Assembly: GCF_003201775.1 (NCBI RefSeq)
Contig: NZ_QJJZ01000008.1
Span: 108,425 to 172,424, forward strand
From: Arenibacter sp. ARW7G5Y1
GTDB lineage: Bacteria > Bacteroidota > Bacteroidia > Flavobacteriales > Flavobacteriaceae
Length of the DNA stretch: 64,000 nucleotides
Direction of reading: 5' to 3'
The notes beneath the pieces are model-generated. The model was not told where the DNA came from and did no database searches. It saw nothing but the letters and a program-made list of their open reading frames with translations. The position numbers were made by a program, and so were the translations under genes. This document shows positions 1 to 64,000 of this stretch, in pieces; position 1 is the stretch's first letter, and each line of letters opens with the position of its first letter.

Positions 1-1030
1 GGCGATAACGGTTGCACTTGTGGGTCCGGTAACCTCGCCCGCTAGGTCATCGACATCGAAATCCGTACCGTTAAGGGTAAGTCCTATGCCAGGGGTGATG
101 GTTGACCCTTCGGCATCGGCTGCCGGGGCCCAGTTGGTTCCGTTCCATTTTAGGACCTGATCGTTGGCCGCTCCCATTTGATTTAGGTCTTCTGCAAGAA
201 TGGCTGCGTTTGCTATCTTGGCAGATGTAACGGCATCGTTCTCAATGGTCAAAACTCCAAAATTGTCTATAGTGGCGTCTCCGTTTATCGTACGTTCCTG
301 GGGAAGGTTTGCACCATCACCAATAAGGAATGTTCCGTCTGTTAAGCTAGGTATACCGGTTCCGTCTGTACGATCCTCTGCAAGAATCCATCCTCCCAGA
401 CCTCCATTTGCAGTAATGTCCCATTTTAAGATTTGTCCATCAGCTGCTCCCATTTGATTTAGGTCTTCAGCTAATATTGTCCCATTCTCTATCTTGGAGG
501 AAGTCACGGCATCGTTCTCGATGGTCAAGACTCCTGTATTATCCAAAGTTGCGTCCCCGCTAACAGTTTGTGGTTGTGCAGCGTTGGTCGCATCCCCAAT
601 AAAAATGTTGGCATTGGTTAGGACTGGTGTGCCTGTGTTGTCATCTGCAGCAGGTTCCCATGTCAATGTCGCATTGTTCCATTTGAGTACTTGTCCGTCA
701 GTGGCCCCCATATTATTAAGATCTTCTGCTAATATTGCTCCATCATCAATCTTGGCGGAGGTCACTGCATCATCCTCAATGGTAAGGATACCTGCATTAT
801 CCAAAGTTGCATCCCCACTTATTGTTTGAGGCTGTGGGGAGTTGGCCGCGTCTCCAATAAAAATGTTGGCATTATTTAGAGTTGGTGTGCCGGTATTTTC
901 ATCGGCTGCCGGTTCCCATGTCAATGTTGTATTGTTCCATTTGAGTACCTGTCCGTCGGCGGCTCCCATATCATTAAGATCTTCCGCTAATATTGCTCCA
1001 TCGTCAATCTTGGCAGAGCTAACGGAGTCG
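1..1030 (-). repeat. Tandem coding repeat, about 258 bp (86 aa) units
   Basis: The anchor 'atttaggtct/attaagatct' recurs at about 181, 457, 715 and 973, so the units are 276, 258 and 258 bp. Each unit encodes NANIFIGDA-type, SGDATLDN-type, DAVTSAKI-type, ILAEDLN and GQ-LKWN segments. Two neighbouring units are nearly identical and the 276 bp unit carries a six-residue insertion near GGLGGWILAED. The period is a whole number of codons, so unit gain or loss would keep the frame. Confidence 0.85.
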
Positions 1031-2469
1031 TCTGCAAGTTCGGCAGTACCAACGGCCCCTGCAGTTATTTCTAGCCCCACATCAGTAAAGGCCGCATTGG
1101 TGCCTCCTGTGATCGTTAGATCAGAGGACGTTATGTCCCCGGTTCCGCTTACCGCACCCACCTGGGTAAGAACAAAGGCTCTGGTAGCGGCATCCTGAGG
1201 GTCTTGTGGGTCGTCTAAATTGATTATTCTATTGTTGCCCAAGCTTACATCGGCTGCAGCAGGCCCAAAACCACTCAAGGGAATATTGGCCTTGTCCAAT
1301 TTGGCGTCGGTAACATTTCCATTTAAAATGTCCCCGGTCCTTACCTCGCCATCCCTAATAATCCCCGAGGTAACGGAATTGTTGGCGAGCTGTGGTTCCC
1401 CCACGGCATTCAGTGCTATTTTTGGGGAACTTATGGCCAGATCGGCAATGGTTACCGCTCCCGTATTATCAATGGTTGCATCCCCGCCCATGGCAACCCC
1501 TGTAGCTACATTGGCGGCATTGCCCACAAAAATATTCCCATCGTTCAAGGTGCTGGCTGCCCCAGACACCAAATCCACATAGGTCTTTACCGCATTCTGG
1601 GTGGGGTAGAGGGTAGTTGAATTTCCCAGGGCCGTATCATCCGATTTGTTGGAAAGATCTTCCTTGGTGAGTAGTGTAGCAACATTGGTGGCAATGTTCG
1701 TACTGTTCTGTGCAATATTGTTGGCGTTCACGGTAATACTGTTGGCATTGGCAAGAATATCCCCAATCACGGTATCGGCCACCTTAATGGGATCCGTTGC
1801 CGTACCTGCTCCCGTAATGGTGGTCTGGTCTGCCTGGGTAGCCCCCAACTCGTTCTTGTTGAGCCATACCACATTGCCGCCGGCATCGGTCGTCAATAGC
1901 TGATCAAAGGCCCCGGGTTCTACGTCCTCTGGTTTAATACTGCCATCAATTATCTCTAAAGTACCTACTGCAGCTTCCTGTATTTCGGTTTTTCCTACCG
2001 TATTGTCCTGTAGTTCGGAGGTGCCAACGGAATTGGGCGCCAATTGTCGCTCCCCAATAGTGGCCGTTGCAATATCGGCACCGAATACAGTTTCGTTAAC
2101 TATATTCATCCCGGTAATCTCTCCTACCTTTAGGTCGTAGTTATTGCCCCCTGTGGAAGTAATTACAACCGTGCCATCGTCCGAGGTAAAGGTGATGGAA
2201 CCGGCCACGGCATCGCAGATGTCCTTCCACTCCGCCCCTGTATAATAATGGATACATTCTATGTCCGTATTGTACACCATGGCGCCTGCCGATGGCGTAA
2301 TGGCGTTCATTTGTGCAGTGTTTACACGCGTTATGACGAGTACCCTGGAGCTGCTCTCCAACTCCAATACCGAACTAGGGTCTATATTTTGCGGGTTGTC
2401 CCCGATCTTTATCTGGGCCTGCACAGCCATTCCCAATAGCAGGCAAAAAAAGAAGTGGATATATTTCAT
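1..2469 (-). CDS. Large repeat-containing secreted surface protein (5' part, runs off window)
   Basis: The minus strand is open without a stop from the ATG at 2469 to the window edge, giving at least 823 residues. It starts with a clear signal peptide (MKYIHFFFCLLLGMAVQAQ) followed by a short conserved-looking head (IKIGDNPQNIDPSSVLELES, then a region with CIHYYTGAEWKDIC). The rest is low-complexity, rich in Asn, Thr, Asp, Gly and Ala, with stalk-like phrases such as SAKI, GDATIDN, ILAEDLN and GQVLKWN. About 86-residue units repeat at the C-terminal end of the visible part. This architecture is common in flavobacterial secreted fibre-like proteins, where a T9SS sorting domain or other C-terminal domain often follows; that end is outside the window. 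Function unknown; a surface or adhesin-like role is inference. Confidence 0.85.
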   Translation of the reverse strand, partial: MKYIHFFFCLLLGMAVQAQIKIGDNPQNIDPSSVLELESSSRVLVITRVNTAQMNAITPSAGAMVYNTDIECIHYYTGAEWKDICDAVAGSITFTSDDGTVVITSTGGNNYDLKVGEITGMNIVNETVFGADIATATIGERQLAPNSVGTSELQDNTVGKTEIQEAAVGTLEIIDGSIKPEDVEPGAFDQLLTTDAGGNVVWLNKNELGATQADQTTITGAGTATDPIKVADTVIGDILANANSITVNANNIAQNSTNIATNVATLLTKEDLSNKSDDTALGNSTTLYPTQNAVKTYVDLVSGAASTLNDGNIFVGNAANVATGVAMGGDATIDNTGAVTIADLAISSPKIALNAVGEPQLANNSVTSGIIRDGEVRTGDILNGNVTDAKLDKANIPLSGFGPAAADVSLGNNRIINLDDPQDPQDAATRAFVLTQVGAVSGTGDITSSDLTITGGTNAAFTDVGLEITAGAVGTAELADDSVSSAKIDDGAILAEDLNDMGAADGQVLKWNNTTLTWEPAADENTGTPTLNNANIFIGDAANSPQPQTISGDATLDNAGILTIEDDAVTSAKIDDGAILAEDLNNMGATDGQVLKWNNATLTWEPAADDNTGTPVLTNANIFIGDATNAAQPQTVSGDATLDNTGVLTIENDAVTSSKIENGTILAEDLNQMGAADGQILKWDITANGGLGGWILAEDRTDGTGIPSLTDGTFLIGDGANLPQERTINGDATIDNFGVLTIENDAVTSAKIANAAILAEDLNQMGAANDQVLKWNGTNWAPAADAEGSTITPGIGLTLNGTDFDVDDLAGEVTGPTSATVIA

Positions 2470-2692
2470 TTTCAATTTTTTTTTAGTGTTCTCCTATTGT
2501 GTTGTTTTAAAGTTCAAAGACCAAAGTATTTTGCATCCATAACCGGCGGATTTATACCTAAATCCATACGTTATAAAAATAGGATGCCTATACTTTTAAT
2601 TTATGGGCTATCAAAAGTAAAGTTATCGTAAGATATTTACAGTTTTATCGGGTAAAATACGTTACTACTAGGTGAACTGAAATGAATCCTTG

Positions 2693-3385
2693 TTAAAAGG
2701 GAATATTCTTACTTTCATAAGGTTTTTTTCCAGTTTCAAAGATACGGGCCGTACCCTCTCCCTTAAGACTTTTATGGTCTCCGTCCACTAAAATATAGTT
2801 GCCTTCCCGAAGGCCTATGACCGGGGTGGTATTAAAGATATGGAATTCACGGATCCTGGTCTCCCTGGTTTCCCCTTTGTGCTGACTTTTGGGGTCCGGA
2901 TCCAAATAATGGGGGTTAAGATTAAAATTGACCACGCCCAAGGTGTCAAAACTGGGTGGGTACACTATGGGCATATCATTGGTGGTCTTCATATTGGGAC
3001 CGGCAATATTACTGCCCGCACTGCTGCCTAGATAGGGGGTGGCAGTTTCTATTTTTTGCTTTAAAGGGGCCATAAGCTGCAGCTGGTGCAATTGTTGTAC
3101 CAAGAGAAACGTATTTCCCCCGCCCGTAAAAATACCTTCTGCTTGGGCAAGGCCTTCAAGCGGATCTTTAAAAGTATGGAGTCCCACCACTGTTTTATTT
3201 ATTTTGGAAAAGGCCATTGCCGCCAGGGCGGTATAATCATCATGGGAAATACCGCCAGGTCTGGCGTAAGGGATAAAGGTAATGGTGGAACGCTCCTTGA
3301 AAAAGGACTCCAATTCTTCCAAAAGATATTCCAAATACCCTTGTCCAAACAGGGTAGAGGTACTTGCCAATAATATTTGTTTCAT
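2693..3385 (-). CDS. pepE: Peptidase E (alpha-aspartyl dipeptidase, family S51)
   Basis: The 230-residue product has the usual length for dipeptidase E, a cytoplasmic serine peptidase that cleaves Asp-X dipeptides. Visible hallmarks are the TGGGNTF loop (about 88-94), the nucleophile elbow GSSAGSN (about 120-126, nucleophile probably Ser122) and NPHY with His159 near the expected catalytic histidine. The class I glutamine-amidotransferase-like fold fits. There is no signal peptide. It stands alone: the gene behind it, the repeat protein, is separated by about 220 bp. Confidence 0.88.
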   Translation of the reverse strand: MKQILLASTSTLFGQGYLEYLLEELESFFKERSTITFIPYARPGGISHDDYTALAAMAFSKINKTVVGLHTFKDPLEGLAQAEGIFTGGGNTFLLVQQLHQLQLMAPLKQKIETATPYLGSSAGSNIAGPNMKTTNDMPIVYPPSFDTLGVVNFNLNPHYLDPDPKSQHKGETRETRIREFHIFNTTPVIGLREGNYILVDGDHKSLKGEGTARIFETGKKPYESKNIPF

Positions 3386-3900
3386 ATGGTGGTAATTACT
3401 TGTTTCTAGTTCAATCTAAAGTTTTCACTATGCCTCTACATCGGGCCCGCCTGTTCGTTAGGCAGGGTTTCCTATCCGCCCGTGCCGGGTGAAGTGAATA
3501 CAAATTAACAAAAGTTTAAAGGTCTTTATCTTTTTTATGAACCTAAGTTGTTTTTTCTTTATCCGATATTGGGGTAAAAGCAGCACTTAAGTTTATTAGT
3601 GAAACTCAATTTTGGGAAGTCGGTAAGACGCACTTAAAATTGCAAGTTGAACTAATCCCGCCTTTTTCGGCGGGACCTAGGTTCAATACCTCGACCCTAG
3701 GGTCGATTCCTATTATTGGGTTCAGGGCCTGTCTGCCGACAAAGGCAGGCCTGCCTTGAGGTTTAATACCTTTTATTTCTTTGAAGTGGTTTAAACTTTA
3801 TGGACTGAGGCGATTTTTTAGCCAATTTGTAAAGTTAAAAACACTTCTTTGAGAAAAATAGGATAGTTGACGCTTAATTTATCTAATTTTAAATAAAAAA
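3386..3900. repeat. Gene-free 515 bp region rich in hairpins and palindromes
   Basis: I see no credible coding sequence here. It holds a CCCGCC/GGCGGG hairpin at 3657-3674, a perfect 16 bp palindrome TCGACCCTAGGGTCGA at 3691-3706, a CTGCC/GGCAG hairpin near 3738-3754, and two copies of the phrase GGTTYAATACC (about 3680 and 3761). The mix resembles decayed dispersed intergenic repeats. The GC-rich, AGGCAGGCCTG-like pieces recur at 6205-6240. Confidence 0.55.
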
Positions 3901-4650
3901 ATGCAAAATAGAATTCTCTTCCTGCTTTTCTTCTTATGTGTCGCTATCTCCTATTCCCAAGATGATGATCGCCAGTATTTAAGGGGGCAGGTACTGTATA
4001 GAAATGTGAACGTTCCCAATGAGAATGTTATTAATGTTACCACGGAAAGGGCTACGATCACCAATGAAAAGGGAGAGTTCGGGATCATGGTAAAAGAGGG
4101 CGACCAATTGGTGTTTACGGCCATTAATTACCAGATGATGGTAGTGGATATTACCAGTGAAATTCTGGAAAAGAATAGGTTGGTAGTAGAGGTTACCGAA
4201 AAGGTGACCGAATTGGACGAGGTAGTGGTAACCCCTGAAAATCAGGAGAAATTTCTTCAGGCCCAAAACAAGGAATTCCTGGAAAAGGAATACGAATACG
4301 AAACGGACCGTTTAACGGAGGTGGAAAATATAGCCATGTCCAATGCGGACAAGGGGATGAAGGACGGACTTAATTTTGTGAATATTTTTAAGGCCTTGAT
4401 GTTGGCTGCCAAAGGGAATAATACCGAAGTGGAGCGCGAGCCCTTAAAGGTAAGTGAGGTGCTGCGGCAGGTATATGATGACGAATTTTTTGTGCTGGAT
4501 CTTAAATTGCCACAGGATAAAATAGACGACTTTCTGTTGTATTGCGATGCCCAATTGCCGGAAAGATCCCTGTTGCAAAAGCGCAATGAATTTCAGCTCA
4601 TAGATTTTTTGGTCACCCATAGCAAGACCTATCTGGAACAAATGGAGTAG
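3901..4650 (+). CDS. Secreted carboxypeptidase-like regulatory domain protein (copy 1)
   Basis: The 249-residue protein begins with a signal peptide (about 1-19, ending ISYSQ). Residues about 26-110 read as a CarboxypepD_reg-like beta-sandwich: RGQVLYRNVNVPNENVINV, TNEKGEFGIMVKEGD, LVFTAINYQ, then the TELDEVVVTPEN strand typical of TonB-dependent-transporter plug regions. The C-terminal 110 residues are helical and unassigned, ending with DLKLPQDKIDDFLLYCD. A close paralogue follows at 5087. The pair lies upstream of a DUF6702 gene and an M1 peptidase, an arrangement I recall from flavobacteria. Role unknown, probably periplasmic. Confidence 0.85.
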   Translation: MQNRILFLLFFLCVAISYSQDDDRQYLRGQVLYRNVNVPNENVINVTTERATITNEKGEFGIMVKEGDQLVFTAINYQMMVVDITSEILEKNRLVVEVTEKVTELDEVVVTPENQEKFLQAQNKEFLEKEYEYETDRLTEVENIAMSNADKGMKDGLNFVNIFKALMLAAKGNNTEVEREPLKVSEVLRQVYDDEFFVLDLKLPQDKIDDFLLYCDAQLPERSLLQKRNEFQLIDFLVTHSKTYLEQME

Positions 4651-4905
4651 GCAGTTGTCAGTGAACAGTGAACAGTTGGCAGTTAAAGGGGGGAGGAGTC
4701 ATTTTGAACGGAAGAGAGAAACCGAAGGTTCACGAATATCTGTAAAATAGAAAGGTTATGAGCTAAATTACCTAAGTGGCTATAACCAAGTTATGCAACT
4801 TTATTCCGGATGGCTATAGGGAGCCTGAAAAAGGGCAGATGTTGAAGTGACGGAAAAAGGACCAACGTTATTTCGAGGGGAATGCCGGTAGGCATTTTGT
4901 ATCGA
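4651..4905 (+). repeat. Duplicated intergenic repeat, copy A, with 7-mer tandem start
   Basis: It begins with five consecutive 7-mers of the type CAGTKRR (4652-4686) and continues with a block containing 'gaggagtcattttgaacgg', 'aaaccgaaggttcacgaatatc', 'gatggctatagggag' and 'aggcattttgtatcgaga'. The same order and nearly the same sequence occurs at 5915-6165. Phrases of the type 'gtcatttt-gaac' and 'ttgtatcgagaa' are typical of dispersed flavobacterial intergenic repeats. The remaining 4906-5086 shows nothing recognisable. Confidence 0.75.
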
Positions 4906-5086
4906 GAACAGGATTTGTCCGGGGTACCTAATTTTTAAACAGTTTTATTGTACTATGTAGTATAAAGCCACCTATTTGCCTGATGGCAGGTTTAAAGATC
5001 AATATTCAAAGTCTAACATCTAATATCCAGCATCTCAATTCCAAATAGATTGAGTTGGGAAAATAATCCACCATAAACAGAAAGTA

Positions 5087-5890
5087 GTGCGCATTGTTCC
5101 GATATATTTGGTTTTTATCTTCTACAGTGTATTTGCCCAGTCGCTAATGGCACAGGATCTTTCCAGGACCTTGGAAGGAAAGGTGTATAGCGACGATGGG
5201 GATGTGGCTGCCATCCATGTACTCAACACCACCACCAAAAAAGCCGCCATTACGGATATCAACGGATTTTTCTCCATTGTTGCAAACCTAAACGATACCC
5301 TGGTTTTTTCCGCGGTACAATATAAACGCAAAGAGATTGTAGTGAATGTAAGTATCCTGGAGAGTAAATTTTTATCCGTTCCCTTGGAGGAATCCAATAT
5401 TGCCCTGGACGAGGTTATTGTTATGCCCTATAACCTTACGGGGGAGTTGGGCAGGGATATGAACAATATGGATGTGGGACCTGTAATTTCTGCCACCAGT
5501 TTGGGACTGCCCAATGCCCATGTAAAGCCTTTGATGCAGAGCGAAAGACTGCTCAGGGAAGCATCCATGGGTCCCTTTTCCATAGGTATGCTAACGAGTA
5601 TCCCCTTTAATCCTATGATCAATGCCATAACCGGTCGCACCAAAATGTTGAAGAAACGCGTGGCACGGGATATTAAGTACAACAAATCCCAACAATTGCG
5701 CACCCAATTCGCCGATAGTCTATATGTACTGCAACTTAAGATCCCCTTGGAAAAAATAGACGATTTCCTGTATTTCTGTGAGGTCGATTCCAATTTTAAC
5801 CCTGTGGTGGACAGCAAGGATTTATTTGCCATTTGGGAATTTATTAAACAAAAAAGCGTCATCTATAGGAAGAATAATGGGATGGAGTGA
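5087..5890 (+). CDS. Secreted carboxypeptidase-like regulatory domain protein (copy 2)
   Basis: The 267-residue paralogue of the gene at 3901 has a signal peptide (MRIVPIYLVFIFYSVFAQ...), a beta-sandwich domain (LEGKVYSDDGDVAAIHVLN, TDINGFFSIVANLNDTLVF, LDEVIVMPYNL) and the same C-terminal signature (YVLQLKIPLEKIDDFLYFCEVD). The start is GTG at 5087: an in-frame TGA lies at 5051-5053 and no ATG sits between, while the signal peptide begins exactly at this GTG. Gene plus downstream repeat look like a tandem duplication of the 3901 module. Function unknown. Confidence 0.83.
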   Translation: MRIVPIYLVFIFYSVFAQSLMAQDLSRTLEGKVYSDDGDVAAIHVLNTTTKKAAITDINGFFSIVANLNDTLVFSAVQYKRKEIVVNVSILESKFLSVPLEESNIALDEVIVMPYNLTGELGRDMNNMDVGPVISATSLGLPNAHVKPLMQSERLLREASMGPFSIGMLTSIPFNPMINAITGRTKMLKKRVARDIKYNKSQQLRTQFADSLYVLQLKIPLEKIDDFLYFCEVDSNFNPVVDSKDLFAIWEFIKQKSVIYRKNNGME

Positions 5891-5914
5891 GGAACGATGG
5901 CGGATTGACAATAA

Positions 5915-6165
5915 ACAGTTGTCATTGAGCAGTGAACAGTGACAGTTGGCAGTTAAAAGGGGGAGGAGTCATTTTGAACGGAAGTGGGAAACCGAAGGTT
6001 CACGAATATCTGTAAAAAAGAAACGTCATGAGCTAAATCACACAAGTGGCTAAACCAAGTATGCGCCACTTTATTCCCGATGGCTATAGGGAGCTTGAAA
6101 AAAGGATATATGTTGAAGTGACGGGCGATAGGCATTTTGTATCGAGAAGTCTTGTTGGGCAATAA
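5915..6165 (+). repeat. Duplicated intergenic repeat, copy B
   Basis: This is the second copy of the block at 4651-4905, in the same order and also directly downstream of a CarboxypepD_reg-like gene. The 7-mer run is 5916-5956 with one unit shortened to 6 bases. Copy B is shorter between 'gttgaagtgacgg' and 'ggcattttgtatcgagaa', where copy A carries an extra 'aaaaggaccaacgttatttcgag' type segment. Confidence 0.75.
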
Positions 6166-6217
6166 AGTCCAATATTCGGCACCAAACAAAAAAAGCTCCT
6201 TCCCCTAGGCAGGCCTG

Positions 6218-6236
6218 TCCCGCGTTTTCCGCGGGA
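6218..6236. repeat. GC-rich hairpin upstream of DUF6702 gene
   Basis: The arms TCCCGCG (6218-6224) and CGCGGGA (6230-6236) flank a 5-base loop. It lies in the 453 bp gene-free stretch 5891-6343 after repeat copy B and resembles the CCCGCC/GGCGGG hairpin at 3657. No U-run follows, so a REP-like remnant is likelier than a terminator. Confidence 0.5.
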
Positions 6237-6343
6237 GGGCAAGGTGGCTTCTCCACTGTATAGTATCCGAACGTCTAAAATTTCACATAAATAGTCTCGC
6301 AAATGGCACAGTCATTGCTTATTTTTGATGGATAAATAAAGAC

Positions 6344-6853
6344 ATGCAATTAATTAAGAAGACCTTTTTAATACTACTGATACCGCTCTTGGCATTCACA
6401 GTGGCCCATAAATTCTACATCAGTGTAACCAGTGTTGAATACTCCGATAAGGACAGGGCACTGCAGATTACCACTAGGGTATTTATAGACGATTTTGAAA
6501 AAATGTTACAGGAAAGGTACGGCATTCAGGGCAATTTGGCCACCAAGGACGAGTCGCCCCAAGTCAATGAATTTATAGGAAAATATTTAAAGGCCAAGTT
6601 TTCCCTGGAGGTAAACGGCCAGAATGTTAGCTATGATGTTTTGGGTAAAAAATATGATAACGATATTATGATCCTTTACTTGGAAGTCCCCAAAATTGAT
6701 TTCAACTCCATTAGCACTATTTCCGTGCAGAACGAAGTATTGATGGATATGTTTATGGAGCAGAAGAATGTGGTCCATTTTAAACTCGGGAACCAAAAAA
6801 AGAGTTTTGTCCTTATCCGCGAGAATAATAAAGGAATGTTAAACTTAAAGTAA
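6344..6853 (+). CDS. DUF6702 family protein, exported
   Basis: The 169-residue protein starts with a hydrophobic export signal (about 5-20) followed by HKFYISVTSVEYSDKDRALQITTRVFIDDFE, the start of the DUF6702 domain as I recall it from flavobacteria, where it precedes an M1 peptidase. The rest alternates short beta strands (FSLEVNGQNV, MILYLEVP, HFKLGNQKKSFVL). It ends 57 bp before the M1 peptidase gene and is probably cotranscribed with it. Biochemical function unknown. Confidence 0.8.
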   Translation: MQLIKKTFLILLIPLLAFTVAHKFYISVTSVEYSDKDRALQITTRVFIDDFEKMLQERYGIQGNLATKDESPQVNEFIGKYLKAKFSLEVNGQNVSYDVLGKKYDNDIMILYLEVPKIDFNSISTISVQNEVLMDMFMEQKNVVHFKLGNQKKSFVLIRENNKGMLNLK

Positions 6854-6910
6854 TTAATAACAATGTATCATATAATTGTTAAATTCCCGCGCTAAAAAAA
6901 TAATTCAAAT

Positions 6911-9220
6911 ATGAATAGAATGAAACATGTTTTTGCTTCGCTATTGTTCCTTTGTGCGGCCGTGTCCGTAGCCCAGGAAGAAGTAAAGAATGAACGGGAG
7001 CCCGGGCATCTTAATCAGAATAAATTTAAGCAACTTTATGAAGAATTTGCTACCCCAAACACGTATAGGTCAGCTTCCGGGGCACCGGGGCCGGATTATT
7101 ATCAGCAACAGGCAGATTATAAGATGGATATTGAGCTCGATGATAAGAATGCCAAAATTTATGGATCCGAAACCATAACCTATACCAATAATTCGCCGGA
7201 TGACCTTTCGTTTTTATGGCTGCAATTGGATCAGAACGTACGATCCAAAACTTCTAAATCGCCCATGCGCGATAGTCAGGGCGTACCCGTGGCCGAGCCC
7301 GTGGCCAGTTTTGCCAGTAAATATATGACAGAGCCTTTTGATGGAGGCTTCAATATAGAATATGTTAGGGATGCCAATGGAAAGGCCTTGCCATATACCA
7401 TTAACCAGACCATGATGCGGATAGATCTTCCCGAGGTTTTAAAAAGTAAGGGGCAGGTTTCTTTTTCCATAAAGTGGTGGTACAATATTCCGGACCATAC
7501 GGTTAATAGGGCGCGCTCTGGTTATGAGTATTTCCCAAAGGATGGCAATAGGGCTTATGTTATTGCCCAGTTTTTCCCTAGAATGGCAGTCTATAGCGAT
7601 ATAGAAGGCTGGCAGAACCATCAGTTCTGGGGCAGCGGGGAGTTTGCCCTTCCTTTTGGCAATTACGAGGTAAACATTACCGTTCCTGCAGATCATATTC
7701 TGGATGGTACCGGAGAGCTTCAGAACAGGAAGGAAGTATTCTCCAAGGAAATGATGCGTAGATATGAAAAGGCTAAAAAATCCTATGACAAGCCTGTAAT
7801 TATTGTGAGTCAGGCCGAAGCCGAAGAAGCCGAAAAAGGATTTTCGGAGAAAAAGAAAACTTGGAAGCTGAAGGCAGAAAATGTAAGGGATTTTGGTTTT
7901 GCTACCTCCCGTAAATTTATTTACGATATGCAGGCAGTGAAAATAGGCGATAGGGATGTTATGGCCATTTCCATGTATCCCAAGGAAGGCAATCCGCTAT
8001 GGGAGGAGTATTCCACTAAAGCGGTGGCCCATACCTTGCGCTCCTATTCCAATCATACTTTTGATTACCCCTATCCCAAGGCAATATCGGTCCACGCCAA
8101 GAACCAGGGAATGGAATACCCCATGATCTGTTGGAACTACGGTAGGCCCAATGAAGACGGTACCTACTCCGATAGGGTGAAATACGGGATGATTTCCGTA
8201 ATTATCCATGAAGTGGGTCACAACTTTTTCCCGATGATCGTTAATTCGGATGAACGCCAGTGGGGTTGGATGGATGAAGGTTTGGATACTTTTATGCAAT
8301 ACATGGCAGAGCAGGAATTTGGGGAAGCCTATCCTGAGGCCATTGCCCCCAATAGCAAATATCCATCGGGAAGGGGAGAGCCTTCCAAGATAATACCTTA
8401 TATGTCCGGGGATCAAAGTACCATTGCACCCATTATGTCCAACCCGGAGAATGTTTATCAATTGGGTAACAATGCCTATGCAAAACCTGCTACCGCTTTA
8501 AATATTCTTAGGGAAACCGTAATGGGAAGGGAGCTCTTTGATCATGCCTTTAAAACCTACGCACAACGTTGGATGTTTAAGCATCCGTCCCCGGAGGACT
8601 TTTTTAGGACCATGGAAGATGCTTCGGCCGTAGATTTGGATTGGTATTGGAGAGGCTGGTTCTATACTACAGATTATGTGGATATTGGGGTAAAGGGAGT
8701 TAAAAAATATTATGTTTCCAACAAGCCTTCCAAACAAATGAGGGAAATTATGGCGGCAAGGAATATTAAGGAAGAGGATTTACCTCCCTTGGTGTATTTG
8801 GAGGAAGAAGAATCGGAAGATGCCGATGCCAAATTAAAAGGGAAGGCACCATCGGAAAATTCCAAAACTTTAAAGGAGTTTATGATGGACAATCTGTCCG
8901 TGGCCGAGAGAAATGCCATAGAGGAACCCAAATATTTCTATGAAGTTACCTTTAACAAGCCAGGTGGCATTCCAATGCCTCTGATCGTAGAGTATACCTA
9001 CGCGGATGGTTCCAAGGAAAATGTTACCTACCCACCGGAAATATGGAGAAAAAATGACCAAGAAGTTAAAAGGGTCGTTGCCTCTACCAAGGAACTGATA
9101 GGAATTGTGGTAGACCCTAAGGCAGAAACTGCCGATATAGACACCACCAATAATTCATGGCCTACCAAAGAGGTTAAATCCGACTTTGAAATCTTTAAGG
9201 AGAATATCAAAGGGAAATAA
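6911..9220 (+). CDS. M1 family zinc metallopeptidase, secreted
   Basis: The 769-residue protein has a signal peptide (about 1-22, ending SVAQ) and the full gluzincin signature: HEVGH at about 435-439, then 18 residues, then Glu in DEGLDTF. The exopeptidase motif is GMEYPM (about 401) rather than classical GAMEN. An N-terminal beta-sandwich (YKMDIELDDKNAKIYGSETITYTNNSP) precedes the catalytic domain, and a charged stretch (YLEEEESEDADAKLKGK) precedes the C-terminal region. It probably acts as a periplasmic aminopeptidase-like enzyme; the altered GxMEN makes the exact specificity uncertain. Confidence 0.92.
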   Translation: MNRMKHVFASLLFLCAAVSVAQEEVKNEREPGHLNQNKFKQLYEEFATPNTYRSASGAPGPDYYQQQADYKMDIELDDKNAKIYGSETITYTNNSPDDLSFLWLQLDQNVRSKTSKSPMRDSQGVPVAEPVASFASKYMTEPFDGGFNIEYVRDANGKALPYTINQTMMRIDLPEVLKSKGQVSFSIKWWYNIPDHTVNRARSGYEYFPKDGNRAYVIAQFFPRMAVYSDIEGWQNHQFWGSGEFALPFGNYEVNITVPADHILDGTGELQNRKEVFSKEMMRRYEKAKKSYDKPVIIVSQAEAEEAEKGFSEKKKTWKLKAENVRDFGFATSRKFIYDMQAVKIGDRDVMAISMYPKEGNPLWEEYSTKAVAHTLRSYSNHTFDYPYPKAISVHAKNQGMEYPMICWNYGRPNEDGTYSDRVKYGMISVIIHEVGHNFFPMIVNSDERQWGWMDEGLDTFMQYMAEQEFGEAYPEAIAPNSKYPSGRGEPSKIIPYMSGDQSTIAPIMSNPENVYQLGNNAYAKPATALNILRETVMGRELFDHAFKTYAQRWMFKHPSPEDFFRTMEDASAVDLDWYWRGWFYTTDYVDIGVKGVKKYYVSNKPSKQMREIMAARNIKEEDLPPLVYLEEEESEDADAKLKGKAPSENSKTLKEFMMDNLSVAERNAIEEPKYFYEVTFNKPGGIPMPLIVEYTYADGSKENVTYPPEIWRKNDQEVKRVVASTKELIGIVVDPKAETADIDTTNNSWPTKEVKSDFEIFKENIKGK

Positions 9221-9280
9221 TTTGTTTGATTTTGTCCAAAACTGGCAGCAAATCTAAGACTGCTGCCCAAATTTAATTAA

Positions 9281-9325
9281 AGCCCCGATACCGGATTGCC
9301 TAACGGCCAAGCGGGTATCGGGGCT
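9281..9325 (+). terminator. Hairpin after the M1 peptidase gene
   Basis: The perfect 12 bp arms AGCCCCGATACC (9281-9292) and GGTATCGGGGCT (9314-9325) enclose a 21-base loop and are followed by a short T-containing tail (TGGTTT). A smaller hairpin GGCAGCA/TGCTGCC lies at 9244-9267. The remainder of 9221-9517 shows no gene. Confidence 0.6.
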
Positions 9326-9505
9326 TGGTTTATGTACGCTATTCTTCCGGGGGACTACCCATAGGGAGCGCCTTTCATTCTCGGAATTAAAAGGTATGAG
9401 GTTTAGTGTCAGTGTTTTAAATGTTGGTTTTGGCATTATTTTATAAGCTTATAATGCCCTGAAAAAAGTTAACCATATTTTTTATGCAGCTGTCAAACTT
9501 CTCAT

Positions 9506-9513
9506 TATATTTG
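9506..9513 (+). promoter_or_regulatory. Bacteroidetes-type -7 element TATATTTG before tatA
   Basis: TATATTTG matches TAnnTTTG, the -7 consensus for Bacteroidota housekeeping sigma. I found no good TTG at the expected -33 distance. Transcription would begin within a few bases of the ATG at 9518, suggesting a very short or absent leader. Confidence 0.35.
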
Positions 9514-9517
9514 TGTT

Positions 9518-9799
9518 ATGTTAAGTACGATAATTCTATTTATTAGCGGAGGTGAAATCTTTTTTATCATGTTTATCGTGGTAATGGTTTTTGGCGCCGA
9601 CAAAATTCCTGGTATAGCCAAGGGATTGGGGAAGGGCATGCGACAACTGAAGGATGCCACGGAGGATATCAAGAAAGAGATACAGAAAAGTGCCGAGAAG
9701 CAGGGTATAGATACCAGCTTTACAGAGGACATCAAGAACGAAATCAATAAAGTGAAGCAGAACGTTGATGAGGTAACCGGCGTTGTAAAAAGAAAGTAA
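9518..9799 (+). CDS. tatA: Twin-arginine translocase subunit TatA/TatE family
   Basis: The 93-residue product has one N-terminal membrane helix (about 12-27), the FG hinge in VMVFGADKIPGIAKGLGKG and an amphipathic helix rich in Lys and Asp, then a charged tail. This is the TatA/MttA/Hcf106 layout. TatA forms the pore for folded twin-arginine substrates, which suits the RR-bearing oxidoreductases at 39539 and 40901. It ends two bases before the PAP2 gene, so the two are cotranscribed. TatB cannot be excluded, but Bacteroidota usually carry only TatA-type proteins. Confidence 0.88.
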   Translation: MLSTIILFISGGEIFFIMFIVVMVFGADKIPGIAKGLGKGMRQLKDATEDIKKEIQKSAEKQGIDTSFTEDIKNEINKVKQNVDEVTGVVKRK

Positions 9800-9800
9800 T

Positions 9801-10355
9801 ATGCTGGACCAACTGTTACAGTGGGACCGGGATGCATTTATTTATCTAAACAGTTTGGGCATCGAAAATTTTGATGTCTTTTGGTCTTATGTAACCGATT
9901 TTGCTACTTGGACTCCCTTATTTGTTCTGTTTGTAGTTCTTATTTTTAGGGCATACCCTAAAAAGGAAGCCTTTTGGGTTTTGGGAACCGTTTTCCTCAC
10001 CCTGACCGTAGTGCTAATATGCACGGGTGTTGTTAAGGAATGGGTTGCTAGGCTAAGGCCAAACAATACGGAGGAAATCAACACCCTGATCCGGATTCTT
10101 AAAAGTCCCAGTGGATATAGTTTTTTTTCGGGCCATTCTTCCAGTTCCTTTAGTATTACTACCAGTATCTTTCTATTTCTTAAGAATAAATGGAAGTGGT
10201 CTTGGGTCTTCTTTATCTGGCCAATTTTATTTGCTTTGAGTCGCATTTATGTTGGCGTACATTATCCTTTGGATTTGATCGTTGGTTCTTTAGTGGGAAT
10301 TCTTTTCGCCATCTTTTTCTACCGTTTGTACCCTAAAGTTAGAGGTGCAGAGTAA
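9801..10355 (+). CDS. PAP2 superfamily membrane phosphatase
   Basis: The 184-residue polytopic protein carries the three phosphatase motifs: KEWVARLRPN (KX6RP), GYSFFSGHSSSS (SGH with catalytic His) and SRIYVGVHYPLD (SRX5HX3D). Such enzymes dephosphorylate lipids such as phosphatidate, phosphatidylglycerophosphate or undecaprenyl pyrophosphate at the outer face of the inner membrane. Substrate cannot be told from the sequence. Its stop codon lies inside the first copy of the 200 bp repeat array. Confidence 0.88.
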   Translation: MLDQLLQWDRDAFIYLNSLGIENFDVFWSYVTDFATWTPLFVLFVVLIFRAYPKKEAFWVLGTVFLTLTVVLICTGVVKEWVARLRPNNTEEINTLIRILKSPSGYSFFSGHSSSSFSITTSIFLFLKNKWKWSWVFFIWPILFALSRIYVGVHYPLDLIVGSLVGILFAIFFYRLYPKVRGAE

Positions 10356-11072
10356 AGTGTTTGGTCCCCTCCCTATCCCTCCCCCAAGGGGAGGGAATGT
10401 AATTTGCAACTAGACTTGAATGTGCTGCTCTAGGTAGTATTCCCCCTCCTTGGGAGGGGGTTTAGGGGAGTACTTTCAAAGTTGGCCCATACTTAAAAAT
10501 CTTTCTAAGTTTAATTATATCCTATGTTTCTGTAATGATAGGTAGGGTGTAGTAAAGTGTTTGGTCCCCTCCCTATCCCTCCCCCAAGGGGAGGGAATGT
10601 AATTTGCAACTCGACTTGAATGTGCTGCTCTAGGTAGTATTCCCCCTCCTTGGGAGGGGAGTTAGGGGGAGGACTTTCAAAGTTGGCCCATACTTAAAAA
10701 TCTTTCTAAGTTTAATTATACCCTATGTTTCTGTAATGATAGGTAGGGTGTAGTAAAGTGTTCGGTCCCCTCCCTATCCCTCCCCCAAGGGGAGGGAATG
10801 TAATTTGCAACTCGACTTGAATGTGCTGCTCTAGGAAGTATTCCCCCTCCTTGGGAGGGGGTTTAGGGGGAGGACTTTCAAAGTTGGCCCATACTTAAAA
10901 ATCTTTCTAAGTTTAATTATACCCTATGTTTCTGTAATGATAGGTAGGGTGTAGTAAAGTGTTTGGTCCCCTTCCTATCCCTCCCCCAAGGGGAGGGAAT
11001 GTAATTTGCAACTCGACTTGAATGTGCTGCTCTAGGTAGTATTCCCCTCCCTGGGAAGTGGAATAGGGGGAG
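10351..11072. repeat. Tandem array of about 200 bp units with paired inverted hairpins
   Basis: Units begin (agtaaagtgt) at 10351, 10551, 10752 and 10953, a period of 200-201 bp; the fourth is truncated and diverged. Each unit contains hairpin 1 (in unit 1: arms TCCCTCCCC 10376-10384 and GGGGAGGGA 10388-10396, loop CAA) and hairpin 2 (arms CCCCCTCC 10442-10449 and GGAGGGGG 10453-10460, loop TTG). Hairpin 2 is close to the reverse complement of hairpin 1, so each unit is two REP-like palindromes in inverted orientation about 45 bp apart, then a roughly 90 bp AT-rich spacer. The copies differ by only a few bases. There is no gene in 10356-11082. Confidence 0.9.
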
Positions 11073-11082
11073 GTGGCAACCC

Positions 11083-11724
11083 TTATAACACCCTACTAAG
11101 TGTTAGTCCGTCCCTAATTGGTAACAATACCGTTTCTACCCTGGGGTCGTCCCGCAACTTCTTATTGTAATCTACCAAAATTTTGGTTGCCCTGTCCTTG
11201 GGGTCCAAGGGCTCCACAACCTTCCCGGACCAGAGCACATTATCCGATAGAATTACGCTACCGGGACGACATTTTTTTATGGCGGCCTCATAGTAATGGT
11301 CATAACTAACTTTTTCGGCATCAATAAAAACCATGTCGAAAACCATGTTCAGCTGTGGTATTATTTTCAGGGCATCCCCTGTATGCTGTATTATTTGCGG
11401 CCCATAGCCACTCTCGTCAAAATACCGCCTCTGCATGGCGTGGAGTTCTTCATTGATATCAATGGTATGCAATGAACCTTCCTTATGCAAGCCTTCGGCA
11501 AGGCATATGGCAGAGTAACCCGTATAGGTGCCTATTTCCAATATGTTTTTTGGTTGGGTTATTTTGGATAAAAGGCTCAACACCCTACCTTGAAAATGCC
11601 CGGTGATCATCCTTGGCTGAATCACCTTCAAATGGGTCTCCCTAGTGAGTCTTTGGAGTAATTCGGGTTCCGATTGCGAATGGCCCGCTATATATTGTTC
11701 CAGTACGGAAGATAAAAAATGCAT
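11083..11724 (-). CDS. Class I SAM-dependent O-methyltransferase (methyltransf_3 type)
   Basis: The 213-residue protein matches the small bacterial catechol/caffeoyl-CoA-type O-methyltransferases. It shows motif I in ILEIGTYTGYSAICLAEGL, the acidic ribose-binding residue in LHTIDINEE, and the metal-binding signature VFIDAEKVSYDHYYE followed by SVILSDNVLWSGKV. The likely reaction is divalent-metal-dependent methylation of a hydroxyl on a small catechol-like acceptor; the substrate is unknown. It is divergent from the GNAT gene (35 bp apart). Proximity to kynurenine genes is suggestive only. Confidence 0.85.
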   Translation of the reverse strand: MHFLSSVLEQYIAGHSQSEPELLQRLTRETHLKVIQPRMITGHFQGRVLSLLSKITQPKNILEIGTYTGYSAICLAEGLHKEGSLHTIDINEELHAMQRRYFDESGYGPQIIQHTGDALKIIPQLNMVFDMVFIDAEKVSYDHYYEAAIKKCRPGSVILSDNVLWSGKVVEPLDPKDRATKILVDYNKKLRDDPRVETVLLPIRDGLTLSRVL

Positions 11725-11759
11725 GATTATTACTTTGTATATTTAAGCCCTCAAATATA

Positions 11760-12230
11760 ATGATCATGCAACAATTTACAGTAAGAACGGCCACTTTGGC
11801 CGATTTAAATATTCTATTGTCCTTTGAGCAGGAAATTATTCGTGCAGAAAGACCTTTTGACGAAACATTGGATGAAGATCCGATCAGCTATTATGACCTT
11901 AGGCAACTGATATTGTCCGATGAGGCCGAGGTAATGGTGGCGGAGCTCCACTCCAGGATCATTGGTTCCGGTTATGCTTTGATACGGGACGCAAAACCGT
12001 ATTTAAACCATAAAAAATACAGTTATCTTGGATTTATGTATACCGAAAAGGACCAACGGGGCAAGGGGGTTAATAAGGCAATTATTAACGCCCTGATGCA
12101 ATGGTCAAAATCCAAGGGTATCCAAGAGGTTAGACTTACGGTTTACAACGATAATGAACCTGCCATCAGGGCTTATGGGAAGGTAGGTTTTAAAAAGCAT
12201 CTTCTGGAAATGAGGGTACATGTTGACTGA
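11760..12230 (+). CDS. GNAT family N-acetyltransferase
   Basis: The 156-residue single-domain protein has the GNAT fold signals: beta4 YSYLGFMYTEKDQRGKGVNKAIINAL with the acetyl-CoA pyrophosphate-binding QRGKGV loop (about 98-103), and the C-terminal VYNDNEPAIRAYGKVGFKKH motif. Acceptor substrate cannot be inferred. ATG at 11766 is an equally possible start two codons downstream. Confidence 0.85.
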   Translation: MIMQQFTVRTATLADLNILLSFEQEIIRAERPFDETLDEDPISYYDLRQLILSDEAEVMVAELHSRIIGSGYALIRDAKPYLNHKKYSYLGFMYTEKDQRGKGVNKAIINALMQWSKSKGIQEVRLTVYNDNEPAIRAYGKVGFKKHLLEMRVHVD

Positions 12231-12296
12231 CCAAAAATTGAATGTACCCATTACCACTTCTAACCGTAAATTGTATTTTTACATAAAATTTAGCAT

Positions 12297-13568
12297 ATGG
12301 AATTTAAAAATTCGTTAGTGTTTGCCCAACAATTGGATACTGTTGATCCTCTTAGAAAATATCGTGACGAATTCCATTTTCCCAAGGTAAAGGGCAAGGA
12401 GGTTATTTATTTTACTGGAAATTCCCTGGGATTACAGCCTAAACGCACACAAAAGTTTGTAGATGAAATAATGTGCGATTGGAAGGACTTGGCCGTGGAA
12501 GGTCATTTCCATGCAGAAAAGCCTTGGTGGGATTACCACGAGAGGTTGGCGGCTCCCTTGGCAAAAGTGGTTGGTGCCAAGACCTCGGAAGTATCTGTTA
12601 TGAATACCCTTACCGTAAACCTTCACATGCTCATGGTCTCCTTTTACAGGCCTACCCAGAAGCGCTTTAAAATTATTTGTGAGGAAAAGGCATTTCCTTC
12701 AGATCAATATATGTTAAAGAGTCAGGTTGAATTTCACGGCTTTGATCCACATACCGCTATTGTGGAGGTTAAGAAAAGACCCGGGGAAAATTTTTGGCAT
12801 ACCCAGGATGTTATTGATAAAATTAATGAGGTAGGGGATGAACTGGCCCTTGTGCTTATAGGTGGGGTTAATTACTACAATGGGCAGGTCTTTAATATGG
12901 AAGCCATTACCAAGGCCGCCAAGGCACAGGGAGCATTCGTAGGATGGGATTTGGCCCATGCGGCAGGCAATGTTGCCCTAAACCTTCACGAGTGGGGTGT
13001 TGATTTTGCGGCCTGGTGCAGTTATAAATATATGAATAGTGGGCCTGGAAACGCTTCAGGGATTTTTGTAAACGAGAAATATCTAGATAACAACGAGATT
13101 CCAAGATTTGAAGGCTGGTGGGGAACAAAGAAAGAGACCAGGTTTTTGATGAAGCCCGAGTTCGAGCCTATGGAAAATGCGGATGCATGGCAGGTAAGCA
13201 ATCCTCCCGTGCTGTCCCTGGCTCCTTACCTGGCTTCCCTGGAAATGTTCCAAGAGGTAGGAATGGAAACCCTGATTTCCAAAAGAAAGCTCATTGTGGC
13301 CTATTTGGAATTTATTCTCCAAGAGATAGATAAGGAGACCGATGGGTCTTTTGAGATTATCACTCCGGAGGACCGTGGCTGTCAACTCTCTGTGTTTTTG
13401 CACGGGCAGGGAAAGGAATTGTTCACTTTTCTAATGGAAAATGGAGTTGTTACAGATTGGCGTGAGCCCAATGTAATTAGACTGGCACCTGCACCTTTTT
13501 ATTGTTCCTTTACGGATATGTACAACTTTGGCCAAATCCTGAAATCAGGAATCCAGGGCAAGGGCTAG
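12297..13568 (+). CDS. kynU: Kynureninase
   Basis: The 423-residue PLP enzyme cleaves kynurenine or 3-hydroxykynurenine to (3-hydroxy)anthranilate and alanine. Visible are YFTGNSLGLQP near the N-terminus, the PLP-contacting WDLAHAAGN (Asp218, His221), the Schiff-base lysine in CSYKYMNSGPG (Lys244) and VIRLAPAPFYCSF near the end. Length and motifs are typical. With kmo at 16650 it gives the route from kynurenine to 3-hydroxyanthranilate, usable for NAD synthesis or tryptophan breakdown. Tryptophan dioxygenase, formamidase and 3-hydroxyanthranilate dioxygenase are not in the window. Confidence 0.95.
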   Translation: MEFKNSLVFAQQLDTVDPLRKYRDEFHFPKVKGKEVIYFTGNSLGLQPKRTQKFVDEIMCDWKDLAVEGHFHAEKPWWDYHERLAAPLAKVVGAKTSEVSVMNTLTVNLHMLMVSFYRPTQKRFKIICEEKAFPSDQYMLKSQVEFHGFDPHTAIVEVKKRPGENFWHTQDVIDKINEVGDELALVLIGGVNYYNGQVFNMEAITKAAKAQGAFVGWDLAHAAGNVALNLHEWGVDFAAWCSYKYMNSGPGNASGIFVNEKYLDNNEIPRFEGWWGTKKETRFLMKPEFEPMENADAWQVSNPPVLSLAPYLASLEMFQEVGMETLISKRKLIVAYLEFILQEIDKETDGSFEIITPEDRGCQLSVFLHGQGKELFTFLMENGVVTDWREPNVIRLAPAPFYCSFTDMYNFGQILKSGIQGKG

Positions 13569-13652
13569 GTTAACCTTCGCTGTCCCTACTATTTTTTTAA
13601 TTGCTAAATTTCCGGCCTTAAACCTCCAAGCACTTTAATTGCAGAACCATTT

Positions 13653-14801
13653 ATGAAGTCACTACGTCTTATTCTTTCCAACCCTAGATATTTTGGACCT
13701 TCATGGGTATTTGCCAGTATTAATATTTTGTTTGGTACTTGGGCCATTTATATCCCTACGGTCAAGGATCAATTGGACATCAATAAGGCCGATTTGGGTA
13801 TTGCCCTATTCTTCCTGTCGCTGGGGGTGTTTATCGTCTTCCCCGTGGCGGCCAAAATAATTAATAGACTAGGGGTTGGTAAGGCAACATGGTACGGAAT
13901 AATTTTCAGTAGTGTAGCGGCATTGTTCCCTTTGTTGGCGCCCAATTATTACTCTTTAATGGCAGGGCTTTTTTTATTGGGGGCCGGCAATGGCTTTACG
14001 GATATTGCCATGAATACCTTGGTCACGGAAATTGAAAAGGAAGATCGGCAAAATTTTATGTCGGCCTCGCATGGCTTTTTTAGCTTGGGCGGCGTCATTG
14101 CCGGTCTGGGCAGTTTTCTGATATTTAAGATCAATAATCCGGCATTGCATATGCTCTATGCCGTTATTTTGGTACTGGTAGTAAATTTTATATTCCATAA
14201 ACACTATAGTCATATTGTGGCCGCCCCGGTTGAAAAGGAACCGTTTAGTCTTAAACTTTTTAAGCCGCTCTTGGTCCTTGGAATTATTTCCTTTGTGGTA
14301 ATGGGGGGAGAAGGGGCCATTGTGGATTGGAGCGGCTTGTTCTTAAAGGAAATAAGCATGGCACCGGAAACCTTGATAGGAACCGGGTTTTTGGCGTTTT
14401 CAGTGATGATGACCTTGGGAAGGTTTTTGGGAGATAGTATCAGTGCCGCTATTGGGCCCATTAAAATAGTGGCCTTGGGAGCAGCAATTGCTATTTTAGG
14501 TTTTGTTTTTGTCCTTACTACCTACACCTATATGGCCATTGTTGGATTTGCATTGACAGGACTTGGGTTTTCGGTAATTGTACCGGAGCTCTTTAGGATA
14601 GGCGGTACGGTCAAGGGGGTGGATTCTTCCCAGGGGGTATCCTTTATAGCCGGTACGGGCTATTCCGGTTTCTTGATCGGTCCGGTAGTGCTAGGGTTCG
14701 TGGCCGAGAGTTTTTCCCTCAAGTATACCTTTGTAATCTTGATGGTCTGCACTATTGTAGTACTTGGCGCCACTTTAAGGCTACATAAAAGAGGGAAATA
14801 A
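13653..14801 (+). CDS. MFS transporter (YbjJ/FucP-like)
   Basis: The 382-residue protein is strongly hydrophobic with about 12 predicted membrane helices. The pattern DKADLGIALFFLSLGVFIVFPVAAKIINRLG matches loop 2-3 of YbjJ-type MFS proteins, and later segments have PVVLGFVAESFSLKYTF. It starts 84 bp after kynU on the same strand and could be cotranscribed, so a link to aromatic amino-acid metabolites is possible but not shown. The substrate is unknown. Confidence 0.82.
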   Translation: MKSLRLILSNPRYFGPSWVFASINILFGTWAIYIPTVKDQLDINKADLGIALFFLSLGVFIVFPVAAKIINRLGVGKATWYGIIFSSVAALFPLLAPNYYSLMAGLFLLGAGNGFTDIAMNTLVTEIEKEDRQNFMSASHGFFSLGGVIAGLGSFLIFKINNPALHMLYAVILVLVVNFIFHKHYSHIVAAPVEKEPFSLKLFKPLLVLGIISFVVMGGEGAIVDWSGLFLKEISMAPETLIGTGFLAFSVMMTLGRFLGDSISAAIGPIKIVALGAAIAILGFVFVLTTYTYMAIVGFALTGLGFSVIVPELFRIGGTVKGVDSSQGVSFIAGTGYSGFLIGPVVLGFVAESFSLKYTFVILMVCTIVVLGATLRLHKRGK

Positions 14802-14816
14802 TTGTTCCACTAAGTT

Positions 14817-15503
14817 TTACGGATTTTTGGAAGTGACTTTAATGTTGGTGAAATACAATTTAAAACTACCATCTTCATTCTGGTGCATCTCGGCAATTTT
14901 TAAGCCGTTGATATCCGCATAATTTTCCCAAGTCGTGATTAGGGAGGGTTCAGGCTGATTTGATCTTCTAAATACCCATTCCTTTATCATATAATCGTTG
15001 CCAAAATAAAAATCATAGGCGTCACCGGGTGTGTAACCTCCTTCGTTTCCATAAACAATGGTGAGTTTTTGCATCGGGTTTTTGCTGATAGGGGCGGGCA
15101 CATCACTTTTGTGGTCGTAGGTGATGTTGTTTTTATCCCAGGCCAGATTAAAGGGAGCCATCAACCAATATTTGTCGTTAATAAAACCACCGTTTAATTT
15201 TGTTGCCGTACTGTCCATGGTATTGCGGTTATAAGAAATGGTATCTCCTTTGTTGATAGACACAATATCGTTGGTGACCGTATTCCACACCCAGCTGCGC
15301 TCGGAATGGCTGTCCGGGCGATCTACATTGAACGTAAAGGCTATTTCCTTTACATTTCGGAATTGATCAAATCCGTGTGCATTGGCTATCTTGTCCAAAA
15401 TGGAGAGTTCCATTTTTTGGGTGGCCACTTCGGTTTTTTTATCGGTTTTACAGCCGCCTAGGATTAGCGCAAGGCAAAAAGTGGCCAATACTGATTTTTT
15501 CAT
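14817..15503 (-). CDS. Putative outer-membrane lipoprotein, unknown family
   Basis: The 228-residue protein has a type II signal peptide (MKKSVLATFCLALILGGC) with the lipid-acceptor Cys18. The rest is predicted beta-rich, with repeated Trp/Tyr/Asn motifs (WVWNTVTNDIVSINKGDTISYN, WLMAPFNLAWDK, YDFYFGNDYMIKEWVFRR). The last part, WENYADINGLKIAEMHQ, resembles LolA-like flavobacterial lipoproteins in flavour, but I cannot assign a family. It is convergent with the MFS gene. Confidence 0.75.
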   Translation of the reverse strand: MKKSVLATFCLALILGGCKTDKKTEVATQKMELSILDKIANAHGFDQFRNVKEIAFTFNVDRPDSHSERSWVWNTVTNDIVSINKGDTISYNRNTMDSTATKLNGGFINDKYWLMAPFNLAWDKNNITYDHKSDVPAPISKNPMQKLTIVYGNEGGYTPGDAYDFYFGNDYMIKEWVFRRSNQPEPSLITTWENYADINGLKIAEMHQNEDGSFKLYFTNIKVTSKNP

Positions 15504-15681
15504 GTTTGGTTTTTATCAAAGATAATAGGTTTTTGGCAAAATCCTTATCGTTGGCAACTACATTGTTGATGCAGCTCCAAATAAGAGCGTCTACGGCTTT
15601 GTTTTGTTGGCTAAATCCGGTTTGTCCATAGCCGATCATCGGATGCGTAGGAATTACAATTTGGGAATATGGGGGGTCTTG
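15448..15681 (-). pseudogene. Possible gene remnant overlapping the lipoprotein start
   Basis: Upstream of the lipoprotein, a different minus-strand frame is open from 15681 and reads protein-like as far as the lipoprotein start (IVIPTHPMIGYGQTGFSQ, then DALIWSCINNVVAND and DFAKNLLSLIKTKHEK). The composition looks more like real coding sequence than a shadow. The frame has an ATG at 15639 but no recognisable domain. A remnant of a displaced or decayed gene, or a short real ORF, are both possible. Confidence 0.25.
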
Positions 15682-15748
15682 TTATAGTACCTGTGGACAG
15701 GAATGGCTTATCAAATAATTTAGCTGCCATAATTCCCAATAAATTCAT

Positions 15749-15756
15749 TATTTTTG
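15749..15756 (+). promoter_or_regulatory. -7 element TATTTTTG before clpP
   Basis: TATTTTTG fits TAnnTTTG and lies 22 bp upstream of the clpP ATG. No clear TTG was found at the -33 distance, so this is a half-supported promoter. Confidence 0.35.
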
Positions 15757-15778
15757 AAACTTAATAAGAAATCAAAAA

Positions 15779-16327
15779 ATGAGTTCAAAGAAAGGAAAGA
15801 TACAAGAGGCAATAGACGAAAAATTGCTGGGCGAAAGAAAAGTATTTCTATGGGGGATGGTGGATGATGATACCGCTAAACATGTAATCGATCGTTTGTT
15901 GTATTTGGATATGCAAAACAACAAGGAAATCCAACTGTACATAAATAGCCCTGGAGGTTATGTTACTTCTGGTTTTGCCATGTACGATACCATTAAATCA
16001 TTAAAGAGTCCGGTATCTACCATCTGCTCCGGTTTGGCAGCCTCTATGGGGTCCATTTTATTATCGGTTGGGGAGAAGGGAAGACGCTTTATTCAGCCAC
16101 ATGCCCAAGTGATGATCCATCAGCCCAGTGGCGGTGCCAGGGGGCAGGCCTCGAATATAGAGATCCAGGCCAAGGAAATCATTAAGACCCGTGAACTTAG
16201 CGCCAAAATATTGGCGGAAAACTGTGGTCAGGATTTTGAAAAGGTTATGAAGGATTTTGATAGGGATTATTGGATGAACGCAGAGGAGTCCATAGCCTAT
16301 GGTATAGTAGACGGAATTCTGGAATAA
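15779..16327 (+). CDS. clpP: ClpP-type serine peptidase (stand-alone paralogue)
   Basis: The 182-residue protein has the ClpP fold signature YINSPGGYVTSGFAMYD and the complete triad: Ser89 in GLAASMGS, His114 in QVMIHQPSGG and Asp163 in DFDRDYWM. It is shorter than usual ClpP at the N-terminus, where the axial loop/propeptide region is replaced by a short charged segment (MSSKKGKIQEAIDEK). No clpX or tig is next to it, so it is likely a second ClpP that borrows an unfoldase or forms mixed rings. It is followed by a strong terminator. Confidence 0.9.
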   Translation: MSSKKGKIQEAIDEKLLGERKVFLWGMVDDDTAKHVIDRLLYLDMQNNKEIQLYINSPGGYVTSGFAMYDTIKSLKSPVSTICSGLAASMGSILLSVGEKGRRFIQPHAQVMIHQPSGGARGQASNIEIQAKEIIKTRELSAKILAENCGQDFEKVMKDFDRDYWMNAEESIAYGIVDGILE

Positions 16328-16380
16328 CCCTGTCGCAGCTTGTTCAACACAATTCATAGTTCGAAACTTACATAAAAAGG

Positions 16381-16416
16381 AAAAGTCCTTCACAATCTTA
16401 ATGTGAAGGACTTTTT
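16381..16416 (+). terminator. Rho-independent terminator after clpP
   Basis: The arms AAAAGTCCTTCACA (16381-16394) and TGTGAAGGACTTTTT (16402-16416) form a perfect stem with a 7-base loop and end in a T-run. The rest of 16328-16649 shows no gene. Confidence 0.88.
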
Positions 16417-16649
16417 ATATATGGACGCCTAAGCGGAATGTGTTATATATACGGATAGAACATGGTGTTTGGATGTTTGGGAAAGAAATTTATTTGTAAA
16501 AATGCATTTTTTTGGATCTGAGGTTAGGTTTGGCGCCTGCGTGTAACCACTGTGGACATTATGTGATGTTTTTGCCCCTTCTATATCTAAGTTACTTTAT
16601 TTTATTACATTTATTACTTTAACATTTACTTTTCCCTATTAAAATCAGT

Positions 16650-18014
16650 ATGACACAAACTCCTAAAAAAATTGCTATTATCGGTTCAGGATTGGTAGGA
16701 TCCCTTTTGGCAATTTACCTACGGAAGTTAGGCCACCAAATAACGGTTTACGATCGGAGACCCGATATCCGAAATGTTGAGTTTTCCGGAAGATCCATCA
16801 ACTTGGCGATGAGCAATAGGGGTTGGACGGCCTTGAGGGAGGTGGGTATAGAAAATGAAGTAAAAAAAATTGCCATTCCCTTGGACAAACGAGCCATTCA
16901 TGTTGTGGGCCAGCCAGAGTATTATCAAAAATACGGAAAGGAAGGAGAGGCCATCTGGTCTATTTCACGGGGTGTGTTAAATAGGAGAATGATTGATCTG
17001 GCCGAAGAGGCAGGGGTCCTTTTTCGTTTTGAGGAAAAGGTATGGGATGTAGATCTTTCCGAAGGTAAAATATATACTGGCGCAACGGAGAGGGGGAAAT
17101 GGAAGGAATATCATTACGATATAGTTTTTGGCTGTGACGGCGCTTTTTCCAGGGTTAGGCACAAAATGCAACGAAGAAGTAGGTTTAATTACGTTCAGGA
17201 ATTTATAGATGTAGGCTATAAGGAGCTTACTATTCCGGCCAATGGGGATGGTACCCATAAATTGGACAAACACTCCTTTCATATTTGGCCAAGGGGGAAG
17301 TTTATGTTTATAGCCATGCCCAATTTGGACGGTAGTTTTACCTGTACGCTGTTCCTTCCTTTTGAAGGGGAGGTTTCCTTTGAGAAGATAAATACCAAGG
17401 AAGAGGCCAAAGCCTTTTTTAATACCAATTTTCCGGATGTTACCCCGGCAATTGAGGACTTGACCACAGATTTCTTCAATAACCCCACCAGTGCCTTGGT
17501 GACCATTAAGTGCTACCCATGGACGTATTGGGATAAAGTGGCTCTGGTTGGCGATTCGGCCCATGCCATTGTGCCATTTTATGGGCAGGGAATGAATGCG
17601 GGCTTTGAGGATATTCATGCCCTTAACAAGATTATTGCTCAATACGGGGACGATTGGGAACAGATCTTTAGTACCTATCAAACAGAACGCAAGCCCAACG
17701 CCGACGCCATAGCAGAGCTCAGTTACCGCAATTTTGTGGAAATGAGCAGTATGACGGCCGACCCCAATTTTATCTTGCAGAAAAAGATTGAAAAACGCTT
17801 TGCCAAAAAATACCCGGATAAATGGGTTCCTGCCTATTCGCGGGTAACGTTTTCAAATAAGCCCTATGTGGAAGCTTTGGCCAATGGGGATGCACAGGAA
17901 GAAATAATGAAGCAAATAATGCAAATCCCCAATATAGATGAGATTTGGGACAGTGTGGAGGTAGACCAAAAGATATTAAGTCTTTTGGATGGGAAGGAGA
18001 AGTACGAAGTATAG
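16650..18014 (+). CDS. kmo: Kynurenine 3-monooxygenase
   Basis: The 454-residue flavoprotein hydroxylates kynurenine to 3-hydroxykynurenine using NADPH and oxygen. It has the Rossmann motif IIGSGLVGSLLA (about 10-21), FSGRSINLAMSNRG with a conserved Arg, FGCDGAFSRVRH, and the second FAD motif VGDSAHAIVPFYGQGMNAGFEDI (about 304-326). These are diagnostic of KMO-type FAD monooxygenases. It pairs metabolically with kynU at 12297 although four kilobases separate them. A strong convergent terminator follows. Confidence 0.94.
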   Translation: MTQTPKKIAIIGSGLVGSLLAIYLRKLGHQITVYDRRPDIRNVEFSGRSINLAMSNRGWTALREVGIENEVKKIAIPLDKRAIHVVGQPEYYQKYGKEGEAIWSISRGVLNRRMIDLAEEAGVLFRFEEKVWDVDLSEGKIYTGATERGKWKEYHYDIVFGCDGAFSRVRHKMQRRSRFNYVQEFIDVGYKELTIPANGDGTHKLDKHSFHIWPRGKFMFIAMPNLDGSFTCTLFLPFEGEVSFEKINTKEEAKAFFNTNFPDVTPAIEDLTTDFFNNPTSALVTIKCYPWTYWDKVALVGDSAHAIVPFYGQGMNAGFEDIHALNKIIAQYGDDWEQIFSTYQTERKPNADAIAELSYRNFVEMSSMTADPNFILQKKIEKRFAKKYPDKWVPAYSRVTFSNKPYVEALANGDAQEEIMKQIMQIPNIDEIWDSVEVDQKILSLLDGKEKYEV

Positions 18015-18055
18015 AAAAAACAAAAGCCATCTTGGAAAGATGGCTTTTGTTTTTT
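18015..18055. terminator. Bidirectional terminator between kmo and the coiled-coil gene
   Basis: Core arms CAAAAGCCATCTT (18021-18033) and AAGATGGCTTTTG (18037-18049) around a three-base loop are extended by A-run and T-run pairing on both sides (18015-18020 with 18050-18055). It can serve the plus gene kmo and the minus gene ending at 18070. Confidence 0.92.
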
Positions 18056-18069
18056 ATTGGTGGCTTTTA

Positions 18070-18849
18070 CTATAATTTAGAAAAAAGCTTTTGCATTTTC
18101 TCTTGTTCCTCCTCGGCCAAAACCGGGTCTACCAAAATTCTTCCACTGTGTTCGTCGCTTATGATTTTTTTGCGGGAAGCAATCTCCACCTGAACTTGCG
18201 GTGGAATGGTAAAGAAAGATCCACCTGAAGCACCTCTTTCAATAGGAACTACAGCCAAACCGTTTTTTACGTTGTTTCGGATTCTATTGTAGGCCTTTAC
18301 CAATCGCTCTTCAATCTGGGATTGATACTCTTCGGATTTTTTCAAAAGGGCTTTTTCTTCCTTTTCCGTTTCGGCCAAAATAGCGTTCAATTCCCCTTTT
18401 TTGTGCTTAAGATGCAATTCCCTTTCGGTCAATCGTTCTTTGGTAGCGGCAATAACCTCTTTTTTCTGCTCTATCTGGGCTTTGAATTCCTTTATATTTT
18501 TATCGGCCAACTGAATTTCCAGTTCCTGGAATTCCACTTCCTTGGTCAATGAATTAAATTCCCTGCTATTACGGACATTCTTTTGTTGTTCCGCATATTT
18601 TTTGATCAAGACTTTGGCCTCATCAATAAGATTTTTCTTGGCGCCTATCTCGTAGTTAATGGTTTCAACATCGGTTTTAAGCTTATCCATTCTTGTTTTA
18701 AGGCCAAGTACCTCGTCTTCCAAGTCTTCTACTTCTAGAGGAAGTTCTCCTCTAACATTTCTTATCTCATCAACTCTAGAATCAATTAGTTGCAGATCAT
18801 ATAGTGCTCTTAACTTTTCTTCTACTGTTGTTTCTGTCTTTGTTGCCAT
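18070..18849 (-). CDS. Coiled-coil protein of the C4 zinc-ribbon family, ribbon cysteines lost
   Basis: The 259-residue protein is a long charged coiled coil (about 10-190) followed by IPPQVQVEIASRKKIISDEHSGRILVDP, which aligns with the CxxC...CxxCGRIL zinc ribbon of its family. Here all four metal-binding cysteines are replaced (GASGGSFF and SDEHSGR), and the protein has no cysteine there at all. Members are proposed nucleic-acid-associated or chaperone-like proteins; the function is unresolved. It lies 2 bp after the Nif3-like gene, so the two form an operon. Confidence 0.85.
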   Translation of the reverse strand: MATKTETTVEEKLRALYDLQLIDSRVDEIRNVRGELPLEVEDLEDEVLGLKTRMDKLKTDVETINYEIGAKKNLIDEAKVLIKKYAEQQKNVRNSREFNSLTKEVEFQELEIQLADKNIKEFKAQIEQKKEVIAATKERLTERELHLKHKKGELNAILAETEKEEKALLKKSEEYQSQIEERLVKAYNRIRNNVKNGLAVVPIERGASGGSFFTIPPQVQVEIASRKKIISDEHSGRILVDPVLAEEEQEKMQKLFSKL

Positions 18850-18851
18850 AT

Positions 18852-19946
18852 TTAAAAATACTTGATGGGATTTGTTTTGCTCTCCGATAAAGAGACTGCA
18901 AAATTAGGAATTTTTTTCGTAAGATAATCAACTAAGAGATTTTTTGTAAACTGCTCGGTTTCATAGTGCCCAATATCTGCCAAAAGTATTTTGCCTTCCG
19001 CTTCATAGAATTGATGGTATTTTAAGTCCGATGTTATAAAAACATCAGCATTGGCCGCTATTGCCGCCGATATGGCAAAGGAGCCACTTCCTCCCAAAAC
19101 GGCAACTTTCTCTATTTTTTTTTCTAGAAAATCTGAGTGTCTTATGCAGGAAACATTCATTTTTTTCTTCAAAAATTCGAAAAATCCGGGCTCGTCCATT
19201 GATTTTTCCAGATTTCCTACCATACCCATCCCAATATTTTGGTTTTTATTTTCCAAAGTTTGTATCTCATAGGCAACCTCCTCGTAGGGGTGGTTGCTAA
19301 AAAGGGCCTTTAAAATTTTTGCTTCATGGGACTTACTGTAGGTAATGCTTATCTGGGATTCTTTCTCATAATGGGTCTCCCCAATTTTACCTAAATATGG
19401 ATTGGCCCCGGCATTGGCTTGGTAGCTCCCGGTTCCGTCCACGGTAAAACTGCAGTTGCTGTAATTGCCAATATGGCCTGCTCCGGCATGGAACAGAGCG
19501 GTTTTAAGGGCGTTGGCATTTTCTTGGGGGACATAGGTGGTCAATTTTTTAATAGTGCCCGCCTGTGGGATTAGAACGTTTGTATTTTGCAGTCCCAAGA
19601 CCTCACATATTTTGGCATTGACCCCTTTATGGCTATTGTCAAGGGCCGTATGCATACTGTATATGGCTATATCGTGTTTAATGGCCTTTATTACGACCCT
19701 TTGAACATAATTGGAGCCGGTTATTTTCTTTAAGCCCCCAAAAATAATGGGATGGAAACTAACAATTAGATTGCATTTTTTGGCTACAGCTTCCTCTACT
19801 ACATTTTCCAAGGTGTCCAATGTTACCAGGATACCGCTTAGCTTATTATTTGCATTCCCCACCAAAAGTCCCACATTGTCAAAATCTTCGGCATAATTCA
19901 GTGGCGCCAATTCCTCCAGGGTATCTATAACTTGTTTTATGATCAT
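18852..19946 (-). CDS. Nif3-like dinuclear metal centre hexameric protein (DUF34)
   Basis: The 364-residue protein belongs to the YbgI/NIF3 family. It shows LNYAEDFDNVGLLVGN, IVSFHPIIFGGLKKITGS, IAIYSMHTALDNSHKGVN and, near the end, VFITSDLKYHQFYEAEGKILLADIGHYETEQF, which supply the His/Asp/Glu metal ligands. The long form has an inserted PII/CutA-like middle domain (about 125-235), seen as ALFHAGAGHIGNYSNCSF. Proposed as a metal-dependent hydrolase; the physiological substrate is debated. It is divergent from lpxK. Confidence 0.9.
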   Translation of the reverse strand: MIIKQVIDTLEELAPLNYAEDFDNVGLLVGNANNKLSGILVTLDTLENVVEEAVAKKCNLIVSFHPIIFGGLKKITGSNYVQRVVIKAIKHDIAIYSMHTALDNSHKGVNAKICEVLGLQNTNVLIPQAGTIKKLTTYVPQENANALKTALFHAGAGHIGNYSNCSFTVDGTGSYQANAGANPYLGKIGETHYEKESQISITYSKSHEAKILKALFSNHPYEEVAYEIQTLENKNQNIGMGMVGNLEKSMDEPGFFEFLKKKMNVSCIRHSDFLEKKIEKVAVLGGSGSFAISAAIAANADVFITSDLKYHQFYEAEGKILLADIGHYETEQFTKNLLVDYLTKKIPNFAVSLSESKTNPIKYF

Positions 19947-19995
19947 TTTTAAAATTTATGGTCTTCCAAAGATAAAATATTATATTTTCGTTCTA

Positions 19996-21000
19996 ATGCA
20001 GCTACTAAGAAAATTAAGTTTTCCCATTTCACTGATATATGCCCTGGTGGTATATCTGCGCAATTATCTGTACAACTTGGGGGTCTTTCCTTCCAAAACC
20101 TTTAAAACCAATACTATATGTGTTGGGAATCTGAGTGTAGGGGGAACCGGCAAAACCCCAATGATAGAATTTTTTGTGGCCAATGTTAAGGAGCAAGAAA
20201 GAATAGCGGTATTAAGTAGGGGTTATGGCCGGAAATCCAAAGGTTATTTGTTGGCGAAACCTGGGGTAGGTGTTGCCGATTTAGGGGACGAACCCTTTCA
20301 GATCCACAAAAAATTTCCCAAGGCCACTGTTGCTGTGGATGCGGACAGGCAACGTGGTATTGCCAATTTGGAGCAAACGGTGGCACCCGATATTATCTTG
20401 TTGGATGATGCCTTTCAGCATAGAAAAGTAAGATGTGACCACTATGTGCTATTAACCTCCTATTCCAATTTATATGTGGATGATTGGTATTTGCCTAGTG
20501 GGAATTTGAGGGATAGCAAACGGGAAGCAAAGCGGGCCAATATAATTGTAGTTACCAAGTGCCCATCTAATTTGAGTATGGAGGAGCAAGGGGCAATCCG
20601 AAAAAAATTGAATCCCGGGCCAGGACAGAAAGTGGTCTTTAGCTTCTTGGAGTATGAAACTACTTTAAAAGGTAGTTTGGGGGAGATGGGCTTGGACGAA
20701 CTTAAAGGTAAAAAATTGACCTTGGTGACAGGAATAGCCAATCCAAAGCAGTTGGAAAGCTTCCTAAACGTTCAAGGGATTGATTTTGAGCATTTGGCAT
20801 ACCCTGACCACCATTTTTTTACAAAGAAGGAAATTGCTTTGTTCAATACAAAGGAAATGGTACTAACCACCGAAAAGGATTATGTGAGGCTGGAAGGCAA
20901 AATAAAAAACCTATGTTATATTGGGATAAGTCACAAATTTATGAATAGGGGCGAAGAGGTACTATTGCATTTAATGAATGAAAACCTTAGTGCCCCCTAG
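19996..21000 (+). CDS. lpxK: Tetraacyldisaccharide 4'-kinase
   Basis: The 334-residue inner-membrane kinase phosphorylates the lipid A disaccharide at the 4' position. Walker A is in VGNLSVGGTGKTPMIEF, followed by the typical RGYGRKSKGYL and DEPFQIHKKFPKATVAVDADR blocks and LLDDAFQHRKV. I prefer the ATG at 19996 (MQLLRKLSFPISLIYA, with the usual N-terminal membrane helix); the upstream in-frame start at 19939 would add 19 residues overlapping the Nif3 gene. Its stop overlaps the stop of the facing kinase gene in CTAG. Confidence 0.93.
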   Translation: MQLLRKLSFPISLIYALVVYLRNYLYNLGVFPSKTFKTNTICVGNLSVGGTGKTPMIEFFVANVKEQERIAVLSRGYGRKSKGYLLAKPGVGVADLGDEPFQIHKKFPKATVAVDADRQRGIANLEQTVAPDIILLDDAFQHRKVRCDHYVLLTSYSNLYVDDWYLPSGNLRDSKREAKRANIIVVTKCPSNLSMEEQGAIRKKLNPGPGQKVVFSFLEYETTLKGSLGEMGLDELKGKKLTLVTGIANPKQLESFLNVQGIDFEHLAYPDHHFFTKKEIALFNTKEMVLTTEKDYVRLEGKIKNLCYIGISHKFMNRGEEVLLHLMNENLSAP

Positions 21001-23222
21001 GCCTCAATTTTTTTTTTCACATCAAAGATGTTCTCTCCAATTTTGGCGTAGAATACCTCCGGTTTAAAAGGTTTGGTAACAACGTCATTACATCCTGCGG
21101 CATAAAAACTCTCCAGACTGTCATCCAAGGAAATCGCTGTTAGAGCTATAATGGGCACCAATCTATTGAATTTTCTTATTTCTATAGTGGCTTCTTCCCC
21201 GCTGATACCAGGCATATGGATATCCATTAGGATACAGTCGTAATCGGTTTTGCGGACCATGGCCACAGCCTCCAGGCCATTGTTGGCAATATCACAGGTA
21301 ATTTCCTTCTTGTTCAGCATTTTCTTTGTAATCACCTGATTGATTTTGTTATCCTCCACAATCAATATATGGAGTCCGGCAAAATCATATTCCACCTCGG
21401 TAATTTCGAAGGGGATATCATCAATAAGGTCATCCTTACTTTTAAGATCCAATTCAAAGAAAAAGGAACTTCCTTTGCCTTTTTCACTCTTAAGCCCAAT
21501 TTTACTGCCAAATAGTCCCAATAGGCTTTTAACAATGGTCAACCCCAGACCGGTACCTCCATATTCCCTGTTAATTTGGATAGAGCCCTGTTCAAAGCTG
21601 TCAAAAATGGTAAGCTGTCTTTCTTTGTCAATACCAATACCATTATCCTTTACTTCAAAATAAATGGTCAGGTTCTCTTCCACTTTTTTAGCGAGCCTGG
21701 CTATAACGGTCACCTGTCCCCCTTTGGTAAATTTTATACCATTGCCTATAAGGTTTATAAAGATTTGGGAAAGTTTAAGTGGATCTCCCAATAGGTGGGA
21801 TGGAATATTCTCGTCAAATTCCAGTTCAATTTTTGTTTTGTTGGCCTTGGCACTTTGATGAAGGGAATTTATGACTTCGGAGAGGATCTTTTTAAGATTG
21901 AAATCGATCTGCAGGGCTTCCAGTTTATCTGCGTCTATTTTGTTGATCTGAAGAATGTCATTGATGAAATTCAATAGGTAATCACCAGAAAACTTCAACG
22001 ATTTTAGGTGTTCTTTTTGATTTTCACTTGGGTTTTCCTCAAGTAATAAATGTGTTAGCCCGGTAACAGCATAAAGCGGCGTTCGCAATTCGTGGCTAAC
22101 CGTGGAAAGGAAGTTGGTCTTGGCTTCCATAGCCATTACAGCAGCATCCCTTGCGGCCTGTAATTCGTTATTTTTTGTATGTAGTAGATCGTTGGTCTTT
22201 AATTTGATCTGATTGTTGCGGTACAGGGAAATTGCCAATATGGAGATTACTATAAGAAAGGCAGCGGTTAAAATAGCCGTTATTTCCGTTCTGTTTTTGG
22301 ATTGGTTAAGTTCTTCTATCTTAGCCTCCTGCCGACCGATTTCATCCTTCATGAATTTAGTCTGGATATTGTCGGCCGTTTTGGTTTCCGCCAAAATTTT
22401 TCCAAGGGTAAATATAGAGTCCTTGAGGTTTACTAGATTCCTGTTGTAGGATAGGGCCGATTCAAAAAAGCCAAGTTTTTCATTGGTCACTGTTAGCAGC
22501 TCATTGGCCTGAAGTACTTCCAGGTAAAAATTGTTCGCCTTGGCCAATTTTAAGGCACTCTGTGCATTTTTAATGCTCTCCTCGTAATTTTCTGTTTTAT
22601 TATAGATCTCGGCCAATTTAATGTGGGCTTTGGCCGCTAGGTAGTCCTTTTCGTAAATATCCGTATTTACGGCGAGGGCATTGAAATTTTTTGTGGCACT
22701 TTCGTATTTTTCCAGGTTTAGGAAAATAATTCCCTCTACAAAAAGGATATTGTTCAGTAAATTCCTGTCGTTATTGATCTGTTTGGCCTCGTTCAGCATG
22801 GAAATTGCCAAGAAATTTTTACCGTCCCTATAGGCAATAATGGCATCTATATATTTATGGGTAGCTTCTCCATAGGGATAGGAAATATCCTTTAAAAGGG
22901 ATTTCGATCGGTCCGCATAATACTCCGCGCTATCGTCCTTTTGCAGTTGTAAATACAATATGGCGAATTTGTGATAAGTGTCTATGAGAGCCTTTTGGTC
23001 ATTGTTCTTGAAGGCAATCTCCATTGCAATATTCAAGTCCTCAAGGGCGGGTTCTATTTGATTCTTATTGCCCATTTCCCTCGCTTTGTCAAAATAAAAT
23101 TCTATGTCCTTCCCTGAAGCCTTGTTTTCCTGAGTATAGGAATGGCCAAAGCAAAAAAAGAATAAAGCCGTTAGGAGCCATAATTTTCTGTTCAGTTTTA
23201 TATGTAGGAATATTGGTCTCAA
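20997..23222 (-). CDS. TPR-containing hybrid sensor histidine kinase / response regulator
   Basis: The 741-residue protein has an N-terminal signal segment, a periplasmic TPR array (about 40-290), one membrane helix (about 315-335), HisKA with SHELRTP (His near 374), HATPase_c with N-box and the GIGI and GGTGLGLTIV boxes, and a C-terminal receiver (LMDIHMPG Asp near 665, TKPF Lys near 716). The start is TTG at 23222: it overlaps the gap stop in TTGA and there is no in-frame ATG for about 50 residues. Translational coupling to gap is therefore likely. The signal sensed is unknown. Confidence 0.88.
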   Translation of the reverse strand: MRPIFLHIKLNRKLWLLTALFFFCFGHSYTQENKASGKDIEFYFDKAREMGNKNQIEPALEDLNIAMEIAFKNNDQKALIDTYHKFAILYLQLQKDDSAEYYADRSKSLLKDISYPYGEATHKYIDAIIAYRDGKNFLAISMLNEAKQINNDRNLLNNILFVEGIIFLNLEKYESATKNFNALAVNTDIYEKDYLAAKAHIKLAEIYNKTENYEESIKNAQSALKLAKANNFYLEVLQANELLTVTNEKLGFFESALSYNRNLVNLKDSIFTLGKILAETKTADNIQTKFMKDEIGRQEAKIEELNQSKNRTEITAILTAAFLIVISILAISLYRNNQIKLKTNDLLHTKNNELQAARDAAVMAMEAKTNFLSTVSHELRTPLYAVTGLTHLLLEENPSENQKEHLKSLKFSGDYLLNFINDILQINKIDADKLEALQIDFNLKKILSEVINSLHQSAKANKTKIELEFDENIPSHLLGDPLKLSQIFINLIGNGIKFTKGGQVTVIARLAKKVEENLTIYFEVKDNGIGIDKERQLTIFDSFEQGSIQINREYGGTGLGLTIVKSLLGLFGSKIGLKSEKGKGSSFFFELDLKSKDDLIDDIPFEITEVEYDFAGLHILIVEDNKINQVITKKMLNKKEITCDIANNGLEAVAMVRKTDYDCILMDIHMPGISGEEATIEIRKFNRLVPIIALTAISLDDSLESFYAAGCNDVVTKPFKPEVFYAKIGENIFDVKKKIEA

Positions 23223-24229
23223 ACGTATCGTTTACTTATAATATAGTTAATTAAATCTACAATTCTACTGCTGTACCCTGTTTCATTATCATACCATCCA
23301 ATAATTTTAACCATTTTGCCGATTACAGATGTCATCAGAGAATCAAACGTACAAGAGAAGTAAGTATTGTTTATATCAATAGAAACTATGGGGTCTTTTG
23401 TGTAATATAGAATGTTTTTAAGTTCTTTTTGCGATATTTTAAGGAAAGCATCATTTATTTCCTCTATAGTGGTCTGCCTTTTTACATTAAAAGTGATATC
23501 GGTCAAAGAGCCATTGGGAACGGGAACCCTTATGCCGCAACCTCCGATAACATCGGATAGTTCTGGGAATATTTTGGTCAAGGCCTTGGCCGCCCCTGTT
23601 GTGGTGGGAACAATGGATTGTGAGGCCGCCCTGGCCCTTCTTAAATCCTTATGCGGTTGGTCGTGAAGACTTTGATCTGTGGTATAGGAATGGATAGTGG
23701 TTATATATGCCTGCTCAATTCCGCAAAGATCTTGAATTACCTTGATCATGGGTGCTGCGTTATTGGTGGTACAGGAGGCATTGGAAATAATGTCATCTCT
23801 TTGGTCAAGGGTTTCGTGGTTTATTCCGAATACCACCATCTTTATGTCATCTTCGGTTGGAGGTACACTAAGAATAACCTTTTTTGCCCCATTTTTTAAG
23901 TGGTGTTCCAGAATGGTCCTCTCCTTAAATTTTCCAGTTGCCTCAACAACTATGTCCACTTGATGCTCGGACCAAGGGGTGTCCTCGGGAGATTTGTGGT
24001 TTAAGAGGGCAACCTTATTGTTTTCTACGATAATGTAATTATCACTGTGGGATACTTCTTTTTGAAATACCCCGTGGATGCTGTCGTATTTTAATAAATG
24101 GGCCAAAGTAGGTGCATCTGCCAAATCGTTAATGGCCACCACCCTTAAGTGGGGTTGTTCGCTTAGAAGTCTAAATAGGGTACGGCCAATTCTACCAAAG
24201 CCGTTAATACCAATATTAATTTGTTTCAT
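23219..24229 (-). CDS. gap: Type I glyceraldehyde-3-phosphate dehydrogenase
   Basis: The 336-residue enzyme converts glyceraldehyde-3-phosphate to 1,3-bisphosphoglycerate with NAD. Visible are the Rossmann motif INGFGRIGRTLFR, the NAD-selective acid in AINDLADAP, the catalytic Cys153 in SNASCTTNN, His180 in TTIHSYT, and WYDNETGYSSR near the C-terminus. The start is the ATG at 24229; an in-frame TTG at 24241 is less likely. It overlaps the hybrid kinase gene by four bases. Confidence 0.93.
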   Translation of the reverse strand: MKQINIGINGFGRIGRTLFRLLSEQPHLRVVAINDLADAPTLAHLLKYDSIHGVFQKEVSHSDNYIIVENNKVALLNHKSPEDTPWSEHQVDIVVEATGKFKERTILEHHLKNGAKKVILSVPPTEDDIKMVVFGINHETLDQRDDIISNASCTTNNAAPMIKVIQDLCGIEQAYITTIHSYTTDQSLHDQPHKDLRRARAASQSIVPTTTGAAKALTKIFPELSDVIGGCGIRVPVPNGSLTDITFNVKRQTTIEEINDAFLKISQKELKNILYYTKDPIVSIDINNTYFSCTFDSLMTSVIGKMVKIIGWYDNETGYSSRIVDLINYIISKRYV

Positions 24230-24249
24230 AAATAGGGTCAAGCCAATTT

Positions 24250-24267
24250 ATCCGTATAATTACGGAT
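24250..24267. promoter_or_regulatory. Perfect palindrome ATCCGTA-N4-TACGGAT upstream of gap
   Basis: Seven-base arms flank TAAT, 21 bp upstream of the gap start and 32 bp after the lipA stop. The symmetry suits a dimeric regulator binding site or a small RNA hairpin. No function is proven. Confidence 0.45.
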
Positions 24268-24298
24268 TGATATTCTAGATATGGGGTGTAAGCGGTAC

Positions 24299-25174
24299 TT
24301 ACTTTATATGTTTGTGTGCCTTGTAGGAAGAACGGACCAAAGCCCCGCTTTCTACATGCCTAAAACCTAATTGTAGGCCTATTTCTTCATATTTCTTGAA
24401 CTGGTCCGGTAAAATAAACTCCTTTACCGGCAAGTGTTTTTTGGAAGGCTGTAGGTATTGGCCAATAGTAACCACATCTACATTGGCCGCCCTTAGGTCT
24501 TCCATGGTTTGGATTACCTCTTCTTCCCTTTCACCAAGTCCCAGCATTATTCCCGACTTGGTACGGTTGGCGCCGTGCTCTTTTAAATAGGAAAGTACGC
24601 CAAGACTTCTTTCATATTTTGCCTGTATTCGGACCTCCCGTGTTAGTCGCTTTACCGTTTCCATATTGTGCGATATAACTTCAGGTCCTACAGCAAGGAT
24701 TCGATCTAAATGGGTATGGATGCCCTGAAAATCAGGAATTAAAGTTTCCAGGGTAGTTTGGGGGTTCATTCTTCGGATGGCCTTTACGGTCTCTGCCCAT
24801 ATTATAGATCCCATATCCTTAAGGTCGTCGCGATCCACGGAAGTAATAACGGCATGTTTAATATCCATTATTTTAATGGATCTGGCCACTTTTTCCGGCT
24901 CAGCCCAATCTACATCTTCCGGTCGGCCCGTTTTTACACCACAAAATCCACAGGAACGGGTGCAAACATTGCCTAAAATCATAAAAGTAGCGGTACCTTC
25001 CCCCCAACATTCGCCCATATTTGGACAACTGCCCGAGGTACAAATGGTGTGAAGGTTGTACTTGTCCACCAATCCCCTTAACTGGGTATATTTTTTGCCA
25101 GTCGGAAGTTTTACCCGTAACCATTTGGGTTTGCCTTTTGGCGGGATCACACTGTCTATAGTTTCGATACTCAT
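24299..25174 (-). CDS. lipA: Lipoyl synthase
   Basis: The 291-residue radical SAM enzyme inserts two sulfurs into octanoyl-protein. It has the auxiliary-cluster motif [12 protein letters not shown], the radical SAM motif [10 protein letters not shown] and the C-terminal RSSYKAH serine motif; all are intact. The start is the ATG at 25174 ([16 protein letters not shown]); the open frame up to 25243 adds a non-conserved 23-residue leader. It precedes gap on the same strand. Upstream, 25175-25514 holds nothing I recognise. Confidence 0.95.
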
Positions 25175-25514
25175 TCCACAATTTTGTACAAATATACGAA
25201 ATGGTAGATAGTTAAAATACCAATTGGCGGCAAAGTATGCCAATGGTACAATATCAATTGGCGGCCCTTAAATTTAATGGTTTGATTTTCAGTGCTAAGG
25301 AAGGTTGTGTGGATACTGGTGGTAACTACGGGACCGATAATTGAAGGTTGATTCACAAAAGTAGGAAAGGTGTATTCGTACAGAAGTAAAGACTTCCTTT
25401 GCCAGCTCCAACAACTAGTTTCGGGCAGCTATCGGCCAACATCCAAAACCTGGTATGCCGGTTCTTTCTTCAATTGAACTGCGGTTCGGTTAAATACGAG
25501 TGGAACTATCGGAA

Positions 25515-26081
25515 TTAACTGTTGTTATTTATAATTTCTGCCAGCAGCCTTTTTGCCCTTAGTAATTTAACTTTTACATTATTCACTGGTTCGCCTAGCT
25601 TTACGGCAATTTCGGCATAGGGCAGTTCCTGAAAATACCTTAGGTTTATTACTTCCTGGTAATGCGGTTTAAGCCTTTTTATGTATTCCAATAAGGCGGC
25701 CAAATTTTGTTCTGTAATTAAACTGTCCTCGGGGGAAGGGGCATCATCCAAAACCTTTTTAATAGCTTCGCTACTACTTTCCTGATTGCCCTGTAGGATA
25801 TTTCTTTTGCTCTTGCGAATTAGGTCGATGTGCAAATTTTTTGAAATGGCGATCAGCCACGTCTTAAATTCGTAGTCCTCTTTAAAGGTATGTATCTTGT
25901 CAAAGGCCTTTGAAAATGTCTGGATGGTAATGTCCTCGGCATCGTTCTCGTTTCTGGTCCTGATCAATTGAAATCCGTAGACATCGTTCCAGAAGCTGTT
26001 TAATAGTGCACTGAAGGCTATTTGGCTGCCTAATTTGGCCTTTTCAATGAGTTGTGGAAGTGGTTCTTCGGATTTGTCCAA
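25515..26081 (-). CDS. ECF-type RNA polymerase sigma factor
   Basis: The 188-residue protein has sigma region 2 (DAEDITIQTFSKAFDKIHTF, then FKTWLIAISKNLHIDLIRKSKR) and region 4 (HYQEVINLRYFQELPYAEIAVKLGEPVNNVKVKLLRAKRLL). Its start is TTG at 26081; upstream in the same frame there is only a TAG (26118-26120, the stop of the next gene) and no ATG. No anti-sigma gene is adjacent downstream; the next gene on the strand is lipA. It is a flavobacterial ECF with an unknown regulon. Confidence 0.9.
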   Translation of the reverse strand: MDKSEEPLPQLIEKAKLGSQIAFSALLNSFWNDVYGFQLIRTRNENDAEDITIQTFSKAFDKIHTFKEDYEFKTWLIAISKNLHIDLIRKSKRNILQGNQESSSEAIKKVLDDAPSPEDSLITEQNLAALLEYIKRLKPHYQEVINLRYFQELPYAEIAVKLGEPVNNVKVKLLRAKRLLAEIINNNS

Positions 26082-26117
26082 GATAAGAATATGTAAATGG
26101 TGATAATAGGCGGGTTT

Positions 26118-26321
26118 CTATGGTGTAACGGAATCCTTTCTGCAGTCCTGCTCTGTAGGGAGTTTTCCACAGTAGCCACAAGCTTCTCCATCCTTGTTTA
26201 AAAAGGGACTCTGGCTGGCACATGTTCCCGCAAATTTACCATCCTTTTTAGACCATATTTTTATCGCAATACCCGCAAAAGCAAGTGCTAGTAGCCCTAT
26301 TGTTAAAAATAATAATTTCAT
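26118..26321 (-). CDS. Small flavobacterial 'membrane or secreted' protein
   Basis: The 67-residue protein has one N-terminal membrane helix (MKLLFLTIGLLALAFAGIAI) and a cysteine-rich tail (GTCASQSPFLN, GEACGYCGKL, EQDC). I recognise it as a small conserved Flavobacteriia protein of unknown role. The four cysteines suggest metal or disulfide chemistry. It sits in front of the ECF sigma gene and is probably cotranscribed with it. Confidence 0.75.
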   Translation of the reverse strand: MKLLFLTIGLLALAFAGIAIKIWSKKDGKFAGTCASQSPFLNKDGEACGYCGKLPTEQDCRKDSVTP

Positions 26322-26399
26322 ATCCCTGCATAATTTAATGCAAAGATATGAAATTTATAACCTTCCCAAGAAGGATTAGGATTACTTTAAGACCTTAAT

Positions 26400-27158
26400 T
26401 CAATAGGTGATATTGGCCACGATATTCTCTATGGTAGGCTTTGAATTCCCACCTGTTGGCTCAATGGTGATATATCCAACGGCATTTTCACCATAGGGAA
26501 GGGCCATTAGTTTTTCACTGTTGCTGGCCTCCTGTATTACGCCCAGATTAAGCATTTGTCCGTTGACCTCTGCCCACATTTGGTAGCATTGGTTTTCCGG
26601 TAGGTGAGGTAATTTGCTTACATTGATATAGGAGAGCTTTTTTACAGGGTTAACATAGGCCACGGCCTTAAGTTCCTTGGCCTTATTATTGCCTTTCACC
26701 GTAAGTCGCCTCGTTTTGGGATTGTTAAGGACAATAAATTGATTCCTTACATCCTCCAACTGTAAACGCATATTCTCTTCCAGGTTCTGAATCTTATTGT
26801 TGACAATAACATTTTCCTCCTGTAAATTCTGGTTTTGGTTCCAAAAGAAATAGGATGCTCCTGCAAAGATCAGAGCGGCAAAACTGGCTGCAATGGCATA
26901 CCTAAAGAATTTTGATCGTCCTGAATTTTCCTTTTTGATTCTAGTTTGAATTCTATCCTTAAGGCCTTCCGGAGTTTTAATGGCATGTAACTTGGCAAAG
27001 ATTTCAAGGTTTTCCTGAAGCTCAATGTAGGTATTCCTTACTTCCGGATACATGGCTATATACCTTTCAACCTGTAATGCCTCCTCCTGGGAAGTGGTGC
27101 CCAATAGATATTTCTCCAGTAGGTCTGTTTCTAAAAATATTTTAATCTTTTCTTTCAT
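26400..27158 (-). CDS. Anti-sigma factor, RskA-like
   Basis: The 252-residue protein has an N-terminal cytoplasmic anti-sigma segment (LEKYLLGTTSQEEALQVERYIAMYPEVR), a single membrane helix (about 85-105), a coiled coil (about 110-140) and a C-terminal RskA-type periplasmic domain (YQMWAEVNGQMLNLGVI, ENAVGYITIEPTGG). It follows the sigma factor gene at 27245 by 86 bp and most likely sequesters that sigma factor. No HxxxCxxC zinc motif is seen in the N-terminus. Confidence 0.88.
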   Translation of the reverse strand: MKEKIKIFLETDLLEKYLLGTTSQEEALQVERYIAMYPEVRNTYIELQENLEIFAKLHAIKTPEGLKDRIQTRIKKENSGRSKFFRYAIAASFAALIFAGASYFFWNQNQNLQEENVIVNNKIQNLEENMRLQLEDVRNQFIVLNNPKTRRLTVKGNNKAKELKAVAYVNPVKKLSYINVSKLPHLPENQCYQMWAEVNGQMLNLGVIQEASNSEKLMALPYGENAVGYITIEPTGGNSKPTIENIVANITY

Positions 27159-27244
27159 GGCTATATTATTTGCTGCACAATTTGGTCGGCTATGCTGTAA
27201 CTTCAGCTTAGTTTTTAGGTCCCGGTATTCATCAAGGTTGTGCT

Positions 27245-27814
27245 TTAATTCATAAACAAACTTAGTAAACAGGCAAAGACCATTGTTGAACCATATATCT
27301 TCTTTAATTCCCTAAGCCCTATCTTTAATCTAGATTTAATGGTGCCTAGTGGTATGTCCAATTCTTCGCTTGCTTCCTGTTGGGTCATTCCTTGGAAAAA
27401 CAAGGCGTCCAATACAATTTGATATTTTGAATCTATTTTATCCAAATTATCCTGAACGTCTATCAATTCGGGAATTATACCTTCATTTCCTAATTTATAT
27501 ACGTCCGAAACGTCCATTTGGATTTCCTTGTCGGATTTGTTGTTGGCACTTCTTAATTTGTCGATGGCCGTATTACGCGTAATCCTAAAAAGCCAAGTAA
27601 ACAATTTAGCCTTTGCAGGGTCGTAAGAATCCGATTTCTTCCAAATTTTGATAAAGCTTTCCTGTACAACATCCTGGGCCAATTCCTCATCGCGTACTAC
27701 CTTGTAGGCTACACCGTATAAAGTATCCCCGTAGTGTTCATAGAGAAGGGAAATAGCTTTGTCATTTCGCTCTTGAAGTAGCTCAACAATATGATTTTCC
27801 AGTAATATGCTCAT
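27245..27814 (-). CDS. ECF-type RNA polymerase sigma factor (SigK-like)
   Basis: The 189-residue protein has region 2 (DTLYGVAYKVVRDEELAQDVVQESFIKIWKKSDSYD, LFTWLFRITRNTAIDKLRS) and region 4 (IVLDALFFQGMTQQEASEELDIPLGTIKSRLKIGLRELKK). The C-terminus ends in a short hydrophobic tail (FACLLSLF). With the RskA-like anti-sigma factor downstream it forms a cognate pair, probably for cell-envelope or oxidative stress; the signal is unknown. Confidence 0.92.
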   Translation of the reverse strand: MSILLENHIVELLQERNDKAISLLYEHYGDTLYGVAYKVVRDEELAQDVVQESFIKIWKKSDSYDPAKAKLFTWLFRITRNTAIDKLRSANNKSDKEIQMDVSDVYKLGNEGIIPELIDVQDNLDKIDSKYQIVLDALFFQGMTQQEASEELDIPLGTIKSRLKIGLRELKKIYGSTMVFACLLSLFMN

Positions 27815-27884
27815 AGAATTAGTGTGTTCTCAAAAAAAAATGTTTGGCAATCATCCAAGACCTTGTTTCTTCTCGTATATACAC

Positions 27885-27924
27885 AAACGCTAAATTATAA
27901 AATTGATTGTTATACTTAGCGTTT
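27885..27924. promoter_or_regulatory. Inverted repeat upstream of the sigma/anti-sigma operon
   Basis: AAACGCTAA (27885-27893) and TTAGCGTTT (27916-27924) are perfect complements separated by 22 bases, about 70 bp upstream of the sigma start. It could be a spaced operator or a hairpin; it lies between divergently arranged transcripts only on the sigma side. Confidence 0.35.
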
Positions 27925-27987
27925 TAATTGGATAAATGGACAGCTGGTAACTGTGCATTTAATTTTTGGTTAGTTTGGTTTGGTATA

Positions 27988-28013
27988 GCCCCTGGCATTA
28001 TATGTCAGGGGTT
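27988..28013. terminator. Hairpin at the 3' end of murB
   Basis: GCCCCTGGCA and TGTCAGGGGTT pair with one G-U wobble and a short loop, right at the murB stop codon. A T-rich tail follows on the plus strand only, so termination of murB (minus) is uncertain. Confidence 0.45.
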
Positions 28014-29028
28014 ATTTTATGATATTGACTTCCGGGCTGATCACAATTCCGAACCTTTGCTCTACCGTTTCTATAATGGTTTCTGCCAATGCTATTATAT
28101 CCGCACCCGAGGCATTACCGTAATTGACCAATACCAATGCCTGATTTGTATGCACTCCGGCATCCCCAAACCGCTTCCCTTTAAAACCGCACTGCTCTAT
28201 TAACCAACCAGCAGGAATCTTGAATTCATTTTCAGACACCTTATAAAAGGGGGCATCTGGATATGTCTTGGTAAATTTATCAAATCGTTGCCTAACTATA
28301 ACCGGGTTTTTGAAGAAACTTCCACTGTTGCCCAATTCCCTTGGGTCCGGCAATTTACTTTTTCTAATGGCAATTACCGCCTCGGAGACGTCCTTAATCC
28401 CGGGATTGGTAATGCCGCAATTCTGTAATTGGGAAACAATGGCCCCATAGTCTACATTTAGCTTATGGTTGCGTTTGGTCAATTTAAAACTCACCGAAGT
28501 GATTATGTACTTCCCAAGACCTTCCCTTTTGAAATAGGAATCGCGATAGCCAAACTGGCATTGGTCTTTGGTAAAGGTAACAAGTTCCCCGGTGGCAATT
28601 TCCATGGTTTCACAATCTACAAAAGTGTCTTTAAGTTCAACACCGTAGGCGCCTATGTTCTGAATTGGAGCGGTACCTGTATTTCCTGGAATGAGGGATA
28701 AATTCTCCAAGCCGCCATAACCATGGTCCAAGGTCCACAATACCATATTGTGCCAATTCTCACCCGCACTTACCTTTATTATAGCCTCGTCCTCATTTTC
28801 GGTTATTAGCTCAATTCCCTTTAAGTTGATGTGCAGTACCAGATTTTCCAAATCTTTTGTGATGAGCATATTGCTACCACCCCCAAGAACAAATAAATTG
28901 GGATATCCCTTAAGTGAAAGGGCCTTTTTTAGTTCGGCGATCGAATTTATTTCGCAAAAGTATCTGGCCTTGGCATCTATTCCAAAAGTATTGTACTTTT
29001 TAAGGGATATGTCTTGTTGTATTTCCAT
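28012..29028 (-). CDS. murB: UDP-N-acetylmuramate dehydrogenase
   Basis: The 338-residue FAD enzyme reduces UDP-GlcNAc-enolpyruvate to UDP-MurNAc in peptidoglycan synthesis. Motifs: NTFGIDAKARYF, VLGGGSNMLIT, IPGNTGTAPIQNIGAYGVE, catalytic-region YRDSYFK and GNSGSFFKNPV. It is the longer, E. coli-like type. The start is the ATG at 29028, which overlaps the aminotransferase stop in TAATG; the upstream open frame to 29208 reads as a shadow. The two genes are translationally coupled. Confidence 0.95.
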   Translation of the reverse strand: MEIQQDISLKKYNTFGIDAKARYFCEINSIAELKKALSLKGYPNLFVLGGGSNMLITKDLENLVLHINLKGIELITENEDEAIIKVSAGENWHNMVLWTLDHGYGGLENLSLIPGNTGTAPIQNIGAYGVELKDTFVDCETMEIATGELVTFTKDQCQFGYRDSYFKREGLGKYIITSVSFKLTKRNHKLNVDYGAIVSQLQNCGITNPGIKDVSEAVIAIRKSKLPDPRELGNSGSFFKNPVIVRQRFDKFTKTYPDAPFYKVSENEFKIPAGWLIEQCGFKGKRFGDAGVHTNQALVLVNYGNASGADIIALAETIIETVEQRFGIVISPEVNIIK

Positions 29029-30218
29029 TAACGGGCATATACATTTAAGGCCTCCTTTAGTATGTGAACTGCCCTTATTAAATCGTCCTTTTCCAGTACA
29101 TAGGCAATTCTGATCTGGTTTGTTCCCAGGCCATTGGTTGCGTAGAACCCTGCTGCAGGCGCTACCATAACGGTTTCCCCATTCCATTGAAAATCCTCCA
29201 ATAACCATTGGGCAAAAGTGTCGGCATTGTCTATTGGCAATTGGGCAATACAGTAAAACGCACCCTGTGGCTGGGCCACTACCACCCCATCAAGTTTGTT
29301 CAATTCTGTGATCAGTATGTTTCTGCGCCCCTCGTATTCCTTTTTTACATCGTCAAAATAGGACTGTGGGGTTTCCAAGGCAGCTTCACTTGCAATCTGC
29401 GCATAGGTAGGAGGGGAAAGACGAGCCTGTGCAAATTTTAGGGCGGTCTGGATCACCTCCTTATTTTTAGAGACCAAATATCCAATTCGCGCCCCGCACA
29501 TACTATATCTTTTGGAAACCGAGTCTATGATGATGGCATGTTCTTCCAAGCCTTTTTCCTGAAGAATGGAATAATGTTCCCTGCCGTCATAGATAAATTC
29601 GCGGTATACCTCATCGGCTACCAGGAACAGGTTGTGTTTTTTTACTATTGAGGCAAGTTTTTTAATTTCTTCCTTGGTATATAAATAGCCGGTTGGATTA
29701 CCTGGATTGCAAATAAGGATGGCCCTTGTCTTGGCTGTTATCAGTTTTTCAAATTCATCAATGGGAGGCAGTGCAAAATTATTTTCAATATTGGAAACAA
29801 CAGGTACTACCTTTATTCCGTTTGCGTTGGCAAAGCCGTTGTAATTGGCATAAAAGGGTTCGGGGATAATAATTTCGTCGTCATTATCGGCTATACTTCC
29901 CAAGGCAAAGGACAATGCTTCCGAACCACCTGTGGTGACAATGATATTGCCCGCATCAACATGAATGTCGTTCTTGGCGTAATATTGGGCTATCTTTTTC
30001 CTGTAGGATTCGGAACCTTCCGTTCTACTATAGGCCAAGACCTCCAAGGTATTGTTTTTAACAGCATCCAAGGCAACTTTAGGTGTTTTTATGTCGGGCT
30101 GGCCAATATTTAAATGGATAATCTTGACTCCCCTTTTTATGGCAGCTTCGGCAAAAGGAACTAGTTTTCTTATGGGAGATTCCGGCATTGTTTCGCCTCT
30201 CCTTGAAATTGATGGCAT
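29028..30218 (-). CDS. Class I/II pyridoxal-phosphate aminotransferase (aspartate-aminotransferase-like)
   Basis: The 396-residue fold-type I enzyme has GQPDIKTP, the PLP-contacting TTGGSEAL, CNPGNPTGYLY (with the conserved Asn-Pro-x-Asn-Pro-Thr-Gly), DEVYREF, Schiff-base Lys in DSVSKRYSM, and the distal Arg in NQIRIAY. Specificity among aspartate, aromatic and other amino acids is not decidable. I chose the ATG at 30218 (MPSISRRGETMPESPIRK), which matches related starts I recall; ATG at 30239 adds seven residues. It is coupled to murB. Confidence 0.9.
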   Translation of the reverse strand: MPSISRRGETMPESPIRKLVPFAEAAIKRGVKIIHLNIGQPDIKTPKVALDAVKNNTLEVLAYSRTEGSESYRKKIAQYYAKNDIHVDAGNIIVTTGGSEALSFALGSIADNDDEIIIPEPFYANYNGFANANGIKVVPVVSNIENNFALPPIDEFEKLITAKTRAILICNPGNPTGYLYTKEEIKKLASIVKKHNLFLVADEVYREFIYDGREHYSILQEKGLEEHAIIIDSVSKRYSMCGARIGYLVSKNKEVIQTALKFAQARLSPPTYAQIASEAALETPQSYFDDVKKEYEGRRNILITELNKLDGVVVAQPQGAFYCIAQLPIDNADTFAQWLLEDFQWNGETVMVAPAAGFYATNGLGTNQIRIAYVLEKDDLIRAVHILKEALNVYAR

Positions 30219-30369
30219 ATGGATTTTAATTTTAGGCAAAAATGAGAAATCAATACGGACAAAACAATAAAACAGTCTTTTTTGATTCCATATTAATATG
30301 TTAAATGATTCTGATGTTTAGGGTTTTGTGTGTAAATTAGAGAGTTAGGTTACTTTAAATGGAAATAAA

Positions 30370-31704
30370 ATGGCTCTCCCAAGACATATGTTTTTCCTTA
30401 TTTGCTGCTTTCCCTTTTTGACCTTATCCCAAAATTTCGAATTGCCATTTGGGGAAAAGTTTCAAAAGGTAAAGTTTGAATTGGTCAACAATCTCATTAT
30501 TATCCCTATAGAGGTCAATGGTGCGGAACTTTCATTTATTTTGGATTCCGGAGTAAATAAGCCCATTCTTTTCAATTTGTCGGATAAGGATTCCATCCAA
30601 ATAAACAATGTGTCCGAAATTGCCATCAAGGGCCTTGGGGATGGGGAGCCTATTGATGCTTTGAGTTCTAGGGGCAACGTTTTTAAAATAGGGAATGTTG
30701 TCAATAAGGATCAATTGCTCTATGTGGTCATGGACACGGAATTGAATCTTTCCCCTAGGTTGGGTTTACCGGTCCATGGAATCATTGGTTATGACCTATT
30801 TCGGGATTTTGTTGTTGAGGTGAATTATTCTTCCAAATATTTAAAACTTCATGCCCCTGGTTTATACAAGCCCAAAAAAAGCTCCAAGATCCGAACAATT
30901 CCTTTGCGCATTGTTCAAAATAAAGCCTATGTCCAAGGTCATGTGCTAATGAAGAATAAACGGAGTATAGCTGTGGAATTATTGGTGGATTCGGGTAGTT
31001 CCGATGCGGTTTGGCTTTTTGAGGATTTGGATAAAGGTTTGGGGATTCCGAAGAACAACTATGAGGATTTTCTGGGGCAAGGGCTAAGTGGAAGCATTTA
31101 TGGGAAAAGGACAAAGATAGATGGCATCAATTTGGGCGGCTTTCAATTGAGGGAGGCCAAAACTGCATTTCCTGATCTGCAGTATTTTAATTCCATCACC
31201 TCTATGGGCAATAGGAACGGTAGCTTGGGCGGAGAGGTCTTGAAAAGATTTACATTGGTATTCAACTACGGTAACCGTACCCTGAGTCTGCGTAAAAATG
31301 CTCTTTTTAACCATCCATTCGACTTTAATATGAGTGGGATAGATATCCAGCACAACGGGATGCGTTATATTTCCGAGAGTATAGCCGAGAACAAAGGAAT
31401 GGTGTTGAAGGGGAGTGGGAAATCGTTTGGGAATGTGCAGATACTCTTCGAGAACCTCACCAGGTTAAGCATGGTCCCGGAAATTATAGTTTCCGGTATT
31501 CGTGCTGGAAGCCCTGGGCATAAAGCCGGTTTGCAGGAGGGGGATGTAATACTGTCTGTAAATGGTAAAAAGGTGCACCGCTATAAACTTCAACAAATCC
31601 TGCACATGCTCAATGAAAAGGACGGGAAGAAGGTTAGGTTGCTTATAGAACGTTATCAAAAGGACATGTTAATCACTTATGTTCTTAAGGATATGTTCAA
31701 ATAA
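30370..31704 (+). CDS. Secreted retropepsin-like aspartic protease with PDZ domain
   Basis: The 444-residue protein has a signal peptide (about 1-20), two aspartyl protease lobes with active-site triads FILDSGVNKP (Asp58) and LLVDSGSSDAVW (Asp206), and a C-terminal PDZ domain (VSGIRAGSPGHKAGLQEGDVILSVNGKKV, about 375-440). A single chain with two lobes, each supplying one Asp, mimics a pseudo-dimeric pepsin fold. Substrates are unknown; envelope proteins are plausible. It converges on the DUF1573 gene across a strong terminator. Confidence 0.87.
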   Translation: MALPRHMFFLICCFPFLTLSQNFELPFGEKFQKVKFELVNNLIIIPIEVNGAELSFILDSGVNKPILFNLSDKDSIQINNVSEIAIKGLGDGEPIDALSSRGNVFKIGNVVNKDQLLYVVMDTELNLSPRLGLPVHGIIGYDLFRDFVVEVNYSSKYLKLHAPGLYKPKKSSKIRTIPLRIVQNKAYVQGHVLMKNKRSIAVELLVDSGSSDAVWLFEDLDKGLGIPKNNYEDFLGQGLSGSIYGKRTKIDGINLGGFQLREAKTAFPDLQYFNSITSMGNRNGSLGGEVLKRFTLVFNYGNRTLSLRKNALFNHPFDFNMSGIDIQHNGMRYISESIAENKGMVLKGSGKSFGNVQILFENLTRLSMVPEIIVSGIRAGSPGHKAGLQEGDVILSVNGKKVHRYKLQQILHMLNEKDGKKVRLLIERYQKDMLITYVLKDMFK

Positions 31705-31772
31705 GAGGTGTCTGGAAATCCTGCCAAATGGGAGGGTTTTGTTCAACTGTTTTTTGTAAGGCCCTTAAAAAA

Positions 31773-31811
31773 AAAGCTTGTTAAATCCCTACAAAGGACT
31801 TAACAAGCTTT
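31773..31811. terminator. Bidirectional terminator between the aspartyl protease and DUF1573 genes
   Basis: The arms AAAGCTTGTTAAATCC (31773-31788) and GGACTTAACAAGCTTT (31796-31811) pair over 16 positions with one mismatch and a 7-base loop. A-run and T-containing flanks suit termination from either side. Confidence 0.82.
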
Positions 31812-31830
31812 ATGTATTTATGAATGGAAA

Positions 31831-32217
31831 TTATTTGCCTTCTGCCGGCAATACCTTTCCTTTAATTTTCAACACCTTCGTTGGGGTGTCAGCATTGGAA
31901 ATTACCGTAATCGCCTTTGCGATCGGTCCAACCCTGTTAGTATCGTATTTTACTTGAATCTGGCCAGTCTTACCTGGTAAAATTGGACCTTCCGGTTTTT
32001 TGGGAATGGTACAACCACAGCTAGAGCTTACTTTGCTGATCACTAGCGGTGCATTACCGGTATTGGTAAATTCAAATACCCGCACACCATCACTACCTTT
32101 AGCGATTTCGCCATAATCAACGGTTTCCGTTTTGAAATTAATTTTCGCTGCATTTTCTTGAGCGGTTAGGCCAAAACCTAAGAGACCAACAAATAGAACT
32201 AGTACTATTTTTTTCAT
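31831..32217 (-). CDS. DUF1573 domain-containing exported protein
   Basis: The 128-residue protein has a signal peptide (ending GLTAQ) and one DUF1573 domain: VDYGEIAKGSDGVRVFEFTNTGNAPLVISKVSSSCGCTIPKKP, then PGKTGQIQVKYDTNRVGPIAKAITVISNAD. The conserved CGCT pair is intact. The fold is a small immunoglobulin-like ASPM/hydin-type domain; the role is unknown. It has the best promoter in the window upstream. Confidence 0.92.
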   Translation of the reverse strand: MKKIVLVLFVGLLGFGLTAQENAAKINFKTETVDYGEIAKGSDGVRVFEFTNTGNAPLVISKVSSSCGCTIPKKPEGPILPGKTGQIQVKYDTNRVGPIAKAITVISNADTPTKVLKIKGKVLPAEGK

Positions 32218-32240
32218 TATTTTTAGTTTTTGTTGAATTT

Positions 32241-32272
32241 CAAAAGTAAATGTTTTTAATCAACCTCCAAAA
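32241..32272 (-). promoter_or_regulatory. Promoter of the DUF1573 gene, TTTTG-N19-TACTTTTG
   Basis: On the minus strand TTTTG (32272-32268) is followed after 19 bases by TACTTTTG (32248-32241), matching the Bacteroidota consensus TTTG / TAnnTTTG and its spacing. It lies 24 bp upstream of the ATG. Confidence 0.7.
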
Positions 32273-32415
32273 TTCTTTTGTTATGTAATAACGTTACTTA
32301 TTTTTGTTTCGTATTTCTAAATGGACAAAAACCTTAGAATTACTTCAAGTTTAACCTTAATTTTGTACTCATTTAGTAATCGCCCGTATTGGGTAAACAA
32401 AAACTGTTCCAAATA

Positions 32416-35046
32416 ATGGAAATTCCTTCAAAATATGAACCTCACAAGGTAGAGAGCCAATGGTACGACTATTGGACCGAGCATAAGTATTTTCATTCCA
32501 TCCCCGATGACAGGGAGCCTTATACCATAGTTATACCGCCACCCAATGTTACCGGAGTATTGCATATGGGCCATATGTTGAACAATACCCTACAGGATGT
32601 TTTGATACGGAGGGCGCGTTTAATGGGGAAAAATGCCTGTTGGGTGCCGGGAACCGATCATGCTTCCATAGCCACGGAGGCCAAGGTGGTTGCCAAATTG
32701 AAAGAACAGGGAATAGATAAAAAGGATATTTCCCGAGAGGAATTTTTGAAGCATGCCTGGGATTGGACCCATGAATATGGTGGGGTTATCTTGGAACAAT
32801 TAAAAAAATTGGGATGCTCCTGTGATTGGGAACGCACCAAGTTTACCATGGATGACAATATGTCCGCATCTGTTATCAGGGTTTTTGTGGATTTGTTCAA
32901 TAAAGGATTGATCTATAGGGGCTGCCGAATGGTGAATTGGGATCCCGAGGCAAAGACCACCTTGTCCGATGAAGAGGTTATTTATGAAGAAAGACAGGGT
33001 CTATTATATTATTTAGCATATAAAATAGAAGGCTCTGATGAAACCGTAACCATTGCCACTACCAGACCTGAGACCATTTTAGGGGATACGGCAATATGTA
33101 TTAACCCCAATGATGGTCGTTATGCCCATTTAAGGGGCAAAAATGCCATTGTACCTATATGTAATAGGGTAATCCCAATAATTGAGGATGAATATGTAGA
33201 TGTTGAATTTGGGACAGGTTGCCTAAAAGTGACCCCGGCACACGACATTAATGACAAGGCCTTAGGGGAGAAACACCATCTGGAGACCATTGATATTTTT
33301 AACGAGGATGCAAGTTTAAATAGTTTTGGATTGCATTATGAGGGCAAGGACCGTTTTGAGGTTCGTAAGGCCATTTCCAAGGAATTGGAAGAAAAGGGAT
33401 TTTTGGTAAAGACAGAGCAACATATAAATAAAGTTGGTACTTCGGAAAGAACCAAGGCGGTGATAGAGCCAAGATTGTCCGATCAGTGGTTTTTAAGTAT
33501 GGAGCAATTGGCCAAACCGGCCATAAAGGCGGTTTTGGAGGATGAAGATATTAAGTTGTTTCCGAAGAAATTTGAAAATACCTATCGACATTGGATGGAA
33601 AACATCCGGGATTGGAATATTTCCCGACAATTATGGTGGGGGCAACAAATTCCGGCCTATTACTTTGGGGATGGTCAGGACGATTTTGTGGTAGCGGAGA
33701 CCAAGGAAGCAGCCTTGGAACTGGCCAAGAAAAAATCCAAAAATTCCAAGTTATCATTGAAAGACCTAAAACAGGATGCAGACGCCTTGGACACCTGGTT
33801 CTCTTCTTGGCTCTGGCCAATAAGTGTTTTTAACGGGATCTTGGAACCCAATAATAAGGAAATAGAATATTACTACCCAACCAATGATTTGGTGACCGGA
33901 CCGGATATTCTGTTCTTTTGGGTGGCCAGGATGATAATTTCAGGCTATGAATACCGCCAGGAAAAACCGTTCGAAAACGTATATCTCACCGGTTTGGTTC
34001 GGGATAAACAAAGACGTAAAATGTCCAAATCCCTTGGAAATTCACCTGATGCCCTGCAATTAATAGAAGACTACGGCGCAGACGGGGTACGTGTTGGTTT
34101 GTTGTTGAGTTCCGCAGCAGGGAATGATTTAATGTTCGATGAGGCTTTATGTCAACAAGGAAAAAACTTTGCCAATAAGATTTGGAACGGATTCCGATTG
34201 GTAAAAGGATGGGAGGTGGCCGACCTGCCACAGCCAGAGGCTTCCAAGTTGGGAATTGAATGGTATACCGCAAAATTCAACAAAACCCTTGCGGAAATAG
34301 AAGATCATTTTAGTAAGTACCGTATCTCGGATGCATTAATGGCTATTTATAAATTGGTTTGGGACGATTATAGCTCTTGGTTATTGGAGATTATAAAACC
34401 TGCCTACCAACAGCCTATAGATAGGGTTACATTTGACGCGGTAATCCATATTTTCGAGGAAAATTTAAAATTATTGCACCCATTTATGCCTTTCCTAACG
34501 GAGGAAGTTTGGCAACATATTGCAGATCGAACCCCTGAAGAGGCTTTGGTGATTGCCAAATGGCCAAGGGTACAAGCGGTTGATGAGGATCTGATCGAGG
34601 GCTTCAATTTTTCCTCGGAAGTAATTGCAGGAGTCCGAACGATTCGCAAGGAAAAGAACATTCCTATGAAAGAAGCACTTCAACTGTCGGTATTGAACGA
34701 TGGGGATATTTCTCCAAATTGGGATGTGGTTATTGCCAAGTTGACCAATTTGTCGACTATTGATTATGTAGACAGCGCAGTGGATGGAGCATTGACGTTT
34801 AGGGTGAAATCCAACGAATATTTTGTTCCAATGGTGGGTGCCATTGATATTGGGGCGGAAATTAAAAAATTGGAGGAAGAATTGGAATATACCCAGGGCT
34901 TTTTGGTTTCGGTAAGAAAGAAACTTTCCAACGAGCGTTTTGTGAACAACGCTCCTGAACAGGTAATTGCCTTGGAGCGGCAAAAGGAGGCGGACGCTCT
35001 TGCCAAGATAGAAACTTTGGAGAAAAGCCTGGCCAGTTTGGGGTAG
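32416..35046 (+). CDS. valS: Valine--tRNA ligase
   Basis: The 876-residue class Ia synthetase has the HIGH-box variant [15 protein letters not shown], the editing CP1 domain ([21 protein letters not shown]), [31 protein letters not shown], the KMSKS loop ([13 protein letters not shown]), an anticodon-binding domain ([15 protein letters not shown]) and a C-terminal coiled-coil arm ([12 protein letters not shown]...). The start is the ATG at 32416; a TTG at 32389 would add nine unconserved residues. A -7 element TAATTTTG lies at 32358-32365. Confidence 0.96.
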
Positions 35047-35121
35047 CTGTATGCGATCCCTGTAGTTAAGACGCTTTCGGTTGGGGAAAAATATACAAGA
35101 TTTAATGAAAGCAGCTTGACT

Positions 35122-36138
35122 ATGGCGAAAAAAACGATAAAAACAGGTATTCTTTCATTCGGAATGTCGGGCACATTATTTCATGCCCCATTTTTGTACG
35201 GGCATCCGGGATTTGAGTTGACGGCAGTTGTTGAAAGAAGTAAAAAATCGGCCCACATAAGTTATCCCAATATTACTAGTTACGATACCGTTGACCAGCT
35301 TATAGCAGATGACGATATTGATCTGGTGGTGGTAAATACGCCCAATTATACACATTTTGAATTTGCCCTAAAAGCGCTCAAAGCTAAAAAGCACGTATTG
35401 GTGGAAAAGCCATTTTGTGTTGGCAGTTCAGAGGCTAAGGAACTTTTTGCGGTAGCAAAAAAAGTGGGTCGTCGTATTCTGCCTTATCAGAACAGGAGAT
35501 ATGATAGTGATTTTCTATCCGTTAAAAAGGTGTTGGAGTCCGGTAAACTTGGATCGTTGGTAGAAGCACATATGCGGTACGATCGGTACCGGCATCATAT
35601 TGGCCCTAAGGTCGCCAAAGAAACCCCGGTACCCGGTAGTGGTCTCATGTACGATCTTGGCCCTCACTTGTTGGACGCCGCCATGGCACTTTTTGGATAC
35701 CCCTTGGAATGGAGTAAGCACACAGGGCAGTTTAGGCCTAAAACCCAGGTGGACGACTATGCGCATATACATTTGTTGTATCCCAAGGGAGTGCAGGTGT
35801 TTATAACAATGAGCATGTTGGTGGTACAGCCACAGGCTGCCTTTGTCCTTAATGGAACCAAAGGTACCTTTGTTAAGTCCCGAACCGATATTCAAGAGCA
35901 GCAGTTGTTGACGGGGATGAGTCCTAGCGATCCTTTATTTGGACTGGAAGAGGCCGATAAATATGGTGTGCTCACTACAATTGGTGGGGAAGGGGAAAAA
36001 CAAATCGAAAAAATTCAATCGGCTAAGGCATCCTATCTTAATTTGTTTGAGGATGTGTATAAGTGCCTTGTTGAAGGGGTTCCATACCCCATTTCCGAAA
36101 AGGATATTATATTACAATTGGGGATTCTGGAAGGGTAA
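35122..36138 (+). CDS. Gfo/Idh/MocA family NAD(P)-dependent oxidoreductase, cytoplasmic
   Basis: The 338-residue protein has the N-terminal Rossmann half (IKTGILSFGMSGTLFHAPFL, VVVNTPNYTHFEFALKAL) and the conserved VLVEKPFCV lysine motif, followed by the C-terminal Gfo/Idh/MocA sandwich (GSGLMYDLGPHLLDAAMALFG with the catalytic His). The start is the ATG at 35122; a TTG lies two codons upstream. No export signal, unlike the two homologues at 39539 and 40901. Substrate unknown. Confidence 0.9.
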   Translation: MAKKTIKTGILSFGMSGTLFHAPFLYGHPGFELTAVVERSKKSAHISYPNITSYDTVDQLIADDDIDLVVVNTPNYTHFEFALKALKAKKHVLVEKPFCVGSSEAKELFAVAKKVGRRILPYQNRRYDSDFLSVKKVLESGKLGSLVEAHMRYDRYRHHIGPKVAKETPVPGSGLMYDLGPHLLDAAMALFGYPLEWSKHTGQFRPKTQVDDYAHIHLLYPKGVQVFITMSMLVVQPQAAFVLNGTKGTFVKSRTDIQEQQLLTGMSPSDPLFGLEEADKYGVLTTIGGEGEKQIEKIQSAKASYLNLFEDVYKCLVEGVPYPISEKDIILQLGILEG

Positions 36139-36345
36139 ACTGGTTTTGATGGCGGTCCGGATATTTTAATTTTATTGGGAGTCACTCCCTTTCCAGGGCA
36201 GGCAATAGGTTCACTCCTTGGATTTTGGATAGTGGTCGGAAGACCCTGTTTAATTAATCGTATCTTTAAATAACAACAAAATAGTGTGCTGTTTTAAAAT
36301 TTAGGTAACTAAGTCATTAAAAATGCTCCATTAAAAAAGCGAACA

Positions 36346-37107
36346 ATGTCTAAATTGCCGGAAGACCACAAGTTTTTAGACCTATCGGATTATGGGAGGC
36401 CGATAGCTAGGCGTATTGCCAGCGCACTTAAAACAACCCCAATTACGCCAATCCACGTTACTTTTGGGTTCCTCATTTCAGGAGTCATAGCTGTTGCGTT
36501 TATGTATTATGGATATAATTGGTATGCCGCCTTGTTTCTTATTTTGAAATCTATTTTGGATGCTGCCGATGGTGAGTTGGCACGGATAAAGGATACACCG
36601 TCCTATACCGGGCGATATTTTGATTCGGTATCGGATATTGTATTGAATATGCTGATATTCCTGGTGCTCTGGAGGATAACCACGGCCGATTTTGGTTTAA
36701 CGTTGCTGGCATTTTTAGGGCTTCAGCTTCAAGGAACACTTTATAACTATTACTATGTAATTTTACGGAATAGGTTTCAGGGGGATGTTACTAGTAGGAT
36801 TTTTGAATCCGGGACCCCGGTAGCAATGCTTGGGGAGCGCCAACGGAATGTGGACGTTCTGTTTTGGTGGTATAAAATACTTTATGGAAGCTTTGATCTT
36901 GTTATCTATAATCTCGATTCGGAGGCGGCGAACGATAGGCGTTTGCCCAATTGGCTAATGACGGCCGTTTCCACCTTTGGGCTTGGGTTTCAACTCTTAA
37001 TAATAAGTGTATTGCTTGTTTTGGGGTGGGCAGATTACATTGTACCTTTTTTTATTGTTTACTCTATATTTATTTTTTTGTTTATCGCCATTAGGAAGGC
37101 GCTATAA
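36346..37107 (+). CDS. CDP-alcohol phosphatidyltransferase family protein
   Basis: The 253-residue polytopic protein has the CDP-alcohol phosphotransferase signature D-x2-DG-x2-AR-x8-G-x3-D-x3-D in DAADGELARIKDTPSYTGRYFDSVSD (about residues 71-96). The enzyme swaps CMP of a CDP-alcohol for an alcohol acceptor in lipid synthesis; the substrate is unknown. The preceding 207 bp are gene-free. It is about 210 bp from the LacI gene and not obviously part of that run. Confidence 0.88.
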   Translation: MSKLPEDHKFLDLSDYGRPIARRIASALKTTPITPIHVTFGFLISGVIAVAFMYYGYNWYAALFLILKSILDAADGELARIKDTPSYTGRYFDSVSDIVLNMLIFLVLWRITTADFGLTLLAFLGLQLQGTLYNYYYVILRNRFQGDVTSRIFESGTPVAMLGERQRNVDVLFWWYKILYGSFDLVIYNLDSEAANDRRLPNWLMTAVSTFGLGFQLLIISVLLVLGWADYIVPFFIVYSIFIFLFIAIRKAL

Positions 37108-37170
37108 GGTAGTCACTTCTCAACATTTTGCCCTTGTTATTTAAAAACAAATAGGACTAACCCCTATGGT

Positions 37171-37184
37171 GTGTGCTTACACAC
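37171..37184. promoter_or_regulatory. Candidate operator 1, GTGTG-CTTA-CACAC
   Basis: A perfect 5 bp inverted repeat with a 4-base centre, followed by TTTT. The same element with centre CCTA is at 37260-37273. Start-to-start spacing is 89 bp. Two near-identical palindromes in front of a LacI-family gene suggest autoregulation. Confidence 0.6.
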
Positions 37185-37252
37185 TTTTGTGTATTTATTA
37201 TGTAATTTGCTGTTATTTTTGTATAATTTAGTGCGAATATCATTATAATTTT

Positions 37253-37260
37253 TATATTTG
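37253..37260 (+). promoter_or_regulatory. -7 element TATATTTG directly abutting operator 2
   Basis: TATATTTG fits TAnnTTTG and its last G is the first base of operator 2. Binding of a repressor there would overlap the start of transcription. The -33 TTG is not evident. Confidence 0.5.
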
Positions 37261-37273
37261 TGTGCCTACACAC
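37260..37273. promoter_or_regulatory. Candidate operator 2, GTGTG-CCTA-CACAC
   Basis: Same palindrome as at 37171-37184 apart from one centre base, also followed by a T-run. It lies 46 bp upstream of the LacI-type gene and overlaps its predicted transcription start. Confidence 0.62.
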
Positions 37274-37319
37274 TTTTTTTAATTATTAAATATCATGTAT
37301 TTGACAGGGCCAATTTACA

Positions 37320-38387
37320 ATGGTAAAAAATAAAAAGACCACTATACAGGATCTGGCGGACTATGCCAATGTTTCCATTGGAACCATTGACAGGGTATTG
37401 CACAATAGGGGGAAGGTCTCTTTGGCCAAAAGAAAAAAAGTGGAAGAGGCCATTGAGAAATTGAATTTTAATCCCAATCTCCTCGCAAGAACATTGGCTT
37501 TGGGTAGGCAGTTCACAATTTTTAGTCTGTTTCCGGAAGCAACTTCTTCCCAAAGTTATTGGACTTTGCCGAAAATAGGGGTAGATCAGGGAGTGGAGGT
37601 TTATAGGGATTTTGGATTGGAGCTGGGCTCCTATGAGTACAGTTTGTTCGACGAATCCAGTTTTGTCAAAAATGCCGAGACCATCCTTGGGAAAAATCCA
37701 AGTGGTGTAATTTTGGCCCCACTTTTTGAAAAGGAAAGTTTGTGGTTTGTGAATAAGCTCCAGGAAAGGAATATTCCTTATGTCTTTATTGATGCCAACA
37801 TCCCCAATAAGAAAAACCTAAGTTATATTGGCCCCGACTTAAAGGGTAGTGGATATATAGCGGGAAAATTATTGAATTCAATTTTAGGTCCCACCGAGGA
37901 TATTCTTGTTGTAAACTTGGTAAAGGGGCTGGAGAATAGTGCCCACACAGGAACTGTGGAAAAAGGGTTTAGGGAGTTCTTTAAAAGCAACACGGTATTA
38001 AACAGCAGGAAAATAAATTCGATTACCATACCCACAACCCTGGAAGCAGAAGTGAATAGGGAGCTTACCAAATACTATATTAAAAATCCAGGAACCAAAG
38101 GAGTGTTTGTAAGTAATTCCAGGGCACATCTAATTTCTAGGTACCACGCCCTGCACGAATTGGACATAAAGGTGGTGGGGTTTGATACTGTCCCTGGAAA
38201 TGTGGCTGAATTAAAGAATGGAAATATCGATTATATTATTTCTCAAAGACCTGTTTTTCAAGGGGTAACGGCGGTCAAGACTTTGTTCGATTTTTTTGTG
38301 TATAAAAAATCGCCCGCCGCTGTACAGTATGTGCCTCTGGATATAATTATTAAGGAAAACGTAGATTATTATATTAATTTTCAATAA
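37320..38387 (+). CDS. LacI family transcriptional regulator
   Basis: The 355-residue protein has a LacI-type helix-turn-helix at the N-terminus (TTIQDLADYANVSIGTIDRVLHNRGKVS, about 7-34), the hinge segment FNPNLLARTLALG and a periplasmic-binding-protein-like effector domain (GVILAPLFEKESL, IPYVFIDANIPNKKNLSYIGPDLKGSGYIAGKLL). Effector domains of this type bind sugars. It heads a same-strand run of sugar-metabolism genes; the next start lies 9 bp after its stop. Paired palindromes precede it. Confidence 0.93.
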   Translation: MVKNKKTTIQDLADYANVSIGTIDRVLHNRGKVSLAKRKKVEEAIEKLNFNPNLLARTLALGRQFTIFSLFPEATSSQSYWTLPKIGVDQGVEVYRDFGLELGSYEYSLFDESSFVKNAETILGKNPSGVILAPLFEKESLWFVNKLQERNIPYVFIDANIPNKKNLSYIGPDLKGSGYIAGKLLNSILGPTEDILVVNLVKGLENSAHTGTVEKGFREFFKSNTVLNSRKINSITIPTTLEAEVNRELTKYYIKNPGTKGVFVSNSRAHLISRYHALHELDIKVVGFDTVPGNVAELKNGNIDYIISQRPVFQGVTAVKTLFDFFVYKKSPAAVQYVPLDIIIKENVDYYINFQ

Positions 38388-38396
38388 GCCTAAGGA

Positions 38397-39482
38397 ATGA
38401 AAAAAGAAATTAAATTGGGGTTGCCCGTTTGCACGCTTTTGCTGTTGTTGCTCGGTTCTTGTGGAAATAGTAAGTCCAATAAGAACAAGGCAGATTCTGC
38501 GCAAGAAGTGGAAAAACCAGCTATTAGGGTGGAAAATAAAGTGTCCGAACAAAAAGTGGATGTCTACTTTGGGGATGAATTATTTACTTCCTACATCTAC
38601 CCTGATAATATTATGAAGCCGTGTTTGTGGCCCATAGTGACATCGGAAGGTACGGAAATTACGCGAAAATATCCCTTGAAGAGCGTAGCCGGAGAGCGTG
38701 CAGATCATCCGCACCACATTGGAATGTGGATGAATTACGGAGATGTAAACGGTATTGATTATTGGGGGCATTCAGAGGCTACCCCGAAAGATAGGAAGGA
38801 ATTTAGTGGCGTAATTAGGCATCAAGAGGTGGTTGGGACCAAGGCTGATGATAGCAAAGGGACCATTCGCGTCAAAACCAAGTGGGAAGCTGGCGGTCGG
38901 ACCCAAATTACGGAAGACATAGATCTTCACTTTATGGATAGGGGCAAGGTCAGGATCATTGATTGGATAAGTACATGGACGGCCCAAGAGGATATTTTAT
39001 TCAAAGATACCAAGGAAGGTATGTTTGCCATTAGGGTGAGTCGTGAACTGGAACTGCCATCGGACGATCCACTAATGCTAACGGATGCACATGGAAATCC
39101 TGAAACTATCAAAGTAATTAATAATGATGTGGTTTCGGGAGATTATCTAAGCAGTGAAGGAATTACCGGTGGGGATGTTTGGGGTACCCGCGCCAAATGG
39201 ATGAAACTTTTTGGAAAATATAAAGACGAAAAAGTTGCCGTGGTGATTCTGGACCATAAAAAGAATCCGGGTTATCCGGCCTATTGGCATGCCCGAGGCT
39301 ATGGCCTTTTTGCCGTAAACCCATTGGGGCAGCATGTATTTTCGGACGGCAAGGAATCAATGAACCTGAGCTTAAAGAAGGGCGATTCTGTTCGTTTCGC
39401 GTTTCGCACCTTAGTGTGTTCGGGGGAAGTTTCCAACGAGGAAATCAATAAACTTGGGCTGGAATTTTCCAATCTGTACTAG
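38397..39482 (+). CDS. DUF6807 (PmoA-like) family lipoprotein
   Basis: The 361-residue protein has a type II signal (LLLLLGSC, Cys22) and the DUF6807 fold with hallmark HPHHIGMWMNYGDVNGIDYWGHSEATP and, near the end, YPAYWHARGYGLFAVNPLGQHVF. Members sit in sugar loci of Bacteroidota and Planctomycetes with Gfo/Idh/MocA and DUF1080 genes; the biochemical role is not settled. It lies nine bases after the lacI-type gene, so it belongs to the regulated run. Confidence 0.88.
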   Translation: MKKEIKLGLPVCTLLLLLLGSCGNSKSNKNKADSAQEVEKPAIRVENKVSEQKVDVYFGDELFTSYIYPDNIMKPCLWPIVTSEGTEITRKYPLKSVAGERADHPHHIGMWMNYGDVNGIDYWGHSEATPKDRKEFSGVIRHQEVVGTKADDSKGTIRVKTKWEAGGRTQITEDIDLHFMDRGKVRIIDWISTWTAQEDILFKDTKEGMFAIRVSRELELPSDDPLMLTDAHGNPETIKVINNDVVSGDYLSSEGITGGDVWGTRAKWMKLFGKYKDEKVAVVILDHKKNPGYPAYWHARGYGLFAVNPLGQHVFSDGKESMNLSLKKGDSVRFAFRTLVCSGEVSNEEINKLGLEFSNLY

Positions 39483-39538
39483 CCCTTTTTAAGTAAATAG
39501 GAGATAAACAATACAATAAATTATCATATTTGGATAGC

Positions 39539-40891
39539 ATGGAAACAAATTCAAACTCGAGAAGAAGTTTTATAAAAAAAACGGCTGCCAGTTCGGCCCT
39601 AATTGCGGCCGCAGGAATGCTACCTCAATTTAGCGCTAAAAGCTATGCGCGAATTCTAGGTGCCAACGACCGAATTAATGTCTCCATGATGGGGGTCAAT
39701 AGTAGGGGAAAGGCATTGGCGCAAAATTTTGCAAGCCAAAAGAACAGTGAGGTAATCCATGTCTGTGATGTGGATAGTAGGGCTATAATGAATTGTGTGT
39801 CCGCCGTTAAAAAAAGGCAGGGAAGGGATCCGAAAACTTATGCCGATTTCCGCAAGTCCTTGGAAAGTAGGGATGTAGACGCCATGGTAATTGCCGCACC
39901 CGATCATTGGCACGCTCCGGCATCGCTCCTGGCCATGGAGGCAGGAAAACATGTGTATGTAGAAAAACCATGTAGCCACAACCCCAATGAGGGAGAAATT
40001 TTGGTGCAGGCCGCAAAGAAATATGGAAAGGTGATTCAAATGGGGAACCAGCGCCGCTCTTGGCCCAATGTGGTCGAAGGTATAAATGCCTTGAAGTCCG
40101 GTGCCATAGGACGGGTATATTTTGGTAAGGGTTGGTATACCAATAACCGGCAATCCATTGGAATAGGGAAGGAGGTTGAGGTTCCCAAGTGGTTGGACTG
40201 GGATCTTTGGCAAGGTCCGGCCCCTAGAAAAAATTATAAGGACAATATTGTGCATTACAATTGGCATTGGCTATGGCATTGGGGTACGGGGGAAGCCCTT
40301 AATAACGGTACCCATATGATAGATTTACTGCGTTGGGGTATGCAGGTGGACTATCCGATAAAGGTGAGTTCCAACGGTGGTAGGTATAGGTACCAGGACG
40401 ATTGGGAGACGCCGGACACCCAAGTGATTAATTTGGATTTTGCAGACGGAATGTCCATGTCGTGGGAAGGTAGAAGCTGTAACGGAAACCCTATAGAAGG
40501 TAGTGCTGTAGGAGTAATGTTCTATGGGGAAAACGGTAGTATGCTTATCCCTGGAGGCAATAGCTATTCCATTTTCGATTTGGAGGGAAAACTGGTAAAA
40601 GAAGTGAAAAATACCCAAGAAATAGATCCTAGAAACAATTCCAATCCTGCCGAACTTTTGGATGCCTTGCACATACAAAACATGTTCGACGCCATTTTGA
40701 GCGGGTCCAGCCTGAATGCTGATATAGACTCGGGACATAAAAGTACCTTGTTGGTGCAGCTGGGAAATATAGCACAGCGTACCGGTAGGTCGTTGAATAT
40801 AGATTCCAGGAATGGACATATTCTGGAGGATAATGATGCTCAAAAATTATGGAGCCGTTCTTATGAAAAAGGATGGGAAATGAAATTATAA
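39539..40891 (+). CDS. Exported Gfo/Idh/MocA oxidoreductase (Tat-type signal), 450 aa
   Basis: The N-terminus NSRRSFIKKTAASSALIAAA is a twin-arginine-type signal (RRSFIKK). A Rossmann domain (INVSMMGVNSRGKALAQNF, VIHVCDVDSRA, VIAAPDHWHAPASLLAM) with the EKP motif (YVEKPCSHNP) and a C-terminal sandwich (GTHMIDLLRWGM with catalytic His) follow. Family members oxidise or rearrange sugars with tightly held NAD(H). The start is the ATG at 39539; TTG at 39530 would add three residues. It ends 9 bp before the next homologue. Confidence 0.92.
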   Translation: METNSNSRRSFIKKTAASSALIAAAGMLPQFSAKSYARILGANDRINVSMMGVNSRGKALAQNFASQKNSEVIHVCDVDSRAIMNCVSAVKKRQGRDPKTYADFRKSLESRDVDAMVIAAPDHWHAPASLLAMEAGKHVYVEKPCSHNPNEGEILVQAAKKYGKVIQMGNQRRSWPNVVEGINALKSGAIGRVYFGKGWYTNNRQSIGIGKEVEVPKWLDWDLWQGPAPRKNYKDNIVHYNWHWLWHWGTGEALNNGTHMIDLLRWGMQVDYPIKVSSNGGRYRYQDDWETPDTQVINLDFADGMSMSWEGRSCNGNPIEGSAVGVMFYGENGSMLIPGGNSYSIFDLEGKLVKEVKNTQEIDPRNNSNPAELLDALHIQNMFDAILSGSSLNADIDSGHKSTLLVQLGNIAQRTGRSLNIDSRNGHILEDNDAQKLWSRSYEKGWEMKL

Positions 40892-40900
40892 AATATAAAT

Positions 40901-41896
40901 ATGGCAAATAGAAGATCGTTTTTGGAAAAGTTGGGCAAAGGGGCAGCCTTTTCAACATTGGCCCTGTCCGTACCCACAACTATGTTTTCACAATTGAAAT
41001 CAGGAGAAAACCTGAAAAAGAAAACAAAAATTATTGGAATTATTGGTGCTGAAAACTCGCATACTAGAGGTTTTGGGAAAATGTTCAATAAAGATAAGGA
41101 GTTTCCTGGATGGGAAGTTAAATTCGTTTGGGGGGAAAAAGACGAGTATGCCCAACTGGCTAAAGATGAGGGGGGTATTCCTATTATAGTAAAGGATCCT
41201 TTGGAAATGATGGGCAAGATAGACGCGTTGATCGTAGACCATAGACATGGCGACCTTCATCTGGATGCGGCCCTACCCTTTGTAAAGGCGGGAATCCCCA
41301 CCTTTGTGGACAAGCCTTTTTGTTATAGCAGTCAGGCCGCAAAATTGTTTCTGGAAATGGCGAGATCTGTCGGTACTCCGGTAACATCCTATAGTTCCAT
41401 AGCGCATAGCCACGGTACGGATGATATGAGGAAGCAATTGGAAGAAATGAAGGAAATAAATCAAATTACCTGTTATGGGAAGGCAGATATTAATTCTATT
41501 TATGGAGGCTTTTTCTTTTACGGGGTACATTTGGTAGAACCTCTTATCTATCTTTTTGACGAGAAAATTGTTTCCGCGAAGTTCAACAAAAATGAAAAGG
41601 AAAACCTAAACAGTACTGCCAGCTTGATATTTGAAAACGGAAGGATGGCTACTTTGGTAATTACTACCAAAAAGTACGGGTGGCAGACCTTTGTTGAAAC
41701 CGAGGAAGGAGTGGTGGAATTAAAGTCGCGAGTGAAAACCGTTGGTCCCGATAAAAATTATGTAGACATGGTAACCATGTTCAGTACCGGTAAGGAACCC
41801 CGCAGCCATGAGAGTATCATACATGGTATTGCCGTTCTGGAAGCGCTTCAAAAATCCATAATTTCCGGTAAGTGGGAATCCGTAGAACTAGGATGA
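40901..41896 (+). CDS. Exported Gfo/Idh/MocA oxidoreductase, 331 aa
   Basis: The N-terminus ANRRSFLEKLGKGAAFSTLAL carries RRSFLEK and a hydrophobic stretch, again Tat-like. The NAD domain IIGIIGAENSHTRGFGKMF is atypical (GAENS instead of GxGxxG), with VDKPF as the EKP motif and GVHLVEPLIYLFDEK in the C-terminal domain. It is more diverged and shorter than its neighbour, so a distinct substrate or partner role is likely. Its stop overlaps the start of the DUF1080 gene. Confidence 0.88.
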   Translation: MANRRSFLEKLGKGAAFSTLALSVPTTMFSQLKSGENLKKKTKIIGIIGAENSHTRGFGKMFNKDKEFPGWEVKFVWGEKDEYAQLAKDEGGIPIIVKDPLEMMGKIDALIVDHRHGDLHLDAALPFVKAGIPTFVDKPFCYSSQAAKLFLEMARSVGTPVTSYSSIAHSHGTDDMRKQLEEMKEINQITCYGKADINSIYGGFFFYGVHLVEPLIYLFDEKIVSAKFNKNEKENLNSTASLIFENGRMATLVITTKKYGWQTFVETEEGVVELKSRVKTVGPDKNYVDMVTMFSTGKEPRSHESIIHGIAVLEALQKSIISGKWESVELG

Positions 41897-42711
41897 TGAT
41901 GTATAATAAGCAGTCGTATCCATTGTTTTGGACAGTGGCTATAATATGCGCCTTGGTGTTTCTTGGGTGCAAGAACAAAAAGACAAAGATAGCAAAGGAG
42001 TCAGGGACGCCCATTGTACTTAATAATAGTCTAACAGATTTGGAGAAGGAGCAGGGCTGGGAGCTGCTTTTTAACGGAGTATCCCTGAATGGTTGGCAAG
42101 GTTTGGGTAGAGAGGATGTTCAAAGCGAACTGTGGAAAGTTGAGGATGGTACCATACGAAAACTGAATAGTGGCGAGGTTCCTTCCATGCCCGATGGCCA
42201 ACCCATGGAGGGTGGCGATTTAATGACCGTGGATACTTTTGAGAATTATGAATTGTATTTTGAATGGAAAATATTAAAAGCGGGGAACACAGGCTTAAAG
42301 TACAATGTGTCCGAGGAAATGTCGCAAAAGTTCGGTTCCCAATATGCTGCCCTTGGGTTTGAATACCAATTGCTGGATGATTCGGATACCCTTTATGCAG
42401 GCAAATTAAAGCCTTCCCAATACACTGGGAGCCTTTATGATTTGATTGCAGCTGAAAACGCAATGGTAAGACCAATTGGGGAGTTTAACTCTAGTCGCAT
42501 ATTGATCAATGACAAACACGTGGAGCACTGGCTAAACGGAAAAAAGGTAGTTTCTTATGAATTTGGGTCCCAGCATTTGGATTCCTTGTTTAAAAAGAGC
42601 AAATATGTCGATATCCCAGGGTTTTTGGATAAGAGAAATGGCCATATTGTGCTACAAAACCATAAGGACGATGCCTGGTTTAGGAATATCAAGATTCGTA
42701 GAATTAAATAG
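41893..42711 (+). CDS. DUF1080 (3-keto-disaccharide hydrolase type) lipoprotein
   Basis: The 272-residue protein has a lipoprotein signal (VFLGC) and a concanavalin-like DUF1080 fold: GWELLFNGVSLNGWQGLG, LMTVDTFENYELYFEWKILKAGNTGLKYNVSE, EHWLNGKKVVSYEFGS, and GHIVLQNHKDDAWFRNIKIRRI at the end. Some family members cleave 3-keto glycosides formed by Gfo/Idh/MocA dehydrogenases, which matches the gene order. The start overlaps the previous stop in ATGATGATG (41893 or 41899). Confidence 0.9.
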   Translation: MMMYNKQSYPLFWTVAIICALVFLGCKNKKTKIAKESGTPIVLNNSLTDLEKEQGWELLFNGVSLNGWQGLGREDVQSELWKVEDGTIRKLNSGEVPSMPDGQPMEGGDLMTVDTFENYELYFEWKILKAGNTGLKYNVSEEMSQKFGSQYAALGFEYQLLDDSDTLYAGKLKPSQYTGSLYDLIAAENAMVRPIGEFNSSRILINDKHVEHWLNGKKVVSYEFGSQHLDSLFKKSKYVDIPGFLDKRNGHIVLQNHKDDAWFRNIKIRRIK

Positions 42712-42772
42712 GTTGATTAGTTTTTAGATAAAATTGATTCTGGTCAGTTAAGTGTAAAATCAATAAATAGTT

Positions 42773-43990
42773 ATGAAATTTAAATATACACCCATTATAG
42801 TGCTGTTCTTTTTTAGTAATATGGCAATATCACAATCCAAGGATGCCCAGGCAATAGAGGGTGTTTTGTATTCCGATGAAGGATGGGTTTCCCTTTCTAC
42901 CAATACAGGAAAGATTTCGGGAATAAACCGCCTTGACAAAGAGGCCAATGTTTCAAAAATGTATATGTCCCCTGGCTTGATCGATGTCCAGATCAATGGC
43001 TTTATGGGGGTCGATTTTTCTGGTCCCGATCTTACCGTTGAAGGAATACGGAAGGCTACCAAGGCTTTGTGGAAGGTTGGGGTCACCACCTATTTCCCGA
43101 CTATCATTACGAGCGATTTCAAGAGGATGAAAAAGAATTTTGCCATTCTGGCACAGGCACAAAAAGATCCGGAAATAGGAGCTTCCATTCCCGGTTTTCA
43201 TTTGGAAGGTCCTTACATATCTCCACTGCCGGGATTTAGGGGAGCGCATTTGGAGAAGTACATAAAAAATCCGGACTGGGAAGAATTTCAGGAATTACAA
43301 AGGGCGGCCAACAACGGTATAAAGTTAATAACCTTGGCCCCTGAATTGGAAGGTGCCATTCCCTTTATCCGCAATTGTGTAGCCAATGGTATTATAGTGG
43401 CACTTGGCCATCACAATGGAAGTGCCAAAGATATAGAACGTGCCATAGATGCAGGGGCTAAAATGGCCACCCATTTGGGCAACGGTTGTGCCAACGAGAT
43501 CAACAGACATCATAATCCGCTTTGGCCGCAGTTGGCCGATGATAGGATTACGCCCAGTATTATAGCGGACGGATTTCATTTGACCAAGGAGGAAGTACGG
43601 AGTTTTTATAAGGTAAAAGGCCCCAATAAAACTATTTTGGTATCTGATGCCTTGGATCTGGCAGGCTTGCCACCAGGAGAATATACCCGAGGTGAACGTA
43701 CCCTATTGCTGACCCCCAATGTGGTGAAATTGCCCAAGGAAAATGTACTGGCCGGGGCGGCATCACCAATTAGTGCCTGTGTAGGTGTAATTATGGATTA
43801 TACACAATGCACTCTTAAAGATGCCATTCAAATGGCAAGTACAAATCCCGCAGAATTGTTCTCATTAAATGACCTAGGCGAAATAGGACAAGGAAAAAGG
43901 GCAGACCTTATACTTTTTCAGCTTGAAGATAAGAAGGTGGTTATATATAAAACATTTGTGTCCGGAGAATTGGTTTATTCCAAGGAGTAG
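42773..43990 (+). CDS. Signal-peptide-bearing NagA-like N-acetyl-sugar deacetylase
   Basis: The 405-residue amidohydrolase has the NagA layout: DVQINGF (Gln73, Asn75, as in E. coli NagA), metal ligand Glu145 in FHLEGPY, His213 in LGHHNGS, His234 in THLGNGC and Asp292 in VSDALDLAG. Unusually it starts with an export signal (MKFKYTPIIVLFFFSNMAIS), which cytosolic GlcNAc-6-phosphate deacetylases lack. A periplasmic location argues for an unphosphorylated N-acetylamino sugar. The phosphate-binding region is also changed (INRHHNPLWPQ). Substrate is inference. Confidence 0.85.
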   Translation: MKFKYTPIIVLFFFSNMAISQSKDAQAIEGVLYSDEGWVSLSTNTGKISGINRLDKEANVSKMYMSPGLIDVQINGFMGVDFSGPDLTVEGIRKATKALWKVGVTTYFPTIITSDFKRMKKNFAILAQAQKDPEIGASIPGFHLEGPYISPLPGFRGAHLEKYIKNPDWEEFQELQRAANNGIKLITLAPELEGAIPFIRNCVANGIIVALGHHNGSAKDIERAIDAGAKMATHLGNGCANEINRHHNPLWPQLADDRITPSIIADGFHLTKEEVRSFYKVKGPNKTILVSDALDLAGLPPGEYTRGERTLLLTPNVVKLPKENVLAGAASPISACVGVIMDYTQCTLKDAIQMASTNPAELFSLNDLGEIGQGKRADLILFQLEDKKVVIYKTFVSGELVYSKE

Positions 43991-44060
43991 TTCCTTGTTG
44001 TCTTCCATAATGTTCGATTTAGAGGGACTTGTTTAAAAATTGATTATTTAAAAGCAGTAT

Positions 44061-45302
44061 ATGGGCAATAAATCATTGATTAAGAAAATTCTATTGGGAC
44101 TAAGCGCGGTAGGCCCGGGGCTTTTTCTTATTGGGTATAATATTGGAACGGGTAGTGTTACCACAATGGCCAAGACGGGTGCCGAATACGGTATGAGCCT
44201 TTTTTGGGCATTGGTACTGTCCTGCGTTTTTACCTATATTTTAATGGTTGCCTATGGCAAGGTTACCTTGGTTACGGGAAGGACTGCCCTGTTTAATTTT
44301 AAACAGGAGTTTAAATGGGGCTGGATACTTTCGCTTTATATTATACTAGTGCTCATAATTGGCGAATTATTGGCTCTTATGGGGGTAATGGGAATTGTGG
44401 CCGATTTGGTGCAGGAAGGGGTGCGCTTGGCGTATAACGGAGTGGTAATTCAAAGAGGGTGGATCATCCTGTTTTTTGTGATAATCCTGTCATTCTTTTT
44501 ATGGTTTGGCCGGTATAAGGCCTTTGAAAAAGTATTGACGGTTTTGGTTATTTTGATGGGACTGTCCTTTGTAGTCGTTTTTATAATGGTCCGTCCCGAT
44601 ATGGCCGATATTATGTCCGGCATGGTTCCGAGTATTCCGGACACACCAGGTGCCTTGGGGCTTATTGCTGCCATTACGGGAACCACTTGTTCGGCGGCTG
44701 TTTTTGTAATGAGAAGTACGGTGGTGGCGGAAAAGGGATGGGGTATAAATGATCTAAAAAAGGAAAAAACCGATGCTTTTGTCTCGGCTTTTATGATGCT
44801 TTTATTGAGCGGTGTCATCATGGCCGTTGCCGCGGGAACCTTGCACATTTCGGGCATGAAACTAGACAATACGGTAGAGATGATATCCCTCTTTGAGCCT
44901 TTGGGGGGCAAATTGGCAGCTTTTGTTCTTATAATAGGGATTACAGGAGCCGGACTTTCCACTATATTTCCGATTGTGCTAATAGCCCCATGGCTAGTTG
45001 CCGATTATAGGGGGACTCCAAGAAACATTCATTCCACCTCGTCCAGAATGCTGATATTCGGCGCTTTGGTGTTTGCTTTTGGGACCGTTTTTTTAGAGGA
45101 AAGGCCACCGGCGCTTATGGTGTTTTCCCAGGCTTTTCAGGCTTGTATCCTGCCAGCCGTAGCGGTACCTATGTTTATTTTGATAAACAGACATAAATTG
45201 ATGGGCAATAACAAGGCTGGTACCAAGCTTAATTTAGGCCTAGTGGCCGTAATCCTATTTTCACTGCTTACCACCTGGTTTGCAATTGCAGAATTTATTT
45301 AA
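44061..45302 (+). CDS. Nramp-fold membrane carrier lacking the metal-binding motifs
   Basis: The 413-residue protein has about 11 membrane helices and clear Nramp landmarks (GPGLFLIGYNIGTGS, TMAKTGAEYG, GRYKAFEKVL, LIAAITGTTCSAAVF, GAGLSTIFPI). The canonical TM1 DPGN is replaced by G29-T30-G31-S32 and the TM6 MPH by S211-A212-A213, so the known divalent-metal ligands are gone. It lies between a NagA-like and a NagB-like gene, 10 bp before the latter. An organic, probably amino-sugar, substrate is my inference. Confidence 0.85.
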   Translation: MGNKSLIKKILLGLSAVGPGLFLIGYNIGTGSVTTMAKTGAEYGMSLFWALVLSCVFTYILMVAYGKVTLVTGRTALFNFKQEFKWGWILSLYIILVLIIGELLALMGVMGIVADLVQEGVRLAYNGVVIQRGWIILFFVIILSFFLWFGRYKAFEKVLTVLVILMGLSFVVVFIMVRPDMADIMSGMVPSIPDTPGALGLIAAITGTTCSAAVFVMRSTVVAEKGWGINDLKKEKTDAFVSAFMMLLLSGVIMAVAAGTLHISGMKLDNTVEMISLFEPLGGKLAAFVLIIGITGAGLSTIFPIVLIAPWLVADYRGTPRNIHSTSSRMLIFGALVFAFGTVFLEERPPALMVFSQAFQACILPAVAVPMFILINRHKLMGNNKAGTKLNLGLVAVILFSLLTTWFAIAEFI

Positions 45303-45312
45303 AAAAGTAACA

Positions 45313-46074
45313 ATGGAAAGATCATTTCAAATCGAAAATTTAGCAGTAAAAACCTATGGGGAAACAAAGGCCATGGGAGCAGCTGCGGCCGATTATGTGG
45401 CTGGAAAATTACGGGCGGCCATAAACAAAAAGGGTGCAGCCAATATTATATTGGCTACGGGAGCATCCCAGTTTTCGTTTTTAGAGGCGCTGCAGACCAA
45501 GGAAATTGATTGGGGAAAGATAACGGTATTTCACTTGGATGAATACAAAGGCATATCCGAAGCCCATCCCGCTAGTTTTAGAAAGTATCTTAAAGAACGT
45601 ATTTTGAATAGGGTAGCACCTAAAAAGATATATTTCTTAAATGGCGATGCACCAAATTTGGAATTGGAAATCAAAAACTATGAAGAGGCGTTGCAGGCAC
45701 ATCCAATAGACATTGCCTGCATTGGAATAGGTGAAAATGGACATATAGCCTTTAATGATCCCGCAGTGGCCGACTTTAAAGACCCCAAATTGGTAAAGGT
45801 GGTAGAGTTGGACGAGGCTTGTAGAAACCAACAACTTGGAGAGGGCTGGTTTCCAACTTTTGACGATGTGCCCAAAGAGGCCCTTACGCTTACCATTACC
45901 GCCATTATGAGTTGTAAGGCCATTAGTTGTGTAGTACCCGACGAAAGAAAGGCACAGGCCGTTTATAATAGCCTTTATGGGGTTATCAGTACCAACTGTC
46001 CGGCTTCCATACTAAGGACCCACCCCGAATCCGTCCTGTTTTTGGATAAAGGTTCGGCATCCATGATAAAATAA
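45313..46074 (+). CDS. Glucosamine-6-phosphate deaminase-like protein (NagB family)
   Basis: The 253-residue protein follows the NagB fold: ILATGASQFSFLEAL (phosphate loop), VFHLDEY (Asp76 and Glu77), and GIGENGHIAFNDP. The last motif changes the catalytic triad: Asn142 replaces the usual Asp before His144 and Asp149 replaces the usual Glu. Related forms with GENGHIAFNDP exist outside classical NagB. The start is the ATG at 45313; the upstream open frame overlaps the carrier gene. It is the last gene of the run. Confidence 0.88.
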   Translation: MERSFQIENLAVKTYGETKAMGAAAADYVAGKLRAAINKKGAANIILATGASQFSFLEALQTKEIDWGKITVFHLDEYKGISEAHPASFRKYLKERILNRVAPKKIYFLNGDAPNLELEIKNYEEALQAHPIDIACIGIGENGHIAFNDPAVADFKDPKLVKVVELDEACRNQQLGEGWFPTFDDVPKEALTLTITAIMSCKAISCVVPDERKAQAVYNSLYGVISTNCPASILRTHPESVLFLDKGSASMIK

Positions 46075-46139
46075 TCAGTCATGCATATCTGTCCCAATCC
46101 TTGATAGGATCAAAGGTCCGGACAAGATTTTCATTGGTG

Positions 46140-46484
46140 TTATTTTATGCTGAGGGCCTCGTGGTCGAAAGATATACCTTCCCAACCACTGATCATAAAA
46201 TTACGAATGTTTTGGTGGTCCGTACCCTTTGGGTGTTCCAGAACGTCTTTTCTGTAATAGGAACCAAAGCAGGCCAAGGTTTGCTCTTTGCTCAATTTGT
46301 GATGTTGTGCAAAAGAGAATACTTTACAGGATCCTGAATTTTGGCCTGCCTCATTAATAATTTCCCCATTGGAAAATCTTGTAGGGGAAAAATTATAAAA
46401 GGTGTCAATAATACCAATGGTGTCCCCAAAGGTTATCTCCTCGGGAGTCCTTCTCAGGGTGTCTAAAAATTCGTAAACCGTCAT
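46140..46484 (-). CDS. HopJ type III effector family protein
   Basis: The 114-residue protein matches the HopJ domain: ITFGDTIGIIDTFYNFSPTRFSNG, NSGSCKVFSFAQHHKLSKEQTLACFGSYYR, HQNIRNFMISGWEGI. The family is named after a Pseudomonas effector but is widespread in bacteria with no type III secretion, including here. No signal peptide. The function in Bacteroidota is unknown. It is convergent with the sugar run. Confidence 0.85.
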   Translation of the reverse strand: MTVYEFLDTLRRTPEEITFGDTIGIIDTFYNFSPTRFSNGEIINEAGQNSGSCKVFSFAQHHKLSKEQTLACFGSYYRKDVLEHPKGTDHQNIRNFMISGWEGISFDHEALSIK

Positions 46485-46693
46485 AGTTGGATGGGATTTT
46501 AGTTTAGCAGGTAAATTTAGATTATCCCATTAAGAATTAAGTTGGATTTGTGAAGTAAATTATTCAATAGATTCCCAAATGGGTTGGATACAAATTTTTT
46601 ATCTTTAGGGAATTGCAGGAAATTCAATTTGGTATTCCGTATTGCTGGTAGGGGTCCATTAACAATATTAATCAGAAAATAAAAAAATCACTC

Positions 46694-47287
46694 ATGAAAC
46701 AACTAATTCTAGGTATGCTGCTATTAACGGTGCTTCCTTTTATGGCGCAAGAAACTAACAAAGAAGTTCCTCCCAAGGAGATTCAAATCAAAACTGCTGT
46801 TTTGCCCGCCCCGGATGAAAAAAAGGATGGTGCTATGGTTTATGGATATAATAGTTCCGGGGAACTGGTTGTTTTGCGAAAGGGAACCAATAATCTAATT
46901 TGTATAGGGGACAACCCCAATAAGGATGGAATCAATGTGGCATGTTATTCCAAAAAACTGGAACCCTTCATGGCCCGTGGAAGAGAGCTGTCCGCGAAAG
47001 GCCTTACCGGGGAGGAGCGGGAAAAAATTCGAGAAAAGGAAGTGGGTACTGGTAAATTGAAAATGCCCAAGGAGCCAAGTATGATGTACGTATATTATGG
47101 GAAATCCGAGGATTATGATATTACTACCGGAGCGCTGCAGAACGGTAAATTTAGATATGTTATTTACACTCCGTTTGCCACCACGGAATCTACAGGATTG
47201 CCGGACAAGCCCCATGCCCCTGGGATGCCCTGGTTAATGGATCCAGGAACGCATAGGGCGCACATTATGGTGGGGCCTTTTGATTAA
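46694..47287 (+). CDS. Secreted protein of unknown function
   Basis: The 197-residue protein has a signal peptide (MKQLILGMLLLTVLPFMAQ) and a mixed alpha/beta body (MVYGYNSSGELVVLRKGTNNLICIGDNP, SMMYVYYGKSEDYDITTG, YVIYTPFATTESTGLPDKPH, PGTHRAHIMVGP). I do not recognise the family. The regions around it (46485-46693, 47288-47538) hold no other gene. Confidence 0.75.
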   Translation: MKQLILGMLLLTVLPFMAQETNKEVPPKEIQIKTAVLPAPDEKKDGAMVYGYNSSGELVVLRKGTNNLICIGDNPNKDGINVACYSKKLEPFMARGRELSAKGLTGEEREKIREKEVGTGKLKMPKEPSMMYVYYGKSEDYDITTGALQNGKFRYVIYTPFATTESTGLPDKPHAPGMPWLMDPGTHRAHIMVGPFD

Positions 47288-47485
47288 AACGCTACTTCCA
47301 TTAAAAACAATTCAGGTCTGCGCTCCTGTTTTGGGCATATTTTGAATCATGTCCAATTGTTCCGTTTTGATATAAATATATTTAAAGCAGTTTATTAAAA
47401 CTAGGATGGCCTTCATCTGTTTGTACAGAATCGTCCATGTTGGAACAGGCTTGCACTTGCCTTGTTTTTATGCTAAATGGTTCTG

Positions 47486-47516
47486 TTGTTGCAATCTAAT
47501 TTAAACCTTACATTTG
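47486..47516 (+). promoter_or_regulatory. Promoter TTG-N20-TACATTTG before the SDR gene
   Basis: TTG at 47486-47488 and TACATTTG at 47509-47516 fit the Bacteroidota consensus with 20-base spacing. A second TTG lies at 47489-47491. The ATG is 22 bp downstream. Confidence 0.55.
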
Positions 47517-47538
47517 CAGGATTTTAATTTTTGGGAAA

Positions 47539-49110
47539 ATGGGTAGTAATAATCTGGCAGATAGGTGGGAGAATGTTGAGGAGACAATAAGCTCGGAGGA
47601 GATAGATCAGTGTATTTCCCTGCTAAATAAGTTGGTTTGTAACGGGCATAAGGTTTTTGAACTTCCAGAGGATAAAAGAGTGGCGTTGTTAAAGGCAGCC
47701 GGACAATTATCCAGGCCGGCCAAGAATGAATTTAAACAACGGAAGAAGGATGCGGCCAAGGCCGCAAAACGCAAAATGATAGAGCGCGATAAACATGCGC
47801 GGAAGGAAACAGGAATAAGAAGTGCCAGGGAAGCAGCAGTTTTTGTAGCCCCAAAATTGTTGGCAGCGCCCAATAAGAAATCTTCGGAAGAGCTGGAATT
47901 GGAATCCCCTAGAAACTGCTATGTCTGTAAAACTGTTTATACCAAGTTACATCATTTCTATGACGCCATGTGTCCAGAATGTGGAGATTTTAATTATGCA
48001 AAACGGTTTCAGACGGCCGATCTTAGTGGGCAGGTAGCCATAGTTACCGGGTCCAGACTAAAAATCGGCTATCATATTACCTTAATCTTGCTAAGGGCTG
48101 GTGCAACTGTGGTAGCAACTACAAGATTCCCAGTAGATTCCGCAATGCGTTTTTCCAAGGAAGAGGATTTTCACGAATGGGGACATAGACTAAAAATCCA
48201 TGGCCTGGACCTAAGACATATCCCTAGTGTTGAAATCTTTTGCAATTTTATAGAACAACAATACCACCGATTGGATATTTTGATCAACAATGCGGCCCAA
48301 ACGGTGAGAAGGCCCGCAGGCTTTTACCAACACCTAATGAAAAATGAGGGAGTTCCTTTTCAGGAATTACCTCCACGCGCACGGGAAGTGTTGTCCGATC
48401 ATGATTTCTGCTTGCAGGAACTAAATAACCTGGGCCAAGGTACAGCGAGTGCCCAAAATAATGCCTTGCCCGTTAATTGGCATGCACCGGAACCCGGTAT
48501 TGGTATAAGGGCGTCTGCAAAGCTATCCCAGATTCCCTACAGTTTTGATAGCTCCCTTTCTGCCAAGGAAGTTTTTCCCGAAGGCGAATTGGATGCCGAT
48601 CTTCAGCAAGTGGATCTGAGGAAAACCAATAGCTGGAGATTAAAATTGGGCGAGATAGAGACTCCGGAAATGATAGAAGTGCAATTGGTGAACGCCATTG
48701 CACCCTTTGTACTCTGTAATCGCTTGTCAAAGCTTATGCGTCAGGAAAATACAGGTAAGAAACATATTATTAACGTATCGGCCATGGAAGGAAAATTCCA
48801 TAGGTTTTACAAGGAGGATAGGCATCCCCATACCAATATGGCCAAGGCTGCGTTAAATATGATGACACACACTTCGGCTTTGGACTTTGCCAAAGATGGT
48901 GTTTATATGAACGCTGTGGATACAGGCTGGGTAACGGATGAGGATCCCATAGAGTTGTCCAAAAGAAAGGAGGAAGTCCATGATTTTCAACCGCCCTTGG
49001 ATATTGTTGATGGTGCCGCTAGGGTGTTGGATCCTTTGATAGATGGCATTAATACCGGTAAACATTGGTGTGGTAAGTTTCTAAAGGATTATCGTCCCAT
49101 AGACTGGTAA
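47539..49110 (+). CDS. Atypical SDR protein with N-terminal C4 zinc ribbon
   Basis: The 523-residue protein has a helical, Lys/Arg-rich N-terminus (about 1-120), a four-cysteine ribbon (Cys127, Cys130, Cys145, Cys148) and an SDR domain from about 163. The SDR motifs are off-consensus: VTGSRLKIG carries Lys175 where TGxxxGIG has Gly, and the Tyr of YxxxK is Thr432 (T-N-M-A-K436). The NNAAQ motif is kept and about 110 residues are inserted after it. NADPH binding may persist, but catalysis by the classical mechanism is doubtful. Its role is unknown. Confidence 0.85.
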
Positions 49111-49118
49111 TCCGTCTT

Positions 49119-50267
49119 TTAATTAAAAGCATCCTTCAGGGAAGGGTCTATTTCCACTGTTTTGCTTTTGGCGAAGCGGTAGGATACTCCAAAATTTATT
49201 AAATAATCGGCAAAGGCGGCATCTCCATTTCGGGGACTTCCGGTACTTATTTCGGTTTGTCTGTCCGTAACACTTTGTGGTCTATCCCTGCGTACGGCAA
49301 TAGGTAGATTTAGATTTAAGGTAAAATTCTGATACATATAGGCTATGCCAGGCTCTATGGACAGGACATTTCCAGGTCTACGAAAGCCTTGGTTGCCACC
49401 AATAATGTCCTTCACAGGTACGGCATCGAACCGGGCACCCAAGGACGTGGAAATAACATTGGACAAACTATAGCTAAGGCCTGTACGAACGGAATATTGG
49501 TCAGGTACAGCCATGATAGCCTCATTTTCCAAAATAGGGCTAAGCGTTTCCCTAAAGGTTCTGATGCCGTTGACTTCCCTTGGGTTGAAGAGGTAAAAAC
49601 CACCGCCATAGGCAAATAGCCCGGTACTAATTTTCTGATAAAATTGAAAATCGATGGAAAGTCCGAAACCGCCGTCACCAGGTTGAATGGATTGGTCAAC
49701 AGGGCGTACTTCAGGGTTGCCTTCTGGCCCTACATTGTAAAATACGTCGGTTGCATTATAATTCCCGGTGGGTAGCTTTACCCCTAAACCAATTGCAATG
49801 TTCTTACTGGGGTTCAAAACTGGATTTAATAGCCAATATCCAACACCAGCCCTTATATCGGCCAACCCCCTGGAAAAAGTACTGTTTCTTTCCTCCCTAC
49901 CGTGCTCGTAAAGGGACGATCTGGAATTTATTACGGTGGGTATGGTGATACTGGTGTAGAAACGGTTGGATATACCATAGGTAAGTGAAAAGTCCCACGC
50001 ATGCGAATAATTAATTACCTCTGTATTGTTGGCAACCCTATCGGCCTCCTCTTCCGTACCCCTAAAATGCCTAAAGGATTTGAAATATCTATAATTCATG
50101 CCAACCTGAAGGTTCCCCTTGCCTAAAAGGTTGTTTTCCAGACTGTTCCCTACACAGGAGGAAAAGTGTCTAATAGCTACACATCCTTGGGCACTCATTC
50201 TTGCGGTACCTAATACAAAGGCAATTAAAAGAATGCTTTTTGTACGGCATACGCATTTTAGTTTCAT
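49119..50267 (-). CDS. Outer membrane beta-barrel protein, phenol-degradation MetA-like family
   Basis: The 382-residue protein has a signal peptide (to MSAQ), no lipobox and alternating strands ending in aromatic residues, the last being INFGVSYRFAKS. The barrel strands (WDFSLTYGISNRFYTSITIPTV, ADIRAGVGYWLLNP, NIAIGLGVKLPTGNYN, TNSL) suggest a porin-like or transporter-like barrel. It lies behind the DoxX-like and haloperoxidase genes on the same strand. Confidence 0.75.
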   Translation of the reverse strand: MKLKCVCRTKSILLIAFVLGTARMSAQGCVAIRHFSSCVGNSLENNLLGKGNLQVGMNYRYFKSFRHFRGTEEEADRVANNTEVINYSHAWDFSLTYGISNRFYTSITIPTVINSRSSLYEHGREERNSTFSRGLADIRAGVGYWLLNPVLNPSKNIAIGLGVKLPTGNYNATDVFYNVGPEGNPEVRPVDQSIQPGDGGFGLSIDFQFYQKISTGLFAYGGGFYLFNPREVNGIRTFRETLSPILENEAIMAVPDQYSVRTGLSYSLSNVISTSLGARFDAVPVKDIIGGNQGFRRPGNVLSIEPGIAYMYQNFTLNLNLPIAVRRDRPQSVTDRQTEISTGSPRNGDAAFADYLINFGVSYRFAKSKTVEIDPSLKDAFN

Positions 50268-50432
50268 GGAAAGGAATTTAAGTAATTGTTTTCTTCTAAA
50301 AATCTTTATGATACCATAGGGCTAGATCCAATTAATAAAGGAAGTTTTATCACCCTTTGAAACATGCTCCATGCTACCATTATAATTATAGGACATTTTA
50401 CAATGTACGATACCGAAACCCTCTACGCAGCA

Positions 50433-50849
50433 TTAGGAAACCTTATTGTACGGCCTTTGATAAATCAAAAGTAGGGCACTGATAATTACGATATTCTTAA
50501 TTATGTACTGTCCTACCAAAGTGAGGGAAAATGGTGCCTTGGAAAAGGAAATTTCGGGAAAGAATACTACTGGAATAAAAGTGAGTACAAGGTGTATTAT
50601 GGCCGCAATGATAATTCTTTTGAGTTGAAGGTTAAAAATTAGGCATAGACCAATTACAACTTCGAATATGGCAAGTAATAATATCCCGATATTCTCAGGA
50701 AGGAGATCAAAGGTCAACAGTGAAATGGTCTGTTTTGCCAGCAAATCCGCCGGACTCAATCCAGGGAAAAATTTGAGAAATCCAAACCATAGGTATACTA
50801 TCCCTATGCTAATACTTAGCATTCTTCCATTTTTGGTCAATCTTATCAT
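50433..50849 (-). CDS. DoxX-like integral membrane protein
   Basis: The 138-residue protein has four membrane helices and a DoxX-like start (ISIGIVYLWFGFLKFFPGLSPADLLA). DoxX-like proteins are small quinone-linked or unknown membrane proteins. It sits between the haloperoxidase gene (84 bp away) and the barrel gene (165 bp away), all minus strand, so a small operon is plausible. Confidence 0.75.
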   Translation of the reverse strand: MIRLTKNGRMLSISIGIVYLWFGFLKFFPGLSPADLLAKQTISLLTFDLLPENIGILLLAIFEVVIGLCLIFNLQLKRIIIAAIIHLVLTFIPVVFFPEISFSKAPFSLTLVGQYIIKNIVIISALLLIYQRPYNKVS

Positions 50850-50933
50850 TTATTACGGTTTGTTGGTATTGGTTTTATTCAGTTAGATTGCGAATGTCCT
50901 TGATAAGAAAAACGGGTTTTATAAGCTTGGTGT

Positions 50934-52445
50934 CTATTGGTTGACCGCTGTTTCACCTTCCCCTATAAGCTTTAGGTATTTCTTATAATGGTGCCTAGCT
51001 ACTTGTCTGCCCAGTTCCAATCCTGCCACATTATCGGCCTGGATATGATATCCTCCCATTACTCTGGAAATTCCTGCCATTTCGGCTGTTTCGGTAAAAG
51101 TTGGGAATTTTATGACAACCGGGTCGTCAAGATTATTGGGCTCTGTAAGTGCTCCCGGAACCAGTTCAACTTCTGCCCCAAAATGGTCGTCCCCGGTAAA
51201 TAAGCGCAGGGCCTCGGCGCATCCTCCGCTAATGGTACTGTGGCCGGAAACGTAGCTGGGAAAAGGAGGGCAAAGAAAGGCATCGGGGGAGTAAGGCCTC
51301 CAATCCTTTCCCTTCATTTTTACCATACCTTTATCGGGTCCACCCCAAGCTTTAATTACCTTGTCCTGATAGTAATCGTGTACCAAAGCATAAGGGCGGG
51401 TATAATCATAGAACATTTTGGAATCCCAGCAAGAGATAAAGGCATCCATGGCAACGGATTCAACCAAAAAATACATTTTTACGTCTTGGTCCAAGGTATT
51501 GTTGTCCCGGGCAGATACGTCTTGTGCAAATTTCAACCAATGCCCGGCCTGTTGAACAGATTTGGGTCCATCTCGCATAAACTCTACCAAGGCTTTATTT
51601 TCTGGGGTTAAATTGGCTTGCAGGTCAATTACCTCCTGAACTTCTTTTTCCAATTGTTCGGAACCCACCATAGGAGGTGGTCCAGGTCTAAACTGATCCG
51701 CCGTCTCCAATAATAAAGGTTTTACTTTTTGCCAATATGGCGTTAGGCAGCCTGGATTGTACTTATTGCCGTCCTCATCTATAAAATACTTTGGTTGCCA
51801 TCTGTTGAGGTCAATATTCTTGTCAATGTCATTTACCGGTGAGTAATTGGTATAATCAAAGTAGGGCTGACCATTGGAACCTTCAACTTCCCCATATTGG
51901 TTGGAGCCATCATTTTTTCGGGCATTGATCACCATAGCTGCAGCCAAGTTTCCAATTCCTTCCGGGGTACTAGCATCCTTGGATTGATTATCTGGGTCAA
52001 GGCCCAAAGCGATCATTTTTTCCCTGAACATTGTACTGTCGGAATAATAGTATTCCTTCAAGGCCCTATACGCGGCATAACTAACGGCAATTTCCTTATT
52101 CTTAAGTGTTCTTTTGTTTTCAGGAAAGCGCTCTACGTCTTTTAGGTACAAGGGTTGTGCCTTGTCATCAAATCGTGTCCAGGCATCGAACATGGCAGTG
52201 CATATGAGTCCAAGATATCTTGAAGTAACCGTGGGCCTAGGCTTAAAGCGATCTGTATCCAAAGCAGTTCCTTCCAGGGCCATATAGGCCCATTGGTAAG
52301 CTACGTTGTCCTTCCCCCGTGGTTCATCGGCCATGGCCATCAGATTGTCCCCCAAATTTTTGGAAGTCTTGGATTGCTCCTTACAGCCCATCAATGCAAA
52401 AAATAATAGGGAAAGTATAGGTAAGAGAAGTCTTTGGTAGTACAT
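50934..52445 (-). CDS. Vanadium-dependent haloperoxidase, lipoprotein
   Basis: The 503-residue protein belongs to the PAP2/vanadium haloperoxidase fold. Vanadate-binding motifs: Arg in DYTRPYALV (near 348), SYVSGHSTISGG with catalytic His (near 402), and Arg plus axial His in SRVMGGYHIQADN (near 467). A type II signal (LFFALMGC) places it in the envelope. The start is the ATG at 52445; a TTG at 52469 is disfavoured. Marine flavobacteria use such enzymes to oxidise iodide or bromide with H2O2; which halide cannot be told here. Confidence 0.92.
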   Translation of the reverse strand: MYYQRLLLPILSLLFFALMGCKEQSKTSKNLGDNLMAMADEPRGKDNVAYQWAYMALEGTALDTDRFKPRPTVTSRYLGLICTAMFDAWTRFDDKAQPLYLKDVERFPENKRTLKNKEIAVSYAAYRALKEYYYSDSTMFREKMIALGLDPDNQSKDASTPEGIGNLAAAMVINARKNDGSNQYGEVEGSNGQPYFDYTNYSPVNDIDKNIDLNRWQPKYFIDEDGNKYNPGCLTPYWQKVKPLLLETADQFRPGPPPMVGSEQLEKEVQEVIDLQANLTPENKALVEFMRDGPKSVQQAGHWLKFAQDVSARDNNTLDQDVKMYFLVESVAMDAFISCWDSKMFYDYTRPYALVHDYYQDKVIKAWGGPDKGMVKMKGKDWRPYSPDAFLCPPFPSYVSGHSTISGGCAEALRLFTGDDHFGAEVELVPGALTEPNNLDDPVVIKFPTFTETAEMAGISRVMGGYHIQADNVAGLELGRQVARHHYKKYLKLIGEGETAVNQ

Positions 52446-52556
52446 GGTAGTTGGTTTTATTAATAACAATAGTAGAATTTTAGATGAAGTGAAAATTATT
52501 TTTTATACGAAATGATTATATTGCTTGATGAAACTGGTAATATATTGGATAAGATC

Positions 52557-53243
52557 ATGAAATGTTTAATTGTTGATGATGATCCGTTGATTTGTGATTT
52601 GCTTGAGCATTTTTGCAGTAAGATCAATGAGATAGCTGGTGTCACTACAACGGTATCCGGTTTTGAATCCATTAACCTTATTAATAGTACCTCCTTTGAT
52701 CTTATTTTTTTGGACTACAATCTACCCGATATTACGGGCAGGGATATATTGGACCTCAATTCCGATTCCGCCGTTATAATGGTTACTTCCAACAAAGATT
52801 TTGCATTGGATTCCTATAACTATCCCAAAATTGTTGATTTTTTGGTAAAACCCCTGGATTTCTCCAGGTTTTATAAGGGAGTTTTAAAAGCGAAGGAATT
52901 CATTTCCAATAATAGAAAAGTGCCCGAAAAGGATGCTAGATTGTTTATAAAGGAAGGTGGTAAACTGGTAAAAATAAAATTGAAGGAGGTCGCCTATTTT
53001 AAAGCGGAAGCAAATTACATTGCCATAGTTTTTAAAAACAAGAAGGTGTTGACACTTATGGCCCTAAAAGATCTTGAACCTAAACTTCCCGATTTCTTTC
53101 AACGTGTACATCGCTCTTATATCATTAATCTCAATATGATAGACGTGATACATACAGGTGCCGTGGAAATAAATAAGGAACACGTCCCTGTTAGTCAACG
53201 ATATGCCACTGAATTGCTCAGGAAGATCCAGCTTTTAAATTAA
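52557..53243 (+). CDS. LytTR-type response regulator
   Basis: The 228-residue protein has a receiver domain (CLIVDDDPLICDLLEHFC, phospho-Asp in IFLDYNLPDITG, Lys in DFLVKPLDF) and a LytTR DNA-binding domain (DARLFIKEGGKLVKIKLKEVAYFKAEANYIAI, FFQRVHRSYIINLNMID). I chose the ATG at 52557 (MKCLIVDDD); a frame start at 52512 adds 15 residues. It is divergent from the haloperoxidase and ends 26 bp inside the facing kinase gene. Confidence 0.92.
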   Translation: MKCLIVDDDPLICDLLEHFCSKINEIAGVTTTVSGFESINLINSTSFDLIFLDYNLPDITGRDILDLNSDSAVIMVTSNKDFALDSYNYPKIVDFLVKPLDFSRFYKGVLKAKEFISNNRKVPEKDARLFIKEGGKLVKIKLKEVAYFKAEANYIAIVFKNKKVLTLMALKDLEPKLPDFFQRVHRSYIINLNMIDVIHTGAVEINKEHVPVSQRYATELLRKIQLLN

Positions 53244-55860
53244 GGTGTATTTCCGCTCTAATGCAGCACAAATAATAAGCAAAAATGTTATTTATTTGGT
53301 TGAGGTGATCTGTGTTTAAATCTGATATTTTGTCTGGGAGTACCTCCTCCAGTTCGGTCAATTTAAGATTGTGGATATTGGCTATTAATTTGTGTATTAT
53401 CGCTTCCCATTTCACTTGATCCCTGTTCAAACCAATTTTGTTTATTCCCGTTAGATAATTTTCAAATTCCTTCTCCAGTAATTTCAGGACCTTGTTTATT
53501 TTAGGGATCTCATGGTCATAATTGTTATAGATATTTGAAAAATCCGGAGCCTTAAATTCCTTGCTGCCCAAAATTTTATAAACGGTATCTTTTAAATGGT
53601 CTATTTGGAAGGGTTTTTGAAAATATTCACTGTACGGAGTATTGGCTTCCGACGCATCCAGGGCGGATATAATAATAAGGGGGCATTTTATCTTTTTGGT
53701 TTTGATCCAATCCTTCAATCTGGTGTTTATTTTTTCATTTTCGAGCATTAAATCACTTATGATCAAATCGGGTGTATCTGAAATTATACTTTTCAAGGCC
53801 TCGTCCAAAGATTTGGTCTGAAGTAAGGTAATCTGGTCGAAATTTAGAATATGTTTTAACAGTTCCATAGTGGATACATCATCCTCTATGTGCAGGATGG
53901 TGTAATTACCGCTTAGTTTTGGAAGGGGCAGTGTTGCTGTTTGCACGGGTTTTATAACCCTTTGGGTAGAAGTGGATATGGTTGGGATTCGGATCGTAAA
54001 TTCGGAGCCCACCCCTTTTTCTGAAGAAGCCACTAAAGTACCTCCAAAAAGCGTTGTTAACTGTTTTACAATGGAAAGGCCAAGACCATAGCTGCCATAC
54101 CTGCCGGAGAGATCATTTTTTTCCATAAAGAAACGGTCGTTTATCCTATCAAGATTTTTGGGGAGTACCCCAACCCCGGTATCGGTCACTTTTATATATA
54201 GTGTTTCATTTTCCGAGCCGTTAACTGTAGCGGAGAGGCTAATAATACCTTTTTTGGTATATTTTATGGCATTTACCACAAGATTTGTAACTATCTGGGT
54301 CAATCTTAAAGCATCGGTCTGAAATAGGGTGGTTTCGAGCTTTTCGTCTATACTTAAATTGAAAGTAAGCCCTTTTTGAACGGCTTCGTACAAATAAGTA
54401 GAGTGGATGTCCCTTAAAAGCTCCGCAATATTGGTAGGTTCCAATTGGATATGCAGTTTGCCTTCCACTAATTTCTGGTGGTCCAGAACGTCGTATACCA
54501 GGCCGGCCAAGCTATTGCTGCTTCTTTCCAGGGAATGGATTATGGGTAGTTGTGGCTCCGAGGCATTTTTGTACAACAACTTTGTTAGCCCCAAAATAGC
54601 ATTTAAAGGTGTGCGCATTTCGTGACTCATATTTTGTAAAAATTCATCCCGTTGTCTTCTTGCCAGCTGTTCTTTCTCCAGGGCAGTGTTCAACTCATGG
54701 ACATGTTGATCAATTTTCACCTTCATTTTGGTAAAGGTATTCGCCAAGATCCCTATTTCGTCCTTTCGGTTGGTGGGTAGGGTATGATCATCGGGAATGC
54801 CCTGGTCATAGTTGCTGATCGCTCTGGTAATTTTGTTGATTTTTTTTGAAAATAAATTGGTGAAGAACCACGACAGGAGAATGGATAAGAGGCATACCCA
54901 TAGCAATGTCTGAATACTTTCGGCGCGAACCTTAAGGGCATTTTTCAGCAATATATTTTGGCCTATATTGGAAATCAGATATATTTTTCGCTTTCCATCG
55001 AAATAGGACAACTCCTTAAAATAACTCAAATAACGGCCGTCATTTTGCCCTACTAACTGTTGAAAACCATTTTTTGGAGGTTCTTGGGAACTATTACTGA
55101 CATTAAAATCGGTATAAAAATTTTGAAATTTCCGGGTCTGTTGACCAAATTGAAGAGACCTGTCATGTGCATATAAATACTGGCCCTCTGCATCTATTAA
55201 ATAGAACCGACTGTCGTTACCGGCAATTTGATCGAGGCTTAGATATAGCGGATTTAGGTTTATATTGATTATCAAAATACCAACTTTTCTGTTTCCATGG
55301 TCAAAAATAGGACTGGCAACACGCAGGGTAGGGGTGTAGGGGGTGCTTATTACACCGTATTCCTCATTCAAATTGATATTGGAAAAATAGTGTTCTCCTT
55401 TATTTATTTGAACGGCCTCTTTAAAATATTCCCGGTCCCCTTTTTGTTGTAGATTGTCCGACTTCAGTACTTGTCCGTCCAATTTGTTGAAACGAATAAT
55501 CTCTTTACCGTTTTCATCGGCCTCCAGTAGCCTGATCTGAAAATAAGTTTCTTTGTTTTCCAATATAATTCGGAAAAGCTGATCAATATCGTGGATGGTT
55601 TTTTCTGAGGGGTGAAATATATGTTGCTGTAGGGTTGGACTCGAGGCTATTACGGCAATGTCATTGGTAACCTCGTTGAGTAAGGCATAAAAGGACTGTT
55701 CTGCCAATTGAGAGCCATGCATAATACGTTCTTTTGAATGGGCCGTAATAACTTGTGAAGCCTTTCTAAAGACCAAGTACCCGGATAAAAGAATGGAGAA
55801 AATGATTAGGCCTGTGAAGAAAAGCGCAAATCGGGTAACTATGGAATGTCTTAAATTCAT
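53218..55860 (-). CDS. Hybrid sensor histidine kinase with receiver and Hpt-like tail
   Basis: The 880-residue protein has a membrane helix (about 10-30), an extracytoplasmic Cache-type sensor (about 40-300, with RVASPIFDHGNRKVGILIININL), a second helix (about 325), HAMP, HisKA with SHEMRTP (His near 412), HATPase_c (QIVTNLVVNAIKYT, GSYGLGLSIVKQL), a receiver (LIISDLML Asp near 701, QKPF Lys near 750) and a C-terminal helical bundle with IIHKLIANIHNLKL (His near 822), Hpt-like but lacking the usual K-G pair. The start is the ATG at 55860. Confidence 0.9.
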   Translation of the reverse strand: MNLRHSIVTRFALFFTGLIIFSILLSGYLVFRKASQVITAHSKERIMHGSQLAEQSFYALLNEVTNDIAVIASSPTLQQHIFHPSEKTIHDIDQLFRIILENKETYFQIRLLEADENGKEIIRFNKLDGQVLKSDNLQQKGDREYFKEAVQINKGEHYFSNINLNEEYGVISTPYTPTLRVASPIFDHGNRKVGILIININLNPLYLSLDQIAGNDSRFYLIDAEGQYLYAHDRSLQFGQQTRKFQNFYTDFNVSNSSQEPPKNGFQQLVGQNDGRYLSYFKELSYFDGKRKIYLISNIGQNILLKNALKVRAESIQTLLWVCLLSILLSWFFTNLFSKKINKITRAISNYDQGIPDDHTLPTNRKDEIGILANTFTKMKVKIDQHVHELNTALEKEQLARRQRDEFLQNMSHEMRTPLNAILGLTKLLYKNASEPQLPIIHSLERSSNSLAGLVYDVLDHQKLVEGKLHIQLEPTNIAELLRDIHSTYLYEAVQKGLTFNLSIDEKLETTLFQTDALRLTQIVTNLVVNAIKYTKKGIISLSATVNGSENETLYIKVTDTGVGVLPKNLDRINDRFFMEKNDLSGRYGSYGLGLSIVKQLTTLFGGTLVASSEKGVGSEFTIRIPTISTSTQRVIKPVQTATLPLPKLSGNYTILHIEDDVSTMELLKHILNFDQITLLQTKSLDEALKSIISDTPDLIISDLMLENEKINTRLKDWIKTKKIKCPLIIISALDASEANTPYSEYFQKPFQIDHLKDTVYKILGSKEFKAPDFSNIYNNYDHEIPKINKVLKLLEKEFENYLTGINKIGLNRDQVKWEAIIHKLIANIHNLKLTELEEVLPDKISDLNTDHLNQINNIFAYYLCCIRAEIHLNLKAGSS

Positions 55861-56093
55861 GTAAAAGCGAATATAAGGGATATACAACTAATTTATACTT
55901 TATTTAAATTGAAAGCAAAGCTTTATCGGAATGCCAATACGGTTTTAATACAAGAATCCAATTGTTTTCCACATATTTGGATTTTGTTATTGACTACTTA
56001 AGGTGGGTATGGTTTTGGTTTTAAAACAGGTGGTAATGAAAAAATAACGAATTTCATTATATTTGTTACAGACTTCAGAATTTACTTTGCTTT

Positions 56094-57362
56094 ATGGAGA
56101 CCTACGCTACAGCGCTTTTATATGCCATCCCATTTTTTGTAATCCTTTTAACTATAGAAATAACCTATGGCTATTTTGTAAAAAAACAAATGCATAAGGT
56201 TATGGATACGGTTTCCAGTATAAGTTCTGGGTTGACCAATATAATTAAGGATACCTTGGGGCTGGCAGTGATCGTAATTTCCTATCCTTTTCTGTTGGAA
56301 CATTTGGCTATAACGGAAATTAAAGCCAATTGGTTGGTATGGGGCGTTGCCTTTGTTGTTCTGGACTTTGCGGGATATTGGAACCATAGGCTCAGCCATA
56401 AAATAAATATTTTTTGGAATCAGCATGTAATCCACCATAGCAGTGAAGAATTTAATCTTGCCTGTGCCCTTAGGCAGCCCATCAGCAACCTAGTGGGTTA
56501 TTTTTCCCTATTCCTGCTCCCAGCAGCGGTTTTGGGAGTGCCCCACAAGGTAATAGCTGTTTTGGCCCCCATACATTTGTTTGCACAATTCTGGTACCAT
56601 ACCAGACATATAGGAAAGATGGGTTGGTTGGAATATATTTTGGTCACCCCATCCCAGCACCGGGTACACCATGCCATAAATCCGGAATACATAGATAAAA
56701 ACCTAGGACAAATATTGTGCGTTTGGGATCGCATGTTTGGTACATTTCAGGAAGAATTGGATCAGGTTCCTCCACAATATGGGGTGTTGAAGCCTGCGGG
56801 TAGCTGGAATCCGATAATTATTAATTTTCAGCATTTATGGCGGTTATTGCAGGACGCCTGGCGAACCAGGAGTTTTTGGGATAAAATACGCATTTGGTTT
56901 ATGCCTACGGGCTGGAGGCCCGATGATGTTAAGGAAAAGTATCCTATTGCTATTATTGGGGATGTTTACAATTTTAAAAGATATGCACCTAGCGCCACCA
57001 AGGGTCTGAAACTTTATGTGGTTTTTCAAATGCTCATAAGTTTGGGATTAATGATGTTTATGTTCTACAACTATACTCAAATTGGTTTTGAGGGTCTACT
57101 TATATTTAGTGGATTTATTTTTATTGGCATCTTTGGATATACCACTTTGATGGATAGGAAAAAATATGCTGTGGGGATAGAGGTTGTCAGGGGGGTGGCC
57201 GGAATAATATGGATAGTTTATTTAGGAGACTGGTTTGGCCTCAATGCGTACCTTCCCCAGGCCGATCTATGGATTGTGGCCTATTTCCTAATTACCATTT
57301 TTGCCAGTATATATTTTACTTATTTTGAAAATGGGGAAACCGGACTGCGATTGGCTTCATAA
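56094..57362 (+). CDS. Sterol desaturase family (fatty acid hydroxylase type) membrane oxygenase
   Basis: The 422-residue polytopic enzyme has all three histidine clusters: NHRLSH, HVIHHS and QHRVHHA, which bind a di-iron centre. The similarity resembles TMEM195/alkylglycerol monooxygenase-type proteins. The C-terminal 110 residues (membrane helices, no histidine motif) form an extra domain. The reaction is probably lipid hydroxylation, desaturation or ether-bond cleavage. A -7 element TATATTTG lies at 56058-56065. Confidence 0.9.
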   Translation: METYATALLYAIPFFVILLTIEITYGYFVKKQMHKVMDTVSSISSGLTNIIKDTLGLAVIVISYPFLLEHLAITEIKANWLVWGVAFVVLDFAGYWNHRLSHKINIFWNQHVIHHSSEEFNLACALRQPISNLVGYFSLFLLPAAVLGVPHKVIAVLAPIHLFAQFWYHTRHIGKMGWLEYILVTPSQHRVHHAINPEYIDKNLGQILCVWDRMFGTFQEELDQVPPQYGVLKPAGSWNPIIINFQHLWRLLQDAWRTRSFWDKIRIWFMPTGWRPDDVKEKYPIAIIGDVYNFKRYAPSATKGLKLYVVFQMLISLGLMMFMFYNYTQIGFEGLLIFSGFIFIGIFGYTTLMDRKKYAVGIEVVRGVAGIIWIVYLGDWFGLNAYLPQADLWIVAYFLITIFASIYFTYFENGETGLRLAS

Positions 57363-57503
57363 GTATTAAGTTTTCAACTAAAATATTTTGGATTGGCATT
57401 CATTAGGAAAAGGGGAGCATGGAAAATATAAGTTTTTAGTCCGGTCTGCTTATGGGGCCATTTAAACTTTGAAAAGCAAATCAGGGCAGATTTGTACAAA
57501 AAA

Positions 57504-57770
57504 CTATTTGTGGTTCCTAATTTCTTTGTCTACCAAAGCTATATATCGCTGCATAGCTTCTTCAATGCTTACGTTTTTAGCTTGGATAAGGGCGTTGGCC
57601 TTAAAGGCATTTATTAAAGGGGTCCTGCTTCCCGGATGGCTAAAATTGCGGTTCGCAATTTTAAAATAGGCATATAGTTTTAATAAAAGATCCGCAGGCA
57701 AAGGGTCTGTATAATCATTGACAAAATCGACCGCAGCTATAAAATCTTGTTTTAGTTTATCAGTCTTCAT
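57504..57770 (-). CDS. Acyl-CoA-binding protein
   Basis: The 88-residue protein is an ACBP: DFIAAVDFVNDY, LLKLYAYFKIANRNFS with the conserved Tyr and Lys, KANALIQAKNVSIEEAMQRYI. ACBP carries long-chain acyl-CoA. It starts at the ATG at 57770, overlapping the psd end by 11 bp, and therefore sits in the phospholipid operon. Confidence 0.9.
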   Translation of the reverse strand: MKTDKLKQDFIAAVDFVNDYTDPLPADLLLKLYAYFKIANRNFSHPGSRTPLINAFKANALIQAKNVSIEEAMQRYIALVDKEIRNHK

Positions 57771-58434
57771 TTTCTTTTTTAACCCTTGTAGTTGCAATAC
57801 ATGTTTTTGCCCCAGTTACTTTTTGGTGCAATTTTACTGTAATTGCACTATCCAAAGGTAAGAACAAATCTACTCTAGAGCCAAATTTAATAAATCCTGC
57901 ATCTTCTCCCTGTTGTACACTTTCACCAACTTCGGCGTAATTTACGATACGACGTGCCATGGCCCCAGCCACCTGTCGGTAGAGGATGTCGCCAAACTTG
58001 GGAGTGTTTATAACTACAGTGGTTCTTTCATTCTCTTCACTGGATTTGGGATGCCATGCCACTAGATATTTTCCGGGATGGTATTTTGAAAACTTAACCA
58101 GTCCACTGGCGGGGTATCTTGTTACGTGTACATTTATGGGAGACATGAAAATGGACACTTGGATCCGCTTTGCCTTAAAATATTCCGTTTCCTCCACTTC
58201 CTCAATAACTACTACCTTACCATCTACCGGAGCCAATATTTCATCAAAATTCTTGGAAACCTTCCTTTTGGGATTTCTAAAAAATTGTAGGATCAAAATA
58301 AGGATAAGCAAGGAAACTATTTGAAGTCCAAATTTAAGCCAAGTTATATCTATAAAATAATTGGCCAATACCACAATGGAACAAACTATAATAAAGGTTG
58401 TTATAATAATTTTTTGTCCTTCTTTATGAAACAT
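57760..58434 (-). CDS. psd: Phosphatidylserine decarboxylase (short type)
   Basis: The 224-residue membrane-anchored enzyme decarboxylates phosphatidylserine to phosphatidylethanolamine. The pyruvoyl-forming cleavage site is in IKFGSRVDLFLP (Gly-Ser near residue 184). Motifs VDGKVVVIEEVEETEYFKAKRIQVSIFMSPINVHVTRYP are conserved. It overlaps cdsA by 11 bp and the ACBP gene by 11 bp, showing tight coupling. Confidence 0.93.
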   Translation of the reverse strand: MFHKEGQKIIITTFIIVCSIVVLANYFIDITWLKFGLQIVSLLILILILQFFRNPKRKVSKNFDEILAPVDGKVVVIEEVEETEYFKAKRIQVSIFMSPINVHVTRYPASGLVKFSKYHPGKYLVAWHPKSSEENERTTVVINTPKFGDILYRQVAGAMARRIVNYAEVGESVQQGEDAGFIKFGSRVDLFLPLDSAITVKLHQKVTGAKTCIATTRVKKENED

Positions 58435-59227
58435 GGGAAAAAATAATTAAAGTTAAATATGCGAAAGGTGCGGCAAAAACCAAACTGTCCAATCTGTCCA
58501 GCATGCCACCGTGCCCTGGTAAAATAGCTCCACTATCCTTAACACCGGCGGCCCTTTTAAATTTTGATTCTATAAGATCGCCCAAACTTCCTGTAATTAC
58601 TATCACAGTGGCCAGTATCAACCATTGTCCCAAAGAGATATTGGTCTCATATTTCGATAAAAAATAGGACGCAGCCAAGGCAAAAACAAAACCTCCAACG
58701 GCTCCCTCTATTGTTTTTTTCGGGGAAATGGAGGGGAACAATTTATGACGGCCAATACTTTTTCCTACCAAATATGCAAAGGTATCGTTTACCCAAATAA
58801 GGATAAATATCCCCATGATCAGCAGTTTTGCAAATTCATTGTCCTTATAAGGTATCATAGTAAGGAAAATACACCCTCCGCCTATATAAAATAAGCCAAT
58901 AATAAACTTTTGCAAATTGTTGAACGGTTTTTCTTTTCCTGAAAAGAGGTAATACAGCAATATAAAATTAATCGATATGGTAATGAACATTAGAATATTG
59001 ATGAGAACCTTATCATCAATAAGGTAAATAAATGCCCACCACAGCGCCAAGTAGGCTATAAAAATATGGTAGCCAGGAAGTTTTATCATGCGTTTGTACT
59101 CGTAAAGGCAGGCGAGTCCAAAGGTCATAAATAAAAAATCAAACGCATCGGAACTTAGGAATACGGCGGAAAGTAACAGAATTACATATACCGCACCTGT
59201 AAGTAAGCGCCTTAAAATTTCTTTCAT
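58424..59227 (-). CDS. cdsA: Phosphatidate cytidylyltransferase
   Basis: The 267-residue polytopic enzyme makes CDP-diacylglycerol from CTP and phosphatidate. Visible: WVNDTFAYLVGKSIGRHKLFPSISPKKTIEGAVGG and the C-terminal SxGD-type motif GDLIESKFKRAAGVKDSGAILPGHGGMLDRLDS. It is the substrate step before psd in the same operon. Confidence 0.94.
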   Translation of the reverse strand: MKEILRRLLTGAVYVILLLSAVFLSSDAFDFLFMTFGLACLYEYKRMIKLPGYHIFIAYLALWWAFIYLIDDKVLINILMFITISINFILLYYLFSGKEKPFNNLQKFIIGLFYIGGGCIFLTMIPYKDNEFAKLLIMGIFILIWVNDTFAYLVGKSIGRHKLFPSISPKKTIEGAVGGFVFALAASYFLSKYETNISLGQWLILATVIVITGSLGDLIESKFKRAAGVKDSGAILPGHGGMLDRLDSLVFAAPFAYLTLIIFSHVS

Positions 59228-59228
59228 G

Positions 59229-59840
59229 TTATAAGTCTTCCAGAAGTAAAAGATAAAGATTTTTAGAACTACTTCCGTAAGTTAAGAAATCGTCTGAATT
59301 TTCAGCCGTTGGTTGGAAATGTTTTATGGTAGTAATGTTGGCCGGAATTACATTTTTATACTTCTTTTTAATTGTCTTTAATCCCTCTCCAATAGATTCG
59401 ACCATTTGGCTGGTAGTGGCAAAAACAATAACATTTGAAGGTAATTCGTGTAGTTTTCTTTCCTTCAATTGATTGGAGCAAACCAATATGGAACCATTTT
59501 GTGCAACTAAATGTTCACAGGTGGTGAAAAATATTTCGCTATTATTGGGTAGGTTGGTGAAATTTATCTCTTGTTTGGAGAATTTTTCCTCCAATCTTTT
59601 ATCCATTGAAAAAAAGGTTTGGTCCTGCCATTGATTTTCAATGATAATATTGTCCAAATTGTTGAACACCTCATTTATGGAATCACAATATAGGAACTTG
59701 CCACCATTATGTTTAAAATTAATGGTAAACTTTTCGTCAACAGGAATGTTTAAGTCGGGCATATGTTGCCCTCTCGTTTCCACAGTTTCCTTGGAAACCT
59801 TTCTTTTTCCTCCCCCGAAAAGTTTATCAAATAATCCCAT
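59229..59840 (-). CDS. LUD domain-containing protein
   Basis: The 203-residue protein matches the LUD (LutC/YkgG-like) domain: FFTTCEHLVAQNGSILVCSNQLKERKLHELPSNVIVFATTSQMVESIGEGLKTIKKKY. No cluster-binding cysteines or partner lutA/lutB are present, so lactate utilisation is not implied. It lies one base before cdsA and 61 bp after ftsH. Its role in this lipid/protein-quality operon is unknown. Confidence 0.85.
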   Translation of the reverse strand: MGLFDKLFGGGKRKVSKETVETRGQHMPDLNIPVDEKFTINFKHNGGKFLYCDSINEVFNNLDNIIIENQWQDQTFFSMDKRLEEKFSKQEINFTNLPNNSEIFFTTCEHLVAQNGSILVCSNQLKERKLHELPSNVIVFATTSQMVESIGEGLKTIKKKYKNVIPANITTIKHFQPTAENSDDFLTYGSSSKNLYLLLLEDL

Positions 59841-59901
59841 TAATATCTAAATGGAGTCTTTAAGCCCCTAGTTGTTTAGGAACAACGAATTATTTATTGT
59901 T

Positions 59902-61899
59902 TTATTTTTCTGTTTCTGATTTTGGAAGATCTTTCTTGGCTTTTTCCTCTTTTTCCGCTGCTTCCTCAGCTTCAAGTCTTTTGTCTTTGTCAAAAGGACG
60001 CTTGCCGAAAATCTTTTCCAAATCGTCCTTAAATATAACTTCTTTTTCCAATAAACGTTCAGCTAATTCTGTAAGTTTATCTTTGTTGTTGGACAATAAT
60101 TCAACGGCTCTTCTATACTGCTCCTCAATGAGCTTGGAAATCTCCTTGTCTATGGTCAATGCGGTCTGTTCGCTATAGGGTTTGGAAAAACCATATTCAT
60201 TTTGACCGGATGAGTCGTAATAGGTAATATTGCCAATCTCTTCGTTCAGGCCATAAATGGTTACCATGGCCCTGGCCTGTTTGGTTACCTTTTCCAAATC
60301 GCTTAGTGCACCAGTGGATATCTTGTTGAAGATAACTTTTTCGGCAGCCCTACCGCCAAGGGTAGCACACATTTCATCCTTCATTTGTTCCGGGCGAACA
60401 ATGAGGCGTTCTTCCGGTAAATACCATGCGGCACCCAACGATTGCCCTCTGGGTACTATAGTTACTTTCACCAAGGGTGCGGCGTGTTCCAACATCCAAC
60501 TTACGGTGGCATGTCCGGCTTCGTGATATGCAATGGTTTCCTTTTCCCCAGGAGTAATTATTTTATTCTTTTTCTCAAGACCTCCAACAATTCTGTCTAC
60601 CGCATCCAAGAAGTCTTGCTTGGTAACAGCTTTTTTCTCCTTACGGGCAGCAATCAATGCCGCCTCATTACAGACATTGGCAATATCGGCACCCGAAAAA
60701 CCAGGAGTTTGTTTGGCCAGGAAATCCAAATCCAATGTTTCGGCCGTTTTTATAGGTCTTAGGTGGACTTCGAAAATTTCTTTTCTCTCTCTGATGTCCG
60801 GAAGATCCACGTATATCTGTCTGTCAAATCGCCCCGCTCTCATTAATGCTTTGTCCAAAACATCGGCACGGTTGGTCGCTGCCAAGACAATAACGTTGGT
60901 ATTGGTACCAAAACCATCCATTTCGGTCAATAACTGGTTCAAGGTATTTTCCCTCTCGTCATTGGATCCCGTAAAATTATTTTTGCCCCTGGCCCTACCA
61001 ATGGCATCGATCTCATCAATAAAAATAATGGCAGGTGATTTGTCTTTGGCCTGTTTAAATAAATCCCTTACCCTGGAAGCTCCTACCCCTACGAACATCT
61101 CCACAAAATCCGAACCGGAAAGTGAAAAGAATGGAACTTTCGCTTCGCCGGCAACAGCCTTGGCCAATAAGGTTTTGCCAGTTCCCGGAGGTCCTACCAA
61201 TAAGGCTCCTTTAGGAATTTTTCCACCCAATGAGGTGTACTTGTCCGGATTTCTCAAGAATTCCACAATCTCCTCCACTTCTTCCTTGGCGCCTTCCAAA
61301 CCGGCAACATCCTTGAACGAGGTTCTTGTATCGGTTTTTTCGTCGAATAATTTGGCTTTGGACTTTCCAATATTGAAAATCTGACCACCGGCCCCACCAC
61401 CGGCCCCACCAGACATACGGCGCATTAAATAGATCCATATACCTATGATGAGTACAAATGGCAATAAGGTCAACAGGAGTTCGGTGAGTACATTCGATTC
61501 TTGGTCGTACGTAAGTTCCGTGTCTAAATTGTTTTCCTTTTTAATGTCATTGATCTCGTTTTCAAAGTTCTGCTGATCCCCATAGTTTACTACGTACTGT
61601 GGCGTAGCAGTGGCCGTCAAGGAAAAGGGCTGGTCCGATACATCCTTGTGGACCTCCTTTTTTAAGGCCTCTTCGGTAAGGAATATTTTTGCCTGTCTGG
61701 TATTGGTTATGACCAATATTTTTCGGATATCCCCATTTCTTAAATACTCTTGAAGCTCGGAGGTACTGGCTTTTTTGGTATTCGCGAAGTTTCCGCTACC
61801 GAAAAATTGAAAACCAATTAATAATATTGCTATTACGCCATATATCCACCAAGTATTGAATTTGGGTTTTTTGGGACCTGTATTATTTTCTTTTGCCAT
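59902..61899 (-). CDS. ftsH: ATP-dependent zinc metalloprotease FtsH
   Basis: The 665-residue membrane AAA+ protease has two N-terminal helices flanking a periplasmic domain, Walker A in LLVGPPGTGKTLLAK (about 236-243), Walker B FIDEIDAIG, the SRH NRADVLDKALMRAGRFDRQ, and zinc site HEAGH near 450. A Gly-rich stretch (MSGGAGGGAGG) follows helix 2. The C-terminus is charged. Standard length and order; it degrades membrane and short-lived proteins. Confidence 0.97.
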   Translation of the reverse strand: MAKENNTGPKKPKFNTWWIYGVIAILLIGFQFFGSGNFANTKKASTSELQEYLRNGDIRKILVITNTRQAKIFLTEEALKKEVHKDVSDQPFSLTATATPQYVVNYGDQQNFENEINDIKKENNLDTELTYDQESNVLTELLLTLLPFVLIIGIWIYLMRRMSGGAGGGAGGQIFNIGKSKAKLFDEKTDTRTSFKDVAGLEGAKEEVEEIVEFLRNPDKYTSLGGKIPKGALLVGPPGTGKTLLAKAVAGEAKVPFFSLSGSDFVEMFVGVGASRVRDLFKQAKDKSPAIIFIDEIDAIGRARGKNNFTGSNDERENTLNQLLTEMDGFGTNTNVIVLAATNRADVLDKALMRAGRFDRQIYVDLPDIRERKEIFEVHLRPIKTAETLDLDFLAKQTPGFSGADIANVCNEAALIAARKEKKAVTKQDFLDAVDRIVGGLEKKNKIITPGEKETIAYHEAGHATVSWMLEHAAPLVKVTIVPRGQSLGAAWYLPEERLIVRPEQMKDEMCATLGGRAAEKVIFNKISTGALSDLEKVTKQARAMVTIYGLNEEIGNITYYDSSGQNEYGFSKPYSEQTALTIDKEISKLIEEQYRRAVELLSNNKDKLTELAERLLEKEVIFKDDLEKIFGKRPFDKDKRLEAEEAAEKEEKAKKDLPKSETEK

Positions 61900-61908
61900 T
61901 ATTTTTTT

Positions 61909-62286
61909 TTACTGATTGAAGCTACTTTCAACTGAAGTTACTTTGGCGTCTCCCCAAAGTCCTTCTATATCATAATATTCTCTAACTTGTTTTTGAAATA
62001 CATGTACTACTACGTTTACGTAGTCCATTAAAACCCATTCCGCGTTATCGGAACCTTCAACATGCCAAGGTTTGTCTTGAATTGCCTTACTTACGGTTTT
62101 TTGGATGGAGCCTACAATGGCGTTTACATGTGTGTTGGAAGTACCATTACAAATAATAAAGTAGTCACAAACAGTATTCTCAATGTCTCTAAGATCAAGT
62201 AAATTTATGTCATGTCCTTTAACCTCTTCTATTCCACTTAAAATTAAGGCAATTAACTCATCTGCGCTACTTTTCCTTTTCTGCAT
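61909..62286 (-). CDS. rsfS: Ribosome silencing factor RsfS
   Basis: The 125-residue protein matches the RsfS/Iojap family: DYFIICNGTSNTHVNAIVGSI, DKPWHVEGSDNAEWVLMDYVNVVVHVFQ, YYDIEGLWGDA. It blocks 50S-30S joining under starvation. It lies 9 bp upstream of ftsH. A -7 element TAACTTTG is at 62307-62314 on the minus strand. Confidence 0.95.
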   Translation of the reverse strand: MQKRKSSADELIALILSGIEEVKGHDINLLDLRDIENTVCDYFIICNGTSNTHVNAIVGSIQKTVSKAIQDKPWHVEGSDNAEWVLMDYVNVVVHVFQKQVREYYDIEGLWGDAKVTSVESSFNQ

Positions 62287-62379
62287 TCAAAAATTTTAAA
62301 TTTTTACAAAGTTATTATTTTTTTGTTTTTTTAACTATTGTTTTTAACAATACATTATATATTAATCATAAGATTGTAA

Positions 62380-63111
62380 ATGCAATTAATCAAACTTAGT
62401 GCCACGGACTCAACAAATGCCTATTTAAAGGAATTGATGTTCCATAATAAGCTGGACGATTTTACAGTGGTAATGGCCCATACCCAATTGAAGGGACGGG
62501 GTCAAATGGGGACAAGTTGGTTCTCCGAGCCTGGTAAGAACTTGACTTTTAGTATTTTAGTGAAATCTTTGGAATGTCAGGTCTCGGATCAGTTTCTTTT
62601 GAATATTTATGTTTCTCTGGCAATCTATGACACTTTAACCCAACTTCAAGTACCTGATTTAAAGATTAAATGGCCTAACGACATTATGTCAGGACATTCC
62701 AAAATTTGTGGAATTCTCATTGAAAATATTTTATCCGGACAACATATTCAGGCCTCCGTTGTTGGAATTGGCTTAAATGTAAATCAATTGGGTTTCAATA
62801 AGCTTCCCAATGTGTCCTCCTTAAAGCTAATTTTAGGTAGATCGGTGGATCTGGATGAATTGCTATACAGTGTTGTTGAAAATTTAAAAAAGTTGATAGG
62901 GAACAAGGGGAAGGCGGATAGGGGAAATCTTTTTGGACGTTACGAGTCTGCCCTTTTTAGAAAGGATAAGCCGTCTACCTTTAAAAACCGTGACGACGAA
63001 ATGTTCATGGGCTTTATAAAAGGCGTTTCCAGCGCCGGAAAACTAAAGATTTTAATGGAAGACGACATATTACAGGAATTCAACCTAAAAGAGGTGAAGC
63101 TACTGTATTGA
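62380..63111 (+). CDS. birA: Biotin--[acetyl-CoA-carboxylase] ligase
   Basis: The 243-residue catalytic-only BirA lacks the N-terminal DNA-binding domain of E. coli BirA. Motifs: STNAYLKEL, biotin-binding GRGQMGTSWFSEPGKNLTFS, IKWPNDI and CGILIEN. It biotinylates the carboxylase carrier protein. It is divergent from rsfS and convergent with the SRPBCC gene. Confidence 0.93.
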   Translation: MQLIKLSATDSTNAYLKELMFHNKLDDFTVVMAHTQLKGRGQMGTSWFSEPGKNLTFSILVKSLECQVSDQFLLNIYVSLAIYDTLTQLQVPDLKIKWPNDIMSGHSKICGILIENILSGQHIQASVVGIGLNVNQLGFNKLPNVSSLKLILGRSVDLDELLYSVVENLKKLIGNKGKADRGNLFGRYESALFRKDKPSTFKNRDDEMFMGFIKGVSSAGKLKILMEDDILQEFNLKEVKLLY

Positions 63112-63138
63112 ACATTATATCCGAAAAATAGCCTAAAC

Positions 63139-63531
63139 CTATATTTTGGAAAGATTCTCGGACAGTGTACCTATAAAATTATTGATCGGCGATTTTATCA
63201 TCATGGCCATCATGGCGTTAAACTCCCCTTCAAAGCTTAAGGTTACCTCGCTTTCATTCTCATTTATTGCTACAATATCGGCAGTGAGGGTAAAGGGTAA
63301 TTTATCACTTGCCGCTCCCAGAATTAATTGCGAATGTGGAGTTTGCTGTTTTTTTTGCAATACAATTTCGGGCATTCCTTTAAGTGCAAACAAAAATCTA
63401 TCCTCATTAATAAGTTCGAACTTACTAATGTTTTCGGGCATTAAGATTTTAAAATTCTTCACATCGTTCAGAAAATCAAAAACTTCCTTACTGCTTTTGT
63501 TAACTTTTTTCTTAGGTGTTTCTAAATACAT
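63139..63531 (-). CDS. SRPBCC (START-like) family protein
   Basis: The 130-residue protein has the SRPBCC fold pattern VFDFLNDVKNFKILMPENISKFELINED, with a C-terminal helix (FNAMMAMMIKSPINNFIGTLSENLSK). Such proteins bind hydrophobic ligands. It is 3 bp after pyrE, so the two are cotranscribed; function unknown. Confidence 0.8.
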   Translation of the reverse strand: MYLETPKKKVNKSSKEVFDFLNDVKNFKILMPENISKFELINEDRFLFALKGMPEIVLQKKQQTPHSQLILGAASDKLPFTLTADIVAINENESEVTLSFEGEFNAMMAMMIKSPINNFIGTLSENLSKI

Positions 63532-63534
63532 AAT

Positions 63535-64000
63535 TTAAGATTGCCAGGTAGAGGGACTACTTTTCCACTCTAGTAAGGTTTTTAATTGATTCTCTTTTAT
63601 ATAATTGGTATCAGAAGCTTGCTGAATTAAAAAATCGTAATTGCTCAAAGTATGTAGATCCAAACCGTATTTCTTAAAATTTTCATTGGCTACATCAAAG
63701 CCATAAGTAAAGATGGCCAGCATTCCCTTTACGTTTGCACCATTGTTTTTTAAAGCATCCACAGCATTTAAACTGCTTTTACCGGTACTGATCAAGTCTT
63801 CAATGACGACTACGCTCTGATTGGCCTCCAAACGGCCCTCTATCTGGTTCTGCCGCCCGTGGGACTTGGCTTCGGGCCGTACATAAATAAAGGGAAGTCC
63901 CAAATACTCGGCAACCAGCATACCTATACCAATGGCCCCTGTGGCCACTCCGGCTATTACATCCGGTTTCCCGTAAAGGCTTTCCACTTGCTTTCCCATT
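63535..64000 (-). CDS. pyrE: Orotate phosphoribosyltransferase (5' end cut by window)
   Basis: At least 155 C-terminal residues of the enzyme that makes orotidine-5-phosphate in pyrimidine synthesis. Visible: VATGAIGIGMLVAEYLGLPFIYVRPEAKSHG, the PRPP-binding VVVIEDLISTGKSS and ALKNNGANVKGMLAIFTYGF. Full proteins are about 210 residues, so roughly 55 N-terminal residues lie outside; the ATG seen at 63999 is internal. Confidence 0.92.
   Translation of the reverse strand, partial: MGKQVESLYGKPDVIAGVATGAIGIGMLVAEYLGLPFIYVRPEAKSHGRQNQIEGRLEANQSVVVIEDLISTGKSSLNAVDALKNNGANVKGMLAIFTYGFDVANENFKKYGLDLHTLSNYDFLIQQASDTNYIKENQLKTLLEWKSSPSTWQS

Follow-up and report, generated by a model that had tools for sequence, protein, structure and literature searches.

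A LacI-linked gene run in Arenibacter that probably couples deacetylation of amino sugars outside the inner membrane to import through an Nramp-fold carrier

A run of eight ORFs in the genome of an Arenibacter-like marine bacterium, at positions 37320-46074 of the window (the whole 64,000-nucleotide stretch of DNA analysed), probably serves to deacetylate amino sugars outside the inner membrane before taking them up through a protein of the Nramp fold. The core of this system is composed of two Tat-type oxidoreductases of the Gfo/Idh/MocA family (GFO1 and GFO2), an exported NagA, the Nramp-fold protein, and a cytosolic NagB-like enzyme, with the DUF1080 and DUF6807 proteins as accessories. From sequence comparison, we consider it fairly likely that LacI controls the run as an operon for breaking down an N-acetylated amino sugar, or a glycoside of such a sugar, with periplasmic deacetylation and Nramp-fold import. 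The carrier comes from a metal-transporter family but has lost its metal-binding site, and such import would point to a class of sugar carriers that has gone largely unrecognised.

All eight ORFs lie on the + strand (Table 1), and mechanically assigned starts leave intergenic gaps of 9, 47, 9, -25, 61, 70, and -23 bases along the run; for GFO1 and NagB, ATG codons further in (39539 and 45313, respectively) are the more probable starts, and the Met matching the latter is the first residue in several NagB orthologues. The original prediction had described eight same-strand genes in this order with short gaps or overlaps, and the ORFs are all present as it stated; each family name that it gave was matched by Pfam, and its terms "Tat-type," "signal peptide," and "no metal ligands" were borne out by simple motif and hydropathy tests. 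Its term "lipoprotein" holds for the DUF6807 protein (lipobox-like sequence in 7/7 orthologues) but is less firm for the DUF1080 protein, whose orthologues have a hydrophobic N-terminus in 13/13 cases and a lipobox-like sequence in 6/13. The absence of SusCD, glycoside hydrolase, and kinase genes, also claimed, agrees with a Pfam search of the run's eight proteins, which found none of these families.

Table 1. Features of the run and of its upstream region (positions in the window)
Feature	Position	Strand	Basis
Candidate LacI operator 1 (GTGTGCTTACACA)	37171..37183	+	Motif rarity and conservation; binding predicted
Candidate LacI operator 2 (GTGTGCCTACACA)	37260..37272	+	Motif rarity and conservation; binding predicted
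LacI-family regulator with Peripla_BP_4 sensor domain	37320..38387	+	PF00356 1.3e-14, PF13407 1.9e-26
DUF6807 lipoprotein, accessory	38397..39482	+	PF14100 9.2e-71
GFO1, exported Gfo/Idh/MocA oxidoreductase, nearest glycoside 3-dehydrogenase type	39530..40891	+	PF01408, PF19051
GFO2, second exported Gfo/Idh/MocA oxidoreductase	40901..41896	+	PF01408 2.6e-8
DUF1080 / 3-keto-disaccharide hydrolase, hydrophobic N-terminus, accessory	41872..42711	+	PF06439 8.7e-41
Exported NagA-type deacetylase	42773..43990	+	TIGR00221, hydrophobic N-terminus
Nramp-fold membrane carrier without metal ligands (GTGS / SAAV)	44061..45302	+	PF01566 3.3e-58
Cytosolic NagB-like deaminase/isomerase, Arg172-to-Gln subfamily	45280..46074, probable start 45313	+	PF01182 3e-21

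Upstream of the run, the two candidate operators account for the only matches to GTGTRNNTACACA in the whole window, against 0.02 expected from shuffling, and the pair is kept in 4/4 aligned Arenibacter sequences, the window's own included. A 20-base pattern built on operator 2 occurs in its own genome with at most two mismatches at these two sites only, and with three mismatches at two other places. Both are GTGTGCYTACACA sites.

The order GFO1-GFO2-NagA-Nramp-NagB recurs across many Bacteroidota genera, and the run is therefore not a chance arrangement. Other Bacteroidota and Planctomycetes had been named in the original prediction as places to seek it; beyond the many Bacteroidota genera, the order is identical in a single KSB1 locus (L132), where GFO1 identity is just 33%, and in a single planctomycete locus (L119) the GFO pair lies downstream. 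In Alphaproteobacteria, Nramp-NagA-NagB is kept. In a survey of 80 loci (seven Arenibacter orthologues and 73 others), NagA was found at 54 of the 73, NagB at 49, GFO1 at 33, and GFO2 at 28. The DUF6807 gene is confined to the seven Arenibacter orthologues, and the DUF1080 gene occurs at 13/80 loci; as only 6/73 loci outside the Arenibacter orthologues carry the latter, cleavage by a 3-keto-glycoside hydrolase is not the system's core, and DUF1080 was rejected as its defining gene. At 13/73 loci, the 6 kb searched around the carrier on its own strand hold none of NagA, NagB, GFO1, and GFO2 at the cut-offs used; the carrier starts less than 1 kb from a contig end at five of these, but no sugar gene was identified at L072 and L110. 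Some loci that lack NagB have a class-III aminotransferase near the carrier.

The window NagA is the only NagA homologue found in its genome at E 0.001, and it passes TIGR00221 narrowly (226.4 bits, cut-off 225.65). In NagA, the metal and catalytic residues are E131, H195, H216, and D273, and Arg227 touches the 6-phosphate. In an alignment of 64 rows (61 distinct), each of these five residues is conserved in 64/64, as is the His251 equivalent, while H143 and N219 are conserved in 61/64. An apparent loss of the phosphate-binding Arg from exported NagA, read by eye, was rejected upon full alignment, and an argument from this residue for an unphosphorylated substrate was dropped because the Arg is kept in every row; its retention gives no help to the unphosphorylated-sugar reading and makes a phosphorylated, sulfated, or carboxylated sugar possible. 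The cytosolic location expected of the family does not apply to the window protein by hydropathy and motif, the sole basis on which signal-like N-termini are assigned to it and to 59/59 orthologues that no contig start truncates (the export test has a cut-off of 1.8; E. coli NagA scores 1.76). An export-like signal is encoded by 61/61 of the NagA genes that neighbour this Nramp clade and could be read, and they belong to two separate NagA clades, with exported rows on both sides of a 100/100 branch. One exported group has Sec-like and the other Tat-like signals, and both sit beside this Nramp clade; the exported NagA of locus L194 has no Nramp gene within 4.5 kb.

The NagB-like protein belongs to the fold family by its Pfam match and scores under the cut-off of the curated NagB model (TIGR00502, 142.6 bits vs 236.9). 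Arg172 of NagB binds phosphate; its column is Gln in 60/60 aligned rows of the NagB-like enzymes (56 distinct), and the Glu148 column is Asp in 60/60. In the localisation test, a signal-like N-terminus was seen in just 2/56 NagB proteins. GFO1 is a relative, not an equivalog member, of BT_2158_fam (160.3 bits, cut-off 750), and its best PDB matches are 8tdf and 8tdh. The AF2 model of GFO2 (pLDDT 86) has 1,5-anhydrofructose reductase and inositol dehydrogenase as its top folds, with NAD-dependent glycoside hydrolases ranking lower. RR motifs are present in 39/39 GFO1 orthologues of at least 45% identity and in 33/33 GFO2 orthologues of at least 50%, and Pfam found no match to the Glyco_hydro_109_C domain (PF21252) in either protein. 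The DUF1080 protein, a component of the 3-keto-glycoside pathway, matches 4jqt, 8tda, and other PDB entries.

The carrier is a member of the Nramp (SLC11 / MntH) family by Pfam and by NF037982 (82 bits, cut-off 50), a model named for divalent metal transporters, and clade proteins are therefore likely to be annotated as such. Its AF2 model (pLDDT 81) has a LeuT-type fold, with the best match to EleNRMT (7qia, TM 0.84) and a further match to DraNramp. The metal ligands are gone: the TM1 motif DPGN is replaced by GTGS and the TM6 motif MPHV by SAAV, with loss of the TM1 Asp and Asn and of the TM6 Met and His. Among 137 Nramp rows fetched by similarity, GTGS replaces DPGN in 112, and DPGN occurs in none. 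Amino-sugar, alginate, glucuronate, 2-keto-3-deoxygalactonate, and GH20/GH88 loci house the branches of the GTGS clade, of which the larger ones are supported as clades. The tree leaves its root and deepest joins unsettled, since its sole metal transporter, E. coli MntH, sits on a very long branch and the tree gives a warning of long branches meeting. A panel of neighbouring genes gave counts of 75/83 and 28/29 vs 2/19 for the GPGT clade, figures that are not an independent test because the panel was built mostly from GTGS-clade loci; the 19 GPGT controls have a pathway of their own (pxpABC), and some genomes enter the rows twice (L043 and L076; L138 and L135). It is moderately likely that the whole GTGS clade switched from metal to sugar transport, that the sugar carried differs from branch to branch (amino sugars, DEH from alginate, glucuronate, 2-keto-3-deoxygalactonate, and GH20-freed hexosamines), as does the TM6 motif, and that the deacetylase of the amino-sugar branch came to be exported at least twice, yielding a free amino sugar that the carrier would accept.

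The best evidence on the carrier's role comes from a natural carrier swap. Four sister Arenibacter genomes (G001, G004, G007, G028) keep LacI (66-67%), GFO1 (64-65%), and NagB (68-69%), and in these related loci a cytosolic NagA stands beside a sodium:solute symporter (SSF). Among 65 sampled NagA rows, the enzyme is cytosolic in 14/14 near an SSF carrier and in 8/8 near an MFS carrier, and exported in 2/2 near an Nramp gene; 40/65 rows have none of the three assigned, some of them with unannotated multi-TM neighbours. SSF calls were made by phmmer for most rows and by Pfam for L184, L191, and L193, and all eight MFS calls by Pfam. The list of exported NagA rows was drawn up manually, as were the assignments of L197 and L242; L197 and L204 were counted as cytosolic with mechanical starts that run into the neighbouring gene. 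The sample omits L219 and L246, whose stretches yielded no NagA row by the filter used, as well as the G068 stretch holding NagA. Given this pairing of SSF or MFS with cytosolic NagA and of Nramp with exported NagA, it is probably the deacetylated amino sugar that enters through the Nramp-fold protein.

In the pathway we propose, GFO1, using bound NAD, would oxidise C3 of the glycoside, the glycosidic bond would be cut where a 3-keto-glycoside hydrolase is present, or by GH109 in other loci, and GFO2 would reduce the released 3-keto sugar and so close the redox cycle. NagA would take off the acetyl group in the periplasm, and the freed amino sugar would cross the inner membrane via the Nramp-fold protein acting as a secondary sugar carrier, after which the NagB-like enzyme may remove the amino group and isomerise the sugar to a ketose. 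In loci with cytosolic NagA, the SSF or MFS carrier would import the still-acetylated sugar. The original prediction had advanced much of this scheme: its exported deacetylation, Nramp import, and cytosolic NagB-like deamination are favoured by the localisation pattern, the metal-ligand loss, the carbohydrate context, and the carrier swap, but by the locus survey cleavage by the DUF1080 enzyme stands more weakly than it had put it.

Four other explanations bear on parts of this scheme. NagA-type enzymes use a metal, and the Nramp-fold protein could import a divalent metal, e.g. Mg2+ or the metal of NagA, with the sugar entering by another carrier elsewhere. Family membership and the named NCBIfam model favour this explanation, as does a report that YcsG of B. 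subtilis imports Mn2+ (available text of PMC10448178); the Bacteroidota proteins that correspond to YcsG by gene neighbourhood have no DPGN in the rows analysed. However, all four ligand residues are gone, the clade accompanies several different sugar pathways, SSF and MFS carriers take the place of Nramp in equivalent loci, and an inner-membrane importer would not supply a periplasmic enzyme. EleNRMT, which transports Mg2+, has an Asp in the aligned TM1 stretch. We accordingly regard metal import as quite improbable, and its variant in which the metal serves the NagA site was set aside on the same grounds. Still less probable, to the point of being very doubtful, is that sugar genes have merely gathered loosely here without forming a single pathway. 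Gene content does differ from locus to locus, and GFO1/GFO2 are located elsewhere in G028 and G035, but the short gaps and overlaps, the conserved order, and the one operator-like pair upstream all argue against it. So does co-occurrence, whose absence the original prediction had named as a way to overturn its reading: Nramp (at least 79% identity), NagA (at least 54%), and GFO1 (at least 76%) are present in the same 14/99 other genomes searched, even where unlinked, with GFO1 far from the carrier gene in two of the 14. Chance neighbourhood was rejected on this ground. In G061, a relative, the carrier is present (63%) but NagA is not.

The two remaining alternatives concern the substrate and the chemistry. 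The amino sugar may be acidic, bearing a phosphate or sulfate at position 6 or a carboxylate (an amino-uronate), in place of plain GlcNAc or GalNAc, which we judge unlikely. The conserved Arg227 and His251 equivalents of NagA fit such a sugar, sister Nramp branches go with uronate-type pathways, and runs of the amino-sugar branch include a sulfatase in 3/83 and glucuronyl-esterase-like genes in 4/83; L121 has an SDR in its run and a KdgK match on the opposite strand, and matches on other strands lie near L096 (KdgK and aldolase) and L076 (aldolase and DGOK), findings at these three loci that make an acidic sugar slightly more likely. Against this, loss of Arg172 from all NagB-like rows counts against a 6-phosphate, uronate-type panel genes share the same-strand run in only 1/83 amino-sugar-branch rows, and in-run GH109 at five loci points to neutral N-acetylgalactosamine. 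Slightly less likely again, GFO1 and GFO2 may be single-enzyme redox glycosidases of the GH109 kind, with DUF1080 acting on another substrate. GFO1 is weakly similar to GH109 across the Rossmann domain (2ixa, 1.5e-8), the fold matches of GFO2 include the NAD-dependent glycoside hydrolases 8qc8 and 8qc2, and GH109-type genes occur in the carrier's run at those five loci (L085 and L112 Pfam-checked). Yet the best matches of GFO1 are of the 3-dehydrogenase type, both proteins lack the GH109 C-terminal domain, and a DUF1080 enzyme is encoded in the run.

The proposed amino-sugar route resembles several known systems in part. E. coli nagBA employs the same families, a deacetylase and then a deaminase/isomerase, and shares the metal and catalytic residues of NagA; the run differs in its exported NagA, in a NagB where Gln replaces Arg172 and Asp replaces Glu148, and in the absence of a kinase or PTS. 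EleNRMT, the solved structure closest to the carrier model, has to our knowledge no sugar role, and differs at the TM1 Asp. The 3-keto-glycoside pathway of B. thetaiotaomicron is reportedly also the subject of a 2024 paper. The BT2157 region of that species and the Caulobacter lactose pathway likewise combine a glycoside 3-dehydrogenase with a DUF1080 3-keto-glycoside hydrolase, BT2157 being a 3-ketotrehalose hydrolase and CCNA_01705 also being covered; the available text names no NagA, NagB, or Nramp-fold carrier (PMC9007349), whereas in the Arenibacter-type run the deacetylase and carrier are constant and DUF1080 is accessory. B. thetaiotaomicron BT4240-50 releases GalNAc in the periplasm by GH109 but relies on an MFS carrier and a GalNAc kinase, and the words "deacetylase" and "Nramp" are absent from the main text (PMC11992087). 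An Nramp-family protein serving an organic substrate has a precedent in PxpT/YcsG, given that deletion of pxpT in C. glutamicum abolishes growth on 5-oxoproline (available text of PMC13274462); the window carrier differs in clade, motif, and gene neighbourhood. In the clade without DPGN (GPGT/VPYN), at least two of pxpABC lie in the same stretch in 20/20 rows, one of them gapped in TM1, vs 0/83 GTGS/SAAV and 1/6 GTGS/GAVI rows. As in a sister branch of the carrier, an Nramp gene accompanies alginate systems in Alteromonas sp. 76-1, drawn in an overview of the alginolytic system as a metal-ion transporter with no sugar role proposed in the available text (PMC6431674). Literature searches pairing Nramp with sugar, alginate, polysaccharide, or LeuT/uronate/glucosamine yielded no proposal of a sugar-transporting Nramp in the titles and abstract openings of the matches listed, and one combining alginate lyase with divalent metal cation transporter found no papers.

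With proteins of the carrier's clade likely to be annotated as metal transporters, inner-membrane sugar uptake may be misassigned in many Bacteroidota sugar loci, alginate loci included. If the proposed carrier role is true, the Nramp fold would carry sugars beside metals and 5-oxoproline, and the natural TM6 variants would form a ready set for studying how substrate choice is controlled. An amino-sugar route in which deacetylation comes before import would, likewise, reverse the textbook order.

The eight genes of the original prediction (LacI regulator, DUF6807 protein, two exported Gfo/Idh/MocA oxidoreductases here termed GFO1 and GFO2, DUF1080 protein, NagA, Nramp-fold carrier and NagB-like protein) and their order are borne out by the open reading frames and by Pfam. 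By NCBIfam, NagA lies narrowly above its curated cut-off, the NagB-like protein far below its own, and GFO1 is distantly related to the BT2158 glycoside 3-dehydrogenase. The solved structures closest to GFO1 are 8tdf and 8tdh, the DUF1080 protein matches 4jqt and 8tda, and GFO2, divergent in sequence, shows the Gfo/Idh/MocA fold in its predicted model (pLDDT 86). A search of the window's own genome returned four NagB-family matches and, at E 0.001, no NagA homologue besides the one in the window. Two copies of GTGTGCYTACACA stand upstream of the run; these are all the copies in the window, against 0.02 expected, and both are kept in aligned Arenibacter sequences.

Features with their locations (L numbers, fetched loci; C numbers, contigs of the window's own genome)
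Feature	Location	Observation
Eight-gene run	window 37320-46074, + strand	LacI to NagB-like gene
Short protein	window 46694-47287	Shortly downstream of the run; signal-like start; conserved in Arenibacter orthologues; NCBIfam search, no match
L037	C4:260500-279500	Second ligand-less Nramp gene, last in an alginate-type operon: SusC, SusD, GntR, MFS, SDR, PFK-like, KDPG aldolase, Nramp
L038	C3:277000-296000	GPGT/VPYN Nramp beside LamB/YcsF and carboxyltransferase-domain genes (pxpABC)
L039		GPGS Nramp, third ligand-less class
L042	17480-18700	GPGS Nramp, third ligand-less class
L043	8049-9296	GPGS Nramp, third ligand-less class
L175	8904-10217	GPGS Nramp, third ligand-less class

Pfam assigns the Nramp-fold protein to its family with confidence, and the protein's model (pLDDT 81), with TM1 broken at residues 27-30 and TM6 at 209-212, matches the fold of EleNRMT and Deinococcus Nramp. 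Relative to E. coli MntH, DPGN of TM1 is replaced by GTGS and MPHV of TM6 by SAAV. The own genome holds six PF01566 matches, five above cut-off. Among 137 Nramp rows from this genome and relatives, picked by similarity to the window protein, TM1 reads GTGS in 112, GPGT with VPYN in 19 plus one gapped row, and GPGS in five; none reads DPGN. All 20 fetched VPYN rows share their stretch with two or more of the pxpABC 5-oxoprolinase genes (19/19 GPGT rows and the gapped one; Pfam-checked in L038 and L171), as does one of six GTGS/GAVI rows; because of this shared stretch, the GPGT class is assigned by neighbourhood to the PxpT/YcsG group, and the L038 protein is, to judge by its neighbours, a Bacteroidota PxpT-type 5-oxoproline carrier. 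The C. glutamicum member of this group is needed for growth on 5-oxoproline (PMC13274462), and the B. subtilis member is also claimed to import Mn2+ (PMC10448178). In the GPGS class, Gfo/Idh/MocA genes lie near the carrier in L039 and L042, two further genes adjoin it in L042 and L043 (the L043 copies lacking a clear Pfam family), and in L043/L076 it directly adjoins an amino-sugar carrier.

GTGS proteins form one clade of the Nramp tree (100/99) with three large, well-supported branches, each with its own gene neighbourhood, although the neighbour panel was drawn mostly from loci of this clade and its counts are thus descriptive and not an independent test. An alginate branch of 15 rows, including the single AAPT row, neighbours Chondroitinas_B (PL6-type), Alginate_lyase2 (PL7-type), PL17-type, KdgF-like cupin, PfkB, KDPG aldolase and SDR genes; the AAPT row (L148) has 2-keto-3-deoxygalactonokinase and gluconolactonase neighbours. 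A ten-row branch has GH20 nearby in every case, a NagB-like gene in nine, and GH2 or GH88 in most, and the window's carrier belongs to a third, amino-sugar branch. L051, also GTGS, neighbours glucuronate isomerase and mannonate dehydratase; among 29 other GTGS rows, only that of L050 stands in a run without panel genes; SusD and a mannose-6-phosphate-isomerase-like gene neighbour it. The Nramp branch of L037 recurs in L046, L049, L052 and L053, where alginate lyase-type genes accompany it and a match to MFS was absent. An Nramp gene has been drawn in an alginate system and labelled a metal transporter (PMC6431674); we found no account of Nramp-fold sugar transport among the open-access papers that our searches listed.

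A GTDB genome scan confirmed at least 589 relatives. Bacteroidota supplies most of the best 80 of these, and KSB1, Calditrichota, Chlorobiota, Alphaproteobacteria, Phycisphaerae and Fodinibius contribute a few. DUF6807 is restricted, among these 80, to the seven Arenibacter orthologues; of the other 73 loci, 54 have NagA, 49 NagB and 45 both; GFO1 is present in 33, GFO2 in 28 and DUF1080 in six. NagA, NagB, GFO1 and GFO2 are all absent from 13 of the 73, and in five of these 13 the carrier lies less than 1 kb from a contig end; in L118, L125 and L135 of this set its neighbours are genes for a Tat-type amidohydrolase and an alpha/beta hydrolase-like protein, and around it in L072 and L110 no sugar gene was identified. 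A class-III aminotransferase lies near amino-sugar-branch carriers in L044, L090, L111 and L115 (called by Pfam) and, on the other strand, in L123 (called by clustering), and no NagB-like gene was matched near the carrier in these five loci, which suggest an alternative removal of the amino group; such an enzyme would fit, too, with a substrate whose amino group is free. Beside the alphaproteobacterial Nramp-NagA-NagB genes of L117, L120 and L121, a conserved, exported-looking protein of ~443 aa is encoded on the other strand; a Pfam search with the L120 copy gave no match.

Across 100 genomes including the own genome, carrier, NagA and GFO1 (identity at least 79%, 54% and 76%) are found together in the own genome and in an identical set of 14 of the 99 others, made up of 11 of the genus's 17 genomes and of G028, G035 and G054; G061 holds a carrier at 63% identity and lacks NagA. 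G028 and G035 have their GFO1-GFO2 pair at another place in the genome, together with a LacI of its own in G035, so that linkage does not account for the co-occurrence in these two.

With rows cut at contig starts excluded, an RR motif lies near the start of GFO1 (39/39 orthologues) and GFO2 (33/33), and the N-terminus is hydrophobic (56) or Tat-type (3) in all 59 NagA orthologues and hydrophobic in two of 56 NagB orthologues. The export test is crude, E. coli NagA scoring 1.76 against a cut-off of 1.8 and the window's NagA 2.44; the NagA N-termini that were inspected resemble ordinary signal peptides.

Carrier and NagA compartment are exchanged together. A sister locus, present in G001, G004 and G007 (same genus, without the window's system) and in G028 (with both), resembles the window's in LacI (66-67% identity), NagB (68-69%), GFO1 (64-65%) and, in G004, DUF1080 (66%); its GFO2 differs (25-27%), and its NagA is of a different, cytosolic type (33%) adjoining a sodium:solute symporter (SSF). 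We extended the comparison to NagA homologues from 392 sampled genomes of the phylum plus NagAs of the co-occurrence search minus G068, classifying 65 rows by genes within 4.5 kb: NagA is cytosolic near SSF (14/14) and MFS (8/8) carriers and exported near the window's Nramp clade (2/2), the 40 rows without an assigned carrier are all cytosolic, and the exported NagA of L194 has GFO1, GFO2 and NagB and no carrier within 4.5 kb. Altogether, all 61 NagAs that are Nramp-linked and readable are exported (59 orthologues at most 6 kb from the carrier, plus L190 and L205). Exported rows fall into two groups in the NagA tree, separated by a 100/100 branch. The larger carries Sec-like signals and is neighboured by a group of cytosolic rows, mostly near SSF or MFS; the smaller, four rows from Alphaproteobacteria and G267 (100/100), carries Tat-like signals and is nested in a clade that is otherwise cytosolic (100/99). 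On the simplest reading, export would have been gained twice, each time tied to the window's Nramp clade, although with a midpoint root gain versus loss is unproven. The SSF and cytosolic-NagA locus L192 continues directly with matches to glucuronate isomerase, KdgK, KDPG aldolase, SDR and mannonate dehydratase, a set as might be expected for a hexosamine-uronate polymer.

NagA equivalents of E131, H195, H216, R227, H251 and D273 are kept in 64/64 rows and those of H143 and N219 in 61/64 (61 rows distinct); NagB keeps Asp72, His143 and Lys208, and Arg172 is replaced by Gln and Glu148 by Asp in 60/60 rows (56 distinct). The R227 column holds Arg or Lys across the wider sample, in which 21 NagA rows lie near a Gln-type NagB and seven near an Arg-type. 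These two kinds of row sit apart in the NagA tree, L227 (Arg), a neighbour of the Gln group, being the exception; the Gln type is therefore the mark of a NagA-NagB system that is largely separate and occurs with Nramp, SSF and MFS carriers alike. The Gln type may act on an unphosphorylated sugar, against which the NagA arginine speaks.

A 3-keto pathway is known in B. theta and proposed for Caulobacter (PMC9007349). For the window's system, the comparisons establish gene content and order, conservation, likely compartments, loss of the metal ligands, the fold, and the joint exchange of carrier and NagA compartment. Beyond these, the GFO pair would carry out C3 oxidation and reduction, a cleavage step would act on the glycoside, deacetylation would precede import, the Nramp-fold protein would transport the sugar, and the sugar would be deaminated. 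GH109 is known for GalNAc release (PMC11992087), and GH109-type genes are present in the carrier's run in L085 and L112 (both Pfam-checked), L135 (recovered again as L138), L139 and L140; these neighbours hint at GalNAc as the sugar, and the GH20 neighbours of the sister branch hint at N-acetylhexosamines.
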